64,000 bases of DNA, taken from contig JAUWYR010000008.1 in assembly GCA_030615745.1 (NCBI GenBank), positions 1 to 64,000 on the forward strand, in the 5' to 3' direction. This document shows positions 1-64,000 of this stretch, one piece after another. This DNA is from Candidatus Zixiibacteriota bacterium (GTDB taxonomy: Bacteria > Zixibacteria > MSB-5A5 > SM23-73-2). The translations under genes and the position numbers were made by a program. The notes beneath the pieces are model-generated. The model had not been told where the DNA came from. It did not search any database and saw only the letters and a list, made by a program, of their open reading frames with translations. Each line of letters starts with the position of its first letter. The stretch's first letter is position 1.

Positions 1-97
1 AAGTTAATTTTTATTGATTTGAGACGAATATTAGTTATATTAATATTGAGATCGCAGGGAATTTGTTTCTAATTACATATCTCAAGAGGTGATCAGG

Positions 98-2314
98 ATG
101 TCATCCAAGAAAAAAGGAGTTAAGCAAACAAAAGCAAAGAAAGCGGATTCCCAAAAAGCACCCGACGGAATTAAGCGAGCTGGGAAATCTGCACATTTAC
201 CACCTAAGAAAGAAAAGAGAACTCCCAGGGGTAGTATCAAGGCTTCTGCGAGCCCGGCAGCAACCTTTAAACGCAGACAGGAACCGCTGCAGAAAAGTGA
301 AGAAAGATACCGTTCGCTTTTCAATCAAGCAAGGGATGGCATTGTGTTAATTGATCTGCAAACAGGTCAAATTCTTGATTGCAATCCAGAATTTCAGAAT
401 TTAAGCGGAAGAAAGCTTAAACAGCTGAAGAAAATGAAGATATGGGAGTTAAGACCTTCTGGAAAGGTTGAGGCAGCTAAGAAAAAATTCTTTGAGGTGA
501 AACAGAAAGGAACAGGTGGTTCCAGGGAACTTGAATTTCAAAAGCCCAACGGAGAGCTTGTTGCCGTTGAGTTCGTAAGCAAAGTCACAAGAATTGGAAA
601 GCAGCAATATATCCAGAGCTTGGCAAGAAATATCACCGATCGCAAACGGGCGGAGGAGGCACTTCAATGGGAGCTGGCGGTAAACATGGCTATCGCTAAA
701 TTATCTGGCGCGTTAATTACTCCTTCATCTTCCATACAGGATATTGCGAATACTGTTCTGTATTCTGCCAAAATCCTTACCCAGAGCGAGCATGGGTATG
801 TCTCCTCCATAGACCCCAAAACACTTAATACCATCGCCCACACTCTGACCAGGATGATGGATAAGGAGTGCTCAGTTGGGGGTGAAGATAGAAGAATTAG
901 ATTTCCCATAGGAGCTGATGGCCTATATCCATCGCTTTGGGGTCATGCGTTAAACTCCCGGGAGGCTTTTTTAACCAATGCCCCGCACAAGCATGAGGCA
1001 TCTCGAGGCATCCCAGAGGGTCACATAACTCTTAAAAATTTCTTATCTGTTCCGGCGATGATCGGTGAAGAGTTAGTGGGACAAATAGCTTTAGCTAATT
1101 CAACTAAAGACTATACTCACCGTGAGCTCCAGGCGGTCAAACGGCTAGCTGAACTGTATGCCATGGCGGTCCAGCGCAAGCGGGCGGAGGAGGTATTGAA
1201 GGAACGCACAGATCAACTTAACGAGCGAGTTAAGGAACTGAATTGTTTGTATAGCACTTCTAATTTAATTGAGAAGCAAGATATTTCAATTGGGGAGATA
1301 CTTCAGGGGACGGTCGAGCTAATGCCCTCCGCTTGGCTGTATCCGAAAATTACTTGTGCACGAGTTGTTCTAAAAGATCAAATTTTCAAAACCAATAACT
1401 TCCAGGAGACCATCTGGAAACAGGCGTCCGACATCATTGTGCATGGTGATCCAGTGGGTAGGTTAGAGGTGTATTATATGGAAGAAAAACCTGAAGGGGA
1501 TGAGGGACCTTTCATCGCGGAAGAGAGAACTCTGATCAACGCCGTCGCCGAGCGATTGGGAAAAATCATCGAGCGCAAACGAGCGGAAGAAGAAATTCAA
1601 AAATTGAATAGAAGCTTGAAGGCCAAGACCACGGAACTTGCCTCGGCCAATAAAGAATTGGAAGCATTCAGTTACTCCGTATCCCATGATTTGCGTGCTC
1701 CGCTAAGGGCTATTGACGGCTTCAGCCGGGCGTTGCAGGAAGATTATGCCAACAAGTTGGATCAACCGGGAAAGGACTATCTCAGGCGGGTAAGTGCTGC
1801 AACCCAGCATATGAGACAGCTGATTGATGATTTACTGAATCTGTCATTGGTCATGCGTGCCCAAATGCGACATGAGAAGATCAATCTAAGTGAAATGGTG
1901 CGAGCCATCACAGCAGAGCTTCAGAACACTCAACCAGAACGTCAGGTAGAGTTTATTATAGAGGAGGGGTTACTCGCCCATGGCGACCCGCGATTATTGC
2001 GGGAGGTATTGGAGAACCTTTTAGGTAATACCTGGAAGTTTACCGAGAAGCATTCAAAAGCGAAAATAGAATTTGGCACGGTTCATAAGGAGGAACAGAT
2101 AGTTTATTTCGTACGGGATGACGGTGCCGGTTTTGATATGACTTATGCAAACAAATTGTTTATTCCATTTCAGCGTCTTCACTCAACTGCTGAATTTTCG
2201 GGTAATGGCATCGGTCTGACAATCGCAAGCCGGATCATAAATCGACATGGAGGCCGCATCTGGGCTGAAGGTGAAGTGGAAAAGGGTGCGACCTTCTATT
2301 TCACCCTAGGATAA
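98..2314 (+). CDS. PAS/GAF sensor histidine kinase
   Basis: Cytoplasmic two-component kinase of about 738 aa. I see a Lys-rich disordered N-terminus (about 1-85), a PAS domain (about 90-195), a GAF domain (about 205-365), a second weaker GAF-like region (about 390-500), then HisKA with the phospho-His in SHDLRAPL (about residue 533) and HATPase_c with an N box (NLLGNTWKF), G1 box (DDGAGFD) and G2 box (GNGIGLT). No membrane segment is visible, so the signal is probably sensed inside the cell. ATG at 98 is chosen over the GTG at 89 because AGAGGTGA (86-93 region) is a good ribosome site six bases before it and overlaps the GTG. The response regulator 155 bp downstream is the likely partner. GC content is visibly above that of most of the window. 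Confidence 0.93.
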   Translation: MSSKKKGVKQTKAKKADSQKAPDGIKRAGKSAHLPPKKEKRTPRGSIKASASPAATFKRRQEPLQKSEERYRSLFNQARDGIVLIDLQTGQILDCNPEFQNLSGRKLKQLKKMKIWELRPSGKVEAAKKKFFEVKQKGTGGSRELEFQKPNGELVAVEFVSKVTRIGKQQYIQSLARNITDRKRAEEALQWELAVNMAIAKLSGALITPSSSIQDIANTVLYSAKILTQSEHGYVSSIDPKTLNTIAHTLTRMMDKECSVGGEDRRIRFPIGADGLYPSLWGHALNSREAFLTNAPHKHEASRGIPEGHITLKNFLSVPAMIGEELVGQIALANSTKDYTHRELQAVKRLAELYAMAVQRKRAEEVLKERTDQLNERVKELNCLYSTSNLIEKQDISIGEILQGTVELMPSAWLYPKITCARVVLKDQIFKTNNFQETIWKQASDIIVHGDPVGRLEVYYMEEKPEGDEGPFIAEERTLINAVAERLGKIIERKRAEEEIQKLNRSLKAKTTELASANKELEAFSYSVSHDLRAPLRAIDGFSRALQEDYANKLDQPGKDYLRRVSAATQHMRQLIDDLLNLSLVMRAQMRHEKINLSEMVRAITAELQNTQPERQVEFIIEEGLLAHGDPRLLREVLENLLGNTWKFTEKHSKAKIEFGTVHKEEQIVYFVRDDGAGFDMTYANKLFIPFQRLHSTAEFSGNGIGLTIASRIINRHGGRIWAEGEVEKGATFYFTLG

Positions 2315-2468
2315 GATAATGGAGAAAGGTTAGTAAATAGCTATAAATTGGGCGCTAACAGCAGATTTGTAAGTTGATTGGCTATAACAAATTCTGTTGT
2401 GTGCGCAGAAACCTATGATGTATTGTTACTTTTAAACAAGCCACCCCCTACCCAAAAGGAGAGATTAG

Positions 2469-3695
2469 ATGAGTATACAACTTCGGGTACTTATTGTTGA
2501 GGATTCGGAAGACGATGCTGCCTTGCTGGTGCGAGAACTGCGAAGAGCTGGCTATGAACCTGTTTTCAAAAGAGTTGAAACAGCAAAAGCCATGTCTGCT
2601 GAGCTGAAGCGGCAGGAATGGGATATCGTCATCTGCGATTATGTTATGCCGAAGTTCAGCGGACTTAAGGCCTTGAGCGTATTGAAGAACAGCGGAGTTG
2701 ACCTACCCTTCATCATCATTTCTGGTAAAATTGGCGAGGAGACAGCGGTGGAAGCGATGAAAGCTGGTGTACATGATTACTGTATGAAAGATAATCTTAC
2801 CCGACTTGGTCCTGCTATCCACAGGGAATTAAAGGAAGCAGTTGTTCGAAGAGAGCGCAAACTTGCACAAGAGGCCCTGCGTGACCAAGCCCAAATAATG
2901 GACCAGGTTCACGATTCGGTGATCTCAACTGACCTTGATGGGCATGTGACAAGCTGGAACAAAGGCGCAAAAAGACTGTTCGGCTATTCTGCCAAAGAGG
3001 CTCTGGGTAAGCATATATCGTTTGTCTATCCCGCGGATCAACACCAGTTTCTTCAACAAAAAGTAATCAAGCCTCTCAAAAAGAAGGGTCAACATGAAGT
3101 TGAAGTGCGGATGCGGAGAAAGTCGGGAGAAGACTTTTACGCCCACCTTTCACTTTCACTACTGAAAGACAGGAAGGGTTCCGTTGTCGGAATGATCGGT
3201 TATTCAATGGATATAACCCCGCGCAAGCATGCTGAGGAGGCACTGAGAGAAACGACCAAGCAACTGGAGATTGAGCGAGAGGCGCTGGAAAGGAAGAACA
3301 TTACCTTACGCGAAATCCTCAATCAGATCGATGCGGAGAAAAACAATCTGAAGCAACAGATTACCACAAACGTCGAGCAGGCAATAATTCCTACTCTGCT
3401 CAGACTGAAAGAATCATCTCACACCTCCCTTTCCAGAAATTTCGAGATGTTGGAAAAAGATCTGCGGGAAATCGTCTCACCTTTTCTTCAAACGCTAAAA
3501 AATAACTACTCTAAACTATCTCCAAGAGAGTTAGAGGTCTGTCGTCTCATAAAAAATGGAATGACATCAAAGGAAATAGCCGAGGCATTACATCTGTCTC
3601 TGATGACGATACACAAGTATCGCGAGTTGATAAGGAAGAAATTGGGTCTAGTCAACAATGATATCAATCTCCGTACTTATCTGCAGTCACTCTGA
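2469..3695 (+). CDS. Response regulator: REC-PAS-coiled coil-LuxR HTH
   Basis: A receiver domain (1-125) has acidic residues E11/D12 and the phospho-acceptor D57 in ICDYVMP, with K107 region MKDN. It is followed by a PAS domain (about 140-260) ending in a PAC-like ITPRKHAEEAL segment, a coiled coil (about 265-300), and a C-terminal LuxR-type helix-turn-helix (LSPRELEVCRLIKNGMTSKEI). Most LuxR-type regulators (NarL family) have only receiver plus HTH, so the internal PAS suggests a second sensory input. AAAAGGAGAG lies eight bases before ATG. It probably takes phosphate from the upstream kinase and acts as a transcription factor; targets are unknown. It shares the higher GC of the kinase gene. 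Confidence 0.9.
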   Translation: MSIQLRVLIVEDSEDDAALLVRELRRAGYEPVFKRVETAKAMSAELKRQEWDIVICDYVMPKFSGLKALSVLKNSGVDLPFIIISGKIGEETAVEAMKAGVHDYCMKDNLTRLGPAIHRELKEAVVRRERKLAQEALRDQAQIMDQVHDSVISTDLDGHVTSWNKGAKRLFGYSAKEALGKHISFVYPADQHQFLQQKVIKPLKKKGQHEVEVRMRRKSGEDFYAHLSLSLLKDRKGSVVGMIGYSMDITPRKHAEEALRETTKQLEIEREALERKNITLREILNQIDAEKNNLKQQITTNVEQAIIPTLLRLKESSHTSLSRNFEMLEKDLREIVSPFLQTLKNNYSKLSPRELEVCRLIKNGMTSKEIAEALHLSLMTIHKYRELIRKKLGLVNNDINLRTYLQSL

Positions 3696-3794
3696 TTACG
3701 AAAAAACTTATGAATAAATAGGATCTTTGCGTTGTCTATAAAACTTTCCGCTTTAATCAGAGAGTAAAGAATTCTTGTGTAAAAATTCATATTA

Positions 3795-5147
3795 TCAGAC
3801 ACTTCTTTTCAACCACCTTCCTTTTCGATACCAAAAGTAAAAAAGGGATGACCCAACAAAAGTAGCCAAAACAATAGCCCACCAGACCCCATTCTGATTA
3901 AAACCGAAAACCTTGGTGAAGAGAAGTATCAAGGGAATCTCCAGTGCCCAGGAATAGATCATTCCTATTACCATCGAAGGAACATTATCCCCTGCCCCAG
4001 CAAAGATCATTTCCAAGGTTATAAATAGGCCAAGAAAGGGAAAACCTACTGCCTGAATCCTTAAAAGAGTAGTTCCTAAGGAGACCAGATCTGGAGCCTG
4101 AAAGAATATCTTAACAATGAAGGGAGCAAAAACAAAATTAACTAATCCGAAGAAGGTCATGATACCCATAGCGAAAAGTGAAGTTAAATTAGCTGTCTTT
4201 TTAGCACGCTCCAATTTTCTTGCTCCTAAGTTCTGACCGATCAAAGATGAGAGACCAAGACCCATCCCCACGATTACCATAATACCCAAGGAGGAGATTC
4301 TCATTCCAATTCCATAAATTGCCACCACCCCTGTGCCAAAAACTGCAACTAAAGGCATGATTATCAACCGGGCAAAAGAAAATGATATGTCATTTATTCC
4401 GGTGGGGAGCCCAATTCTTATGATCTGGAGCAGAGATTTTAATTTAAGTCTCAACCGGCTTTTCAAATGTAACGTAACATTACATTTTCCTGAAAAGAAT
4501 ACAAGGAGCCCGGTGAAAAAAGCTGTGAAAAAGGATATAACCGAGGCAACCGCTGCCCCCACCACTCCCAGTTTTGGGAAAAACCACCAGCCGAAGATCA
4601 AAAATGGATCCAGTATTAGATTTAAACCGGTTGACCCCAGCATAATAGCCATAGCTATGTTAGGATTTCCAATACTTCTTAAGGCGGTATAGATGGTGAA
4701 AGTTGAAAATGCAAATCCTAAGCCTAAAAACTGCACCTTGCCATATCTTATTCCCATATTTACCACCTCTCCTTTAGCACCCAAAAGAACCAAGATTTTG
4801 TCAATTAAGAAAAATCCAATTGAGCCAAAAAAGATGGCCAGCATCCACTTTAAAAGTATGGTGTCTTTTATCGCTCTTTCTGTTTCCAGATAGTTTTTTT
4901 CACCATAACGTCTGGAGATAATAGCTAAAGAACCTGTTCCAGCGATCTGATTGGCTGAAGTTATGACCCAGTAAAAGGAAGAAAATATGGTTATGGCTGC
5001 CACCGGCTCAGCGCCTAATTTTGCCACCCAGAACATATCCACAATATCGTAAATATTCAAAGCTGCAAATCCAATCATTGAAGGGAAGCCCATCCTGAAG
5101 ATGCTTTTTATTATGCTTCCCTCTGTATGGTCATATATTTTTTTCAT
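3795..5147 (-). CDS. MATE-family multidrug/cation antiporter
   Basis: Integral membrane protein of 450 aa with about twelve hydrophobic helices in two halves, the usual size and plan of the MATE (NorM/DinF) family, which exports drugs or metabolites in exchange for Na+ or H+. The N-terminus (FRMGFPSMIGFAALNIYDIVD) matches the start of typical MATE proteins, and the second repeat begins near residue 240 (IRIGLPTGINDISF). It stands alone on the minus strand, convergent with the response regulator upstream in the window. The substrate cannot be told from sequence. Only a weak ribosome site precedes the ATG. Confidence 0.92.
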   Translation of the reverse strand: MKKIYDHTEGSIIKSIFRMGFPSMIGFAALNIYDIVDMFWVAKLGAEPVAAITIFSSFYWVITSANQIAGTGSLAIISRRYGEKNYLETERAIKDTILLKWMLAIFFGSIGFFLIDKILVLLGAKGEVVNMGIRYGKVQFLGLGFAFSTFTIYTALRSIGNPNIAMAIMLGSTGLNLILDPFLIFGWWFFPKLGVVGAAVASVISFFTAFFTGLLVFFSGKCNVTLHLKSRLRLKLKSLLQIIRIGLPTGINDISFSFARLIIMPLVAVFGTGVVAIYGIGMRISSLGIMVIVGMGLGLSSLIGQNLGARKLERAKKTANLTSLFAMGIMTFFGLVNFVFAPFIVKIFFQAPDLVSLGTTLLRIQAVGFPFLGLFITLEMIFAGAGDNVPSMVIGMIYSWALEIPLILLFTKVFGFNQNGVWWAIVLATFVGSSLFYFWYRKGRWLKRSV

Positions 5148-5516
5148 ATCTTTTAAAGAAAGTCAAAACTTCATTCTTTTATGATACCAGAACGTGTGAT
5201 TCAGTTAACCGAATTAAGCTCAAATATAGTCAGAAGTTCATTAAAATCAATCTTTCCCTGGCACTAAAAGAAAGAATACGATTTTCCAACTTAAAAGCAT
5301 CAATATTTTTCGGGATGGTTTTAAAAAAAAGAAGCTTTTTAGTCAGATCTAAGGCAAAACGTAATCAAGGATTTTTGGGCAAAAGAAAGTTACATTACTC
5401 TCCACAAACACTTAACTTTTTTCTTTAATAACTTAATGCATCTACTTCATACACATAAGCTTTTGATTTTTTTTATTTAAAAGAAACTTAAATAATTTTT
5501 AACTAAAAAAATCTTT
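5148..5516. other. Gene-free interval
   Basis: About 370 bp of AT-rich DNA between the MATE gene and the nitroreductase gene. I find no ORF with a ribosome site, no clear terminator hairpin and no recognisable repeat. Confidence 0.6.
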
Positions 5517-6032
5517 CTATATCTCAGACACTAAATCATCCAAGCTGCGGCGGGGTGTTTTCTCCGGCTTTTCATCAGGATAACCGATTGGGAGTATGAT
5601 TATGGGTCTTAAAGTGAGTGGAATGTCAATTATTCTGCTTACCTCTGCCTCATCGAAAGCACCCACTATAACGCTCCCCAATCCTAAGTCAACTGCTGCT
5701 AAGTGAACGTAAGCGCAGGATATGGTAGCATCCTGAATTGAATATAAAGTCTCGCCTCGTTTTCCATATCTTTGAGCAGACCTTAAAGGGTCAATGCAGA
5801 AGACTAAATCAATTGGAGCTTGAGCTATAAAGTCTTGATCCCAGGAAGCCTTAGCAAGATTTTCTTTTTTCTTTTCATCTTTAACCAGAAATATCTGATA
5901 AGCTTGCAGGTCCCCAGCAGAAGGAGCTGAGTTTGCCACCTCTAAAAGTTTTTGAATTTTCTCTTCTTCTATCTTTTTTTTCTGAAAAGCTCTGATAGAA
6001 TGTCTCTTTTTTACTACTTCAAAAAATTCCAT
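5517..6032 (-). CDS. Nitroreductase-family FMN oxidoreductase
   Basis: FMN-dependent NAD(P)H oxidoreductase of 171 aa (nitroreductase/FRP fold). The N-terminal EVVKKRHSIRAFQKK is the family's flavin-phosphate binding signature, and the central SAPSAGDLQAYQ segment and C-terminal PIGYPDEKP are also typical. I place the start at 6032 rather than the longer frame to 6089, because GGGAG lies six bases upstream and homologues begin MEFFEVVKKRHS. The physiological substrate is unknown; members reduce nitro compounds, quinones or flavins. It lies about 90 bp downstream of the STAS gene on the same strand, so co-transcription is possible. Confidence 0.9.
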   Translation of the reverse strand: MEFFEVVKKRHSIRAFQKKKIEEEKIQKLLEVANSAPSAGDLQAYQIFLVKDEKKKENLAKASWDQDFIAQAPIDLVFCIDPLRSAQRYGKRGETLYSIQDATISCAYVHLAAVDLGLGSVIVGAFDEAEVSRIIDIPLTLRPIIILPIGYPDEKPEKTPRRSLDDLVSEI

Positions 6033-6119
6033 ATAATCTCCCAATAAAATAATCTGAAGGGCGGAGTAAACTCCGCCCAAATCAATCAAGGTTATTACTA
6101 TCTTTTTTTATAAGGCTAC

Positions 6120-6461
6120 CTACTTTTTGAAGTTTTCTAAGGCTTCCTCAAGGGTATCATACACATCAAAGACCAAAGTGAGTTTGGTTATGGCAATGAG
6201 TTCCTGGATTTTTTTGGTAAGGTTGGCTAATTTAAGATTGCCACCTTTCTCTTTGAATTTCGTATGGTGATGGATAAGGATGGCAATGCCGGATGAGGAC
6301 ATCCATGCTGTCTTGCCCAAATCGATTATAACCTTTTTTTGCCCTCTTCCTATAAGAGCATAGAGCTTCTCATCCAACTCACCCACATCAGGTCCACCCA
6401 TGAGTTTACCCACCGGCTCTAAGACAACAACATCATCTTTAGTATAGGAGTTTATCTTCAT
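6120..6461 (-). CDS. STAS-domain anti-sigma factor antagonist
   Basis: A 113-aa protein that is a single STAS domain, the SpoIIAA/RsbV type that binds an anti-sigma kinase and is switched by serine phosphorylation. The conserved serine region is WMSSSGIAILIHHHTKFKEKGG (serines about 58-60, preceded by IIDLGK). GAAGGAGGAG about eight bases before the ATG gives a strong ribosome site, and a plausible promoter lies at 6499-6526. No cognate kinase or sigma factor is in the window, so the partner switch is elsewhere. Confidence 0.9.
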   Translation of the reverse strand: MKINSYTKDDVVVLEPVGKLMGGPDVGELDEKLYALIGRGQKKVIIDLGKTAWMSSSGIAILIHHHTKFKEKGGNLKLANLTKKIQELIAITKLTLVFDVYDTLEEALENFKK

Positions 6462-6498
6462 CTTATTTTCTCCTCCTTCTACATTGTTTTAAGGCACT

Positions 6499-6526
6499 AA
6501 TATATATAAATGAACCTTTAGGTCAA
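6499..6526 (-). promoter_or_regulatory. Sigma70-like promoter for the STAS gene
   Basis: On the minus strand TTGACC is followed after 16 bp by TATATT, about 40 bp before the start codon of the STAS gene. The match is good but inferred from consensus only. Confidence 0.45.
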
Positions 6527-6607
6527 AGGTTTTTTTAAATTTTTTCAAAAAAAGTTTTGAATATGTAAAAATCGACCTATTTTCTCTTATTAAAATAAGT
6601 AAAAGTC

Positions 6608-6636
6608 TTGACAACTTTTCTATTAAACATTATTTT
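6608..6636 (+). promoter_or_regulatory. Sigma70-like promoter for the tricorn-like gene
   Basis: TTGACA (6608-6613) and TATTTT (6631-6636) are separated by 17 bp, 43 bp before the start codon. The -35 is perfect and the -10 is four of six. Confidence 0.5.
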
Positions 6637-6678
6637 GGTTTTAAGTTTTTGAAAAAAAATCAAGTGTAGGAGGATAAT

Positions 6679-9600
6679 ATGAGAAAAAGAGCCTTTTTTT
6701 TACTTTTGTCAATATTAATTCTTCAAACAAAAGCTTTTTCATCAGAAGAGTATATCAAATTTGCTCGCTATCCCGCCCTATCACCTGATGGAAAAACTTT
6801 AGCTTTTTGCTATTTTGGAGATATATGGACTGTGCCAAAAGCAGGTGGAGTGGCGAGGAGATTAACAGACCATCAGGCAAACGACATCCATCCGGTCTGG
6901 TCACCGGATGGGAACTATATTGCATTCTCCTCTGACAGAAATGATAATTACGATATATTCATAATATCCAAAGATGGTGGTATACCAAAACAGTTGACTT
7001 TTCACACCAGAAATGATTTAGTTACATCCTGGTCACCGGATGGGAAAAAACTCCTTTTCTACTCAGGAAGGTCTGGATGGAGCGACTTTTACGAAACAGA
7101 CACATCTGGAAAAACGCCGATAAAGCTTACCGGTGGATGGAACGAGGCTGAATTTTATGGAGAATATTCACCTGATGGAAAATATATAGCTTATAACGAT
7201 GGTGAGGGGTTGTGGAACTGGTGGAGGAAAAAGGTCATCTCCCCTTGCTGCTCAGATATATATGTTCTTGATTTAACCTCCAAAAAATTCAGCTCAAAAA
7301 GGATCACCAATTTCGAAGGTAACGACCTCTGGCCAATGTGGTCAGATGATGGTGATTATATCTTTTACGTTTCCTCAAGAGATGGAATTCCAAATCTATG
7401 GAAAATTCCAAAAGATTCTAAAAAACCCTCTCAATTGACATTTTATAAAGATGATGGTGTTAGCTGGCCCTCCATCTCAAAAGATGGAAAATTCATTGTT
7501 TACGAATATGATTTCGGAATATGGATGATTCCAACTTCTATGGGAGAACCACAAGAGATTAAAATTGTTATCCAATCCGAGCCTAAAACCAATATCAAAG
7601 AGGAAAAAACCTACAAGTCTTCTGTTTCAGAATACTTGCTTTCACCTGATGGGGAAAAGATAGCTTTTGTGATAAGGGGTGAGCTCTTTGTAGTTCCAGA
7701 AGAAGCTGGAGGAGATGCCAGAAGATTGACCAAAACTCCCTGGCGTGAATCTCAGATAACCTGGTCTTCTGATAGTAAAAAAATTGCCTATACTTCTGAT
7801 AGGGATGGGAATCAAGACCTTTTTTTAGTGGATATAAAATACCCAGAGGAGAAAAGATTGACCAAAACTCCAGAGAACGAGACAAAGCCACACTTTTCCC
7901 CTGATGGAAAATATATCGCCTACTACAAAGGCACAGACAAAATCTGCTATATCTTAGCTGAGGGAGGAGAGGAAAAGATATTCGTTTCCGGGAATTTCAT
8001 CGATTTTCCAACTGAGCCAACTAAAGAGTTCGAATGGTCGCCTGATTCAAAATGGATAGCTTACACCATGCTGGGTCCAGATTATAACACAGATATCTGG
8101 GTGAAGTCTATCGATGGAAAAAAGTCTTATAACATAAGCCAATTAGCTAAGTATAACTACAGACCTAAATGGTCAAAGGATGGAAAGATCATCTATTTTT
8201 CTTCCACCCTAAATGTGAACACTGATATTTATAAGATAGACCTTTTGCCTGAAAAAATAGAGTTCAAAGAGGATATTTTAGATAGTCTATATGAGAAAAA
8301 AGAGAAAAAGAAAGAAGATAAAAAAGATAAAGGAGATAAAGAAGAAAAAAAAGAGGTAAAGATTGATTTTAAAAATATTGAAAAAAGGGTTAAAAGGGTT
8401 ACAGAGATAATAAATGACCAGACCTATCCGGTTTTAACTCCGGATGGCAAAACCTTTGTATTTGTTTCTGATATTTTGGGCAAAAAAGATATATGGAGTC
8501 TGCCAACTGAGGAAGAGGAGAAGAAATTGACTCAGCTAACAACTACCGAAACTGAAAAATCACACCTTACGGTTACCCCTGATAGCAAGAAAGTCTATTA
8601 TTTATCTAAAGGTAGGATATACTCTGTCAATTTAACCGATAAAAAAGTTTCTCCTTTAGATTTTTCTGCAAAACTCGATGTTGATTATCCAAAAGAAAGG
8701 GAACAGATTTTTTGTGAATCCTGGAGGATTCTAAATTCTTACTTCTATGACAAAGACCTCCACGGAACAGACTGGGAAAATGTAAAGGAAAAGTATTATC
8801 CTATCTTACAGAATATATCCACCCGGAAAGACTTTTTTGACCTGATCAAGGAGATGATCGGGGAGCTTAACTCTTCACATTTGAATATCTATTCAAGGGG
8901 CGGAGGTGTGAGCTCGGAAAAAGAGACAGGTTATCTCGGAATAGAGCTCGATTACCAGGTTTTAAAAGATGAGGGATTACATAAGATAAAATATGTTTAT
9001 TCAGAAGGACCTGCAGACCATAAGGATTCGAAATTGGAGATAGGGGAGTATATACTCTCTGTTGATGGTGAATTATTAGAAAATGAGGCTAATTATTTTC
9101 AGCTTTTGGGTGGCAAGGTCGGCAGGAGAGTAAAACTTTTGGTCAACTCGAAACCGAAAACAGATTCTGCAAAAGAAGTTTTTATTAAGCCGATTTCAAG
9201 AAACAAGAAACAAGAAAAAGAAACAAGAAATAAGTATATCGATCTGGTATATGAGGATTGGGTGGATAAAAAAAGAAATCTGGTTGAGGAAAAAAGTGAG
9301 GGGAGGTTAGGATATCTTCATATCAGAAGGATGAATAAGACCTCCTTGAACAGGTTTAAAAAGGAAATTACCTCTGAGGTAGCAGGCAAACAAGGAGTGA
9401 TAATAGATGTGAGATATAATCGAGGTGGATGGACTGGGGTATATATATTAGAGGTCTTGATCAAAAAGCCTTATGTTATGCGTAATTTCAGGGCTTCGGA
9501 AAAAGTATCCGAGAACAAATACAGGTCAAATGCCTTGGAAAAACCGACTGTGCTTTTGATAAATCAGCATGCTTTTTCAAATGCGGAGATATTCGCTCAA

Positions 9601-9861
9601 GGATTCAAAACCTTGAATTTAGGAAAAATCATTGGCTGGCCAACCGCAGGAGGGGTTGTTGGAACAAGCGAATGGAGACTTATCGATGGGTCATATCTTA
9701 GAAAGCCTTCCTGGGGAGCTTTTACAGTTGATGGAGAAAATTTAGAAAATAATCCGAGAGAACCTGATATCTATGTTGAAACAACACTTGAGGACCTGAT
9801 AAATGGTCGTGATCCCCAATTGGAAAGAGCAATTCAGGAGCTTCTTTTGGAGTTGAAATAG
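6679..9861 (+). CDS. Tricorn protease homologue (beta-propeller, PDZ, S41 peptidase)
   Basis: Large 1060-aa serine peptidase of the tricorn (S41B) family, which trims oligopeptides to small peptides. A hydrophobic signal peptide (1-21) suggests export to the periplasm. Repeated WSPDGKxIA units make up two beta-propellers (about 25-520 and 580-665), split by a Lys/Glu-rich linker (about 525-560). A PDZ-like segment (about 755-850) precedes the S41 core. Catalytic residues expected from tricorn are visible: S733-H734 (NSSHLN), nucleophile S967 (FSNAE) and a Glu near EPDIY close to the C-terminus. GTAGGAGG precedes the ATG. Peptide supply fits the amino-acid fermentation genes in the window. Confidence 0.93.
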   Translation: MRKRAFFLLLSILILQTKAFSSEEYIKFARYPALSPDGKTLAFCYFGDIWTVPKAGGVARRLTDHQANDIHPVWSPDGNYIAFSSDRNDNYDIFIISKDGGIPKQLTFHTRNDLVTSWSPDGKKLLFYSGRSGWSDFYETDTSGKTPIKLTGGWNEAEFYGEYSPDGKYIAYNDGEGLWNWWRKKVISPCCSDIYVLDLTSKKFSSKRITNFEGNDLWPMWSDDGDYIFYVSSRDGIPNLWKIPKDSKKPSQLTFYKDDGVSWPSISKDGKFIVYEYDFGIWMIPTSMGEPQEIKIVIQSEPKTNIKEEKTYKSSVSEYLLSPDGEKIAFVIRGELFVVPEEAGGDARRLTKTPWRESQITWSSDSKKIAYTSDRDGNQDLFLVDIKYPEEKRLTKTPENETKPHFSPDGKYIAYYKGTDKICYILAEGGEEKIFVSGNFIDFPTEPTKEFEWSPDSKWIAYTMLGPDYNTDIWVKSIDGKKSYNISQLAKYNYRPKWSKDGKIIYFSSTLNVNTDIYKIDLLPEKIEFKEDILDSLYEKKEKKKEDKKDKGDKEEKKEVKIDFKNIEKRVKRVTEIINDQTYPVLTPDGKTFVFVSDILGKKDIWSLPTEEEEKKLTQLTTTETEKSHLTVTPDSKKVYYLSKGRIYSVNLTDKKVSPLDFSAKLDVDYPKEREQIFCESWRILNSYFYDKDLHGTDWENVKEKYYPILQNISTRKDFFDLIKEMIGELNSSHLNIYSRGGGVSSEKETGYLGIELDYQVLKDEGLHKIKYVYSEGPADHKDSKLEIGEYILSVDGELLENEANYFQLLGGKVGRRVKLLVNSKPKTDSAKEVFIKPISRNKKQEKETRNKYIDLVYEDWVDKKRNLVEEKSEGRLGYLHIRRMNKTSLNRFKKEITSEVAGKQGVIIDVRYNRGGWTGVYILEVLIKKPYVMRNFRASEKVSENKYRSNALEKPTVLLINQHAFSNAEIFAQGFKTLNLGKIIGWPTAGGVVGTSEWRLIDGSYLRKPSWGAFTVDGENLENNPREPDIYVETTLEDLINGRDPQLERAIQELLLELK

Positions 9862-10155
9862 AAATTTTGGATTTTTGAGCGCTCAGAGTTTTAAAACGAA
9901 TTTATCTGTTTAATCTGTTGGGAATCATCCGCTCAATCTGTTTCATCCGTGGGGAATTATCCGTTCAATCCGTTCAATCTACTGTGAAATCCGTTCCAAC
10001 CGTTTAATCTGTTGGGAATTAATATGCCTAGTAACGCTGGTTATCTCCCTACCCGGGCAGCTATGCTTTTAAATCATATTCACAAACTACCTATTTTGTT
10101 TTCTCTATAGTATTATTATACTCTACCTCTGAGACACAACCCCGGAAAGATTTTT
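9862..10155. repeat. Imperfect short repeats: ATCCGTTCAATCTGT type
   Basis: The interval after the tricorn-like gene contains at least five imperfect copies of a unit close to ATCCGTTCAATCTGTTGGGAA (about 9895-10020), followed by AT-rich sequence. No ORF is supported. Such dispersed units resemble intergenic low-complexity repeats rather than a CRISPR, as there are no constant repeats with spacers. Confidence 0.6.
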
Positions 10156-11396
10156 TTAATAACCTTTTCTTCTGCCAATAGCAATCCAGTCAAATTCAAC
10201 ATCTTTTTTTTCAGAGACTGATTTCACTAAAAAACCTTTAGAAAACTGTCCACTAACAAAAAGCTCGCTGAATTCTCCTTTGGAAGTTAAAGTGATTCTT
10301 AAAGGAACCTCAGTTGAGATCGCCTCGCAAAACAATCTATTAAACTCAACTTTTGCCATACCATCTACCAATCTTGCTGTGCCTGAACACATAAATTCCA
10401 CCTCGGGTGACTCTATTGCAAAAAGTGGCTCTTTACCCCTTGAGGTCTCGACTAAACTGCTTTTTGTTCCTGTGGCATAGATAGTTCCAGCAACATATAG
10501 TCCCCGATTATTTGGATAAGCTCCAGCTGAATAGACATAAAGCCCATAAAAATCTTTGTTATTACTTCTCAGCACATTTCCCCTCTCCCCGGTTGCATCG
10601 ATTCCTTCATCTCCAGCATAATAAACCACAATTCCATCACCTGAAGCCCTGAAAACAGAGACACCATCATCCTTTACTTTATCGATATCAATACCATCAT
10701 AAGCACTATCCACAGAAAGACCATCCTCTTTAGCGAATTTTACTTTCACCCCATCATCAAAAGCCTCACCTATATAAAACCCTCTATGCGCCCTCTGAAC
10801 ATTCATCCCATTACCCATAGCATCTTTTCTTTTATCAATATCCCATCTTTTTCAGAAAAATCGATTTTGAGCCCATCCTGATTTGACCCCAAAGACTCAG
10901 GATCAGCTGGATTTTCGTAAGAAAACTTTTTTTTCACAAAAGGAGTATCATTTTTAGCCAGAATCGCAAACTCATCAAATCCCTTATCAGGTATTGGAGA
11001 AGCAGTAAAATCTTTTGCACTCACAAATAAATTTTGAAAAAAAGATTTATCATAGTAATTTTTTGAGTCATCTAAAGATGATATACCCTCAGGTGCTCCG
11101 AAGTCTTTTTTATTCGAAACCTTATTCTCTTCTTTTTCTTTAAATTCTATTTTTGATAAATTTAAATTCTCTTTTTTCAGATTCAGGTCTGAACAGTTTT
11201 GGTTTTTCAGATTATTAATTTCTGAAAAAAGAATGTCTTTTTGCAAAGAATTTACATCATTTATTTTGTCTTCTGAAAATAAAAGCTTTTCTTTCTCGTA
11301 GAGTCCTTCGGATAAATTAAAAAAGAAGAAAAAAGAGAAACAGAGAAAAGAAATCCACATAAAAAATCTCATAAAGCTTAAGCTTTTACAGGACAT
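10156..11396 (-). pseudogene. DG-repeat secreted protein, split by a frameshift
   Basis: Two overlapping minus-strand frames, 10803-11396 (197 aa, signal peptide at the N-terminus) and 10156-10818 (220 aa), look like one gene. The repeat unit DG(V/I/L)x(V/I), period about 9-10 residues, ends the first frame (QDGLKIDFSEKDGILI) and continues directly in the second (DDGVKVKFAKEDGLSV and on). Adding one A to the A-rich run near 10818-10826 would join them as DGILIKEKDAMGNGMNV. The start is well supported by AGGAGG before ATG at 11396. Such repeats probably form a beta-solenoid or tail-fibre-like surface stalk; the function is unknown. It may be a decayed gene, an assembly error or, less likely, a programmed shift. 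Confidence 0.72.
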
Positions 11397-11518
11397 AATC
11401 TTCCTCCTTTTGCTTAAAACTTTAGTTTAAGACTAAAATTATTTTTCTAAAAGCTACTTTTTTAGAATCGAATAGATTTTTTGCCCCCGCGAAAAAACGG
11501 TTCAAACCAAAATGAAAG

Positions 11519-11711
11519 CTATCTTTTCTTATCTGGTAAATTATTTACAAGTTCATATTCGCCTTTCAGTATTTTTTCCACAGTCTCAGCAAACTTCTCA
11601 GGTGTCAAGCTCTGGAGTTTGTAGGGATGCCAGAGGGTTTTTTGAAAGTTGCTTATATCTTTTTCTGTATTTTTCTTCTTCATATACTAAAAAAGCCACC
11701 CCAAACTTCAC
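11519..11711 (-). pseudogene. Small broken ORF behind a consensus promoter
   Basis: Below a near-perfect promoter, GGGAGGATC is followed by GTG at 11711 and a 37-codon frame (KFGVAFLVYEEEKYRKRYKQ at its start) that ends at 11598. A second frame (ATG at 11683, stop at 11519, 54 codons) overlaps it and carries the coding-like end TPEKFAETVEKILKGEYELV. Read with one shift near 11600-11610 they would give a single protein of about 64 aa. I do not recognise the family. The strong promoter and ribosome site argue for a once-functional small gene. Confidence 0.4.
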
Positions 11712-11776
11712 TTGATCCTCCCTCAAGCAAGTTCAGAATGGCATTTTCCAAGGTGTCGAATATTCAAGTTTTTATA

Positions 11777-11806
11777 ATTATAAGACAATAGCTTTTAGTT
11801 TGTCAA
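11777..11806 (-). promoter_or_regulatory. Consensus sigma70 promoter
   Basis: On the minus strand TTGACA (11806-11801) and TATAAT (11782-11777) are both perfect, with an 18-bp spacer. Transcription would run left over the small broken ORF that starts near 11711. Confidence 0.6.
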
Positions 11807-11966
11807 GTAAAATCTTAAGAAAAATCAACATTAAATTTATCGATAAGAGTTTGAAGGAATGAAAGCCTGATGATTTAAACCCAGAAAAAATCCTTTTGCC
11901 TCTTAGGATCTCGAGGGAAGCGCTGAAAGGTAAACACCACACAAAAAAAATTTATTTAACCGGGTT

Positions 11967-12832
11967 TCACTTTATCGCCCCAACCGGACAAATGTTTTTG
12001 CAGTTGTCACACAAGATGCACTCAGTGGAGGTGATTTTTTTACCCTCTTTAATATATTTCATCGGATTCACATCCATAGGACAGTTTTTATCGCAGAGTT
12101 TGCATTCGATACATTCTTTTTTAGAAGGTTCCATCCTGAGTAATGCTATGCTCGAAGGAACTTTCATCACTAAAGAGACCGGACAGATGATTTTGCAAAA
12201 GGCTCTTTTCTTTTTAAAAATGAAAGCTAAAGGAATGGCTAAAACATAATAGATTCCATTTCCAACCAGAAACCAAATGAGTTGATCATACTTACCTAAA
12301 TTTTCATAAATGTGAGTGTGCATAAAATCGTAACCTTTTGCTATGAAGATGTAAGGAATCAAAATAGAAATGGCAAAAACAGGAAATCGAATAAATGTAT
12401 ATTTTTTTGGAACAGGTTTATTTTCAGCAATAGGCAACCAGTCTAAAAAAGCAGCAGTCCAGCAAGCCCATCCACAAAAACCTCTCCCGAAAAAAATGGG
12501 TCCAAAGACTTTTGCTATGGCATAATGAATCAAAACACGGGTGATGATTCCAGAAGCAATATAAAATACAGTCTCTTCAAGTTATAGATTCTCCCTTTGA
12601 AAAACACCAACAAAAATCAAAAGAAGCAAACCAATTGCTAAAATAGAGATTTTTCTGCCAAGATCTTTTTCTCTCCCTTTTTTCGAATCTGAGATAAAAA
12701 TTCCAGAAGAGATCCACCCACCGATCCAGAGAAAGATTATCCAGAAACCATACCACCCGCTTAAAAGATATAAAAGCAAAGAAACAAGAAAACCTATAAA
12801 AAAGGAATAAGATTTAATATAATTTTTTTCAT
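11967..12832 (-). pseudogene. NapH/CcoG-like 4Fe-4S membrane protein, disrupted
   Basis: The C-terminal part (11967 to about 12576) has the membrane-ferredoxin plan of NapH/CcoG-like proteins: GRGFCGWACW, a second CKIICP site, several membrane helices and two ferredoxin clusters (CIECKLCDKNCP and CILCDNCKNICP). In the same frame but across a TAA at about 12582-12584 lies a hydrophobic N-terminal part. Its only plausible start, ATG at 12832 (MKKIILNLIPF), is one base out of frame at a run of six T. Thus one stop and one frameshift separate what reads as a single gene. These proteins pass electrons at the inner membrane; this copy is probably dead unless the assembly is wrong. Confidence 0.7.
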
Positions 12833-12906
12833 AATTTCTCTATTATCAACATAATCATTTTCTGAGTTTATACGAGGAGGGATTTCTTTTTGTTCTAAAA
12901 GATTTT

Positions 12907-13686
12907 TCAGCCGTGCACAAAATCGCCCACTCTTCTCATCCATTCAAGTTCTTCTGGATTCATAAGTCCTTTATCCAAAGTTAAAAGCGCCTCTCGCATC
13001 TGTTCTGGGTTTTTAGGACCAGTAATGCACACATGCACGGATGGATGGGATAGACAAAAGCGGTGACAGTCACTTGACTTTGGAACTTTTTCTTCTTTTG
13101 GAATTTTTCTTTTTTTCAAAAGCCGACCATGCTTGGTCGCATTAAAAACTACTATCCCTGGACCATTTTCCTTTGGCAGGTAAGGGAAAACCTCTTTTTC
13201 AGCTCCCCGGTGGGCTGCACTGTAACGAATGTGAAAGATATCGAAGATTTTCTCTTTCTCCAAAATCGGAAATAAAGACCTGTTATGAGAGGAGATTCCA
13301 AGGAATCGGATTAAACCTTTCTCTTTTAAGTCCAGGGTTTTATCTATTATCTTTTGCGAAGGTCTTTTATTGAAATAACCTAATAATAAAACATCAATGT
13401 AATCTAATTTAAGTGATTTAAGCCCCCTTTCTAAAAACCACTGTAAAAGAGAAGACACCCGCGGAAAATACTGAAGAACAACGACTATCTTTTCCCTGTC
13501 TTTTTTAGCTAAATTGCGAATAGCCTTTCCCATCCCTTTTCTGCGAAGCGCTCCCCAATAAAAATAATTTACCCCACGCTCATACGCCTCCTCAATAGCT
13601 TCTTTCGGAACACCGTAGCTTGAACCAATTCCCAGCCTGCCCACTTTTAATCCTGTTCTTCCAAGTATGATTGGTTTAAATGACAT
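12907..13686 (-). CDS. Aldo/keto reductase-like protein, active site degenerate
   Basis: A 259-aa protein with the aldo/keto reductase barrel: N-terminal LGRTGLKVGRLGIGSSYG, a central LKLDYIDVLLLGYFN strand and LIRFLGISSHNRSLF. The usual size is 280-330 aa, so it is short. The usual catalytic tetrad (Asp, Tyr, Lys, His) is not apparent: the region that should read FDTAxxYG is YFYWGALRRKG, and the Lys and His strands read VVLQYFPRV. It may have lost oxidoreductase activity. I place the start at 13686 (MSFKPIILGRTG) because the longer frame only adds residues overlapping the upstream gene. It follows the glycosyltransferase gene closely. Confidence 0.75.
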   Translation of the reverse strand: MSFKPIILGRTGLKVGRLGIGSSYGVPKEAIEEAYERGVNYFYWGALRRKGMGKAIRNLAKKDREKIVVVLQYFPRVSSLLQWFLERGLKSLKLDYIDVLLLGYFNKRPSQKIIDKTLDLKEKGLIRFLGISSHNRSLFPILEKEKIFDIFHIRYSAAHRGAEKEVFPYLPKENGPGIVVFNATKHGRLLKKRKIPKEEKVPKSSDCHRFCLSHPSVHVCITGPKNPEQMREALLTLDKGLMNPEELEWMRRVGDFVHG

Positions 13687-13717
13687 TTTCTTTAATAGAC
13701 TAAAATACGAAAAGTTT

Positions 13718-14923
13718 TTAGATTTTCTGCATTTCTTGAATAAGAAGCGAAGCGACCTTCTGTGCACCATTAATCTCATACTTTCCAAAGCCATTTTTTG
13801 TCATCTCCAATAACTTATTTTCATCTCTTAATTTTAAGATGATATCTCCGAGTTTTTTAGAATCATCTTTTGTCTTTAAGGGATAAACAACTCCATTTTT
13901 TTGTGCGAACTCGAAATTTTGTGGTGCAAATGTTCCAATCAAAGGGAAAAGAGCAAAAAAAGGCAATCCCAATCCAACTGCCCAATTGGTCCTTTCATGT
14001 GGTGCGGCAACAAAAGCATCCAGATAAGGCATCAACTCTATCGTCCTTTTTGTCTCAGAGGTTCTATCTTTTTCTTTGGTCAATAAAAGCTCCCAATTTT
14101 TATTTTCTATTAAATCATCTTTTTCATCCCCAACAAATTTTATATTCAATTTTTTCACCTCATCCTCTATTTTTTTATATTTTCTCTGATTAGCTCCCAA
14201 GAAGATAATTGCTCGCATATTCTTCTGAATAACCGATTTTGTTCCCAAAATTATCTTTTCAATATGTCTGGGAGGATAAGCACCTGAGGTGAAAAATCCG
14301 ATGGTCAGACTCTTTTTAGATTTGACCCTTTCGACTCTTTGATTAAAAGAGTCTTTTGCATCCTCTAAAGCTTCAGGCTCTATCAAAAGTCCGGTGATCA
14401 CAATAGTTTCAGGGTCAGCACCAAAGTTAACAAGTTTATCTTTGGTCTCCTTTAAAGGAACAAAGATTTTTTCAACCCCTTTTATCGCACACTCCTTTGG
14501 AGCTGAGATCTCCCCATGCAAATACCAAACTCTACAGACCTCAGAAAGTATAGTTGCTGTGAGAGGATGGGCAACCAAACATACTCCCTTAAATTTTTCG
14601 AAACTTCTTTTTATATTTTGACCGAGTATTTTTAAAAAAAATGAATCCTTTGATAACCCCTTCTTTTTTCCACGAAAAAAATTATAAAATTTTGTAGCAA
14701 GTCCACCTTTTCCACCTAAAAAATATAATCTTTTAACTAAATTCCACCCTACCTTTGATAACCCCTTGGACTGGTCAAATACATTTAGAAAAGGGGAAAC
14801 TACTTTCTTCTTTGAGCACTCTTTTTGCATAAGCCGAAAAATGCTATCTAAATAATTAGGATGCCCTCTGCCGATCTCTGTTGAGAGAAAAACTATTTGG
14901 GGTAATTTATTTGTTTTTGACAT
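13718..14923 (-). CDS. GT-B glycosyltransferase-like protein (MurG/GT28 type)
   Basis: A 401-aa protein whose N-terminus (IVFLSTEIGRGHPNYLDS, G18-H21) resembles the acceptor-binding start of MurG and diacylglycerol glycosyltransferases. The C-terminal half (IGFFTSGAYPP from about residue 210; PHERTNWAVGLGLPFFAL near 320) looks like the nucleotide-sugar half of a GT-B fold. No membrane helix is seen, so it would act at the cytoplasmic face. It is divergently placed to a second glycosyltransferase at 15090, which suggests glycolipid or surface glycan synthesis. The exact substrate is unknown. Confidence 0.6.
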   Translation of the reverse strand: MSKTNKLPQIVFLSTEIGRGHPNYLDSIFRLMQKECSKKKVVSPFLNVFDQSKGLSKVGWNLVKRLYFLGGKGGLATKFYNFFRGKKKGLSKDSFFLKILGQNIKRSFEKFKGVCLVAHPLTATILSEVCRVWYLHGEISAPKECAIKGVEKIFVPLKETKDKLVNFGADPETIVITGLLIEPEALEDAKDSFNQRVERVKSKKSLTIGFFTSGAYPPRHIEKIILGTKSVIQKNMRAIIFLGANQRKYKKIEDEVKKLNIKFVGDEKDDLIENKNWELLLTKEKDRTSETKRTIELMPYLDAFVAAPHERTNWAVGLGLPFFALFPLIGTFAPQNFEFAQKNGVVYPLKTKDDSKKLGDIILKLRDENKLLEMTKNGFGKYEINGAQKVASLLIQEMQKI

Positions 14924-15089
14924 ATTCTATGAATTCTTCGGATATAAATTGAAAAATAGAATAGAACAAAAAAGAACAATGTCAAGTGGTATTTGAGCTT
15001 TTAAAATGAAGTTTGTAAAGACAAAACTTTTATTCTTTTATTTTAATTTTTCTTGCTTTTGAAGTGTTTGCAATATATTTTCATTCTCT

Positions 15090-16229
15090 ATGTCTCAAAT
15101 TCTTTTTATCTTAATCTTGGTTATCTGCTTTTTCTGCTGTGGACAATTTTATTTCGTCTTAAGAGCCTTAAAAATAGATATTAACAAAGAACCTAAAGGC
15201 ATTGACTTTACCCCACCTGTGTCAATACTTAAGCCTCTTAGAGATATAGATCCTGAGTTATACGAAAATCTTTTAGCCTTTTGCCAGCTCGACTATCCAT
15301 CCTATGAGATCATTTTCTGTTTTAAAGATAGTTCAGACCCTGCTTTTGAAATAGTTAATAGATTGAAAAAAGAAAATTATGATATTCCAATAAAGATTGT
15401 TGTGGACCCAAAATTTTATGGTTTCAATCCAAAGGTGGATAATTTGGTCGCTGGTTTAAATGTTTGTGAAAACGATTTGATTCTGATATCTGATGGTGAT
15501 ATAAGACCACACAGATCTTATCTAAAAGAGATTGTTCCCTTTTTTAAAGACCCCAAAGTTGGATTGGTGAACAATCTAATTAAGGGTGATGGCAACCTTT
15601 CTTTTGGCGCAATTTTTGAAAATCTCCATCTCAACATATTTATTATCGGCGCTGTCTGTTTAACCAAATATGCTTTCGGTCACCCTGCAGTTATTGGTAA
15701 ATCGATGCTTTTGAAAAAATCTGACCTTGAAAAGATAGGCGGTATTTTAGCATTTAAAGATTATCTGGCAGAGGACTATCTTATCGGAAGAAAACTTCAG
15801 AAAATGGGGAAAAAGGTGATAATATCAAATCGAATGATTACCACCATCAACCACTCCCGCCCCTTTCCCAAGTTCTGGAACCGCCACCTCCGCTGGGCGA
15901 AGATACGTTCCCGTCTTCATGTACCTGCTTATTTTTCAGAGCTTTTGTTAAATCCTATATTTTTCAGCCTTATATTTTTATTCACCTCCTTTTTTTCCAA
16001 AAGTGCATTTCATTTATTTTTGATAGTTGTAATTTTCAAAACGGTTTTAGATGCGGCTCAGGGAAAGATGGTGAACAGAAAAATAAACATTTTGACCTAT
16101 CTTTTTGTTCCTTTAAAGGATTTGCTTTTCGTTATAATATGGGCAACTCCTTTTTTCAAAAGGGAAGTATCCTGGCGAAAGCAAAAACTGAGAATAAAAA
16201 GACAAACTGAGCTTGTCTCTATCGACTAA
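15090..16229 (+). CDS. GT21-type glycosyltransferase (ceramide glucosyltransferase/HpnI-like)
   Basis: A 379-aa membrane glycosyltransferase. An N-terminal helix (1-25) precedes a GT-A domain with VSILKPLRDIDPELYENL, the metal-site ISDGDIR, a catalytic AEDYLIG and the RHLRWAK form of the (Q/R)xxRW motif, then two or three C-terminal helices. This arrangement is that of family GT21 (ceramide glucosyltransferase and bacterial HpnI), which add sugars to lipid acceptors. No clear ribosome site precedes the ATG. It pairs divergently with the GT-B gene at 13718. Confidence 0.85.
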   Translation: MSQILFILILVICFFCCGQFYFVLRALKIDINKEPKGIDFTPPVSILKPLRDIDPELYENLLAFCQLDYPSYEIIFCFKDSSDPAFEIVNRLKKENYDIPIKIVVDPKFYGFNPKVDNLVAGLNVCENDLILISDGDIRPHRSYLKEIVPFFKDPKVGLVNNLIKGDGNLSFGAIFENLHLNIFIIGAVCLTKYAFGHPAVIGKSMLLKKSDLEKIGGILAFKDYLAEDYLIGRKLQKMGKKVIISNRMITTINHSRPFPKFWNRHLRWAKIRSRLHVPAYFSELLLNPIFFSLIFLFTSFFSKSAFHLFLIVVIFKTVLDAAQGKMVNRKINILTYLFVPLKDLLFVIIWATPFFKREVSWRKQKLRIKRQTELVSID

Positions 16230-16525
16230 ATATCTTCCTCTGGAGTGTAAATCTTTCCTGGCCGGACAGGCAGGTTTACCATTTTCTCCTTTTAAGGGTA
16301 GCTCACCTTCCCCGCAAGTTAAATTTGGAGTGTCAACCTTTAGGTTGACTTTTTATCATTTCAAGAGTAACCCCACCTTGCCCTCAAGGTAGGTTTAGAG
16401 TTCATTTTTGGTAGCCGCAACCTTCCCTGGCCGGGCAGGCAGGTTGTGATACTGTAACAGCACACCTTGAGACAAGGTATGCTACCCAGTAAAAAACCTA
16501 TTATCTACAACCTATCACCTATAAC
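16230..16525. repeat. Intergenic hairpin cluster
   Basis: The interval contains several short inverted repeats: GTCAACCTTTAGGTTGAC (16332-16349), a related GTAAATC..GGTTTAC pair interrupted by CCGGACAGGCAG (about 16245-16280), and TAGCACACC..GGTATGCTA (about 16456-16490). No gene is supported. Related hairpins occur at 29099 and 62991. Confidence 0.6.
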
Positions 16526-16966
16526 CTACTTTCCTTCGTATTCTTTTATCTTTTCCACCCTCGGAATATGCCTCCCTCCCTCAAACTCCGCTTCAAGCCA
16601 GGTATCGACGATTTCAAGTAGTTGTTCTTCTGGTGTAAACTTTGATGAAATACACAAGACATTGGAATCATTGTGAGCTCTGGTTATCTGTGCCGCCTCT
16701 TTGGTCAAACAAGATGCAGCTCTTATTCCCTTAACCTTATTTGCTACGATGCACATTCCTATTCCGGTCCAGCAGAACAAAATCCCACGGTCGAATTCCC
16801 TTTTTGCAACTGCTTCTGAGACTTTCAAGCCGAAATCTGGATAATCGACACTTTCTTTTGAATCTGTTCCAAAATCTGTTATAGTGTGTCCTTTTTCCTT
16901 TAGATATTTTTTAACCTTTTCTTTGAATTCAAATCCTCGGTGATCTGCACCTAATGCTATTTTCAT
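16526..16966 (-). CDS. rpiB: Ribose 5-phosphate isomerase B
   Basis: RpiB/LacA family enzyme (146 aa) interconverting ribose 5-phosphate and ribulose 5-phosphate in the pentose phosphate pathway. The start MKIALGADHRGFEFKE with D8-H9, the active-site C65, the anion-hole loop TGIGMCIVANKVKGIRA and H98 region RAHNDSNVL are all typical. Position 66 is Trp where RpiB proteins usually have Gly (CGTG), so a close paralogue of different sugar-phosphate specificity is possible. GGGG about five bases upstream serves as a ribosome site. A run of heptad repeats begins upstream at about 17050. Confidence 0.92.
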   Translation of the reverse strand: MKIALGADHRGFEFKEKVKKYLKEKGHTITDFGTDSKESVDYPDFGLKVSEAVAKREFDRGILFCWTGIGMCIVANKVKGIRAASCLTKEAAQITRAHNDSNVLCISSKFTPEEQLLEIVDTWLEAEFEGGRHIPRVEKIKEYEGK

Positions 16967-17049
16967 TTTTCCCCTTTCTCTTATTTACATTTGCGAGGCT
17001 AAAAGCCTCGCCTATCCTTGATGTCGAGTTTAGAAACTCGACCTACTCT

Positions 17050-17110
17050 CTTGACCCTTGCATCTTGTCCCTTGCCCCTTGCAACTTGACCCTTGCCCCT
17101 ATCCTACCTA
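17050..17110. repeat. Heptanucleotide repeats, CTTGACC/CTTGCCC family
   Basis: Tandem seven-base units (CTTGACC, CTTGCAT, CTTGTCC, CTTGCCC, CTTGCAA) lie between rpiB and the phosphotransbutyrylase gene, preceded by two hairpins (CGAGGCTAAAAGCCTCG near 16994 and GTCGAGTTTAGAAACTCGAC near 17023). Confidence 0.7.
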
Positions 17111-17123
17111 CTCAATCCCATCT

Positions 17124-18026
17124 TCAACACACCACTGCTCCCAAAGCCATTGAATAAAGCTTCATCTTTTCTGTATCTGCTCTGGATAATAAAACAATGG
17201 GTGCTCCACCACCAACAACTATACCTCCTACCTTTGCACCAGCTAAATAGATCAAAGCCTTAACCATTATGTTGCCTGAGGCAATGTCAGGAACCAAAAA
17301 TATATCCGTATCTCCGGAAACCTCTGACTCAATCCCTTTCATCTGAGCGGATTTTTTATCAATAGCGATATCAAATGCAACTGGTCCATCAACTACAACC
17401 TCCCCTAAATCCCCCCTTTCAGCCATTTTAGTAATAACTGAAGCATCGATCGTCTCCTGCATATCAGGATTAACTGTCTCCACTGCGGTTAAGCAGGAGA
17501 CTTTCGGTTTTTGAATCCCCAAATTCTTTGCGACAAAAACTGCATTTTTAAGTATCTCTATTTTAGCTGAAACATCAGGTCTTATGTTCATACCCCCATC
17601 GGTCACCAGCAAAAATTTAGGATATTTTTCAATCTCAACCACTGCTACATGAGATAATAATTTTCCGGTTCTTAATCCTTTTTCCTTATCTAAGACAGCT
17701 TTAAGCAAAAAAGATGTTGAAACCTTTCCCTTCATCAAAAAATCAGCTTTTTTTTCTTTTACAAGCTGCACAGCTAACCGGGATGTCTTACTTTTATCTT
17801 TTTCATCTAAAATCTCAGCTTTAGTTAAATCAAAACCCTCTTCTTTGCAAATATTTTCAATCTTTTGTTTATCTCCAACAAATATCGGTGATAATATACC
17901 CTGATCTGTTGCTATCTTAGCAGCTTGAATAATTTCGGTCCCTTCAGCAGAAGCAATTGCCAAAATCTTTTTTTCCTTCTTTTTGACTGATTCTAAAAGT
18001 TCATCGAAACTTCTTATTTCATCCAT
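17124..18026 (-). CDS. ptb: Phosphate butyryltransferase (first copy)
   Basis: A 300-aa member of the phosphate acetyl/butaryltransferase family, converting butyryl- or branched acyl-CoA and phosphate to acyl phosphate. Typical segments are SHVAVVEIEKYPKFLLVTDGGMN (about 143-165), VSCLTAVETVNP and VDGPVAFDIAIDKKSA (about 215-230). Its length and pattern fit Ptb rather than Pta. With butyrate kinase it would make ATP. AGAGGTAT precedes the ATG. It heads toward rpiB, and a second ptb lies at 19586 with the aminotransferase gene between them. Confidence 0.92.
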   Translation of the reverse strand: MDEIRSFDELLESVKKKEKKILAIASAEGTEIIQAAKIATDQGILSPIFVGDKQKIENICKEEGFDLTKAEILDEKDKSKTSRLAVQLVKEKKADFLMKGKVSTSFLLKAVLDKEKGLRTGKLLSHVAVVEIEKYPKFLLVTDGGMNIRPDVSAKIEILKNAVFVAKNLGIQKPKVSCLTAVETVNPDMQETIDASVITKMAERGDLGEVVVDGPVAFDIAIDKKSAQMKGIESEVSGDTDIFLVPDIASGNIMVKALIYLAGAKVGGIVVGGGAPIVLLSRADTEKMKLYSMALGAVVC

Positions 18027-18162
18027 CTGTTATACCTCTTTTTAACCAACAGCCGGGCAAGGTGCCTGACCTATGAAAATAATTTTTTTCTGACATTTTC
18101 GAGATAAGTAATAAACCTAAATGGTTCTTTATGATAGAAGACAAATTTTTTTTCTAATCAAT

Positions 18163-19086
18163 TCACTTCACATAGGTCAGCCAGTGATGTTTGTCCTCCT
18201 CTTCGCCGGAGACGATTTTGAAAAATCTTTCCTGAAGCTTAAAAGTTATTGGTCCTCTTTTGCCATTGCCAATAGTTATTCCATCGATTGAGTTTACCGG
18301 GGTGATCTCAGCAGCTGAGCCGGTGAAGAATACCTCATCCGCAATGTAAAGTGCTTCTCGTGGAATGTTCTCCTCTTTTACCTTTATCCCCATCTCAGAA
18401 GCAAAGGTGATGACTGTATTTCTGATAATTCCTGGAAGGATCGATGCTCCAAAAGGAGGGGTTATAAGTGCGCCATCTCTTACGATGAAAACATTTTCAC
18501 CACTCCCCTCACTCACATATCCATATACATCCAAGGCTATCCCCTCAACATAGCCATGGGATTTCGCCTCTAATTTTATCAATTGCGCATTCATATAGTT
18601 AGCTCCGGATTTAGCCATCGCTGGAAATGTATTAGGAGCCATCCTGTTCCAAGAGGAAACACAAGCTGAGATTCCATTTTCTATCGCATCTTCTCCAAGA
18701 TATTTTCCCCATCTCCATACCGCAATAGCCACATCCACCGGGCATCCGGTTGGATCAACTCCTAACTGCTCGTAACCTCGGTAAACAACAGGACGGATAT
18801 AGCATTCATCCAACTTGTTTATCTTAATCAAATCCAAAGTGGCTTTATTTATCTGCTCTTTGGTAAAAGGAATCTCCATCCTGTAGATCTTGCAGGAGTT
18901 GAAAAGTCTGTCAGTATGTGCTTTGAGTCTGAAAATAGCTGGACCGTTTTTGGTATGATAACACCTTATCCCCTCGAATAAGCTCGACCCATAATGAACC
19001 ACATGTGAAAGGATATGGATTTTAGCATCATCCCAGTTAACAAGCTTTCCATTCATCCAAATCTTCTCAACTTTTTCAAATGCCAT
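18163..19086 (-). CDS. ilvE: Branched-chain amino acid aminotransferase
   Basis: Fold-type IV PLP enzyme of 307 aa, exchanging amino groups between Leu, Ile or Val and 2-oxoglutarate. FEGIRCYHTKNGPAIFRL near the N-terminus, the YIRPVVYRGYEQLGV segment, the PLP-Lys in MAKSGANYMNAQL (about K151-N155 region: the Lys of AKSGANY) and the GSGENVF and GSAAEITPV loops match IlvE. AAGGAGATG supports the start. In this setting between two ptb genes it probably works in the catabolic direction, giving branched 2-oxo acids. Its upstream side carries a G-rich heptad repeat tract. Confidence 0.94.
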   Translation of the reverse strand: MAFEKVEKIWMNGKLVNWDDAKIHILSHVVHYGSSLFEGIRCYHTKNGPAIFRLKAHTDRLFNSCKIYRMEIPFTKEQINKATLDLIKINKLDECYIRPVVYRGYEQLGVDPTGCPVDVAIAVWRWGKYLGEDAIENGISACVSSWNRMAPNTFPAMAKSGANYMNAQLIKLEAKSHGYVEGIALDVYGYVSEGSGENVFIVRDGALITPPFGASILPGIIRNTVITFASEMGIKVKEENIPREALYIADEVFFTGSAAEITPVNSIDGITIGNGKRGPITFKLQERFFKIVSGEEEDKHHWLTYVK

Positions 19087-19100
19087 AACATCTCCTTTTT

Positions 19101-19136
19101 GTTAGGTTTTAGGTGGTAGGTGATAGGTTATAGGTT
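19101..19136. repeat. Heptad repeats, inverted orientation (GGTRRTA type)
   Basis: Plus-strand units AGGTGGT, AGGTGAT and AGGTTAT are the reverse complement of the CTAYYAC heptads found at 19549, 44104 and 47115. They flank the four-helix-bundle gene on its downstream side. Confidence 0.7.
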
Positions 19137-19164
19137 TTTAACTTCATAGAAATTCTTTCAAGTC

Positions 19165-19548
19165 TTATTTGGAGGGTCTCAGTTTTTCTAAAGATCTTTC
19201 CAAGCCCTTTAACATCCTTCCGCATTCATTATATCCTTCAATATATTCTTTGTAAATTTTTTCAGGGAAATAATTTTTCTTATAAGCGATAGTTAAATGA
19301 TGTTTGGTTTCTCTTAGCTCTCCTAATGCTCTATTTATTCCTTCTAAATAAATATTGAGATGTTTGTTGTTCCAACCTTCAGCCAGATTTGCTGGAATTG
19401 AATTGGATGACCTTCTCAATTGTGAGCCTAACTCATGTAATTCGAATTTGGGGAGAGTTAAACTAAGTTTGTGAACATTTAAATGTAGTTCACATAATTT
19501 TTTATAAACCTCTAAATCCTCAAAACTTTTAATTCTCTCTTTAACCAT
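19165..19548 (-). CDS. Four-helix bundle protein (23S rRNA intervening-sequence protein family)
   Basis: A 127-aa all-helical protein with the family's marks: FEDLEVYKKLCELHLNVHKL at the start, FELHELGSQLRRSSNSIPANLAEG in the middle and a helical C-terminus. Members were first found in intervening sequences of 23S rRNA genes, and others occur singly in genomes or beside diversity-generating retroelements; the function is unclear. ATG at 19548 is preferred to the GTG at 19554. It separates ilvE from the second ptb and is bracketed by heptad repeats in opposite orientation, which suggests an inserted cassette. Confidence 0.88.
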   Translation of the reverse strand: MVKERIKSFEDLEVYKKLCELHLNVHKLSLTLPKFELHELGSQLRRSSNSIPANLAEGWNNKHLNIYLEGINRALGELRETKHHLTIAYKKNYFPEKIYKEYIEGYNECGRMLKGLERSLEKLRPSK

Positions 19549-19606
19549 CCTCACCTACCACCTATTACCTATTACCTATTACCCATCACCTACTACCTAC
19601 TACCCC
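19549..19606. repeat. Heptad repeats CTAYYAC, entering the ptb2 3' end
   Basis: Units such as CTACCAC, CTATTAC and CTACTAC run between the four-helix gene and ptb2. They extend through the ptb2 stop codon (19586-19588) into its last codons, so the final residues of that protein are encoded by repeat sequence. Confidence 0.75.
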
Positions 19607-20485
19607 CAAAGCAATCGACATAAACTTGGTCTCAAAAGAATCCGCCCTTGAAGTCAAGACCACTGGTGCTTTTGTGCCCAGGACTACTGCTGCGCATTTA
19701 GCATTTGCAAATTCTATCAAAGTTTTATAGACCATATTTCCTGCTTCTATATCAGGAGCAAGTAAAATATCAGCTTTTCCAGCAACAGGGGATTTAATCT
19801 TTTTGATCTGGGCTGACTTCTGTGAAACCGCATTATCAAGACCAAAAGGTCCATCCACAAAAGCACCTCTTATCTGACCCCTTTTAGCCATCATGGATAA
19901 ACAAGCAGCATCCACAGTTTTTGGCATCTTTTCCGGATTTATCTTCTCAACTGCACAAATACATAAAACTTTTGGATATGAAATTCCTAATCTGTAAGCA
20001 AAATCTACCGCATTTTGTATTATCTGTGCCTTTTCCATAAGATCTGGAGCAATGTTTATCGCTGGATCTGTAAGCAAAAGAAGTCTCGGATAATTCGGAA
20101 TCTCAAAAACTGCAAGATGGCTTAAAAGCTTTCCAGTCCCAATACCTCTTTGTTTATCCAGTATCGCTTTTATAAAAGGAGCGGTTCCGACCAGTCCCTT
20201 CATCAAAAGATCAGCCTCATGATTATTTATCAAATCACAACAAATCTGCGAGGCATAAAGTTCATCCTTCTCATCTATTATTTTGTAATCATTTGAATTC
20301 GATTGTGCTTTTGACAGAAGATCTATGATTTTCCCTTTTTCTCCAACTAAGATTCCTTCAATAACCTTTTCTTCTCTTGCCTGCTTTATAGCTAACAAAA
20401 CCTCTAAATCCAAAGCATCTGCCACTGCAATTCTTTTTGGTCCGATATTCCTCGCTAAGTCCAAAATCTCTTTTAAAGTTTTCAT
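19586..20485 (-). CDS. ptb: Phosphate butyryltransferase (second copy)
   Basis: Second member of the phosphotransbutyrylase family, 299 aa, clearly related to the copy at 17124 (same SHLAVFEIPNYPRLLLLTDPA and VDGPFGLDNAVSQKSAQ segments) but well diverged. It would make acyl phosphates from acyl-CoA, possibly with a different chain-length or branching preference. Its last residues (VVGSR) come from heptad repeat sequence rather than from the conserved C-terminus (compare ALGAVVC in the other copy). GAAGGG lies a few bases before the ATG. It is divergent from the zinc-ribbon gene at 20542 and shares a 56-bp control region with it. Confidence 0.92.
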   Translation of the reverse strand: MKTLKEILDLARNIGPKRIAVADALDLEVLLAIKQAREEKVIEGILVGEKGKIIDLLSKAQSNSNDYKIIDEKDELYASQICCDLINNHEADLLMKGLVGTAPFIKAILDKQRGIGTGKLLSHLAVFEIPNYPRLLLLTDPAINIAPDLMEKAQIIQNAVDFAYRLGISYPKVLCICAVEKINPEKMPKTVDAACLSMMAKRGQIRGAFVDGPFGLDNAVSQKSAQIKKIKSPVAGKADILLAPDIEAGNMVYKTLIEFANAKCAAVVLGTKAPVVLTSRADSFETKFMSIALGVVGSR

Positions 20486-20495
20486 GTCCCTTCGC

Positions 20496-20523
20496 TTGAC
20501 AAATTAAAATAGTTCCGTATAAT
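20496..20523 (+). promoter_or_regulatory. Consensus promoter, very short leader
   Basis: TTGACA (20496-20501) and TATAAT (20518-20523) are both perfect with a 16-bp spacer. The expected transcript start, about 20530, falls on the ribosome site AAGGAGG (20528-20534), leaving a leader of only about 12 nt before the zinc-ribbon gene. Confidence 0.6.
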
Positions 20524-20541
20524 ATTAAAGGAGGCTTTGTG

Positions 20542-20922
20542 ATGGATAAGTGTCCATTCTGTCATCTTAATTTAAGAGATACCGATAACTTCTGTCCTTT
20601 GTGCGGTTATCCACAGGTTTTGGCTTTGCCTTATAAACCTGTTATTAAAAGCAAAGGAACCTACGTTTTGCTGGCTATCTTAAGCATTCTTTTGGGAACC
20701 TTTTCCTTTATTTTTTCCTATGCCTCTTTAAACTTATTAGGTTTACTATTTGTCGTTTTCTCCCTTGTCTTTGCTGGTATATGTCTTGAGGGAATTGCGC
20801 ACAAATTCAATGGAACTCTCATCAAATATTTAGCAATCACAGGATTGGTCTTAGGAATGTTCGGTTATCTTTTCTCAATATTTTTTAATTCCCATGTCCC
20901 CACCTCAGGCTATACCATGTAA
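20542..20922 (+). CDS. Zinc-ribbon membrane protein
   Basis: A 126-aa protein with an N-terminal zinc ribbon (CPFCHLNLRDTDNFCPLCG, residues 4-22) followed by three hydrophobic helices (about 42-62, 65-88, 97-120). DUF4190-like small membrane proteins have this layout, but the function is unknown. AAGGAGG is seven bases from the ATG at 20542, which I prefer to the GTG at 20539. It is the only plus-strand gene between 16.2 and 63 kb, and has its own strong promoter. Confidence 0.8.
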   Translation: MDKCPFCHLNLRDTDNFCPLCGYPQVLALPYKPVIKSKGTYVLLAILSILLGTFSFIFSYASLNLLGLLFVVFSLVFAGICLEGIAHKFNGTLIKYLAITGLVLGMFGYLFSIFFNSHVPTSGYTM

Positions 20923-20936
20923 AACTTGTTTTATCT

Positions 20937-20963
20937 GCCTACTGCATACTGCCTACTGTATAC
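20937..20963. repeat. Heptad repeats, CTACTGC/ATACTGC family
   Basis: Units CTACTGC, ATACTGC, CTACTGT and ATACTCT lie between the convergent zinc-ribbon and butyrate kinase genes. Confidence 0.65.
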
Positions 20964-20968
20964 TCTTA

Positions 20969-22036
20969 TCAATACTTCTTCTCCTTCTCCTCTCCTTTTA
21001 AAACCCTTAATGCTCCCAGACTTAAAGCTTCCATCTCATCCTCTCCTGGAAAGACCAAAACTTTTGCCAAAAACTTCACCCTCTGTTCTATCATCCTGAC
21101 CAATTTTTTAGAAAAAGCTATTCCTCCTGTTAAGATTATAGCATCTATCTTTCCATGCAAAGTAGTTGCCATAGCACCGATCTCCTTAGCTATCTGATAT
21201 ACCATAGCCTCATACACAAGCTTAGCTTTTTGGTCTCCCACCTCTATTTTTTTCTCTATCTTTTCAACATCATCTGTTCTGAGATAAGCCAAAAGCCCAC
21301 CACATTTGGTAAGTTTCTCATACATTTGAGTAGATGTATAACCTCCGCTTAAGCAGAGCTTGGCTAAACCCGTAACTGGAACAGATCCTGTTCTCTGAGG
21401 AGAAAAAGGACCTCCATCATTGGCATTGTTTACATCGATCATTTTTCCTTTCAGGTGGGAGCTAACCGATATACCTGAGCCAAGATGAACTATAATTAAA
21501 TTGAGATTTTCATATTTCTTGTTTAACTTCTTTGCCGTTTTTCTTGCCACCATCTTGATATTTAAAGCATGGGATAAGCTTTTTCTCGGAAGTTCAGGAA
21601 GCCCTGATATTCTTGCCACAGGAGGGAATTCGTCAACAGATACTGGATCAACGATAAAAGCAGAAACATTTGTATTCTTAGTCAATTCATAGGCGATAAG
21701 ACAGCCTAAATTGGATACATGGTCTGCCTGAACTTTACCACACTTAACATCTGAAAGCATTCTTTTGCAAACTTTGTATGTTCCGCTCGAAAGTGGTTTG
21801 AAAGGACCACCTCTCCCTACTACTGCGGAAAGATTCTCTATTTTGATTTTATTTTGTTTTAAAAATTTTAAAACCAAATTTTTCCTGTAATTTAGTTGAT
21901 CAATGGTTTTTTTGAAAACTTTTAGCTTTTTTTGAGAATGTGTAATTGTCTTGACGACCAAAAGATGGTCATCATCATACAATGCCACTTTAGTAGAAGT
22001 GCCCCCGGGATTGATACTCAATATCTTAAAACCCAT
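20969..22036 (-). CDS. buk: Butyrate kinase (first copy)
   Basis: A 355-aa ASKHA-fold kinase that makes ATP and butyrate or a branched fatty acid from acyl phosphate. The N-terminal phosphate loop NPGGTSTKVALY, the conserved VGRGGPFKPLSSGTYKV, HLGSGISVSSH and the C-terminal ILTGGIAFSKKLV and FPGEDEMEALSLGALRVL are all characteristic of Buk. It follows the dehydrogenase gene at 22056 by 19 bp on the same strand. Together with either ptb it closes the substrate-level phosphorylation route. A second copy is at 37889. Confidence 0.94.
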   Translation of the reverse strand: MGFKILSINPGGTSTKVALYDDDHLLVVKTITHSQKKLKVFKKTIDQLNYRKNLVLKFLKQNKIKIENLSAVVGRGGPFKPLSSGTYKVCKRMLSDVKCGKVQADHVSNLGCLIAYELTKNTNVSAFIVDPVSVDEFPPVARISGLPELPRKSLSHALNIKMVARKTAKKLNKKYENLNLIIVHLGSGISVSSHLKGKMIDVNNANDGGPFSPQRTGSVPVTGLAKLCLSGGYTSTQMYEKLTKCGGLLAYLRTDDVEKIEKKIEVGDQKAKLVYEAMVYQIAKEIGAMATTLHGKIDAIILTGGIAFSKKLVRMIEQRVKFLAKVLVFPGEDEMEALSLGALRVLKGEEKEKKY

Positions 22037-22055
22037 AACAACTTCTGCCTACTGA

Positions 22056-23120
22056 TCAAACATGCCTTTGTTTTAATCTTTTGACCTGTGCAATCCTTGC
22101 CTCCGCCATTAAATTGGCAGCCTCAGATGGTGGTAAGTCCTCTTTTTTTGATATCTCAATTACCTTTTTCATCAGATCGTAGATCCCCCCTGCCTTTTTT
22201 AAAGCTCGTTCTTGACTAAATCCTTCGAGCTCATTTGCTACATTTATCATTCCACCAGCACCTATAACAAAGTCTGGAGCATAAAAGATTTTTTTCTTAT
22301 GCAAAATCCCACCATGTCGCTCTTTTTCTAATTGATTGTTTGCTGCTCCAGCGACTATTTTGACTTTTAGTCTTTCAATTGTCTTATCATTTATAATCCC
22401 TCCTAAGGCATTAGGAGAGAAGACATCAGCACAAACATCGTATACCTCATCTGGTTTTACAATCTCAGCTCCGAATCTTTGTTTTGCAATCTCAGTTTTT
22501 TCCGGGATAATATCTGACACAAAAAGTCTACATTTCTCAGCACTTAAAAGCTCTGCTAAATACATACCAACATGACCTAATCCTTGAATAATAATTGAGG
22601 TTCCTCTCAAAGAATTTTTACCCGAAATCTCCTGAACGCAGGCTAAAAGCCCTGACTTTACGCCTAAAGCTGTTACTGGGCCGGGATCGCCACTGCCACC
22701 TAAGGCATGAGAAAGACCACAAACATATCTTGTCTCATATCTCACAATCTCCATATCCTCAACCGTTGTCCCAACATCTTCTGCAGTGATATATCTTCCA
22801 TTCAAGCTCTCAACAAACCTGCCAAAAGCTCTTAAGATAAGCTCATTTTTATCCTTTTCTGAATCTCCGATAATCACACCCTGACCACCGCCCAAGTTAA
22901 TCCCTGCTGCAGCAGCTTTATAGGTCATAGATTTTGAGAGCTTCAAAACATCTTCTAAAGCCTCATCTTCGGTGATATAAGGGAGCATCCTCACACCACC
23001 AATGGCCGGTCCTAAAGTGGTGTCGTGAATTGCAATTATCGAGCGCAATCCGGAGACCTTATCAGAATAGAAAACCACTTGCTCGTGCTCTGACCTACCA
23101 ATAGATTTGAATATCTCCAT
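22056..23120 (-). CDS. Leucine/valine dehydrogenase family protein, K80 replaced by Gln
   Basis: A 354-aa protein of the Glu/Leu/Phe/Val dehydrogenase family, close to Bacillus-type leucine dehydrogenase along its whole length (IIAIHDTTLGPAIGG, AEDVGTTVEDM, IIQGLGHVG nucleotide site, VAGAANNQL). Family members deaminate branched amino acids to 2-oxo acids with NAD+. The substrate-binding lysine K68 (MTYK) is present, but the catalytic lysine expected at 80 (GGGK) is Gln (GGGQ, codon CAG). The paralogue at 39087 has the reverse pattern. Activity is therefore uncertain. No ribosome site is obvious; the gene lies 19 bp after the crotonase gene and may depend on coupling. Confidence 0.88.
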   Translation of the reverse strand: MEIFKSIGRSEHEQVVFYSDKVSGLRSIIAIHDTTLGPAIGGVRMLPYITEDEALEDVLKLSKSMTYKAAAAGINLGGGQGVIIGDSEKDKNELILRAFGRFVESLNGRYITAEDVGTTVEDMEIVRYETRYVCGLSHALGGSGDPGPVTALGVKSGLLACVQEISGKNSLRGTSIIIQGLGHVGMYLAELLSAEKCRLFVSDIIPEKTEIAKQRFGAEIVKPDEVYDVCADVFSPNALGGIINDKTIERLKVKIVAGAANNQLEKERHGGILHKKKIFYAPDFVIGAGGMINVANELEGFSQERALKKAGGIYDLMKKVIEISKKEDLPPSEAANLMAEARIAQVKRLKQRHV

Positions 23121-23139
23121 ACTTTTTAAAAATATGGAA

Positions 23140-23913
23140 TCAACTCCATTCAGGTTTTCTTTTCTCTAAAAAGGCAGACATCCCCTCTTTGGCTTCACCG
23201 GAGGCAAAACATTCTCCAAATGCCTCCACCTCAAAGGAGCTTCCAGTAGCAAAATCTGTCTCTATCCCCCTGCTTATAACCTTTTTTGCTAACCTCACAG
23301 CAGTTGGACCCTTAGAGGCTATTTTTTGTGCCATCTTAAAAGTTTGATCTAATAAATTATCGTGTGGCACCACCTGATTAACTAAACCAATGGACAAAGC
23401 AGTCTGAGCATCTATTATCTCACCAGTGAGGATAAGCTCTTTAGCTTTAGCTGTCCCCACCATTCGAGCTAACCTCTGCGTCCCTGCGAATCCCGGAATC
23501 ACACCTAAATTGACCTCAGGCTGTCCGAACTTAGCCTTATCAGATGCGACCCTGATATCACATGCCATAGCCAGCTCACACCCACCACCTAAAGCAAAGC
23601 CATTAACGCAAGCGATTACCGGCTTTTCCTGTGATTCGATTAAAGAGAAAACTTTTTGACCCATCTCGGAAAAATCTATCGCTTGTTGCTTGGTCATATC
23701 CTTCATCTCAGCAATATCTGCTCCTGCAACAAAAGATTTCCCCTCTCCGGTGATGATGATAACCTTTATCTTATCATCTTTGCTCCATAGGTGAATCAGA
23801 TCGTTTAGTTCGTGTATGGTCTGGATATTCAATGCATTTAATTGCTGTGGTCGGTTGATTTTTATTATACCAATATTATCCCTTATCTCAGTTAAGATAT
23901 TTTTATAGTTCAC
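23140..23913 (-). CDS. Enoyl-CoA hydratase (crotonase family)
   Basis: A 257-aa crotonase that hydrates 2-enoyl-CoA in beta-oxidation. The CoA and oxyanion site is GKSFVAGADIAEM (about 60-72), the second is GFALGGGCELAMACD (about 103-117), and the two catalytic glutamates are placed as in mitochondrial enoyl-CoA hydratase (E in GGGCELA and E in PEVNLGVIPG). The start is GTG at 23913, with GGAGGATGT just before it. It follows the acyl-CoA dehydrogenase gene by 12 bp, which matches successive steps. Confidence 0.93.
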   Translation of the reverse strand: MNYKNILTEIRDNIGIIKINRPQQLNALNIQTIHELNDLIHLWSKDDKIKVIIITGEGKSFVAGADIAEMKDMTKQQAIDFSEMGQKVFSLIESQEKPVIACVNGFALGGGCELAMACDIRVASDKAKFGQPEVNLGVIPGFAGTQRLARMVGTAKAKELILTGEIIDAQTALSIGLVNQVVPHDNLLDQTFKMAQKIASKGPTAVRLAKKVISRGIETDFATGSSFEVEAFGECFASGEAKEGMSAFLEKRKPEWS

Positions 23914-23925
23914 ACATCCTCCTTT

Positions 23926-25059
23926 TTATTTTAAAATCTCCCTTGCTATGACTATCCTTTGAATCTCAGAAGTCCCTTCTCCAATCTCACAAAGCTTAAT
24001 ATCTCTGAAATATCTTTCTAAGGGATACTCTCTTAAATATCCATATCCTCCGAAAATCTGAATAGCCTGATAACAGACCCATCTCCCTATCTCAGATGCA
24101 TAAAGCTTAGCCATTGCTGATTCCTTGATATATGGTCTGTTTTTGTCCTTTAGCCGGCAAGCATAATAGATCAAATGCCGGGCTGCCTCTATTTTAGTAG
24201 CCATATCTGCGAGCTTCCACTGAATTGCTTGAAAGGAAGAAATCGGTTTTTCGAACTGAATTCTTTCCTTAGCATATCTTAAAGCCATATCATAAGCTCC
24301 TTGGGCAATGCCCAAAGCCATTGCTCCAATACTCACCCTCCCCCCATCCAAGGTTATAAGAAATTGCTTGAAACCATCGCCCTCTTTTCCTAAAAGGTTC
24401 TCCTTGGGAACTTTAACATTCTCTAAAACAAGCTCTGCAGTATCCGACCCCCTTAATCCCATCTTATTCTCTTTTTTCCCCACATTCAGACCGGGCATTC
24501 CCTTCTCCAAGATGAAATTACTGATTCCCTTAGAACCTTTGGTTGGGGCAGTCCTGGCAGTGATCACCATTATATCAGCCACGCTGGCATTGGTTATAAA
24601 ACATTTCGAACCATTGATCAAATAATAATCACCAATCAATTTAGCAGTTGATTTTGTGGCACCAGCATCTGAGCCTGCCTCAGTCTCGGTTAAACCAAAT
24701 GCACCAATTTTTTTCCCTTTAGCCAAAGGTGGAATATATTTTTTTTTCTGCTCTTCGGTTCCAAAAAGATACAAGGGATAAACTGCTAAAGAATTATGTG
24801 CGGCAACTGTGATACCTGTTGAACCACATACTCTGGAGAGCTCCTCCACTGCTATGGCATAACTTATCATGTCATCCCCGGTTCCACCATATTCTTCTGG
24901 AACCACCATCCCCATGATCCCTAACTCACCAAGTTTTTTGAAGTTATCATAAGGAAACTTTTGTTCCTCGTCGATCTCCTTTGCCTTAGGCTCAATATAC
25001 CTTTCAGCGAACTCCTTTATTTTCTTTCTGAAGTTTTCATGTTTTTCCTCAAGTATCAT
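23926..25059 (-). CDS. Acyl-CoA dehydrogenase (first of three)
   Basis: FAD enzyme of 377 aa, the usual size of short/branched-chain acyl-CoA dehydrogenases. FGLTETEAGSDAGATKSTA is the substrate and FAD segment (about 128-146), CFITNASVADIMVI follows, and the C-terminal catalytic Glu is in EIGEGTSEIQRIVIARE (about E363). Electrons go to an electron-transfer flavoprotein, which is not in this window. It is nine bases from the next acyl-CoA dehydrogenase gene and belongs to the same operon. The chain specificity cannot be told by eye. Confidence 0.94.
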   Translation of the reverse strand: MILEEKHENFRKKIKEFAERYIEPKAKEIDEEQKFPYDNFKKLGELGIMGMVVPEEYGGTGDDMISYAIAVEELSRVCGSTGITVAAHNSLAVYPLYLFGTEEQKKKYIPPLAKGKKIGAFGLTETEAGSDAGATKSTAKLIGDYYLINGSKCFITNASVADIMVITARTAPTKGSKGISNFILEKGMPGLNVGKKENKMGLRGSDTAELVLENVKVPKENLLGKEGDGFKQFLITLDGGRVSIGAMALGIAQGAYDMALRYAKERIQFEKPISSFQAIQWKLADMATKIEAARHLIYYACRLKDKNRPYIKESAMAKLYASEIGRWVCYQAIQIFGGYGYLREYPLERYFRDIKLCEIGEGTSEIQRIVIAREILK

Positions 25060-25067
25060 TTTTTCTC

Positions 25068-26207
25068 CTACTTCAAAAGACCTTTTGAGATAACAATTCT
25101 TTGTGCTTCTGATGTTCCTTCATAGATTTCAGTGACACGAGCATCTCTAAAATATCTCTCAACAGCATATTCCTTCATATAACCGTATCCCCCATGGATT
25201 TGCACTGCCTCGTTCACCACCATATTTGCAACCTCTGAGGCGAAAACCTTAGCCATCGAAGCCTCAACCGAACATCTTATATTCTTGCTTTTCAGATGTG
25301 CTGCCCGATAAACTAAAAGCCTGGCTGCATCTATCTGGGTTGCCATATCAGCTAATTTGAACTGTATTGCCTGAAAATTACAAATCGGTTGACCAAACTG
25401 GACCCTCTGTTTAGAGTATTCCAAAGCTTCATCAAGAGCTGCCTGTGCAATTCCCACAGATTGAGCACCTACCCCAATTCTCCCTGAATCAAGAAGGGTT
25501 AAGGCGATCCTTAATCCGTGGTTTTGTTCACCCAAAAGATTTTCCTTTGGTATCTTGCAATCCTCAAATGAAAGCTCCCTTGTATCAGATCCCCTTATTC
25601 CCATCTTCTTCTCCTTAGCTCCGATATTTAAACTCTCTACATTTTTTTCAACCAAAAGGCAGGAGATCCCTTTTGATTTAGCTTCAGGATTGGTTAAGGC
25701 AAAAAAGACAAAAAGATCAGCGATTCCACCATTGGTAACAAACGACTTTGTGCCGTTAATCAAATAGTAGTCTTTATTTAAAAGAGCAGTGGTCTTTAAA
25801 CTTCCTGCATCGGTTCCAGCAGATGGCTCGGTAAGTGAATAGGCACCTATCCATTCTCCCTTGGCTAATTTTGGAAGATATTTCTCTTTTTGTTTCTCTG
25901 TGCCGAATTGAAAAATAGCATCACACACTAATGAATTATGAACAGAAAGCGAAATCTCCAATGCAGCGCAAGCCTTGGCAAACTCCTCCATCACCAGAAT
26001 ATAGCTTATAAAGTCGAGATTAGAACCGCCATATTTCTCAGGCAACATCATCCCCATATATCCGAGCTCAGAAAGCTCCTTATAAATCTCTTTGGGAATC
26101 TCCTCCTTCTCATCGAACTCTTGGGCTAAAGGCGCTAATCTTTTTTGTGCAAACTTTTTGGCTTCCTCTTTTATCATCCTCTGATCTTCAGTAAGTTTAA
26201 AATCCAT
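25068..26207 (-). CDS. Acyl-CoA dehydrogenase (second of three)
   Basis: A 379-aa FAD-dependent acyl-CoA dehydrogenase similar in plan to its neighbour: YSLTEPSAGTDAGSLKTTA (about 128-146), SFVTNGGIADLFV, the adenine-site NFQAIQFKLADMAT and the C-terminal EIYEGTSEAQRIVISKG with the catalytic Glu. AGGAGGATAT precedes the ATG. Its close pairing with 23926 suggests successive or alternative branched substrates, for instance isovaleryl-, 2-methylbutyryl- or isobutyryl-CoA. Confidence 0.94.
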   Translation of the reverse strand: MDFKLTEDQRMIKEEAKKFAQKRLAPLAQEFDEKEEIPKEIYKELSELGYMGMMLPEKYGGSNLDFISYILVMEEFAKACAALEISLSVHNSLVCDAIFQFGTEKQKEKYLPKLAKGEWIGAYSLTEPSAGTDAGSLKTTALLNKDYYLINGTKSFVTNGGIADLFVFFALTNPEAKSKGISCLLVEKNVESLNIGAKEKKMGIRGSDTRELSFEDCKIPKENLLGEQNHGLRIALTLLDSGRIGVGAQSVGIAQAALDEALEYSKQRVQFGQPICNFQAIQFKLADMATQIDAARLLVYRAAHLKSKNIRCSVEASMAKVFASEVANMVVNEAVQIHGGYGYMKEYAVERYFRDARVTEIYEGTSEAQRIVISKGLLK

Positions 26208-26248
26208 ATATCCTCCTATTAACAGGATTTAACATAACGCTTCTTTAC

Positions 26249-27496
26249 TTAATCAGCTCTTTTAAAAATCATCGCAGTTACAGTTCGATCGTTTCCTCCC
26301 ATTGAGATCATCAAAGCATATGGTTTGTCCGTATTGATTTTCACCTGGCAATCACCAGCTTTTTCAGTAAGTTGATGAACACAGTCAACCGCCTGCCTTA
26401 CTCCTGTGCCACCAGTATAATGACCAAATCCGATCAATCCACCGGTTGCATTTGTGGAAATCTCTGAGTTCAAATTTGTTTTTCCCTCTTGAACATAGGC
26501 AGATGCTTCCCCATATTTGACAAAACCAGTAGCTTCTAAGGCTAAAAGCCCGCCTATGGTGAAACAATCGTGAAGTTCTAATACTCCAATATCCTCTGGC
26601 CCAAGACCTGACATCTCATAAGCTTTTTGGACTGCCTTTTTCGTAGTTGACATTATGGTTAAGTCCTCAGGCAATTTCGTGACATCAGCAACAGCAGTTC
26701 CGAAACCAACAACTTCAATTGCATCCTTTTTATCAACTCCAATCTTTTTCAATCCATCCTCCGAAGCGAAGATCAAAGCGGATGCACCATCAGAGACTTT
26801 TGAACAGTCATAAACGTTCAGATGGTCAACAAAGGCTTTAGGATTAGGAGGAGTCATACCTAAAGCAAATAAATCCTCCGCGGTGTTATGGTATTCCTGA
26901 GCCTTAGGATTTCTTCTCGCATTTTCAACAGCCTGCTTATACCAAGACGCCATCCCTTTTCTCATATACTCATAGCCAAATTTTTCATAACATGCTCCGG
27001 CTCTGTCAGAGAATTGACCCGGGAAAAAGTAAGCGTGTCCATTTTTTCTCTGGGAAAGATAATGCCCTGCTCCACCTAAAATATCCGCTCCATAGATCGC
27101 CTTGTAAGTGTTCTGCACCTCTACGCCGATGGTCAAAACAACGTCTGAAATTTCAGAGGCGACCGATTTTATCGAGGTCAGCAAGCCCAGCCCACCTGAA
27201 CCACAGGCGCCCTCAACTCTGGTATGAGGCTTGTATTCCAAGGAGGGATGAATGGTTGGAATTAGAGCAGCTAAATTTCCCTGTTTGTTAAATCTTGCTG
27301 CCATGAAATTAGCTATTATCCCCTCATCGATGTTCTCAGGGTCATTTATCTGAGCTATAACACTCTTTCCAGCATCCTGAATATAATACTCAAGCCCGGG
27401 TCTGGGTTTTTTTGGATGGAATTCTTTTCTTCCTGTGCCTAAAGATATGGTGTTACAACCACAGGTGGCATAAACTTTTTTTCTCGGCTTCCTCAT
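26249..27496 (-). CDS. Thiolase (SCP-x/acetyl-CoA acetyltransferase type)
   Basis: Thiolase-fold acyltransferase of 415 aa. The nucleophile Cys is in VEGACGSGGLGLL (about C98), the catalytic His in ELHDCFTIGG (about 302) and a second His in GFGHYTGGTG in place of the usual GHPxGATG. The usual C-terminal catalytic Cys (CxGGG) is absent (SMGGND), as in the SCP-x-like subgroup. It would cleave 3-oxoacyl-CoA at the last step of beta-oxidation. GGAGGAAAAAG precedes the ATG. It sits between the hydroxyacyl-CoA dehydrogenase and acyl-CoA dehydrogenase genes. Confidence 0.9.
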   Translation of the reverse strand: MRKPRKKVYATCGCNTISLGTGRKEFHPKKPRPGLEYYIQDAGKSVIAQINDPENIDEGIIANFMAARFNKQGNLAALIPTIHPSLEYKPHTRVEGACGSGGLGLLTSIKSVASEISDVVLTIGVEVQNTYKAIYGADILGGAGHYLSQRKNGHAYFFPGQFSDRAGACYEKFGYEYMRKGMASWYKQAVENARRNPKAQEYHNTAEDLFALGMTPPNPKAFVDHLNVYDCSKVSDGASALIFASEDGLKKIGVDKKDAIEVVGFGTAVADVTKLPEDLTIMSTTKKAVQKAYEMSGLGPEDIGVLELHDCFTIGGLLALEATGFVKYGEASAYVQEGKTNLNSEISTNATGGLIGFGHYTGGTGVRQAVDCVHQLTEKAGDCQVKINTDKPYALMISMGGNDRTVTAMIFKRAD

Positions 27497-27514
27497 CTTT
27501 TTCCTCCTTCTGTT

Positions 27515-28855
27515 TTAAATGTAGTTGTTTATTGGTCCATATAAATGATAAAATCCATTCAACAAAACTTTGTTCACATCATCAGCTGAATTGGCAACCT
27601 TGGAATCAACCAGCCTCTGTCCAATCTGTTTTGAATTTCTCAGATATGCTAATGCCAGTTTTGCTCCCAGGGTATCTTTTGCCTTTAAATTCTTAAAAAA
27701 CTCAGAAAGCTTTTCATTCTTTTTAGGATCCATTAAAAGTTTTCTCCAGGGATAAAAACCTTGAGGATAATCTCCTATTTTTTTATCTAATTCACCAGTC
27801 CATCCATCTGGGTCAAATATCTTGTATTCACCTTTGTCGATATCATATACCCCGGCTGGTCTTCCTTTTTCATATTTTAAAAATCCATCCTTCTGGGAGC
27901 CATCAGCCCTCTGACCACCAAGAACCTTTTTATCCACCATTCTCTTCAGAAGCTCCTCCTTAAGATTCTCTCCCTCGATATACGAGTCAACCGTGTCAGA
28001 GATACATTGATAAACATCCACTCCCACATAATCTATCAATTGAAAAATACCCATTGGACGAACTAAAAGGTCACGGCTGATCTTATCCATTATGTAAATT
28101 CCACCAGGAAGGGAAAAGTCTTTGGCTAATTTTTTGGCTTCTGATATTGCAAAAAGACCGTCCCTTAGGAAATGACCATTTCCGATAAAGCCTGCTATAT
28201 CGTTAGCAGAAACAATGACTTTGCGGAGCCTTTTTGCAAGCTCAGAGGAGAACTCTTTTAGCTCAGGAATTGTCTTTTCACAAGATATTAATTCAGCAAG
28301 CCTTTGAACAACTGGAGGATTATAAAAATGAAATCCGATTATTCTGCCGTCTAAGTTTGCCTCTTCATTTAAGATATGAATGGGTATTGAAGAAGTATTG
28401 GTAAGATAGATAGTATCCTTTGCACAGAGGTTATCAAGCTTTTTCAGAAGGTCTACCTTTAAATCTTTGTTCTCTATCACAGCCTCGAATACGACCTTTG
28501 AATCTTTTGCCATGTTCAAGTCTGTGTTCACCCTTATGACTGAGAACGCATCATCCACAAACTGAGGTATGATATCAAAATTCTCAACAAGGTCTTCTCT
28601 ATCCTTATACAAATTCCTTAAAATAATTGTTGTCTTTTCACCTATTTTGGTGAGTTGAGCCTTAAGATAAACCCAAAGCCCGTCCAATGCATCATCGTTA
28701 ACATCGATTAAGTTCAGACGGTATTTTGTTCCTTCATTCTCAGGGAGATTTTTAGCCTTAGCCATCTCCGCGGCTAAAAGCAAAGCGATACCTGATCCCA
28801 TTTTACCAGCCGCCCCTAAAACCGAAACGTTTTGCAATCTTTGGTCAAAATTCAT
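27515..28855 (-). CDS. 3-Hydroxyacyl-CoA dehydrogenase
   Basis: NAD-dependent dehydrogenase of 446 aa, first gene of the beta-oxidation cluster that runs down to 20969. The N-terminal Rossmann motif is VLGAAGKMGSGIALLLA, the active-site His-Glu pair appears in GFHFYNPPVVQRLAELI, and the Asn loop is SANDIAGFIGNG. It is longer than the usual 280-310 aa because it has a second C-terminal domain (about 300-446, VRPMGIFQLIDYVGVDVYQ) like the duplicated domain of fused enzymes. GGAGG precedes the ATG. Confidence 0.92.
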   Translation of the reverse strand: MNFDQRLQNVSVLGAAGKMGSGIALLLAAEMAKAKNLPENEGTKYRLNLIDVNDDALDGLWVYLKAQLTKIGEKTTIILRNLYKDREDLVENFDIIPQFVDDAFSVIRVNTDLNMAKDSKVVFEAVIENKDLKVDLLKKLDNLCAKDTIYLTNTSSIPIHILNEEANLDGRIIGFHFYNPPVVQRLAELISCEKTIPELKEFSSELAKRLRKVIVSANDIAGFIGNGHFLRDGLFAISEAKKLAKDFSLPGGIYIMDKISRDLLVRPMGIFQLIDYVGVDVYQCISDTVDSYIEGENLKEELLKRMVDKKVLGGQRADGSQKDGFLKYEKGRPAGVYDIDKGEYKIFDPDGWTGELDKKIGDYPQGFYPWRKLLMDPKKNEKLSEFFKNLKAKDTLGAKLALAYLRNSKQIGQRLVDSKVANSADDVNKVLLNGFYHLYGPINNYI

Positions 28856-29285
28856 AGTAAAACCTCCATAGTTTTTTGTTCTCCTTGTTACTTAAACTCC
28901 TTTAGTTACTTTTTTATCCATATTGAATGATAACATCCAAAAGGAACAGGAAGAATAATCTTTAACCTCGACTCATTCAATTATCCTTTGTTCGAAGGGG
29001 ATGTTATCATCCCCTTCTCTCAGTTATAAACATACATTATCATCCTCGCTTGAGATTTTTTTCACATACTCTGTCAAAAAAATAAAATCATTTGGAGTGT
29101 AAACCTTCAGGTTTACTTGTTATCAGCAAAACTAAAGCTCTGCAATCCACAATTAATCACGATGACTTCAATCCTTTTCACACCTTACGAAAGACCACTT
29201 TGTCAAATCTTAGTATAATAAAAACCTTCTTTCAAAACAACTAAAAAATGAAGATTTTGTGGAAAAAAACAAGTCTTCTGCCTTT
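28856..29285. other. Gene-free interval with hairpins
   Basis: About 430 bp separating two blocks of the metabolic cluster. It holds a hairpin GAAGGGGATG..CATCCCCTTC (about 28993-29017), and GTAAACCTTCAGGTTTAC (29099-29116), a member of the dispersed palindrome family also seen near 16332 and 62991. No ORF is supported. A promoter for the downstream block (hydroxyacyl-CoA dehydrogenase onward) would be expected here, but I see no clear consensus. Confidence 0.6.
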
Positions 29286-29792
29286 TTAATCTTTTACTTC
29301 AAGTTCAAGAATCGGCTCCTCAGTGTCAACTAAGTCATCTTCTTTAAAATTTATCTTTTTCACAAACCCCTCTATCGAGGCTCTTATCTCGTGTTCCATC
29401 TTCATCGCCTCAACAATGGCAAGGCTCTGATTTTTTCTGACCTTTTCTCCCTCTTCCACCAAGATTTTTAGAATTTTACCGGGCATAGGGGCACATATTG
29501 CTTTTTTCCCCTCAATGTCAACCCCCTCTCTTTCAAATCTTTTCTCTTTTTTTGACTCAGCTTCCTGAATCACAAACTTTTCACCGCCAACAGAAAGATG
29601 AATCTTTTTTTCATGAAAAGCCATATAAAAAGGATAAGTCTTCTCATCGATTACCAATAAAAAAGAGTTTGGGTCTATAATCTCGCAAAAAGCCTCAATT
29701 CTTTTTTTCCCAAGATCGATAATATATTTCCCATCTTTTGGTTCAACAGATACCTTGTGAATTTCACCATCTATAATAAGTTCATATTCCAT
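29286..29792 (-). CDS. Biotin carboxyl carrier protein, probably of methylcrotonyl-CoA carboxylase
   Basis: A 168-aa protein with a C-terminal biotinyl domain (about 95-165) and the biotin-accepting lysine K131 in VEAMKMEHEI. The proline-containing CAPMPGKILKILVEEGEKV start of that domain is typical. The N-terminal half (VSVEPKDGKYIIDLGK) is a small beta domain like those of propionyl/methylcrotonyl carboxylase alpha chains. It carries CO2 between the biotin carboxylase (29819) and the carboxyltransferase (33073). In many bacteria both pieces are one polypeptide; here they are split. Confidence 0.92.
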   Translation of the reverse strand: MEYELIIDGEIHKVSVEPKDGKYIIDLGKKRIEAFCEIIDPNSFLLVIDEKTYPFYMAFHEKKIHLSVGGEKFVIQEAESKKEKRFEREGVDIEGKKAICAPMPGKILKILVEEGEKVRKNQSLAIVEAMKMEHEIRASIEGFVKKINFKEDDLVDTEEPILELEVKD

Positions 29793-29818
29793 ATAAAATT
29801 AATATTTAAAGTTTTACT

Positions 29819-31315
29819 TTAAGCTCCAATCTCCCAATTCCCTAAAGATAGCCAGGGATCGAACATTAGTTTCTTCTCTACTCTTGCTCCTTTTTTACCT
29901 TTGTTGAGCATCCCAATCGCAGCCCCTATCAATGCCTGCTCCACAAATTTTTTCTTCCCCTTTTTCTCTTTCCAATCGCTTAAATATTTTGGGATGAAAT
30001 CAGTGTGTGTATTCCCAGAGATGAATTCGGGGTGCAACATCAAATCCCTCAAAAAATCTATCTGGGTCTTTATTCCCAGGATAACATAGCCGGATAAAGC
30101 CATAATCATCTTCTTTCTTGCTTCCTCTCTTGTCTCAGCCCAACAGATAAGCTTAGCTAAAATAGGGTCATAATGCATCGTAACATCTAAACCAGAATAA
30201 AGGGATGAATCATTCCTTATTCCTGGACCACAAGGCTCTTTTACAAATAAAATCTTACCAAAGGATGGTAAAAAATCATTTTCAGGGTCCTCAGCATATA
30301 TCCTGCACTCAATTGCATGACCCCTTTGCGAAAGTTTTTCTTGTTTGAATGTTAGTTTTTCTCCAGAAGCGATTCTTATCTGTGATTTGACCAGATCGAT
30401 TCCAATTGTAAGCTCTGTTATGGGATGCTCCACCTGAACTCTGGCATTGACTTCGAGAAAATAATAGTTTTTATCCTTGTCCAAAAGGAACTCAACTGTC
30501 CCGGCATTGGTATATCCTGTTGTTTTGATAACTTTAACCGCGACCTCACCCATCTTCTCTCTAAGTTCAGGAGTTAAAATAGTTGAAGGTGTTTCCTCAA
30601 CTATTTTCTGATGTCTTCTCTGAATTGAGCATTCCCTTTCAAATAGATGAACAACATTTCCATGATAGTCAGCTAAAACTTGGAATTCAATATGTCTCGG
30701 CTGTTGGATATATTTTTCTAAATAAACCGACTCATCTCCAAAAGCTGATTTAGCCTCTCTCATCCCGGCTTCAACTGATGATTTAAGCTCCTCTTTTGAG
30801 TTGATGATTCTCATCCCTTTTCCTCCACCACCAGCAGAAGCCTTTAATAAAACCGGATAACCGATTTTTTCTGCCTGGTTTATAAAATCGTCCAGGTTTT
30901 CGCCTTTAGCTTTCATCCCGGGTATAATAGGAATTTTAGCTTGGGTCATAGTCTTTCTTGACTCCACCTTATCCCCAACTAAGGCTAAAGCTTTTGAGTT
31001 GGGTCCGATGAAAATTATCTTCTCTGTCTCACATCTTTTTGCGAACTCCGAATTTTCAGCCAAAAATCCATAACCCGGATGAATTGCACAAGCTTTTGTC
31101 ATCCTGGCAACTTCTATGATTTTATCCATATTAAGATAGCTTTCAAGAGGAGCAGGTGATCCTAAAAGATATGCCTCATCAGCCAACTGCACATGTAAAG
31201 CCTTTCGGTCAACTTCAGAATAGACAGCAACAGTCGAAATCCCCATCTCCTTACAAGCGCGGATAATTCTTACAGCTATCTCGCCTCGATTAGCAATAAG
31301 TATTTTATTGATCAT
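29819..31315 (-). CDS. accC: Biotin carboxylase, probably methylcrotonyl-CoA carboxylase alpha
   Basis: ATP-grasp biotin carboxylase of 498 aa. Visible are the start NKILIANRGEIAVRIIRACKE, the HPGYGFLAEN motif, the glycine-rich ATP loop KASAGGGGKGMRI (about 159-171), ERECSIQRRHQK and the EVNARVQVEHPITE active site. It carboxylates biotin on the carrier protein encoded next (29286). Its neighbours include a LiuB-like carboxyltransferase and a LiuC-like hydratase, so leucine degradation is the likely role. A second biotin carboxylase is at 44688. Confidence 0.93.
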   Translation of the reverse strand: MINKILIANRGEIAVRIIRACKEMGISTVAVYSEVDRKALHVQLADEAYLLGSPAPLESYLNMDKIIEVARMTKACAIHPGYGFLAENSEFAKRCETEKIIFIGPNSKALALVGDKVESRKTMTQAKIPIIPGMKAKGENLDDFINQAEKIGYPVLLKASAGGGGKGMRIINSKEELKSSVEAGMREAKSAFGDESVYLEKYIQQPRHIEFQVLADYHGNVVHLFERECSIQRRHQKIVEETPSTILTPELREKMGEVAVKVIKTTGYTNAGTVEFLLDKDKNYYFLEVNARVQVEHPITELTIGIDLVKSQIRIASGEKLTFKQEKLSQRGHAIECRIYAEDPENDFLPSFGKILFVKEPCGPGIRNDSSLYSGLDVTMHYDPILAKLICWAETREEARKKMIMALSGYVILGIKTQIDFLRDLMLHPEFISGNTHTDFIPKYLSDWKEKKGKKKFVEQALIGAAIGMLNKGKKGARVEKKLMFDPWLSLGNWEIGA

Positions 31316-31317
31316 AT

Positions 31318-32037
31318 CTATCTATTAAATTCTACACTTTCTAAAAGCTCTTTAAGTTTGATTAATTTTTTACCTAAGTCTTTTGATTTCTCCTTAATCC
31401 TTTTATCCTCAATCTGTCCTAAGCTCGATATAAGCAAATCTAAATAGACAGAAAATCCTCCGGGACGAGAAAAAGGATGATCCAGCTCTGAAAAAGAGAT
31501 TAAGGTCTCATTTATGTTATCTAATAAATCGGTTAACTTCTCCTTTTTTTCCTTCTTTAAATTACAACTATGTAGTTCCTCTCTAAATTCGATAAAATGT
31601 CCAATAATACCGAAAATCAAAATCTTGAAAGCATATTCAGGGCTCATTTCCTCCAGTGCTTCCATATCCACAAAGCTTCTTCCCCAAATAGACTTTTCAT
31701 TTATTAATCGTTCTTCTTTTGATTCTTTACCGAGGTGTTTATCATAACTTTCGCTTATCATTTCATCTTCACCCTCTGTAAAGTAATCATCCTCCTTATC
31801 AAAAACAATGAAACCGCCCTCCTTTTTATTCATCTGACAAAGGGGGCAATCGTCATGAAAATGATCTTCTAATGAGAATTCATCCTCTCTTTGCTTAATG
31901 GTCTTCTCGTCCGGGTTATCAAGATGAACTAAGCAGAAATTGTCTATTATAGAATAGGGAACCTTAGATCCAAAATGAATTTCTATGTACTTATCAAGGC
32001 TACCATATTCCTCAATTATTTCATCTATCCATTTCAT
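31318..32037 (-). CDS. Hypothetical acidic protein with CPLC motif
   Basis: A 239-aa soluble acidic protein that I do not recognise. Near residue 65 it has HFHDDCPLCQMN, a possible metal or redox site but without a second Cys pair nearby. The rest is helical and rich in Glu and Lys. It lies two bases upstream of the biotin carboxylase gene and downstream of the LiuC-like gene, so it is co-transcribed with the leucine genes, but nothing in it suggests a metabolic reaction. It may be an accessory insertion. Confidence 0.7.
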   Translation of the reverse strand: MKWIDEIIEEYGSLDKYIEIHFGSKVPYSIIDNFCLVHLDNPDEKTIKQREDEFSLEDHFHDDCPLCQMNKKEGGFIVFDKEDDYFTEGEDEMISESYDKHLGKESKEERLINEKSIWGRSFVDMEALEEMSPEYAFKILIFGIIGHFIEFREELHSCNLKKEKKEKLTDLLDNINETLISFSELDHPFSRPGGFSVYLDLLISSLGQIEDKRIKEKSKDLGKKLIKLKELLESVEFNR

Positions 32038-32048
32038 TTTATTTCAAG

Positions 32049-32166
32049 CTGTCAGGTGGTAACACCTGACAGCACCTACCGATAACTCTTTTTTTATTTT
32101 AGTGTCAGGAGTTATCTCCTAGATATATATAACGTTCCTGTGGTGTCGGGAGTTACCTCCTGACAC
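32049..32166. repeat. Two to three palindromes of the CTGTCAGG / GTGTCAGGAG family
   Basis: CTGTCAGGTG-GTAA-CACCTGACAG (32049-32072) and GTGTCGGGAG-TTAC-CTCCTGACAC (32143-32166) are hairpins; a third half-preserved copy begins at 32102. Related perfect palindromes are at 34712-34737 and 35051-35076. Confidence 0.75.
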
Positions 32167-32176
32167 ATAAAAGATT

Positions 32177-32974
32177 CTATTCTTTCACCCACTTAGGCTT
32201 CCTCTTTTCAAAAAAAGCGCTCATCCCTTCCTGACCTTCCTCACTTACCCTTAATTTTGCAATCACCTCCGCAGTATATTTTTTTGCCTGATCAAAGCTC
32301 ATCTGGGGAACTTTCGAAAGTAAATCCTTGCACATAGCCAAAGCATTAGGTCCGCTGGAGGTGAGCTTTTTAACCAAATCATCCGTTACCTGATCTAACT
32401 TGTCATGAGGAACAACCTGGTTAACCAATCCTAATTCAAATCCCTTTTTAGCATCAATCCTTTGGCCGGTTAAAAACAGCTCCCGGCATACCCTCTCCCC
32501 TACCCTTCTTAAAACATAGGGAGAAATACAGGCTGGAACCAGACCTAATTTCACCTCCGATAAGCTGAACTTTGCTTTCTCTGAGGCGATCACCAGATCA
32601 CATACCGAAACTAACCCAGCTCCACCCCCAATGGCGGCTCCATTAACCTTAGCTATAACCGGTTTGGGTAGTGTATACATAATATAAAAAAGCTCAGCTA
32701 AAGCCAATGACTCTTTGATATTCTCCTCATAAGAGAAATCGATTATCTTTTTCATCCAGTTCAAATCCGCCCCAGCACAGAAGGATTTGCCATTACCGGT
32801 TAAAACTATTACTCTAATCTCTTTGTCGTCCTTTATCTCTTTGAAAACTTGGGTGAGCTCAGAGATCATGACCTCGTTGAAAGCGTTATGGATTTCCGGG
32901 CGATTTAGATTAACTCTTGCGATGAGGTTATCAACTGAAAAGATTATTGTTTGAAAAAATTTTTTGTCTGTCAA
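32177..32974 (-). CDS. Methylglutaconyl-CoA hydratase-like crotonase
   Basis: A 265-aa crotonase. GKSFCAGADLNWMKK and GAAIGGGAGLVSVCDLVIAS are the two family motifs, and SEVKLGLVPACISPYVLRR closely resembles the segment typical of LiuC/AUH enzymes, which hydrate 3-methylglutaconyl-CoA to HMG-CoA in leucine breakdown. The start is TTG at 32974, with GGGAGATGAG just before it. It lies between the carboxyltransferase gene and the biotin carboxylase gene of the presumed methylcrotonyl-CoA carboxylase, which supports the assignment. Confidence 0.88.
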   Translation of the reverse strand: MTDKKFFQTIIFSVDNLIARVNLNRPEIHNAFNEVMISELTQVFKEIKDDKEIRVIVLTGNGKSFCAGADLNWMKKIIDFSYEENIKESLALAELFYIMYTLPKPVIAKVNGAAIGGGAGLVSVCDLVIASEKAKFSLSEVKLGLVPACISPYVLRRVGERVCRELFLTGQRIDAKKGFELGLVNQVVPHDKLDQVTDDLVKKLTSSGPNALAMCKDLLSKVPQMSFDQAKKYTAEVIAKLRVSEEGQEGMSAFFEKRKPKWVKE

Positions 32975-33072
32975 AACTCATCTCCCTCTAAAACAAAAAC
33001 GTAGGGACAGACCTTTCCGCCAGAGGCGGATCTGCCTAAGGCATGACAGGTCTGTCTTAAGATTATAACTAT

Positions 33073-34680
33073 TTACATCCTGAAAATCCCATACTCGGTA
33101 TCAGGTATGAGCTGGTTCAAAGACATTGAAATTCCTAAGGCTAAAGCGGTTCTGGTCTCTGTGGGGTTTATGATCCCGTCATCCCATAATCTGGCAGAAC
33201 TATAAAAAGGATGTGATTCCTCCTCATATTTTTTTAAAATGGGTTCTCTGAACCTGTCCTGTTCTTCTTTGGTCCAGATTATCCCTTTCTTTTTTAATAT
33301 CCTCAACTTAACATCCAACAAAACGTTTGAAGCCTGATCACCACCCATAACGCAAATTCTTGCATTGGGCCACATCCACAAAAGCCTGGGCCTGTAAGCT
33401 CTTCCGCACATTCCATAATTGCCTGCTCCATAGGAACCACCAACAATAATAGTGAATTTGGGAACATCTGCATTTGCCACCGCATGAACTAACTTGGCTC
33501 CGTCTTTGGCAATTCCCTGATGCTCGTATTGTTTTCCAACTATAAATCCGGTGATGTTCTGCAAAAATATCAAGGGAATCTTTCTTTTGGTGCACAGGGT
33601 GATAAAGTGAGCTCCTTTTAAAGAGCTTTCAGAGAATAAAACTCCGTTGTTAGCTATGATACCCACAGGATATCCCATTATCCTGGCAAAACCGCAGACC
33701 AGAGTTGGACCATAGAGTTCCTTGAACTCATGGAATTTACTGCCGTCAACAACTCGAGCAATCACCTCTCTCATATCATAGGACTTTCTGATATCTTTTG
33801 GGATAATTCCATAGATCTCTTTTGGATCATAAGAAGGATCCTCAGGCTCAGCTACATCCAATTCAAATTTGTTAGGGGGATCTAAATTCTCAATTATATT
33901 TCTGGTGATCTCTAAGGCATGCTCATCGTTTAGAGCGTAATGGTCAGCCACACCTGAGATCCTGCAATGGACATCAGCACCTCCTAATTCCTCACCTGTA
34001 ACCTCTTCACCTGTTGCCGCTTTAACCAGGGGTGGACCACCTATAAAAATTGTTCCCTGTTTTCTGACAATCACAGCCTCATCGCTCATCGCAGGAACAT
34101 AAGCACCACCTGCGGTGCAGGAGCCTAAAACTACAGCTATCTGAGGAATTCCCATGGCTGATAGCCTTGCCTGGTTATAAAATATCTTTCCAAAGTGGTC
34201 TTTGTCAGGAAAAGTTCCTGATTGATAGGGCAGAAAAATCCCACCTGAATCGACTAAATAGACACAGGGTAGCCGATTTTCCATTGCGATCTCTTGAGCT
34301 CTTACGTGCTTTTTTATAGTCGATGGAAAATAGGTTCCACCTTTTACTGTGGCATCGTTGGCTACAATCAACACTTCCCTTCCGTGAACAACCCCGATTC
34401 CGGTTATTATGCCTGAGCAAGGAGGTTCCTCTTTATACATTTTATATCCGGCTAATTGGGAGAGCTCTAAAAAGGGAGTATTTTTGTCAAACAATAATTT
34501 TAACCTATCCCTGACTAAAGTTTTTCCGCGTTTTAAATGCCTTTCCCTATCTTTCGGTTCACCACCCTCCCTCATCTTAGCCAAAACCTCCTTATACTCG
34601 TCCACCACCTTTTGCATATATTCCTGGTTGGCTTTGAATTCAGAGGACTTTGTATCGACTTTTGATTCGATGCGAAACAT
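33073..34680 (-). CDS. Methylcrotonyl-CoA carboxylase, carboxyltransferase subunit
   Basis: Acyl-CoA carboxylase beta chain of 535 aa, the usual size for MccB/Liu[46 protein letters not shown] and [15 protein letters not shown] are closer to methylcrotonyl- than to propionyl-CoA carboxylases. It transfers CO2 from biotin to 3-methylcrotonyl-CoA. AAGAAGGT precedes the ATG. The first ten codons and the ribosome site are present a second time, 180 bp upstream (34833-34880). Confidence 0.92.
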
Positions 34681-35154
34681 TTTTTACCTTCTTAATGTCA
34701 GGTTAACCTGTGGTGTCAGGAGATAACTCCTGACACCACGTATATTAATCTTGTAGGGGAGGGGCTTGTCCCCTCCCGACCACCAGCGGGAGACCACGAG
34801 GGTCTCCCCTACATATTAGATTTATTTTGTTGGTATCGACTTTTGATTCTATTCGAAACATTTTTTACCTTTTTAGTCTCTGGACTTTTGTAGAGGCAAC
34901 TCTCGTGATTGCCCGTATTAGGACAGGGACAAGCCCTGTCCCTACTTTTCTTTTGAACGCCCGACAGGATCATCAGACGTTACCTTTTTTTGATCACCTC
35001 TCCCTAACCCTCTCCTTTTAAGGAGAGGGACTAAGGGTGAGGTTTACTATGCTGTCAGGTGTTAACACCTGACAGCACGTAAACACGCATGGTAGCCGTC
35101 CCGTTCTAACGGGACGAAAATTTACGCACCCTGAAGGGTGCGGCTACCCCTATG
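34681..35154. repeat. Hairpin-rich interval
   Basis: A 474-bp interval without a gene, filled with inverted repeats: GGTGTCAGGAGATAACTCCTGACACC (34712-34737, written here as two 10-base arms around a short loop), GGGGAGGGGCTTGTCCCCTCCC near 34757, a GGGAGACC..GGTCTCCC pair near 34787-34808, GGGACAGG/CCTGTCCC near 34922-34942, CTGTCAGGTG..CACCTGACAG (35052-35075), and CCCGTTCTAACGGG and GCACCCTGAAGGGTGC just before 35150. Confidence 0.8.
34833..34880 (-). repeat. Truncated duplicate of the carboxyltransferase gene 5' end
   Basis: About 44 of 48 bases match 34653-34700, covering the ribosome site, the ATG and the first ten codons of the gene at 33073-34680. The copy reads [10 protein letters not shown] and then loses similarity. 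It lies in the same orientation, 180 bp upstream of the real start, with hairpin DNA between. Confidence 0.85.
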
Positions 35155-35544
35155 TCATACCGGCACACATTTATAACCATAACAGATAATCCCAGCCTCT
35201 CCCTCTGAATATATCTTCCTGAACTCAATCCTCATCCTCTGCCCGATCTCAAGCTTATCCAAATCGCAGTCTACTATCTGAGAGAGTATTTTCACTCCGC
35301 GGTCAAGCTCAACTATTCCTATAGCATAAGGCGACTGATCGGTAAATTGACTTGGAGGAACTCTGATTATGGTATAGGTTAAAAGCTCTCCTTCTCTTTG
35401 TAAATTAACCATCTCGAATTCACGGGACTTGCACGATGAGCAGATAAGTCTTGGCGGAAAATATACCTGTCCACACCCTTTACATTTAGCCCCTTCCAAT
35501 CTATATCTCTGAGGAATCTCTCTCCAGTATTTTGGCGCTGGCAT
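35155..35544 (-). CDS. DUF35 zinc-ribbon/OB-fold acyl-CoA binding protein
   Basis: A 129-aa DUF35 protein with a rubredoxin-like zinc ribbon (CKGCGQVYFPPRLICSSCKS, about residues 22-41) followed by an OB fold. In archaea this protein joins HMG-CoA synthase and acetoacetyl-CoA thiolase in one complex and helps pass the intermediate. All three genes are adjacent here, and this one overlaps the thiolase stop codon by one base, so they are almost certainly co-translated. Confidence 0.92.
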   Translation of the reverse strand: MPAPKYWREIPQRYRLEGAKCKGCGQVYFPPRLICSSCKSREFEMVNLQREGELLTYTIIRVPPSQFTDQSPYAIGIVELDRGVKILSQIVDCDLDKLEIGQRMRIEFRKIYSEGEAGIICYGYKCVPV

Positions 35545-36701
35545 TATACCACCTCCATTATATGAACAACACTACTACCACCGCTTCCACCCATATTCTG
35601 AGTTAAACCAACTTTTGCATTCTTAACCTGACGGTCATTTGCTTCGCCCCGAAGCTGTTTTACTATCTCGCACACCTGGGCAATCCCTGTTGCTCCGACT
35701 GGATGACCTTTTGATTTTAACCCGCCTGAAGTATTAACTGGAATTTTTCCATCCAAAGCAGTCAAACCACCCTCTGTTGCCTTGCCACCTTTACCTTTTT
35801 CAACAAAGCCCAATGCCTCGATCACACATATCTCCGCTATGGTGAAGCAATCGTGAACCTCAGCCAAATCGATATCCTCGGGTTTTTTATCCGCCATCTT
35901 GTAAGCTTTCTCAGCTGCTACCTTGGTTGAGCGAATTTCAGTTATATCCTCTCTTGAATGAAGTGCGATGGTATCAGTGGCATTTCCAGAGCCTGTTATT
36001 TTGACCAAAGGCTTTTTACAAATCTTTTTGGCTATATCCATTGGACAAAGGATAACTGCTGCTGCACCATCGGTTATAGGTGAGCAGTCTAAAATCCTCA
36101 AGGGGTCTGCGATCATAACCGAGTTTATCACGTTCTCAACAGTTACCTTCTGGGGAAACTGAGCTAAGGGGTTCATCGACCCATTATGATGATTTTTCAC
36201 TGCGACCTGGGCTAACTGCTCTCTGGTCGTCCCGTACTTATGCATATGTGCCTGGGCCATCATGGCATAAAGGCCTGGAAAAGTGATTCCAGAATAGACC
36301 TCATATTCCTGGTCAGCAGCAGTGGATAGAGCAAATGTTGCTCCCTCTACGGGAACGTCAGTCATCTTCTCCACTCCGCCAACTAAAACGATATCGCTTG
36401 CCCCAGAAGCAACATCCAAAAATCCTATTCTCAATGCCAATCCACCAGAGGCGCAGGCTGACTCAATCCGAGCTGATGGAATAGGACAAACCCCTAAATA
36501 ATCAGCTAAAAGAGATGATAAGTGCTCCTGTCCAACAAAAAGACCTGAGGACATACATCCAACATACATAGAATCTATATGGTCAACTCCTGCATCATCT
36601 ATAGCTAAAAGAGCAGACTCAGTGAAAATATCCCTTAACGATTTATACCACAACTCTCCCCATTTATTCATCCCCACTCCGATTATAGCCACTTCTCTCA
36701 C
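35544..36701 (-). CDS. Acetoacetyl-CoA thiolase, archaeal type
   Basis: A 385-aa thiolase of the archaeal/SCP-x-like type. Nucleophile Cys in [12 protein letters not shown] (about C85), [10 protein letters not shown] and KGHPVGATG are present. The start is GTG at 36701 with AAGGAGGAT before it. It lies between the HMG-CoA synthase and DUF35 genes as in archaeal mevalonate operons, and would interconvert two acetyl-CoA and acetoacetyl-CoA. The catabolic surroundings suggest it may run toward acetyl-CoA here. Confidence 0.92.
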
Positions 36702-36715
36702 TTTTATCCTCCTTC

Positions 36716-37762
36716 TTACTCAGCTTTTCTTATCTTTCCCCTGTATTTGGCATAGGTTCCATAATCGATATAAGTTTTATTGTTATTCAAAATATCTTTG
36801 GTCTTGGGCGCTTTATTTTGAACTTCTGAGATCTTTGGGGTAACTTTCCAGATAAAGGCATCGGAACCTGCTCCTGACCCATAAGATACCATCAAAATCA
36901 AATCATCAGGTTTTGCCTCATCCAAAATAGCGGTAAGTCCCATGGGTGATGAACCGGAATAGGTGTTTCCCATCCAGGGGCATAACAAACCCGTATCCAA
37001 CTGCTCCCTTTTGAAACCCAAAATTTTGCCAACTTTTAGAGGAAATTTGCCATTGGGCTGGTGAAAAACAGCATATTTGAAATCCTTGGGCTCAAGCTTG
37101 ACTTTCTTTAAAATCCCTTTTGCAGCTCCTATTATATGTTTAAAATATGCTGGCTCACCAGTGAACCTCGAGGCATGCCTCGGATAATATTGATATTCCC
37201 TTCTCCAGAAATCAGGGGTATCTGTCATATATGAGTAGGTTTCGATTGCCTCAGCCAGCAAATTATCCTTTCCCATGATAAAAGAAGCAGCCCCAGCCGC
37301 AGCAGTATATTCTAAAGCATCACCGGGCGCTCCCTGGGAGGTGTCAGCACCAACAGCGAGCCCGTATTCCATCGAGCCAGACCTCACCAATTCTAAACAA
37401 ACGAACATCGCCTCAGAGCCAGCCTTACAGGCAAACTCAAAATCAGCACAGTGAACATCAGGGGTTGCTCCTATGGCTTCTGCTAAAACAGTCCCCGATG
37501 GCTTGACTGCATAAGGATGAGATTCAGAGCCAACATAGACCGCACCGATCTTTTTGGGGTCGATTTGTGCCCTTTTTAAAGCGTAAAGAGTTGCTTCAAC
37601 TGACATAGTTATGGTATCCTGATCAGGCGAAGGAACAGATTTCTCCTCCACAAAAAGACCTTTTTTGTAAGAATTCGCATCCGTGCCCCAAACTTTTGCA
37701 ATCTCCTCCACTTTAATCCTATTTTTTGGAATGTATGCCCCGTAACCAACTATACCAACCAT
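36716..37762 (-). CDS. Hydroxymethylglutaryl-CoA synthase, archaeal type
   Basis: A 348-aa HMG-CoA synthase, the short archaeal form. Catalytic residues are in place: E80 ([14 protein letters not shown]), C112 ([12 protein letters not shown]) and His in FHQPNGKFP (about 235). It joins or splits acetyl-CoA and acetoacetyl-CoA to or from HMG-CoA. GGGAGTGAT precedes the ATG. No HMG-CoA reductase or lyase is in the window, and the neighbouring genes make HMG-CoA from leucine, so its direction is open. Confidence 0.94.
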
Positions 37763-37888
37763 TTTATCACTCCCTTTCTCTTTGTGCTAAAATTCACAAA
37801 GTTATATAAAAAAAATTCCTTCAAAAGTCAAGCTTAAATCTGAAACGCAACTTAAAAGTTGCGGCTACCTTTTCATCTTGCATCTGCT

Positions 37889-38977
37889 TTATTCCACCCT
37901 CTCCGGATAGGTCCTGGCTTCCTCTTCTCCTCTTAAAACTCTTAAGGCACCTAAAGCCAATGATTTCATCTCATCCTCACCCGGATAGACCAGAACTTTC
38001 CCCAAAAATCCAACCCACTCTTTAAGCTTTTCTACAACCATTTCAGATTCAGTCATCCCACCGGTCAGGACTATAGCATCTATATCACCTTTTAAAGCAA
38101 TTGCCCGAGAGCTTATCTCTTGAGCTATCTGATAGAGCATAGCCTCATATACAACTTTAGCTTTCCTGTCACCTTCAGAGACTCTTTTTTCCACTTCCTT
38201 ACAATTATTTGTGCCCAGATAGGCAACCAATCCTCCTCCTCCCACCATTCTCCTCTTTATCTGTTCCAAGCTATCTTTACCGGAGAAACACCACTCAGCA
38301 AAATCGAACATAGGAAGTGTCCCTGCTCTCTCAGGAGTGTAAGGTCCAGTATCTAAAGCATTATTTGTATCAATCACTCTTCCTTTTCTTATGGCTGAAA
38401 CAGTTATCCCACCTCCTAAATGGGCAACTATGAGATTAACCTCATGATATTTTTTACCTAAATCTGAGACAGCTAATCTTGCCGTGGCTTTGACATTTAA
38501 AGCGTGAAAAATGCTTTTTTTAGGGATTTCTGGAAGACCGGTATATCTTGCAAGTTCATCCAATTCATCCACTGAAGGTGGGTCAACTATAAATGAAGGG
38601 ATATGATAATCCCATCCTATTCCAAAAGCTAAAACAGCTCCTAAATTAGCAGGATGTTCACCTCCATACGCTTTTCTTCCATCCTCGATCATAAGCTCAT
38701 TTACCCTGTAAGTTCCGGAAACCACCGAACGAAAAAGACCACCTCTTCCCACTACCGCTGAAAAAGACTTTGGATTTATATTATGTGCCTCTAATAGCTC
38801 TTTGATTAACTTTTTTCTGAACTCGTACTGATCCCAAACCCTTTTAAATGGCTCCAGTTCCAATTTGCTGTGATGAATGATGTTTTTAAAAAGCTCTTTT
38901 TCATTTTCAAATACAGAAATTTTTGTTGAAGTGGAACCCGGATTTATCACCAGAATCTTAAATTTTTGATTTGTCAT
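37889..38977 (-). CDS. buk: Butyrate kinase (second copy)
   Basis: A 362-aa acyl kinase closely resembling the copy at 20969: NPGSTSTKISVFE at the start, VGRGGLFRSVVSGTYRV, HLGGGITVSAIRKG and LVYPGEDEMKSLALGALRVL. GGAGG lies before the ATG. It would make ATP from butyryl, isobutyryl or isovaleryl phosphate. Two kinases with two phosphotransbutyrylases suggests different chain preferences. Confidence 0.94.
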   Translation of the reverse strand: MTNQKFKILVINPGSTSTKISVFENEKELFKNIIHHSKLELEPFKRVWDQYEFRKKLIKELLEAHNINPKSFSAVVGRGGLFRSVVSGTYRVNELMIEDGRKAYGGEHPANLGAVLAFGIGWDYHIPSFIVDPPSVDELDELARYTGLPEIPKKSIFHALNVKATARLAVSDLGKKYHEVNLIVAHLGGGITVSAIRKGRVIDTNNALDTGPYTPERAGTLPMFDFAEWCFSGKDSLEQIKRRMVGGGGLVAYLGTNNCKEVEKRVSEGDRKAKVVYEAMLYQIAQEISSRAIALKGDIDAIVLTGGMTESEMVVEKLKEWVGFLGKVLVYPGEDEMKSLALGALRVLRGEEEARTYPERVE

Positions 38978-39086
38978 AAACCTCCAATATTTTATATATT
39001 CAGTAGGTCAAAATTCCTATTTTGACCACCCCAAATAGGGATTTGGGGCTTGAAAGCCTCGTCTATCCCAAAACGCCATTATGAAT

Positions 39087-40190
39087 CTACTCTTTTTGAC
39101 CCCCCCTTTGCGAAAAAATAACAGGAGATTTAAGAATATCTTTTATCGCACCAACTTTTCTTATCCTCTCCTGTGCTATAAGGTGAGCTGCCTCATATGT
39201 GGATATATTCTCCTTTTTGGATTTAGCAATCACCTTTGCCATAATATCATAGATTTTTTTAGCAGAAGCTAAGGCTTGTTCTTTAGAAAGTATCTTAAAA
39301 GCATCCTCGGTCAAAAACATCTCTCCGCAATTGACCACAAAGTCAGGAGCACATAGAATCTCCCTTTTTCTAAGCTCTTCTGATAAGGAGATATCCTCTA
39401 AGATATTATAAGCAGGTCCTACGATTATCTTGCACCTCAGAGCGGAGATATTCTTTTTTGTGATAACAGGACCCAAAGCGCAGGGGGATAGAATATCACA
39501 TTCTGCGGATAGAATTTCTTCAGGTTTTACAATCTTTGTCTGAGAATATCTGTCCTGAACATTTTTTAGCCTATCATAGTTTAAGTCAGTTATTACAAGC
39601 TTTACACCCTCTTGCATAAGATAATCAGTTAATTTGGTTCCCACGCTTCCAACTCCCTGGATAGCGATAACCAGCCCATCCAATTCAGATCGACCATAGA
39701 CCTCCTTGGCGCAGGCTTTCATTCCCCAGTAAACACCACAAGCGGTAATCTCTGCGCTTTCAGCCCCTCCAGTAGGAGCGCCGAAAAGCATAACATAATC
39801 TGTTTCCCTTTTTATATATCTCATATCCTTTGTATCAGTCCCTAAATCAGGATAGGTTACAATCCTGCCTTTCAATCCCTCAATAAACCTTCCTAAAGCT
39901 CTGAAGTAAGCTTCATCCGGAGGCTTATCGAAATCGTGCCACAAAACTATCTTTCCCCCTCCGGTATCCGAATCAGCAATTGAGGACTGACAGGTCATTA
40001 TCTCAGAAAGTATTAAAGCATCATCCAGAGCATCCTTCTCTGCTTTGTATCTCCACAATCTACACCCACCTATGGCATTTCCTAAGGTGGTATTGTGAAT
40101 GGCAATAATAGCTTTTAGATTTGTTGGCTTGTTGTAACAGAAAATGAGTTGCTCATGAGCGTGTTGTTCCATCTTTTCAAATATTCCCAT
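39087..40190 (-). CDS. Leucine/valine dehydrogenase family protein, K68 replaced by Gln
   Basis: A 367-aa paralogue of the protein at 22056. Numbered from ATG at 40190 the family lysine K80 is present (GGGK), but K68 of the MTYK motif is Gln (MTCQ), and AEDVGT is changed to YPDLGT. The nucleotide site VIAIQGVGSVGTKL remains. It may be a non-standard amino acid dehydrogenase or a partner of the other copy. The start at 40190 is supported by AGGAG nine bases upstream; the frame is open to 40259 but the extra codons are made of an 18-bp tandem repeat. Confidence 0.85.
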   Translation of the reverse strand: MGIFEKMEQHAHEQLIFCYNKPTNLKAIIAIHNTTLGNAIGGCRLWRYKAEKDALDDALILSEIMTCQSSIADSDTGGGKIVLWHDFDKPPDEAYFRALGRFIEGLKGRIVTYPDLGTDTKDMRYIKRETDYVMLFGAPTGGAESAEITACGVYWGMKACAKEVYGRSELDGLVIAIQGVGSVGTKLTDYLMQEGVKLVITDLNYDRLKNVQDRYSQTKIVKPEEILSAECDILSPCALGPVITKKNISALRCKIIVGPAYNILEDISLSEELRKREILCAPDFVVNCGEMFLTEDAFKILSKEQALASAKKIYDIMAKVIAKSKKENISTYEAAHLIAQERIRKVGAIKDILKSPVIFSQRGGQKE

Positions 40191-40204
40191 AACAGTTACT
40201 CCTG

Positions 40205-40258
40205 TCTCTTGATACATACGTATCTCTTGATGCGTACGTATCTCTTGATGCATACGCA
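40205..40258. repeat. Three 18-bp tandem repeats
   Basis: Three consecutive copies (40205-40222, 40223-40240, 40241-40258) of an 18-base unit, consensus TCTCTTGATGCRTACGTA, with two or three differences. They lie just upstream of the dehydrogenase start codon and remain in its frame, so they could act as an upstream control element or an optional N-terminal extension. Confidence 0.85.
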
Positions 40259-40260
40259 AA

Positions 40261-40713
40261 TTATTTTGCTATTTCAAATTTATCTCCGAGCCTGATTCTG
40301 AGTTGACTTAAAAGCCCTTGGTAATCATTATAACAATCCAAATCCTTTATCTTATATTCCTTATGTTCATTAGTGTAAATCTCCAGATAGGAGCTTTTGA
40401 ACAATCGCGAAATCCCATTTATCTGCTTAGCTTTAACTTCTGACATATCTTTCCATTTGATCTCAAAAGTTTTTTCACCCATCCCTTTAATTTTTATACT
40501 ATTTTCATCGAGGTGAAGTCGGATAAAAAACAATTTTAAGATGAAGATAAAAAAGGAGACAAGAATTGCTATTGAGATATTTAAATAAGAGCTTTTGGAT
40601 GCTCCTAAAACTGAGACTAAAAGATATGTAAACATAATTAAAAAAATAAGCTCAGGTAAAAAGCTTACCAAATAGCCTGCGAAATTCAATCTGTAAATTT
40701 TCTTCTGGATCAT
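40261..40713 (-). CDS. Small membrane protein with PH-like domain
   Basis: A 150-aa protein with two hydrophobic helices (about 10-32 and 40-62), then a beta-rich domain (about 68-145, EIKWKDMSEVKAKQINGISRL) like the bacterial PH domains of small membrane proteins. Function unknown. It sits eight bases after the epimerase gene on the same strand and is probably co-transcribed with it. Confidence 0.7.
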   Translation of the reverse strand: MIQKKIYRLNFAGYLVSFLPELIFLIMFTYLLVSVLGASKSSYLNISIAILVSFFIFILKLFFIRLHLDENSIKIKGMGEKTFEIKWKDMSEVKAKQINGISRLFKSSYLEIYTNEHKEYKIKDLDCYNDYQGLLSQLRIRLGDKFEIAK

Positions 40714-40720
40714 AAAGCTT

Positions 40721-41122
40721 TTATTTCTCTTTTAGTTCAATCAGAACCCCAAAAGCACTCTCAGGATGTAGAAAAGCAATTCTTTTCCCGGTTGCGCCAA
40801 CTCTTGGAACTTGATCCACTAACCTAACTTCGTTTTCTTTCAGCTTTTTCAAAGCGTCCTCAATATCATCAACTTGAAAGCAGATATGATGTAAACCTTC
40901 ACCCTTTTTCTTAATGAATTTTGCAACTGGCGAATCCCCCCCCAAAGGCTCGATCAATTCAAGTTTAACACCCCCTATTTCGATAAAAGCCACCCTCACC
41001 TTCTGAGACAAAACCTCAATCGGCTCAGAGATTTTCAGGTTAAAATTTTCAGAATAAAATTTAAAAGCATCCTCGATTTTTTTAACCGCAATCCCAATAT
41101 GATCAATCTTTTCTATCTTCAT
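40721..41122 (-). CDS. mce: Methylmalonyl-CoA epimerase
   Basis: A 133-aa vicinal-oxygen-chelate protein converting (S)- to (R)-methylmalonyl-CoA. Metal ligands are visible in IDHIGIAVKKIEDA (H8), GGVKLELIEPL, GEGLHHICFQVDD and GVLIELKEK at the C-terminus. It is the right size for Mce and lies directly before the mutase gene in transcription order upstream of it, between propionyl-CoA carboxylase products and the mutase, completing the methylmalonyl pathway. Confidence 0.93.
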   Translation of the reverse strand: MKIEKIDHIGIAVKKIEDAFKFYSENFNLKISEPIEVLSQKVRVAFIEIGGVKLELIEPLGGDSPVAKFIKKKGEGLHHICFQVDDIEDALKKLKENEVRLVDQVPRVGATGKRIAFLHPESAFGVLIELKEK

Positions 41123-41495
41123 ATCTTATTCCTTGCCCCTTGCATCTTGCACCTTGACCCTCTTTTTCATACTGCATCCTCTTTCTCAAATCTCAACTCA
41201 CGATCTCGTTTCCCGTTTCCCGTTACTCGTTTCCCGTTTCTCGTTACTCGTTTCCCGTAAACTCTTTAATATTATCTGTCTACTGCCTACTGAACTTGTT
41301 TTCTCTTTCTCAAATCTCAATTCTCCATCTCGTTTCTCGTCTCCCGTTACTCGTTTCACGTTCACTCTCTACTGTCTACTGAATACTTTTTCTCAAATCT
41401 CAACTTTCTTTCAGAATTCCGTTTCCCGTTTTCTGTATACCGTTTTCTGTTTTCTATCTACTACTGTCTGCCTACTGCCTACTGTATACTGCCTA
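41123..41495. repeat. Heptad repeat array of several families
   Basis: A 373-bp gene-free stretch almost wholly made of seven-base units: CTTGCAT/CTTGACC (about 41130-41160), TCTCAAA/TCTCAAC (41180-41195, 41300-41320, 41395-41405), GTTTCCC/GTTACTC/GTTTCTC (about 41207-41260 and 41325-41360), and CTACTGC/CTACTGT (41270-41290, 41455-41498). The last units run into the stop codon of the mutase gene. A plus-strand frame of 156 codons here is an artefact of the repeat. Confidence 0.8.
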
Positions 41496-43097
41496 CTAAA
41501 CCACCACATTCTCTCTGTACTCCCCCCAAACACTTTTGAGCACATCACATATCTCGCCAATTGTGGCATAAGCCTCAACACAATCCAAAATCGGATAGAT
41601 TAAATTTTCATCTGATTTTGCCTTCTCCTCAAGTTTCTTTAATAAAGAATCGACTTTCTTATTATCTCTTTGTTTTCTTACCTCGTTCAATCTTTTTATC
41701 TGGTCAGAAGCGACCTTTTGGTCAACTCTGAAAATCTCTTTTATTTTTTCCTTTTCAGTTTCAAATCTATTTAAACCAACAATTATTTTCTCTTTTTTTT
41801 CGATTTTTTTCTGATAATCATAAGCTGATTTTTGAATCTCCTTTTGATAGTATCCGGATTCAACAGCCCACAAAGCTCCTCCATTTTCCTGAATATAGTC
41901 TATATATTTTTCTGCCTCTTCTTCGATTTTTTTTGTCAAATGCTCAACATAATAGGAACCACCAACAGGGTCCACCGTGTTTATTACCCCTGATTCAAAA
42001 GCTATTATTTGCTGGGTTCTCAGAGCTATCTGAGCTGAAAGCTCAGAGGGCAAGGATAAAGCCTCATCTCTTGAGTTAGTATGAAGGGATTGAGTTCCAC
42101 CTAAAACCGAGGCTAATGCTTGAAGCGTCACTCTGACCACGTTATTCTCAGGCTGTCTGGCGGTCAATGTACATCCGGCTGTCTGGGTGTGAAACCTGAG
42201 CTTACAGGAATTAACATCTTTTGCTTTGAATTTCTCTTTCATTATCTTAGCCCAAAGCCTTCTTGCTGCTCTGAATTTGGCGATCTCCTCGAAAAAATCG
42301 TTATGCGAATTGAAAAAGAATGAAAGCCTTTTGGCAAAATCATCCACCTTCATCCCGGCTAATATGGCTTTTTCAACGTAAGCGATTCCATTGGCTAAGG
42401 TGAAGGCTATCTCCTGAACAGCTGTTGCACCTGCCTCCCTTATATGGTAACCTGAGATCGATATGGTATTGAATTTTGGAAGGTGATCCTTTGCGAATTT
42501 GAATACATCAGTTATAAGCCTCATCGAAGGTCTGGGCGGGAAAATATATGTTCCCCGGGCAATATATTCCTTTAAAATATCGTTCTGGATAGTTCCTGAG
42601 AGCAAATCATAGGGGATCTTATTCTTTTTAGCCAAAACCAAATACATGGCTAAAAGGATAATCGCAGTTGAATTAATTGTCATCGAGGTCGAGACCTTAT
42701 CCAGAGGAATTCCATCGAAAAGTATCTCCATGTCCTTTAAAGAATCAATAGCAACTCCGGTCTTTCCAACCTCACCTACAGACATCGGATGATCAGAATC
42801 ATATCCTATCTGGGTTGGCAGGTCAAATGCAACAGATAAGCCGGTCTGTCCTTGAGATAAAAGGTATTTATATCTTTTATTTGACTCTTCCGCAGTTCCA
42901 AACCCGGCATATTGCCTCATCGTCCACAGTCTGCCCCGGTACATGTTATCATAGATCCCCCGGGTAAAAGGATAACTTCCCGGAAAACCTAACTCCTCTT
43001 GGTAATTCAGGTCTTCAATATCCTCAGGAGTGTAGAGTTCCTTTATTGAGATTCCAGAAGAGGTCTCAAATCTTTTTTCGCTTTTGTCTTTATTCAT
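41496..43097 (-). CDS. Methylmalonyl-CoA mutase, large (catalytic) subunit
   Basis: A 533-aa B12-dependent mutase large subunit lacking the B12 domain, as in archaeal-type two-subunit enzymes. The residues that set specificity are Y63 (MRQYAGFG) and R181 (KEYIARGTY), the pair that holds the carboxylate in methylmalonyl-CoA mutase (Y89 and R207 in Propionibacterium). It makes succinyl-CoA from methylmalonyl-CoA. I take ATG at 43097, with AAGGT eight bases before it, over the frame open to 43118. It probably uses the small subunit at 51054. Its first codons seem duplicated upstream at about 44000-44056. Confidence 0.95.
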
Positions 43098-43256
43098 ATC
43101 AATTACCTTGTTCGTCACGGAGACCTTCTCCGTGACGAGATTTCAAACCGCAAGTAATTTGTAGGTCAACCATCCCGAAGGCCATTTGGCTCAAATGAGG
43201 TGGTTGACATCTCTTTTTGTCAAGCAGTCCTGCGAACATGCTTGACCTACGAGACT
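43098..43256. repeat. About 150-bp direct repeat, copy 1
   Basis: Clearly related to 43845-44010: both contain ACC-rich starts, GAGATTTCAAxCCGCAAGT, then GGTGGTTGACA, CTCTTTTTGTCAAGCAGTCC and CATGCTTGACCTACGAGACT blocks, with a variable hairpin in the middle. The two copies bracket the gene at 43288 in direct orientation. Confidence 0.85.
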
Positions 43257-43287
43257 ATGTTATACCTTGGCAGGCACTCGTTGTTTT

Positions 43288-43737
43288 TCATAGTTCCTCA
43301 ACCACCTTATCAAGTTCAAATTGGGTTAGTAAATGTAAATTTTTCTTGGACAAGTTTAACCCCCACTCTGGCTTACTCTTCTTCCCCTCATAATCTCGAC
43401 TCACAAACAAATCATTAGGTTTAACCCATACTGTTGATGGAATGAGAAATATTTTTGGAGGCACACCTTCAGAAAAGAGGACAATCGCTGCAAGTAAATT
43501 TTTCCTCAGGTTGAATTTGCCCTTTGGAAAAAAGATATAATTCAATCTTCGCACAGATTTTACCTGAACATCATAATAGCTATTTTCACCTTTTCGAATT
43601 ATAAAATCAATACCTTTATCATCTACCTCAGAGGCATAAACATCAAAACCTGCCAATGTAAATTCCATCTTTACGAAGTATTCGGCATATCGACCTAATT
43701 GTAAGCGGCTCAGATGATTCCATTTAAATTTGTTCAT
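43288..43737 (-). CDS. PD-(D/E)XK nuclease-like protein
   Basis: A 149-aa protein of the restriction-endonuclease-like kind. LGRYAEYFVKMEFTLAGFDVY, then DDKGIDFIIRK and YDVQVKSVRRL give a possible active site D-Q-x-K (GID..VQVK) similar to DUF4365-type and resolvase-like proteins. It may be a mobile DNA endonuclease or a defence remnant. It lies between the two 150-bp direct repeats upstream of the mutase gene and interrupts an otherwise metabolic operon. Confidence 0.65.
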   Translation of the reverse strand: MNKFKWNHLSRLQLGRYAEYFVKMEFTLAGFDVYASEVDDKGIDFIIRKGENSYYDVQVKSVRRLNYIFFPKGKFNLRKNLLAAIVLFSEGVPPKIFLIPSTVWVKPNDLFVSRDYEGKKSKPEWGLNLSKKNLHLLTQFELDKVVEEL

Positions 43738-43844
43738 CGATTATTCCTCCAAATGCCCACTTTCGTATTATTCCTTCATATCAGACCACTTTGGACTTAG
43801 AAGCGACAGTGTTGCATATACACCCTTCAGGCTGAATCTGTTTT

Positions 43845-44010
43845 TTCCAATTTCTTGTTACCCACGAAGACCTTCACTCTGGTGAGATTTCAAGCCGCAA
43901 GTTGTTTTAATCTTTTCATGGTAACGGACAAGGTGTCCGTTACCAACCATGGGTGGTTGACAACTCTTTTTGTCAAGCAGTCCTACGGACATGCTTGACC
44001 TACGAGACTC
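43845..44010. repeat. About 150-bp direct repeat, copy 2
   Basis: Second copy of the repeat at 43098-43256. The internal hairpin differs (GGTAACGGACAAGGTGTCCGTTACC split by a short loop, about 43920-43944) while the flanks are conserved, so the hairpin has changed or been exchanged independently of the rest. Confidence 0.85.
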
Positions 44011-44056
44011 CCGAAGTATTGGGAGAATTTTTTTCTTCGCTTTTATTTTTGTCCAT
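44000..44056 (-). repeat. Probable truncated duplicate of the mutase 5' end
   Basis: ATG at 44056 opens an 18-codon frame, MDKNKSEEKNSPNTSGVS then stop, that resembles the first residues of the mutase at 43097 ([17 protein letters not shown]). The first nine codons share 21 of 27 bases. The match is suggestive rather than proven because the region is A-rich. Confidence 0.5.
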
Positions 44057-44103
44057 ATCTAACACCAATATATATAATCTGATCACTAACCACTAAAAAC
44101 TAA

Positions 44104-44170
44104 TACCTATTACCTACTACCTACCACCTACTACCTACCACCTATCACCTATTAGCTACCACCTATTCAA
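44104..44170. repeat. Heptad repeats CTAYYAC
   Basis: Eight or nine units (CTATTAC, CTACTAC, CTACCAC, CTATCAC) lie downstream of the carrier-protein gene and run into its stop codon at 44163-44165. Confidence 0.8.
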
Positions 44171-44687
44171 ACACAATCAAAACCTCATCTTTCTCAACCG
44201 GCTGACCGGGCTTTACATTGATCTGTTTGATCTTAGCATCGAATGATGCTTTGAGCTCATTCTCCATCTTCATCGCCTCAACAATCACCAAACCATCTCC
44301 AGCCTTAACTTTATCCCCTTCATTAACCTCAACTGCAACAACTAATCCTGGCATGGGTGTTTTGAACTCCTTCTCGACTTTAGTTTTTGATTTAATCCCG
44401 GCAAAATCTTTTAATTTGGCAAATTTTTCATCCTCTAAAATACATTCGTACTTCTTACCCTTGATCGTGACAAAATACTTTTGCGTAGCATCTTGACGAC
44501 CAGAATCAACGTTCACCTCAGCATCATATGAGCGGTTATCCAAAAGGAAAGATAAAAAATTTGGAGGCTTAACCAAGGTGAAATCAACTGAAACTGGAAT
44601 GTTATCCAAGATCACCTCGAGTTTATCATCTTTCTCCTCGATACTTATCTTAAATTTTTTATCTTTTATTTTAGCAATATACTTCAT
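44163..44687 (-). CDS. Biotin carboxyl carrier protein, probably of propionyl-CoA carboxylase
   Basis: A 174-aa carrier with biotinyl lysine K140 in VEAMKMENELKA and the domain start FKTPMPGLVVAVEVNEGDKV (about 106-126). The N-terminal half is a beta domain like that of the copy at 29286. It starts directly after the stop codon of the biotin carboxylase gene at 44688, so the two are translationally linked. Its TAG stop codon is made by heptad repeat sequence. Confidence 0.92.
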   Translation of the reverse strand: MKYIAKIKDKKFKISIEEKDDKLEVILDNIPVSVDFTLVKPPNFLSFLLDNRSYDAEVNVDSGRQDATQKYFVTIKGKKYECILEDEKFAKLKDFAGIKSKTKVEKEFKTPMPGLVVAVEVNEGDKVKAGDGLVIVEAMKMENELKASFDAKIKQINVKPGQPVEKDEVLIVFE

Positions 44688-46199
44688 TTAAAAACCGAAC
44701 CTTCTTAACCCCATCCTTCTTCCCTCGATTTTCCAGGGGCTTTCTCTAAACTTTTTTTCTTTTAAGGTTTTAATCTTCTTTTTTTCTTTGAAGTCAGTCA
44801 AAGCACAAAGCAAAGCAATCACTTTGTAAAGTTCATCATGGTCAACCGTGATTTCTTTTTTTCCAAACTCCTCCTGAATAAAATGGGTTGATATATCCCC
44901 TTTTATAAATTTCTTGTTATCCATAACCTGGAGGTGAAATGGAATAGTGGTTGCAATTCCGGATATATGATATTCCTGAAGTGCCCTCTTCATTCTACAA
45001 ATAGCCTCATTCCTGGTGCTCCCCCAGGTTAAAAGCTTGGAGATTATAGGGTCGTAATATAAAGAGACTTCACAACCTTCGTAAAGACCTGAATCTACCC
45101 TTATCCCAGGACCTGAGGGCTCAAGATAGGAGCTAACAATTCCTGCAGATGGCAAGAAATTGTTATAAGGGTCCTCAGCATAGATCCTGCACTCAATAGA
45201 CGCACCGCTCCACCTAACATCCTCCTGTTTAAAGCTTAGCTTTTCTCCTGATGCGATCTTCAACTGCTCCTTGACAATATCTATTCCAGTAACAAGCTCG
45301 GTTACAGGATGTTCCACCTGAAGACGGGTATTCGATTCCAAAAAATAGAAGTTTTTATCTTTATCCACTAAAAACTCCATGGTCCCAGCACTAACATAAC
45401 CTGATGCCTTAGCAGCCATAATTGCAGCATCACCCATTCTTTTTCTCATATCCTCATCTACCACAGTTGAAGGGGATTCCTCAATTACTTTTTGATGCCT
45501 TCTCTGAATGGAGCACTCCCTCTCACCTAAATGGATTATGTTCCCAAATTTATCTGCTAAGATTTGAAACTCTATATGTCTTGGCTTCTCCAGGTATTTC
45601 TCAATGTAGATCCTCTCATCCCCGAAAGAGGACTTGGCTTCAAAAGATGCACCTCTGATCGCCTCCTTCATCTGCTTTTCACTTTCCACAATCCTCATCC
45701 CCTTGCCCCCACCGCCTGCTGCTGCTTTGATTAGAACCGGAAAACCGACCTCTTTAGCAAAGGAAATCGCATCATTCTCCGATGCAATCATATTCTCCAT
45801 TCCGGGTACAATCGGCACCCCAGACTCAGAAATTGTCTTCCTTGCCCTCATCTTATCACCTAAAAGCTCAATCGCTTTTGCTGGAGGACCGATAAAAACC
45901 AGACCTTTTTCTTCAACCAGTTTGGCAAATTGAGGATTTTCCGCTAAAAACCCATACCCTGGATGAATAGCCTCAGCATTTGATTTTTCTGCCACGTTAA
46001 TAAGTTTTTCCATAACCAGATAGCTCTGATTGGAAGGGGGAGGACCGATAAAATAAGCCTCATCAGAAAGCCTCACATGTAAAGATTTTCTATCGATCTC
46101 AGAGAAGACCGTAACTGTTTTTATCTCCATCTCCTTGCAAGCTCGGATAACCCTTACCGCAATCTCTCCGCGATTAGCTATGAGAATCTTTTTGAACAT
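44688..46199 (-). CDS. accC: Biotin carboxylase, probably propionyl-CoA carboxylase alpha
   Basis: A 503-aa biotin carboxylase like that at 29819: KKILIANRGEIAVRVIRACKE, HPGYGFLAEN, KAAAGGGGKGMRI, ERECSIQRRHQK and ESNTRLQVEHPVTE. The propionyl-CoA carboxyltransferase gene is at 47231. There is no recognisable ribosome site before the ATG, unlike the duplicate of its first nine codons at 47021-47049, which has one. An HEPN/nucleotidyltransferase pair lies between the two copies, so translation may now depend on coupling with the HEPN gene that ends 18 bases upstream. Confidence 0.93.
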   Translation of the reverse strand: MFKKILIANRGEIAVRVIRACKEMEIKTVTVFSEIDRKSLHVRLSDEAYFIGPPPSNQSYLVMEKLINVAEKSNAEAIHPGYGFLAENPQFAKLVEEKGLVFIGPPAKAIELLGDKMRARKTISESGVPIVPGMENMIASENDAISFAKEVGFPVLIKAAAGGGGKGMRIVESEKQMKEAIRGASFEAKSSFGDERIYIEKYLEKPRHIEFQILADKFGNIIHLGERECSIQRRHQKVIEESPSTVVDEDMRKRMGDAAIMAAKASGYVSAGTMEFLVDKDKNFYFLESNTRLQVEHPVTELVTGIDIVKEQLKIASGEKLSFKQEDVRWSGASIECRIYAEDPYNNFLPSAGIVSSYLEPSGPGIRVDSGLYEGCEVSLYYDPIISKLLTWGSTRNEAICRMKRALQEYHISGIATTIPFHLQVMDNKKFIKGDISTHFIQEEFGKKEITVDHDELYKVIALLCALTDFKEKKKIKTLKEKKFRESPWKIEGRRMGLRRFGF

Positions 46200-46200
46200 A
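46172..46200. repeat. 29-bp perfect direct repeat, copy 1 (within accC start)
   Basis: Identical over 29 of 29 bases to 47021-47049. It covers the ATG and first nine codons of the biotin carboxylase gene plus one base upstream. The flanking bases differ on both sides. Confidence 0.95.
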
Positions 46201-46217
46201 AGATTAGTTTTACGAAG

Positions 46218-46619
46218 TTATATCCAATCTCTTTTTTTTAAATATCTTTCAACTTCTAAGTTAAAACTACTTGCATCTTCTATCTTTTGTAAAGCCTCCT
46301 CTTGAGCAATTTCAGTCAAAGCATTATAATCTGCACTCAATCGGTCTTCAAAAGCTTTAACATATTTTTCATAGAACATAGGATTTACTTTTTTGGTTTT
46401 GAAAAAGTGTTGATTTAAAAGTGCTATCACGCCTGAATGTTTTGAAGTGTCCAACTTTTCGGTCCTCAACAGAGCGCAGGCTGCATAAAACATAGAATAA
46501 TATGCTTTGGATACAGCATCTCGAAATTTTTTATGTCGGATAAGCAATTTGACAGTTTCTAAACACTCTTTACTCAAACTGAAAAGTCTTCTTACTTCTA
46601 ACTTCTTTATTTCTTCCAT
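46218..46619 (-). CDS. HEPN-domain protein (HepT/UPF0332 family)
   Basis: A 133-aa helical protein with the HEPN marks AVSKAYYSMFYAACALLR and KVNPMFYEKYVKAFEDRLSADYN. HEPN proteins of this type are partners of minimal nucleotidyltransferases in toxin-antitoxin-like pairs, usually the RNase component, but a clear RxxxxH active site is not visible here, so it may be a non-nuclease member. It overlaps the nucleotidyltransferase gene by 13 bases. Confidence 0.9.
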   Translation of the reverse strand: MEEIKKLEVRRLFSLSKECLETVKLLIRHKKFRDAVSKAYYSMFYAACALLRTEKLDTSKHSGVIALLNQHFFKTKKVNPMFYEKYVKAFEDRLSADYNALTEIAQEEALQKIEDASSFNLEVERYLKKRDWI

Positions 46620-46963
46620 AGATCAATCCCATCTTTAACTATATTTTCATATAAGCAAGTCTCAGCTTCCTTGTTAAGATTATATTCTTTTTCATCCATA
46701 ACCAGTAAGGATATTAAAAACTTATGATTGTATTTTCCCATCACTTCAAAGGTTTCATCAAAGAATTTATCTCTCATCTCCCACATATCTTTGTCAACAA
46801 TAGCTAAAATGTCAATATCAGAATTCTTATGAGCCTCACCTCTTGCTTTTGAACCATAAAGCTTCAAAAGCAAAAGCCTATCTCCATACTTTTTGACCAA
46901 CCTATTTTTCACTTCTTCGATAGCATCCTTTTCCTGTTTGGATAACCCTTTTATTTTCAACAT
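46607..46963 (-). CDS. Minimal nucleotidyltransferase (MNT) domain protein
   Basis: A 118-aa nucleotidyltransferase with GSKARGEAHKNSDIDILAIV (about 38-57), giving the GSxxRG and DxD metal site. Members AMPylate the HEPN partner and so block it. Transcribed before the HEPN gene with overlap, the classic order of MntA-HepT. The pair is an insertion between two propionyl-CoA carboxylase genes and is flanked by a 29-bp direct repeat. Confidence 0.92.
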   Translation of the reverse strand: MLKIKGLSKQEKDAIEEVKNRLVKKYGDRLLLLKLYGSKARGEAHKNSDIDILAIVDKDMWEMRDKFFDETFEVMGKYNHKFLISLLVMDEKEYNLNKEAETCLYENIVKDGIDLWKK

Positions 46964-47020
46964 ATCCGAGTTTACTTATAGTTACTTAATTTAGTAGTCC
47001 TTTTTTAGCTACGTCCCCTA

Positions 47021-47049
47021 GATTAGCTATGAGAATCTTTTTGAACATA
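47021..47049. repeat. 29-bp perfect direct repeat, copy 2 (orphan accC 5' end)
   Basis: Identical to the start of the biotin carboxylase gene at 46172-46200. On the minus strand TTTAGGATCAAT gives a good ribosome site before its ATG (47048), and the frame reads MFKKILIAN then diverges and stops after about 20 codons. Confidence 0.95.
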
Positions 47050-47114
47050 TTGATCCTAAAGTAAAAAAGTATCTAAAGCACGTATAAGAAGATTACGTCA
47101 CAAAAGCTTCTCTT

Positions 47115-47212
47115 CTATTACCTATCACCTACCACCTATTACCTACTACCTATTACCTACCACCTATCACCTACCACCTATTACCTACCACCTATCACCT
47201 ACCACCTACCAC
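47115..47212. repeat. Heptad repeats CTAYYAC, fourteen exact units
   Basis: Fourteen consecutive seven-base units of the form CTA(T/C)(T/C)AC with only positions 4 and 5 varying. This is the longest and cleanest heptad array in the window. It precedes the stop codon of the carboxyltransferase gene at 47231. Confidence 0.92.
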
Positions 47213-47230
47213 CCACTATCTACTGCCTAT

Positions 47231-48781
47231 CTACAACGGAATATTCCCATGTTTTTTCGGCGGATTCAAATCCTTTTTTGTCTTCAACATCGATAATGCT
47301 CTGATCAATCGCGGTCGAGTGTGTTTTGGCTCTATAACATCGTCAACATATCCGCGTTCAGCAGCGGAGTAGGGATTGGCGAATCTTTCCCTGAACTCCT
47401 GAACTTTTTCATCAGTAACCTTGTCAGAATCAGGAGCCTCTGCTATCTTCTTTTTAAATATTATCTCCACCGCTCCTTTTGGACCCATAACTGCTATCTC
47501 TGCTGTGGGCCAGGCATAGTTAATATCTCCCCTTACATGCTTTGAGTTCATGACATCGTAGGCGCCACCATAAGCTTTTCTGGTAATCACAGTAACCTTG
47601 GGAACTGTCGCCTCGCAAAATGCATATAACAACTTTGCTCCATGTTTGATTAGCCCTCCAAACTCCTGTGCGGTTCCAGGCAGGAAACCAGGAACATCAA
47701 CAAAGACCACTAAGGGGATATTAAAAGCATCGCAGAACCTGACAAACCTCGCTCCTTTAAGTGAGGAATTAATATCCAAGACACCGGCTAAAACAGCTGG
47801 CTGATTTCCAACAATTCCCACAGGTTTTCCTGCCAACCGCGCAAATCCCACTACTATGTTCTGGGCATAATCTTTGTGCACCTCCAGAAAATCACCATCA
47901 TCCACTACCCTTTTTATCACATCTTTAATATCATAGGGCTTGGCCGGGTCATCAGGAACTATGTGATTTAGCTCCTCATCAGCTCTATCAGCAGGGTCTG
48001 AAAAGTCGATCTCCGGGGGGTCCTCCATATTGTTTAGGGGAATAAATCCGAAAAGTTTTCTCACCAGCAAAAGTGTTTCTCCCTCATTCTCACTTACAAA
48101 ATGAGCAACACCAGATTTTGTGGAATGAACTTCTGGCCCGCCTAATTGCTCGAAAGTTACCTCTTCATGAGTAACTGTTTTAACCACGTTCGGTCCGGTA
48201 ACGAACATATAGCCTGTCCCTTTAACCATGAAGATAAAATCTGTTATCGCCGGCGAGTATACAGCTCCACCAGCACAAGGACCTAAAACAACTGAGAGCT
48301 GAGGTATCACACCTGAGGCTAAGGTGTTGCGCAGGAAAATATCAGCATATCCACCTAAGCTAACCACACCCTCTTGAATCCTTGCTCCTCCTGAGTCATT
48401 TAATCCGATTACCGGAGCTCCCACCTTCATCGCCACATCCATTATCTTGCAGATCTTCTCAGCATGAGCCTCAGCTAAAGAACCTCCAAATGTGGTGAAA
48501 TCCTGGGAGAAGATAAAGACCAATCTACCATCTATTGTTCCATAGCCGGTCACAACTCCATCTCCAAATATCCTCTGTTTGTCCAATCCGAATTCCGTGC
48601 ACCTGTGCAAGACGAACATATCGAACTCCTCAAGACTCCCCTCATCCAAAAGTAGATCCAATCTCTCTCTGGCAGTGAGTTTGCCTTTTTTATGTTGAAC
48701 ATCTATCCTTTTTTGTCCCCCTACTAATCTTGCCTCTTTTTGCTTTCTTTTTAAAAGCTCGATCTTCTCCTCAATTGACAT
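47231..48781 (-). CDS. pccB: Propionyl-CoA carboxylase, carboxyltransferase subunit
   Basis: A 516-aa carboxyltransferase, the usual size of Pcc[29 protein letters not shown] at the start, [43 protein letters not shown] and [13 protein letters not shown] are typical of propionyl-CoA carboxylase and the related methylmalonyl-CoA decarboxylase alpha chains. It works with the carrier (44163) and biotin carboxylase (44688). No membrane decarboxylase subunit is in the window, which favours propionyl-CoA carboxylase. Confidence 0.92.
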
Positions 48782-48791
48782 AAAATTTCTC

Positions 48792-49631
48792 CTAAATTGA
48801 AACTTTTAAAGGGACTATTTTATCCTCTATTTTTGTTAACCTGCATAATTTTATATCTAAATCATGGTCAAAAGCAAAAAGCCAATCTTCATCTAAAGCC
48901 TTCTGGATAAAATTTTTTTTAACTTTCATCGTTTGCATAGGATGGGTATCAACGCTTGCCACATAGGGAATCTTAAGATGATATATAGTTGGAATAATAT
49001 CTCCCGGGCAAAGGATTTTTCTTTTTTCTGATTTGATCAAAACCGCCTGATGCCCCTCAGAATGACCTCCAGTAGGGATAACCAAAACATTTGGTATAAT
49101 CTCCTTTTCTCCATCTACTAATTCTAAAAGATTGTGTTGCTTTAAGAGGAAAAAATTCTCAAAGATGTAAGTCGCATATGTCCTTTCATCAGGACTTAAC
49201 GCATCCTCAAATTCTTTTTTCTGAACAATATGTCTTGCATTAGGGAATTTTGGAATTTTTTTACCATTTTCATCAAATTTTATCATCCCTCCAGAATGGT
49301 CGAGATGAAGGTGGGTTGATATAACTACATCTATATCCTCTGGCTTTAAATTAAACGATTTGAGATTTTTTTCTAAAGAGGAATTATTCTTGACCCCGTA
49401 GATTTTTTTTTGTTTCTCAGAAAGGGTATCACCTATACCTGAATCAACAAGGATATTTCCCTTTTTTGATTTTACCAGAACAAGGTTTAAATCCAAATCC
49501 ACTCGATTGAACTCATCACACCCTGTAAGCTTTTCCCAGATAATCTTAGGAACAACTCCGAACATTGCCCCACCATCGATTTTGAACCGATTTTCAACAA
49601 AGATGTGAATTTCAAAATCTCCGAATTTCAT
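48792..49631 (-). CDS. Metallo-beta-lactamase-fold hydrolase
   Basis: A 279-aa hydrolase with the metal motif [11 protein letters not shown] (about 111-121), [14 protein letters not shown] (about 171-184) and [11 protein letters not shown]. Similar proteins include lactonases and thioesterase-like enzymes; it could be an acyl-CoA or lactone hydrolase but the substrate is not determinable. It is 10 bases from the pccB gene and 41 bases after an acyl-CoA dehydrogenase gene on the same strand. Confidence 0.88.
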
Positions 49632-49672
49632 AACAATCCTTTTTGGGAGGGGATAAACCCCTCCCCTACGAT

Positions 49673-50815
49673 TTATCTTAAATAGCTTGCGGAGATGACC
49701 AGTCTCTGTATTTCAGATGTTCCCTCGTAAATCTCAGTTATTCTTTGGTCACGATAAAGCTTCTCGATATCGGAGAACTCTCCAATATAGCCGTATCCTC
49801 CATGAATTTGCATAGCCTTATTTACGCAGAAATTCGACGCTTCAGAGGCGAAAAGCTTTGCCTGGGCCGCATCTTTTGTGAACCTCTCCCCTTTATCCTC
49901 TAAGGAGGCTGCTTTATAAGTTAAAAGCCTTGCCGCCTCCAATTTAGTGCTCATATCTGCTATCATCCACTGGATCGCCTGAAGCTTGGCAATAGGAGCT
50001 CCAAACTGCTCGCGAGTCTTAGCATATTTTACAGATTCATCAAATGCTTTTTGTGCGATCCCAACTGATTGAGCAGCAACTCCAATTCGTGCGCTGTCCA
50101 AAGTTGCCAATGCAATTCTGAAACCCTTTCCGGGCTCACCTAAAAGTTGTGATTTAGGAACTTTTATATTCTCCAATTTCAACCTACCGGTAGTTGCTGC
50201 TCTCAAACCCATCTTCTGTTTCAATGTCTCACGGGTAAGCCCCTCAACAGGAGCTTCAAGTAATAGTGCTGAGACTTTGTCTTTTTCACCCTCCTTCACA
50301 ATTTTGCAGATGAGAACTATCAGATCAGCTATATTTCCATGCTGGATGAATATCTTCTCTCCATTTATTATGTAATAATCATCATCCTCTTTTGCAGTGG
50401 TCTGTTGATTGCCAGCATCAGAACCAGCATTGGGCTCAGTCAAAGCGAAAGCTCCAACAAACTCCCCTGAGCACATCTTTGGAAGATACTTCCTTTTCTG
50501 CTCCTCAGATCCGAACTTCTCAATAGGATAGGATGCTAAATTGGATACCGCCATGATAATCGCAGCTGAGGCATCGAACCATGCGATCTCCTCGATCAAT
50601 GCAACATAATCCAATTTGCTTCTTCCCAACCCTCCATACTGCTCGGAAACCGGGAAAGCGACGAATCCCTTTGCTGCCATCTTTTTAAAAAGTTCCATTG
50701 GGAATTCAGGAGCACCCCGATCCAGCTCTCTTGCGATTGGCAAAATCTCCTTCTCCCCAAACTCCTTAGCTAAATCCCTCACCTTCTGTTGAGATTCAAC
50801 AAGATTATAGGTCAT
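49673..50815 (-). CDS. Acyl-CoA dehydrogenase (third of three)
   Basis: A 380-aa FAD-dependent acyl-CoA dehydrogenase: FALTEPNAGSDAGNQQTTA (about 127-145), IFIQHGNIADLIVLI, KLQAIQWMIADMST and the catalytic Glu in EIYEGTSEIQRLVIS. CAGGAGGGA precedes the ATG. Unlike the other two, which form a pair, this copy lies near the mutase genes and may act on butyryl-CoA or another product of the mutases. Confidence 0.94.
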   Translation of the reverse strand: MTYNLVESQQKVRDLAKEFGEKEILPIARELDRGAPEFPMELFKKMAAKGFVAFPVSEQYGGLGRSKLDYVALIEEIAWFDASAAIIMAVSNLASYPIEKFGSEEQKRKYLPKMCSGEFVGAFALTEPNAGSDAGNQQTTAKEDDDYYIINGEKIFIQHGNIADLIVLICKIVKEGEKDKVSALLLEAPVEGLTRETLKQKMGLRAATTGRLKLENIKVPKSQLLGEPGKGFRIALATLDSARIGVAAQSVGIAQKAFDESVKYAKTREQFGAPIAKLQAIQWMIADMSTKLEAARLLTYKAASLEDKGERFTKDAAQAKLFASEASNFCVNKAMQIHGGYGYIGEFSDIEKLYRDQRITEIYEGTSEIQRLVISASYLR

Positions 50816-50872
50816 CTTCCCTCCTGTTTTTAAATGTTATCTTTCTGTTATTTTCTTTCTAAGGTTCATTCT

Positions 50873-51058
50873 ATCTGCCTACGACCTACTGCCTACTTTC
50901 TCCTTTTCTCAAATCTCTTTCTCAACTCTCAACTCACAATCTCGTTTCCCGTTTCTCGTTACTCGTTTCCCGTAAACTCTCTACTGCTGTCTGCCTACTG
51001 CCTACTGTCTACTGAATACTTTCTTTCTCAAATCTCTTTCTCAAATCTCAAGTCTAAA
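50873..51058. repeat. Heptad repeats, CTACTGC, TCTCAAA and GTTTCCC families
   Basis: The interval between the acyl-CoA dehydrogenase gene and the B12-subunit gene has the same unit families as 41123-41495 in similar order, including GTTTCCC, GTTTCTC, GTTACTC and GTTTCCC. Confidence 0.8.
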
Positions 51059-51473
51059 ATAGCTTTTCCTCTTTCCTTCTTTTAGGAATTTCCTCTTTGA
51101 GATATTCGATCGCCTCACTCGTAATTGCACCAGGGGTGAAAAGTTTTCCCACCCCCATCTTTTCAAGCTTCTCAATATCCTCTTCAGGAATTATCCCACC
51201 ACCGAAAAGAAGAATGTGCTCAGCTTTTTTCTCCCTTAAAAGATTTAAGACTACTGGAAAAAGAGTCATATGAGCACCAGATAAGACGCTCATTCCAATA
51301 GCATCCACATCCTCCTGGATAGCAGCTTCAGCAATCATCTCTGGTGTTTGTCTGAGACCAGTATAGATAACTTCAAAACCAGCATCCCTGAAAGCAGAGG
51401 CGATAACTTTAATCCCTCTATCATGCCCATCCAACCCCGGCTTAGCCAGCAAAACTCTGATTTTACGTTCCAT
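51054..51473 (-). CDS. icmB: B12-binding small subunit of acyl-CoA mutase
   Basis: A 139-aa cobalamin-binding domain. [17 protein letters not shown] carries the DxHxxG motif (D16-H18, G21) whose His ligates cobalt, followed by [12 protein letters not shown] and [12 protein letters not shown]. It is the size of the small subunit of archaeal-type methylmalonyl-CoA mutase and of isobutyryl-CoA mutase. Only one such gene is in the window for two large subunits, so it either serves both or the methylmalonyl mutase has another elsewhere. AAGAGGTGG supports the start. Confidence 0.93.
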
Positions 51474-51495
51474 AAAGCCACCTCTTTTACTTCTT

Positions 51496-51642
51496 TGTTT
51501 TCACCTTTGCCCCTTGGATTTCACTTTTACCTCTAAACATAAGCACTAACACCTATTACCTACTACCTACCACCTATCACCTACCACCTACGACCTACCA
51601 CCTAAAACCTATCTTCCTTGCAACCTGCATCTTGCAACTTGA
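51496..51642. repeat. Heptad repeats CTAYYAC and CTTGCAT
   Basis: Units CTATTAC, CTACTAC, CTACCAC, CTATCAC (about 51551-51605) and CTTGCAA, CTGCATC, CTTGAAA types (about 51612-51645) fill the space between the mutase small- and large-subunit genes. Confidence 0.75.
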
Positions 51643-51644
51643 AA

Positions 51645-53309
51645 CTAAAACATCGGAGCCTCCTGATATTCGCCAAATACCTCTCTTAAAACATCCACGA
51701 TCTCACCCTCTGTTGCATAGCATCTTACACAATCCAGAATCACCGGCATAGTATTTTCTGTTCCCGAAGCAGTTTTTTTTAGCTCTTGTAAGCCTCTCTT
51801 TACCTTATCGTTATCCCGCGTCTGTTTAACTTTCTTAAGATTTTCAACCTGCTCTCTCTCAACTTTCTCATCTATCTTCACAATAGGAATCTCTATTTTT
51901 TCACCAGGAATTATAAAATCATTGAGTCCAACAATTATCCTCTCTTTTTTTTCAATCTCCCTTTGATATCTATATGCGGCATTGGCAATCTCTTTTTGAA
52001 AATATCCCTCTTCAATACACTTCAATACTCCTCCTCTTTTCTCTATTTCTTCAAAATAACGCTCAGCCTCATTTTCCATCTTATTGGTCAGAGTCTCAAG
52101 ATAATAAGAACCGGCAAGAGGGTCAATAGTATCTGCCACAGCACTCTCATAGGCTATGAGTTGCTGTGTTCTCAAAGCGATCTGAACAGCTTGCTCAGAG
52201 GGTAAAGCCAGGGTCTCATCCATCGAATTGGTGTGGAGGCTCTGAGTCCCTCCTAAAACTGCAGCTAAGGCTTCAAAAGCTGTTCTCACTATGTTGTTCT
52301 CAGGCTGTTGGGCAGTTAAGGTGCATCCTGCGGTCTGGGTGTGAAATCTTAAAAGCCAAGATTCCTTCTTTTTAGCCTTATATTTTTCTTTCATATGACG
52401 AGCCCATATCCTCCTTGCAGCTCTATATTTAGCTATCTCCTCGAAGAAATCCAGGTGTGAATTGAAGAAAAAAGACAATCTTGGAGCAAATGAGTCCACA
52501 TCCAAACCCGCTTTTATCCCTGCCTCAACATAGGCAAATCCATCTGCCAAGGTGAAAGCTAACTCCTGAACAGCGGTGGAGCCAGCTTCCCTGATATGAT
52601 ACCCGGAGATCGATATGGTGTTCCACTTAGGAACATGCTGGGAGCAAAACTCCATAATATCGGTGATTAACCTAATTGAGGGCTCAGGTGGGAAAATCCA
52701 CTCCTTTTGAGCAATATATTCTTTTAAAATATCATTCTGTAAAGTTCCGGTGAGTTTCTCCGATAAAACCCCCTGTTTTTCTCCCACTGCCACATACATA
52801 GCTAAAAGGATGGAAGCTGGTGCGTTGATTGTCATAGAGGTTGAGATCCTGTCCAAAGAGATTTTAGAAAACATGGTCTCCATATCGTCTAAAGAATCAA
52901 CCGCAACCCCGCATTTTCCGACCTCACCTTTGGAACGCAGGTGGTCTGAATCATATCCCATCAAGGTTGGAAGGTCAAAGGCAACCGAGAGTCCGGTCTG
53001 CCCTCTTTCTAAAAGAAAATGGTAACGCGCATTGGTCTGCTTTGGAGTCCCCATTCCTGAAAACTGACGCATGGTCCAAAGTTTACCCCGATACATATTA
53101 TGCCTTATCCCTCGTGTATAAGGATACTCTCCAGGAAAGGACAGGTCTTTAAAATAGTCAAAATCATCTAAATCATCTGGAGTATAAAGAATCTCTACAG
53201 GAATTTTTGAGTGGGTCTGATATTTTTTCTCTGGATTTTTATTTTGAACTTTTTCCTCCCACCTTTTTTTCTCCTCTCTGATCTTTTTTAAACTTTCTCT
53301 TTCAGACAT
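51645..53309 (-). CDS. icmA: Isobutyryl-CoA mutase, large subunit
   Basis: A 554-aa B12-dependent mutase large subunit. At the two positions that fix specificity it has F83 (MRQFSGMG) and Q201 (EYIAQKEW), the pair found in isobutyryl-CoA mutase (F80 and Q198 in Streptomyces IcmA) instead of Tyr and Arg in methylmalonyl-CoA mutase. The phrase EYIAQKEW itself is as in IcmA. It would interconvert isobutyryl- and butyryl-CoA. ATG at 53309 is chosen over GTG at 53318, because GAGGTGATTT serves as ribosome site. MeaB at 53328 and the B12 subunit at 51054 flank it. Confidence 0.9.
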   Translation of the reverse strand: MSERESLKKIREEKKRWEEKVQNKNPEKKYQTHSKIPVEILYTPDDLDDFDYFKDLSFPGEYPYTRGIRHNMYRGKLWTMRQFSGMGTPKQTNARYHFLLERGQTGLSVAFDLPTLMGYDSDHLRSKGEVGKCGVAVDSLDDMETMFSKISLDRISTSMTINAPASILLAMYVAVGEKQGVLSEKLTGTLQNDILKEYIAQKEWIFPPEPSIRLITDIMEFCSQHVPKWNTISISGYHIREAGSTAVQELAFTLADGFAYVEAGIKAGLDVDSFAPRLSFFFNSHLDFFEEIAKYRAARRIWARHMKEKYKAKKKESWLLRFHTQTAGCTLTAQQPENNIVRTAFEALAAVLGGTQSLHTNSMDETLALPSEQAVQIALRTQQLIAYESAVADTIDPLAGSYYLETLTNKMENEAERYFEEIEKRGGVLKCIEEGYFQKEIANAAYRYQREIEKKERIIVGLNDFIIPGEKIEIPIVKIDEKVEREQVENLKKVKQTRDNDKVKRGLQELKKTASGTENTMPVILDCVRCYATEGEIVDVLREVFGEYQEAPMF

Positions 53310-53327
53310 ATAAATCACCTCAAAAAT

Positions 53328-54284
53328 TTATATCAGTTTTGCCTCCCTTAAGAACCTCTCGCTTGCAGAATAAGGATCATCCTTACCAGCCAAAACCTCC
53401 TCCACTATATTTTCAATATCAAAGCTTTCTTTAACTTTTTCCTCTGTGATCTCTTTTATCCTATTTTCAATTAGTTTTTTTATCTCAGATTTTATCTGAG
53501 CTTTCCTTTTCTTTTCGAAAATGCCATTATCCTGAATAAATTTTTTATGCTCTTCGATCTTTTTCCATAATAAATCGATTCCGATATTATGAGTGGCTTG
53601 GACAGAAATCACCGGGTATTCCCAGCACTTTCCAAAAGAGTTATCTTTTTTGCGTTTCAAATCTAAAAAAGAGTCGAGCTCATAGATCAAGTTTGATGCT
53701 CCTTCTCTATCTGCCTTATTAACCACAAATATATCCGCAATCTCCATCAGTCCTGCCTTCATCGCCTGAATCGCATCCCCTGACTCAGGCGTAAAGACTA
53801 CCAGCGTGGTGTCGCAGTTATCAACCACATCCAGATCAACTTGACCCACACCAACAGTCTCTATTATAATATAATCTTTTCCAAAAGCATCCAAAACTAA
53901 AATAACCTCTTTGGTTGTCTTAGCCAAGCCTCCTTTTGAACCTCTTGAAGCCATGCTCCTTATGAAAACATCTTTTACCGATGATAAAGCCTGCATTCTT
54001 ATTCTGTCACCTAAAAGTGCTCCTCCAGTGAAAGGGCTTGTGGGATCAACTGCTATTATTCCAACTGTCCTATCTTGAGATGAAAGCTTTTGAGCTAATT
54101 TATCTGTCAGTGTGCTTTTGCCAGACCCGGGTGGACCAGTCATACCAATACGATAGGCTTTACCGGTCATTGGATAGATTCGGCTTAAAAACTTCTCGTA
54201 ATCTTTTGACTGATTCTCCACATAGGTGATGAACTTAGACAAAGCTACTGGGTCTTTTTTTTGAAATCTTTCAAAAAGTGTCAT
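53328..54284 (-). CDS. meaB: MeaB/ArgK-type G-protein chaperone of B12 mutase
   Basis: A 318-aa SIMIBI-class GTPase that loads and protects adenosylcobalamin in methylmalonyl- or isobutyryl-CoA mutase. Walker A is GPPGSGKSTLTDKL (about 51-64), then VDPTSPFTGGALLGDRIRM, ETVGVGQVDLDV and NKADREG for guanine. It overlaps the recJ stop codon by four bases (ATGA) and precedes icmA, so it is the mutase's companion. Confidence 0.95.
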   Translation of the reverse strand: MTLFERFQKKDPVALSKFITYVENQSKDYEKFLSRIYPMTGKAYRIGMTGPPGSGKSTLTDKLAQKLSSQDRTVGIIAVDPTSPFTGGALLGDRIRMQALSSVKDVFIRSMASRGSKGGLAKTTKEVILVLDAFGKDYIIIETVGVGQVDLDVVDNCDTTLVVFTPESGDAIQAMKAGLMEIADIFVVNKADREGASNLIYELDSFLDLKRKKDNSFGKCWEYPVISVQATHNIGIDLLWKKIEEHKKFIQDNGIFEKKRKAQIKSEIKKLIENRIKEITEEKVKESFDIENIVEEVLAGKDDPYSASERFLREAKLI

Positions 54285-56002
54285 ATCTCAGCTATTTTTA
54301 AATCTTTTACCCTTAGTTGAAATCTTGTATTCCCATTCCATTCATTTTTCTCTATCATGTAGACTAAATCGATTTTTATTCTTTTCATCGACAAAGGCTT
54401 AACCCAATCTCCCAATCCGAAGCCAATTGCATCGAAGATAGAATCCCCCTTTTTCACCTTTAATCTGAGATGGTTATTTCCAACAATATAGGGCTCTCCA
54501 AAAATCTCTAAATTTTTAGTCAAAAACACAGGACAAAAGTTTTTTGGACCAAAAGGAGAAAATAACTCTAAGGAGTCAACAAGATTCTGGTCGATTGAGC
54601 TCAATTTAATTTCACAATCGATTGTAAGTTTTGGGATAAAATCATCAAAAGAGAGTCTTTGGGAGGATATGGCTTTTAACCTTTTTCGAAATAGGTCGAT
54701 TTTATCTGGTGAGATGGAAAAGCCGGCAGCATATTCATGCCCACCGTATCTTATCAGATATTCCTCGCATTCCTTTAGAACGTGGTAGAGAGAAAACCCA
54801 GATATAGTCCGGGCTGAGCCTTTGCCTTCATCTTCATCAATAGCTATCATCATACAAGGACGATGAAACCTCTCCACAAGACGGGAGGCAACTATGCCAA
54901 TCACTCCCTGATGCCAAGAAGGGGAGGATAAAACAATTATTTTATCCTTTGAAAGGTCAACATCTTTTTCGATAAGCTCTAAAGCTTCACTAAGTGTCTT
55001 CTCATCGATAGTTTTGCGGGTTTTATTATCTTTATCCAATTCCCGGGCAAGTTGGGAAGCTATGTTTTCATCCTTGGTGGTCAAAAGCTTTACCGCTTTA
55101 GCTGCATCGCCCAATCTTCCAACAGCATTTATACGGGGAGCTAAAATATAGACAATTTGTCCTGTTCCGATATTTCTTCCTAAAATCCCGGAAATAAAGA
55201 TAAGCGATTTAAGTCCGGCTTTTGTTGTCCTGGAGATCTGAGCCATTCCGAACTTGGTCAATGTTCGATTTTCCTTGGTCAAGGGAACTATATCAGCAGA
55301 AGTTCCTAAAGCCACTAAATCGAGGTGTTGTTCTAATTCAGACTCATCCTGTGCTAATCTTTTGTATAATCCTTGAGCAAACTTGAAAGCAACGCCCACA
55401 CCGGAGAGCTCACCTCCTGGATATTCTTTTCCTTTTTGTTTTGGATCTATAATGGCGCAGGCATCAGGTAAAACCTCTGAGGGCTCGTGGTGGTCTGTGA
55501 TGATGCAATCTATTCCCAAGGAATTAGCAAAATCGACCTCTTTTTTGGCTGTTACTCCACAGTCAACAGTTATTAGAAGTTTAGCCTTCCTTTTATTAGC
55601 CTCCACAATCCCTTCTTCAGAAAGTCCATATCCCTCAACCATTCGATTGGGTAGATAATAGGAGACATTCCCTCCTAAGCGATTCAAAACCAAAAAGATC
55701 AAAGAGACTGCTGTTATCCCATCCACGTCGTAATCTCCGAAAATCATTATCTTTTGGTTCTCTTTTAAGGCATAAATTACCCGCTCCACTCCCCTGTCCA
55801 TATCCTTTAAAAGAAAAGGATCAAGAAGGTCAGAAAGAGTTGGCTTCAAAAAGCTTTCTGCCATCTGGGGGTCAGAAAGCCCTCTGTTAACTAAAATTTT
55901 TGCCGCAACCTCTGGCAAATCTATCTCTTTTTTTAGTGCCCAGACTAAAGATGGATCAGGTTCTGAAAGAATTTTCCAAAAGAATTTATTAGTCATTGTC
56001 AA
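54281..56002 (-). CDS. recJ: Single-stranded-DNA exonuclease RecJ
   Basis: A 573-aa RecJ, the usual length, a 5'-3' exonuclease used in recombination and mismatch repair. The DHH motifs are in order: IFGDYDVDGITAV (about 80-92), VDCGVT, DHHEPSE and the DHHA1 motif GGHEYAAGF (about 405-413). It is followed on the same strand by meaB with a four-base overlap. The RNase P RNA gene lies 11 bases upstream of its start. Confidence 0.95.
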   Translation of the reverse strand: MTMTNKFFWKILSEPDPSLVWALKKEIDLPEVAAKILVNRGLSDPQMAESFLKPTLSDLLDPFLLKDMDRGVERVIYALKENQKIMIFGDYDVDGITAVSLIFLVLNRLGGNVSYYLPNRMVEGYGLSEEGIVEANKRKAKLLITVDCGVTAKKEVDFANSLGIDCIITDHHEPSEVLPDACAIIDPKQKGKEYPGGELSGVGVAFKFAQGLYKRLAQDESELEQHLDLVALGTSADIVPLTKENRTLTKFGMAQISRTTKAGLKSLIFISGILGRNIGTGQIVYILAPRINAVGRLGDAAKAVKLLTTKDENIASQLARELDKDNKTRKTIDEKTLSEALELIEKDVDLSKDKIIVLSSPSWHQGVIGIVASRLVERFHRPCMMIAIDEDEGKGSARTISGFSLYHVLKECEEYLIRYGGHEYAAGFSISPDKIDLFRKRLKAISSQRLSFDDFIPKLTIDCEIKLSSIDQNLVDSLELFSPFGPKNFCPVFLTKNLEIFGEPYIVGNNHLRLKVKKGDSIFDAIGFGLGDWVKPLSMKRIKIDLVYMIEKNEWNGNTRFQLRVKDLKIAEI

Positions 56003-56012
56003 AATTTAAAAA

Positions 56013-56377
56013 GCCAAAGCAGACCATAAGCCGAGTTCTGTTCACCCACCTAAGGGTTGACGATCATCCATCTGGGGTATCCGTTGCCGGATACCTCAAG
56101 CGACCTACCCGGAAGTGAAAGCGAAGCAGGCGACTTCTCCTTCCCTATTTGGTCTTGCTCTCGAGTGGGGTTTGCCCTGCCAGATGTTTCCACCTGACAG
56201 AGTGGTCTCTTACACCACTGTTTCACCTTTACCCCCGCATTATGCGGGGGCAGTTTAGTTTCTGTGGCACTTTCCGTTCCGTAAAGGACCCCCGCGTTAC
56301 GGGGCACTCTGCCTTTGAGAGCTCGGACTTTCCTCCCCCTGCAAAAAGCAGGGAGCGATCGTCTGGTCTGCTTTGGC
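56013..56377 (-). ncRNA. rnpB: RNase P RNA, class A
   Basis: On the minus strand the 5' end GCCAAAGCAGACCA (56377 downward) pairs with the 3' end TGGTCTGCTTTGGC (up to 56013), closing helix P1/P2. The universally conserved GAGGAAAGTCCGAGCTC lies at about 56317-56334, and the 3' conserved ACAGAACTCGGCTTA at about 56027-56041. The length, about 365 nt, fits bacterial class A. Frames predicted across it are not genes. It sits between hicBA and recJ. Confidence 0.96.
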
Positions 56378-56518
56378 TTTTTTTCTCCTCCTCCTATTTC
56401 TACGAAAGTTAACTCAATTTATCAAGAACATTTTCTCATTGTAACGGACAGGATCTCCTTTATCAAAAACTTGCCATGTCCGCCCAGCTGGCAGAAGCAA
56501 TTGTGCCAAATTCATTAT

Positions 56519-56715
56519 TTAAGTTTCTCCTGTTGTCTTTAATACCTGATTGACTATCTTCGGATGTAATATTTTCCCTGTATGGAATGGAATGACTATT
56601 CTTCTGTTTTCTTTCATATATATTCGATGACTTCCCTTGCTTCTGATCAGTTTAAACCCAGACCCAAGCAGGAGCTTCTCAGCTTCTTGGTGGTTAGCCT
56701 GGGTAGTTTACGCAC
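56519..56715 (-). pseudogene. hicA: HicA toxin, frameshifted
   Basis: After a GTG at 56715 that overlaps the hicB stop, the frame reads VRKLPRLT and then is lost to a stop. From about 56693 the next frame gives a complete HicA body: EAEKLLLGSGFKLIRSKGSH with the catalytic His (GSHRIY), then IPFHTGKILHPKIVNQV and a stop at 56519. One more C in the run ACCACC would join them as KLPRLTHQEAEKLL. HicA is a small mRNA interferase of about 65-80 aa. As written, the toxin cannot be made by simple translation. Confidence 0.75.
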
Positions 56716-56932
56716 CTTCTACCTCTAAAGATGTGGTCAGTATCTGTTTGCTCAAAAGTTGCTTCGCCTCGTCCTCTGATAATGTTTCCAAATAGAGCTC
56801 GACCGCCTCTTTAATATTGTTCAAAACCTCTTCTAAGGTATCTCCCTGGGTCTGGCATCCCTCCAGTTCCGGAGAGTATGCATAATATCCGGATTCGTCT
56901 TTTTCGATGACAATGCCAACTTTATAAGACAC
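56708..56932 (-). CDS. hicB: HicB-family antitoxin
   Basis: A 74-aa short HicB domain (YKVGIVIEKDESGYYAYSPE and the C-terminal LEVEGA), with the conserved pattern GCQTQGDTLEEVLNNIKEAVELYL. It neutralises HicA. This compact form has no DNA-binding C-terminus. GTG at 56932 has AAGGAGGAAAAT just upstream. It overlaps the remains of hicA by about eight bases, in the hicB-hicA order. Confidence 0.9.
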   Translation of the reverse strand: MSYKVGIVIEKDESGYYAYSPELEGCQTQGDTLEEVLNNIKEAVELYLETLSEDEAKQLLSKQILTTSLEVEGA

Positions 56933-56980
56933 TATATTTTCCTCCTTTGCTTTCTGGTCACATCTATCAGTAACACATTC

Positions 56981-59166
<2,186 letters not shown>

Positions 59167-59184
59167 TAAACTCTCCTTCTAAAA

Positions 59185-59213
59185 CAAAAAAGTGCACTAA
59201 AACTTAGTGCACT
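59185..59213 (-). terminator. Rho-independent terminator of the tRNA genes
   Basis: On the minus strand AGTGCACTAA and TTAGTGCACT form a 10-bp stem with a short loop, followed by TTTTT. It is downstream of the tRNA pair and just upstream of the zinc-ribbon gene's ribosome site. Confidence 0.8.
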
Positions 59214-59303
59214 AAAAAACAATTTACAGTGGCAAAAAATTGTTTGTCTTTTTTTACCATTCTCAAAAAAACTTTTCTCTCAGATGAAAAAGAACATTTT
59301 TTC

Positions 59304-59380
59304 TGGTGGGCAATACTGGATTCGAACCAGTGACCTTTCGGATGTGAACCGAACGCTCTAACCAACTGAGCTAATCGCCC
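59304..59380 (-). tRNA. tRNA-Val (CAC)
   Basis: Full cloverleaf of 77 nt including an encoded CCA. The acceptor GGGCGAT pairs with ATTGCCC (one G-U), the anticodon stem TTCGG/CCGAA encloses loop TTCACAT with anticodon CAC, and the T arm contains GGTTCGAATCC. Confidence 0.95.
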
Positions 59381-59429
59381 ACGTATTCGGTTCACGGTAA
59401 ACTGTTAACCGTAAACCGTTAACTGACTT

Positions 59430-59503
59430 GGGCCCACCAGGATTCGAACCTGGGACCCACTGATTATGAGTCAGTTGCTCTAACCAGCTGAGCTATGGGC
59501 CCA
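59430..59503 (-). tRNA. tRNA with CAT anticodon (Met elongator or Ile2)
   Basis: Cloverleaf of about 74 nt. Acceptor GGGCCCA pairs perfectly with TGGGCCC; anticodon stem ACTGA/TCAGT encloses CTCATAA, anticodon CAT; T arm GGTTCGAATCC. The discriminator is A and no CCA is encoded. Elongator Met is likeliest, but a lysidine-modified tRNA-Ile2 cannot be excluded. The 5' end may be off by one base. Confidence 0.92.
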
Positions 59504-59872
59504 TCTATTTTATATATTACGATAAAATGTTTTCTTAGTCAAGAAATTTTTACTATATTTTTTTCAAGAGAACTCTTGATGCATCCCGCCAAAGGCGGGA
59601 TGCTTTTTAGCTTCGGGAATTCTTCCGCCTTTTGCGGAATCTTGAGACTATTCCCGAAGCATCAGGGAAAATTTTATCTTTTTAAACTCCAATGATTCTC
59701 TCCCACATCTTTAACGTAACATTTAAAAAGCTATCAAACTATTTTACAAATAAGCACGGATGAAATCTATGCCTACAAGCTCAGTTAATAAATCTCTACT
59801 ATTATTTTTTAGACAGGGGATGGATTACAGAAAAGGGTGAGTTTTTATTTTTAATTTTTACTTTTTAATTTT
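59504..59872. other. Gene-free interval with nested hairpins
   Basis: About 370 bp between the tRNAs and the NtrC-type regulator. It holds CAAGAGAACTCTTG (about 59565-59578), GCATCCCGCC-AAA-GGCGGGATGC followed by TTTTT on the plus strand (about 59580-59607), and a nested hairpin with outer arms GCTTCGGGAAT/ATTCCCGAAGC and inner TTCCGC/GCGGAA (about 59610-59661). No ORF is convincing. Confidence 0.65.
59514..59542 (-). promoter_or_regulatory. Promoter of the tRNA pair
   Basis: On the minus strand TTGACT and TAATAT are separated by 17 bp, with the -10 ending about 11 bases before the CAT tRNA gene. Confidence 0.5.
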
Positions 59873-61231
59873 TTATTTTTCTTTTAATCCATATTTCTCT
59901 ATCTTCCGGTAAAGGGTGGATGAATCTATACCCAAAATCTGAGCTGCCTTTGCCTTCTGCCAGCTGGTCTGATTTAAGACCCAGAAAATATATGCTCTCT
60001 CTATTGTCTCTAAGTCAGGAGTATGCGGTTTGTCTTCTGTTATTTTAACCATTTTTTGGTCGAGGATTTTCTCTGGCAAATCCGAAATCCCTATCAGCTC
60101 ATCTTTAGCTAAAAGTACCGCCCTCTCAATTGTATTCTCAAGTTCCCTTGCGTTTCCAGGCCAGGAATAATCTATCAATTTCTTCAAAGCTTCATCTGTA
60201 ATTTTTTTCTCTTTTTGTCTGAATTTTTTGCAATACTTTTTTATGAAATAAAATGCTAAAAGCTTGCTATCATCTTTTCTTTTCCTCAAAGGTAGTATGT
60301 GGATAGGAAAAACATTTAACCTGTAATAAAGGTCTGCTCTGAAGTTTCCAATTTTTACCTCCTGTTCCAAATCTGCATTGGTAGCAGCAATCAATCTCAC
60401 ATCCACTTGGATAGGCTTAGTGCTCCCAACAGGAGTTATCTCCTTCTCCTCCAATACCCGTAAAAGCTTTACCTGAATAGCCCGGGATATCACACCGATT
60501 TCATCCAAAAAGAAGGTTCCACCATCTGCAGTTTTAAAAAGTCCCTCTTTATCCTTTATCGCTCCTGTAAAAGACCCCCTTATATGTCCAAAAAGCTCCG
60601 ACTCCAGAAGAGATTCAGGTAAAGCGGCACAACTGATGGTGACAAAAGGTTTATCTGATCTGCGGGAATAATAGTGAATCGCTTTCGCCACAAGCTCCTT
60701 ACCTGTTCCTGATTCACCCTGAATCAAAACAGTGGAATCAGTCTGTGCCACTTTCTCTGCAAGCCTTTTCATCTCCAGAATCTCAGGAGAGTTTCCTATG
60801 AAGTTATCAAAGGAGAACTCTTTTTTAAGCTGTTTTTTCAAATCAAGATTTTCTCTGGTTATCCTTTTTTGCTCCAAAGATTTTTTTATAGTGATTTTCA
60901 ACTCATCTACTTTAAAGGGCTTGGCTATATAATCGAAAGCGCCTTTTTTCAAAGCCTCAATAGCTGTGTCCACTGAGGCATAGGCAGTCATAACTATAAA
61001 TGATAAATCTCGATCAATTGACTTTACTTTGGACAAAAGCTCAAGTCCATTTAGCTCCGGCATCATAAGGTCAGCTATGACAAGGTCAAAATTAGAGTTC
61101 TTTATCTTCTCCAAAGCATCCTTACTACTCTGAGTGGAGGTAACTTCATACCCTTCCTTTTTAAGCATTATCTGCATGAATTTGCACATCGACTCCTCAT
61201 CATCGATCACAATAATTTTGGCTTTTTCCAT
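59873..61231 (-). CDS. NtrC-family sigma54-dependent response regulator
   Basis: A 452-aa regulator: receiver domain (1-120, D54 in VIADLMMP), AAA+ domain (about 145-380) with Walker A GESGTGKELVAK, the sigma54-contact loop as GSFTGA (usually GAFTGA), Walker B FLDEIG and R-finger RKRKDD, then a Fis-type HTH at the C-terminus (KAAQILGIDSSTLYRKI). It activates sigma54 promoters on phosphorylation. No adjacent kinase gene exists; the partly visible kinase-like protein at the right edge is a possible partner. GGGGAG precedes the ATG. Confidence 0.94.
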   Translation of the reverse strand: MEKAKIIVIDDEESMCKFMQIMLKKEGYEVTSTQSSKDALEKIKNSNFDLVIADLMMPELNGLELLSKVKSIDRDLSFIVMTAYASVDTAIEALKKGAFDYIAKPFKVDELKITIKKSLEQKRITRENLDLKKQLKKEFSFDNFIGNSPEILEMKRLAEKVAQTDSTVLIQGESGTGKELVAKAIHYYSRRSDKPFVTISCAALPESLLESELFGHIRGSFTGAIKDKEGLFKTADGGTFFLDEIGVISRAIQVKLLRVLEEKEITPVGSTKPIQVDVRLIAATNADLEQEVKIGNFRADLYYRLNVFPIHILPLRKRKDDSKLLAFYFIKKYCKKFRQKEKKITDEALKKLIDYSWPGNARELENTIERAVLLAKDELIGISDLPEKILDQKMVKITEDKPHTPDLETIERAYIFWVLNQTSWQKAKAAQILGIDSSTLYRKIEKYGLKEK

Positions 61232-61377
61232 AGGTTTTCTCCCCTTTCATTTAAATTCTATCGGCAGAAAAAAAACTAACTTCAGAAATGATACCTTGTC
61301 AAGTTCAGAATCTTGACCGACTATATCTCACTGATGTCCGGAGTTTTGATAATGCTAAAAGGTAATAGAGGATAATT

Positions 61378-62781
61378 TTACGCGATCCTCTCAAGAACAA
61401 GTTTCCCCTTTTTCTTTTCTATTCTGGTTGGGTATTTACCTGAAAAGCAGGCAACGCAGAAATCCTCCTTGGGCAAAGAGTGCATTGAAAGCATCCCCTC
61501 CAAGGAGAGATATTCTAAAGAGTCAACATCAAGATATTTTCTTATCTGTTCAACTGATTTATAAGAGGCAATAAGCTCCTTTTTTGTCGGCATATCTATG
61601 CCATAAAAACAAGGGCTTATAATTGGTGGAGATGATACTCTAAAATGAACTTCCTTAGCACCGGAATTTCTTATCATCTTTATAAGCTTTTTTGAAGTTG
61701 TTCCTCTAACTATGGAATCATCTACTATTATCACCCTTTTGCCTTTTAGAACGCCTTTAACCGGATTGAATTTAATTTTAGCATCCAAATCCCTTATTTC
61801 TTGATCGGGCATGATGAAAGTCCTTCCAATATAATGGTTGCGGATCAAACCGAATTCATATTTTATTCCAGACTCCTCAGAGTATCCGAGTGTTGCGGTG
61901 TTGCTCGAATCTGGCACAGATACCACTATATCGGCATCCACAGGCTTTTCTTTGGCTAATTGTCTTCCCAGCCTCCTTCGGATCTTATCCGCATTTTCAC
62001 CATAGATTTTTGAGTCTGGACGGGAAAAATATATGAACTCGAAGATGCAGAAAGCGTGCTTTACTTTTTTGAAAGGGTGAAAAGATTTTATCCCCCCTTT
62101 ATTGATAACCAATATTTCCCCTGGCTCTATGTCTCTTATATATTTAGCACCTATTATATCAAAAGCACAGGTCTCAGAAGCAACTACCCAGGACTTGTTA
62201 TATTTGCCAAAAGCCAAGGGTCTGAATCCATAAGGGTCCCTTGCTGCAATTAAAGAATCCTTGGTTAAAAACACCAGAGAATAAGCTCCTTTTACCAAGG
62301 ATAAAGAGTGTGCGATCCCATCCTCGATTTTTTTTTCCTTTGATCTGGCGATTAGATGAAGAATTATCTCTGAATCGTTTGTGGTCTGAAATATTGACCC
62401 CTTTTTCTCCAGTTCTTGGTGTAGACTATAACAATTTGTTAAATTTCCATTATGTGCAATAGCCAATTTTTTACCTTTACAGGTTATCAAAAGTGGCTGG
62501 ACATTTACTAAAGATGATAAACCTGTGGTGGAATATCTGTTATGCCCGATAGCTATTCGTCCTTTTAATTTAGATAATGTCTCTTTGCTCTCAAAAATTT
62601 CATTGACCTGTCCTAATCCCTTATGCTCACAAATCTTTTCACCATCTGAGGATACAATCCCAGCTCCCTCCTGCCCTCGATGTTGTAAAGCATAAAGACC
62701 TAAATAGGTAAGCTCAGCAGACTTCTTAGCCCCAAAAATTCCGAAAACTCCGCATTGGTCATGAATAATTCTTTCTATCAT
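61378..62781 (-). CDS. purF: Amidophosphoribosyltransferase, Fe-S type
   Basis: A 467-aa PurF, the first enzyme of purine synthesis (PRPP plus glutamine to phosphoribosylamine). The N-terminal glutaminase nucleophile is C10 after a short propeptide (HDQCGVFGIFG); LQHRGQEGAG follows. The PRPP loop is VIIVDDSIVRGTTSKK (about 350-365). Cysteines at positions like those that bind the 4Fe-4S cluster in Bacillus PurF are present (HAFCIFEF, ISPCFYG, FCVACFSG). It is a single gene with its own promoter at 62823-62851. Confidence 0.95.
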   Translation of the reverse strand: MIERIIHDQCGVFGIFGAKKSAELTYLGLYALQHRGQEGAGIVSSDGEKICEHKGLGQVNEIFESKETLSKLKGRIAIGHNRYSTTGLSSLVNVQPLLITCKGKKLAIAHNGNLTNCYSLHQELEKKGSIFQTTNDSEIILHLIARSKEKKIEDGIAHSLSLVKGAYSLVFLTKDSLIAARDPYGFRPLAFGKYNKSWVVASETCAFDIIGAKYIRDIEPGEILVINKGGIKSFHPFKKVKHAFCIFEFIYFSRPDSKIYGENADKIRRRLGRQLAKEKPVDADIVVSVPDSSNTATLGYSEESGIKYEFGLIRNHYIGRTFIMPDQEIRDLDAKIKFNPVKGVLKGKRVIIVDDSIVRGTTSKKLIKMIRNSGAKEVHFRVSSPPIISPCFYGIDMPTKKELIASYKSVEQIRKYLDVDSLEYLSLEGMLSMHSLPKEDFCVACFSGKYPTRIEKKKGKLVLERIA

Positions 62782-63231
62782 CTAAACCACCAAACATACT
62801 ATATACGAAAAGGAAAGAATTTAATTTAGCCTCACCTTATCACTCTGTCAAGCACTTTTATCTTGGTATTTTTGAAAAAAATTCAGGGGAAAATACATGT
62901 GCAAATAACTATTTTTGTTCACTGCTGACTAAAGGGGAAAATGCACTAATAAAGCATGCCTACACACCTCTTATAATTTAACATTAGAGTGTAAACCTTT
63001 AGGTTTACTAAGATGAGTCTTTCCGAATAAAGCTACAAGCTTTAGACTCCAACAGGATTTATTCCTTTGGCTCCCTATTACTCTCATCTGTTGAAAGGTT
63101 GGACAAAGAGATCTAAGTCAAACAAAAATGCTGTAACGCACAGATTTTTTCCCAAAAGAACGCTAATTTTTTCTTCAAACCTGCCGATTAATAAATAATC
63201 TCAAATTTTAACTTTTAATCAGGAGGTGTCA
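62782..63231. other. Gene-free interval with a dispersed palindrome
   Basis: About 450 bp between the divergent purF gene and the small membrane protein gene. It contains GTAAACCTTTAGGTTTAC (62991-63008), of the same family as 16332 and 29099, and an imperfect hairpin around AAGCTACAAGCTTT (about 63026-63040). No gene is supported. Confidence 0.6.
62823..62851 (-). promoter_or_regulatory. Sigma70-like promoter of purF
   Basis: On the minus strand TTGACA and TAAATT are separated by 17 bp, about 40 bases before the purF start codon. No purine riboswitch or PurR-like operator is evident. Confidence 0.5.
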
Positions 63232-63453
63232 ATGCTCTGGTGGAGTACTATTCTATTTATCTTGGGAGTTTTGGCTTTTCTGGATAGTATTTTTAATTAC
63301 GGTGAGATCTTCAGGCAAGTCAACTCTTTTTTCTTCATGCTCATCTCCCTGGGGATATTGATAAGGCTTCGGCATATATTAAGACAAAAACCTGGTTGGG
63401 AGTCTGAGAAAGAGAAAACCACAGAAAAGGTAAAAGAAAAAGTGGAGGTTTAA
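63232..63453 (+). CDS. Small membrane protein
   Basis: A 73-aa protein with two hydrophobic helices (about 2-20 and 31-48) and a charged Lys/Glu-rich tail (KEKTTEKVKEKVEV). Family unknown; it resembles small membrane proteins with a cytoplasmic tail. AGGAGGTGT directly before the ATG at 63232 supports translation, and I prefer it to the GTG at 63226. A terminator follows at 63472. Confidence 0.7.
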   Translation: MLWWSTILFILGVLAFLDSIFNYGEIFRQVNSFFFMLISLGILIRLRHILRQKPGWESEKEKTTEKVKEKVEV

Positions 63454-63471
63454 AGTTAGAAAAACTCAGAG

Positions 63472-63495
63472 CCCCGCCAAAAGCGGGGTTTTTTT
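63472..63495 (+). terminator. Rho-independent terminator
   Basis: CCCCGC-CAAAA-GCGGGG followed by a run of seven T, 19 bp after the small membrane protein gene. It also lies at the 3' end of the convergent kinase-like gene. Confidence 0.85.
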
Positions 63496-64000
63496 ATTCG
63501 GTTTTTTTCTGGGATTTTGATAGGTCCAGCATTTTGATTCCGGGTGCATATTCGGTTATAACAGGCTCGATAATGGAAAGAAGGCTTTTGGTGATCTCTG
63601 CTATTTTGAGTGTGCCTTTCTCAATTGCTTTAAGCCTCTGCTCGGTCTTTTGGTCGAGTCTTTCCTTTTCTCCTAAGATAAGTTGGACATTCCCTAAGAT
63701 GGCTGTCAAAGGATTGTTGATCTCGTGATTAATTGTAACCGCAACCTGCATTATAGCTGAAAGCCTCTCAGATTTTATAATCTTTTTTTGCTCTTCATCT
63801 TTTTCTGGAATTTTCCAGAATTTAAAAGACGCTAAAGCCAGTTGACTCATTAAAGCTTCTAAAAAATCCTTTTCAGAAGAGAAATCCCTTCTCCCTTTGC
63901 AAAGTCCTGTAATTGCACCTATTATTGTCTTTTCAGACCTGATAGAATAGGAAAAAAGAGTTTGAGCCACCTCTTTTTCCAAAGAGAATAAGACAAACTC
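63494..64000 (-). CDS. GAF-HisKA kinase-like protein, partial (5' end outside window)
   Basis: The C-terminal part of a larger protein; the frame is open to the window edge, so the TTG at 63982 is not its start. I see the end of a GAF domain (SEKTIIGAITGLCKG) and a HisKA dimerisation helix with phospho-His in VTINHEINNPLTAIL. The protein then ends within about 60 residues, without the N, G1 and G2 boxes of the ATPase domain. It may be a kinase lacking its catalytic half, a phosphotransfer scaffold, or truncated. It could supply phosphate to the NtrC-type regulator at 59873 only if a catalytic partner exists. Confidence 0.8.
   Translation of the reverse strand, partial: EFVLFSLEKEVAQTLFSYSIRSEKTIIGAITGLCKGRRDFSSEKDFLEALMSQLALASFKFWKIPEKDEEQKKIIKSERLSAIMQVAVTINHEINNPLTAILGNVQLILGEKERLDQKTEQRLKAIEKGTLKIAEITKSLLSIIEPVITEYAPGIKMLDLSKSQKKTE

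Follow-up and report, generated by a model that had tools for sequence, protein, structure and literature searches.

The locus lies on contig C34 of a MAG of Candidatus Zixiibacteriota (2.28 Mb, 74 contigs), within a window of 64,000 nucleotides, the whole stretch of DNA that was analysed. The upstream gene of the operon encodes a pccB-like carboxyltransferase (47231–48781; from the ORF list, Pfam PF01039, E = 3e-201), and accC (44688–46199) encodes an intact biotin carboxylase of 503 amino acids with Pfam domains PF00289, PF02786 and PF02785. Between the two, in the direction of reading, follow a heptamer minisatellite (47115–47219), an accC leader (47065–47118), an orphan copy of the accC 5' end (47021–47049, with its ATG at 47046–47048), a degraded REP-like sequence (46968–47011), the genes for a minimal nucleotidyltransferase (MNT, putative antitoxin, 118 amino acids, 46607–46963) and a HEPN protein (putative toxin, 133 amino acids, 46218–46619), and a spacer of 18 bp (46200–46217) that links the stop codon of HEPN to the start of accC. 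All of these lie on the minus strand, except the minisatellite, to which no strand is assigned. The cassette has a G+C content of 32%, which falls in the lowest 3.5% of windows.

The sequence GATTAGCTATGAGAATCTTTTTGAACATA forms a perfect direct repeat of 29 bp, as had originally been predicted: a search of the window places its copies at 46172–46200, the start of intact accC, and at 47021–47049, the orphan copy, 849 bp from start to start. Described in the original prediction as the first nine codons of accC, the repeat does contain these codons, with one extra base on either side, and equals the reverse complement of a T followed by accC nucleotides 1–28. Chance does not explain it: when 26 accC-type starts of this and related genomes were checked for exact repeats lying upstream, the longest measured 29 bp at this locus and no more than 11 bp at the 25 others. 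The two copies show zero differences over 29 bp, which puts their age below about 0.1 substitutions per site; between this genome and the same-genus relative G001, 44% of accC third positions differ. Our genome-wide repeat and position searches covered 0.84 Mb of this genome, taken as stretches. The exact repeats of 20–55 bp inspected there are mostly palindromic intergenic repeats, paralogues or repeats within proteins, and candidates for comparable gene-start duplications were all rejected as pairs of these kinds. In the window, 21-bp direct repeats of the dispersed intergenic type (CTTGACCTACGA) lie at 43211–43256 and 43964–44009, 753 bp apart.

The MNT and HEPN genes overlap by 13 bp and match PF01909 (E = 1.3e-7) and PF05168 (E = 1.7e-12), respectively, the MNT also matching PF18765. 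The MNT carries the motif GSX10DXD (GSKARGEAHKNSDID); the HEPN has no RX4HXY motif and features RLSADY (Arg-x3-Asp-Tyr) in its place. Class II HEPN/MNT modules are defined by GSX10DXD in the MNT and a HEPN without RX4HXY (PMC7641770). Judged by its families and motifs, with PF05168 beside PF01909, the pair is a module of this class, and it shares with known members, including the solved HEPN/nucleotidyltransferase pair PDB 9xbd, which is its nearest structure, the position of MNT as the first of two overlapping genes as well as a conserved Tyr and a His that lies outside the motif. Such a sequence in place of RX4HXY has been described for Class II modules and for the HEPN-T family, where D often stands instead of H while a different His is kept (PMC7641770, PMC3710099). 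Unlike the known Class II modules, the one described here sits within a carboxylase operon, between pccB and accC. The earlier label of a MntA-HepT-like pair holds only loosely; Class I MntA-HepT modules such as Shewanella SO_3165/SO_3166 are alike in gene order and MNT motif, but their HEPN belongs to PF01934 or PF08780 and carries RX4HXY, in contrast to the PF05168 protein found here. The MNT is assigned by PADLOC to PDC-S09, a candidate defence family. The probable role of the pair is that of a toxin–antitoxin or defence module, in which MNT would modify and silence HEPN; for Class II, PMC7641770 contains no demonstration of HEPN toxicity or of its neutralisation by MNT. The pair is probably transcribed together with the carboxylase operon. 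A promoter scan returned sites no more numerous than in shuffles.

Which of the two copies is the original start of accC? In G001, pccB and accC lie 113 bp apart, and pccB is followed by heptamer minisatellite, leader and accC in this order. Aligned to the 75 bp that precede the orphan copy, the G001 leader scores 22, against a shuffle mean of 10.3 and a level reached by 0 of 1000 dinucleotide shuffles; the alignment stops 16 nt before the ATG of the orphan copy and 17 nt before that of G001. The 75 bp upstream of intact accC gave no alignment with this leader. On the strength of this alignment the orphan copy is the native 5' end of accC, at its original start, because the leader of G001 matches what lies upstream of the orphan and not what lies upstream of the intact copy, and the original prediction was right on this point. 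The cassette consequently parts the native leader and nine codons from the complete accC. The minisatellite is of the TAGGTGA/TAGGTGG type, and the genome contains about 30 further arrays like it. The orphan ATG opens a 20-codon mini-ORF made by the join (MFKKILIANLGDVAKKGLLN, 46986–47048, minus strand), which starts as accC, ends 22 nt before the MNT start and could couple translation into MNT.

A difference in ribosome sites between the two starts had also been predicted and was found: the Shine-Dalgarno match of the orphan copy is weak (AGGA, −3.7 kcal/mol), and intact accC, whose spacer shows no resemblance to the native leader, has none. Reading the missing site as the sign of a rebuilt start is not supported. 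Among 16 relatives examined, 8 have an accC without a Shine-Dalgarno match, and in three of these 8 the junction is empty; since such genes are common among relatives there is no need to assume rebuilt expression.

The pccB–accC junction was compared across all members of the order in which it is readable, together with more distant members of the class. The cassette-free junctions for which the original prediction had suggested looking exist in G001, G002, G004, G005 and G006, with 60–179 bp between the genes. Candidate division Zixibacteria bacterium SM1_73 (G009), from another family (f3) of the same order, carries a homologous MNT–HEPN pair at the same junction, with amino acid identities of 65% for MNT and 46–47% for HEPN; this filled junction features no accC duplication and no att. 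In the more distant class members, the junction holds a methyltransferase, DinB-like or DUF559 gene. Seen across these genomes, the junction is a variable site, and both here and in SM1_73 it holds the same pair. That the pair reached one site twice by chance is unlikely, because no other close relative of the MNT was found, the next best reaching 45% among 146 relatives and 38% among about 85,000 species genomes. Nor were relatives found in viral contigs or plasmids. The original note had suggested a search for MNT–HEPN pairs flanked by duplicated gene starts; of the other MNT loci searched, none has a flanking direct repeat of more than 17 bp. The junctions of G003 and G010 (L036 and L037) hold a Y1 (IS200-like) transposase amid REP palindromes, a RAYT-like arrangement.

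The left flank of the cassette provides a further link to other families. The 57 bp between orphan copy and MNT include the degraded REP, which is homologous to the REP at pccB–accC junctions of family f3 (G009 and G005). In register, the degraded REP agrees with the SM1_73 junction at 29 of 44 positions, and none of the 1.67 million positions in 0.84 Mb of this genome does better; with the REP of G005, whose junction is empty, it agrees at 24 of 36, again the best value, and shuffles were also run. Genomes of families f2 and f3 contain about 5–63 copies of this REP, versus 0–1 per f1 genome. By these matches the cassette is a carrier of intergenic DNA from an f3-type pccB–accC junction, because the REP matches best there and because its family has 0–1 copies in f1.

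We propose, with moderate confidence, that the structure arose by one illegitimate join of the empty and filled alleles of the same junction, in a recombination step that we infer. Two states of the junction exist in the order: an empty one, pccB–leader–accC, and a filled one, pccB–REP–MNT–HEPN–accC, with the pair directly upstream of the accC start. In the lineage of this genome, a single illegitimate (unequal) recombination would have joined the empty allele at accC nucleotide 28 to the filled allele within the REP that precedes MNT. The hybrid would owe its native leader and nine accC codons to the former and its cassette and complete accC to the latter, and the 29-bp repeat would be the accC 5' end common to both parental alleles. 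It would start at the ATG because the empty allele has the leader upstream of this point and the filled allele the cassette, so that the two diverge there. Equivalently, a cassette-bearing fragment could have entered with accC homology guiding one side and an illegitimate join at the other. Such a join would yield exactly this sequence and explain why the orphan copy has the leader, why the REP is truncated, why the second accC is complete and why the repeat has its edge at the ATG; neither a staggered cut nor an integrase would be needed. The empty G001 junction with its homologous leader, the repeat-free pair of SM1_73 at this junction and the f3 REP in the left flank all argue for it. A parental filled allele with the same accC start was not found in any genome, and this parent is one that we infer; no donor tract was detectable in the first 75–90 nt of accC. 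The proposed event resembles homology-facilitated illegitimate recombination (PMC3240628), in which one side is likewise homologous and the other illegitimate, and differs from it in that here it is read from the product only. The motif CTAATCT, common to both junctions, was noted by eye as a possible microhomology, and no reading is drawn from it. The repeat is probably the scar that a recombination left at a variable junction, and not the trace of a novel type of mobile element, a reading favoured because the contig has no integrase, the 25 other starts have no repeat and accC genes without a Shine-Dalgarno match are common. Both the pair and the scar are of known kinds.

Counting against the allele join, insertion of a REP–MNT–HEPN fragment with a small target duplication would yield the identical final sequence. 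A staggered break in accC would have taken up the fragment and left 29 bp duplicated, much as restriction-modification genes insert with long target duplications (PMC3031569, PMC1643837), and accC would stay intact only if the duplication spanned the start codon. We regard this as doubtful, if a serious possibility. It suits the layout of UTR, repeat, cassette, repeat and gene, and has precedent in selfish modules in the same two studies; as in the insertions described by Nobusato 2000 and the Kobayashi group, a small selfish-type module is associated with a direct repeat of target DNA, and an empty site is known in a close relative. However, allele recombination gives the same product, the repeat here being explained by two alleles of one junction, and in another family that junction is filled without a repeat. 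Target duplication also leaves unexplained why the site is shared with the only close relative of the pair, SM1_73, and why the repeat edge lies at most 1 bp from the start codon. An old vertical presence of the pair, with the accC start later copied by templating into the region upstream of MNT, is quite unlikely: the cassette has diverged from that of SM1_73 to a degree comparable with housekeeping genes, which speaks for it, yet the orphan copy stands at native distance from the leader (16 versus 17 nt), which would be an accident of templating.

The original prediction likened the cassette to SXT, that is, to a non-autonomous element integrated site-specifically at the accC 5' end, with the repeat as att core and an integrase acting in trans. 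The perfect repeat rebuilds a gene start, just as SXT-type integration restores the gene start beside the insert, and three Phage_integrase proteins above the family cut-off are encoded elsewhere in the genome. Contig C34, however, has no PF00589 match and no tyrosine recombinase, in agreement with the integrase-free neighbourhood noted originally, and the cassette is smaller than 1 kb. The pair in SM1_73 occupies the junction without repeat or att, and the same absence of repeats at the 25 other accC-type starts and around other MNT loci, and of relatives in viral contigs and plasmids, makes site-specific integration improbable. Its generalisation, in which small HEPN/MNT cassettes move between genomes, insert at gene starts and rebuild the start from a short duplicated core with a recombinase in trans, we consider very improbable: a relative with the same layout and no 29-bp repeat was to speak against it, and SM1_73 is such a relative, while the left flank of the cassette is junction-derived. 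Least credible is an artefact of assembly or strain mixture, as might be suspected in a MAG of 74 contigs. The contig ends overlap by 141 bp, which suggests assembly at k = 141, far above the repeat length, so that each 29-bp copy with its flanks would be read as unique sequence; moreover, accC is intact, and relatives carry homologues of both flanks, arranged as expected.

The locus offers a clean, datable snapshot of how a toxin–antitoxin-like pair may spread among relatives via homologous flanking genes, with empty, filled and hybrid states of a single junction open to base-by-base comparison. It also places a Class II HEPN/MNT pair within a biotin-dependent carboxylase operon. Recombination between the repeats would, as predicted, restore a simple pccB–accC junction of the G001 type, and loss of the pair in this way would leave the host gene intact. 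The filled allele itself may have arrived vertically or by transfer. The MNT shares the same codons with SM1_73 at 62%, versus 43% for accC and pccB (p = 0.003), but this excess stems mainly from one conserved stretch of 33 nt able to form a hairpin, and synonymous similarity is weakened as a proof of transfer once the hairpin is removed (p = 0.08). Within the MNT gene, 46840–46876 form an almost perfect inverted repeat of 14 bp (about −19.7 kcal/mol for 40 nt), with 33 nt identical in SM1_73, which may be an RNA hairpin or an operator.
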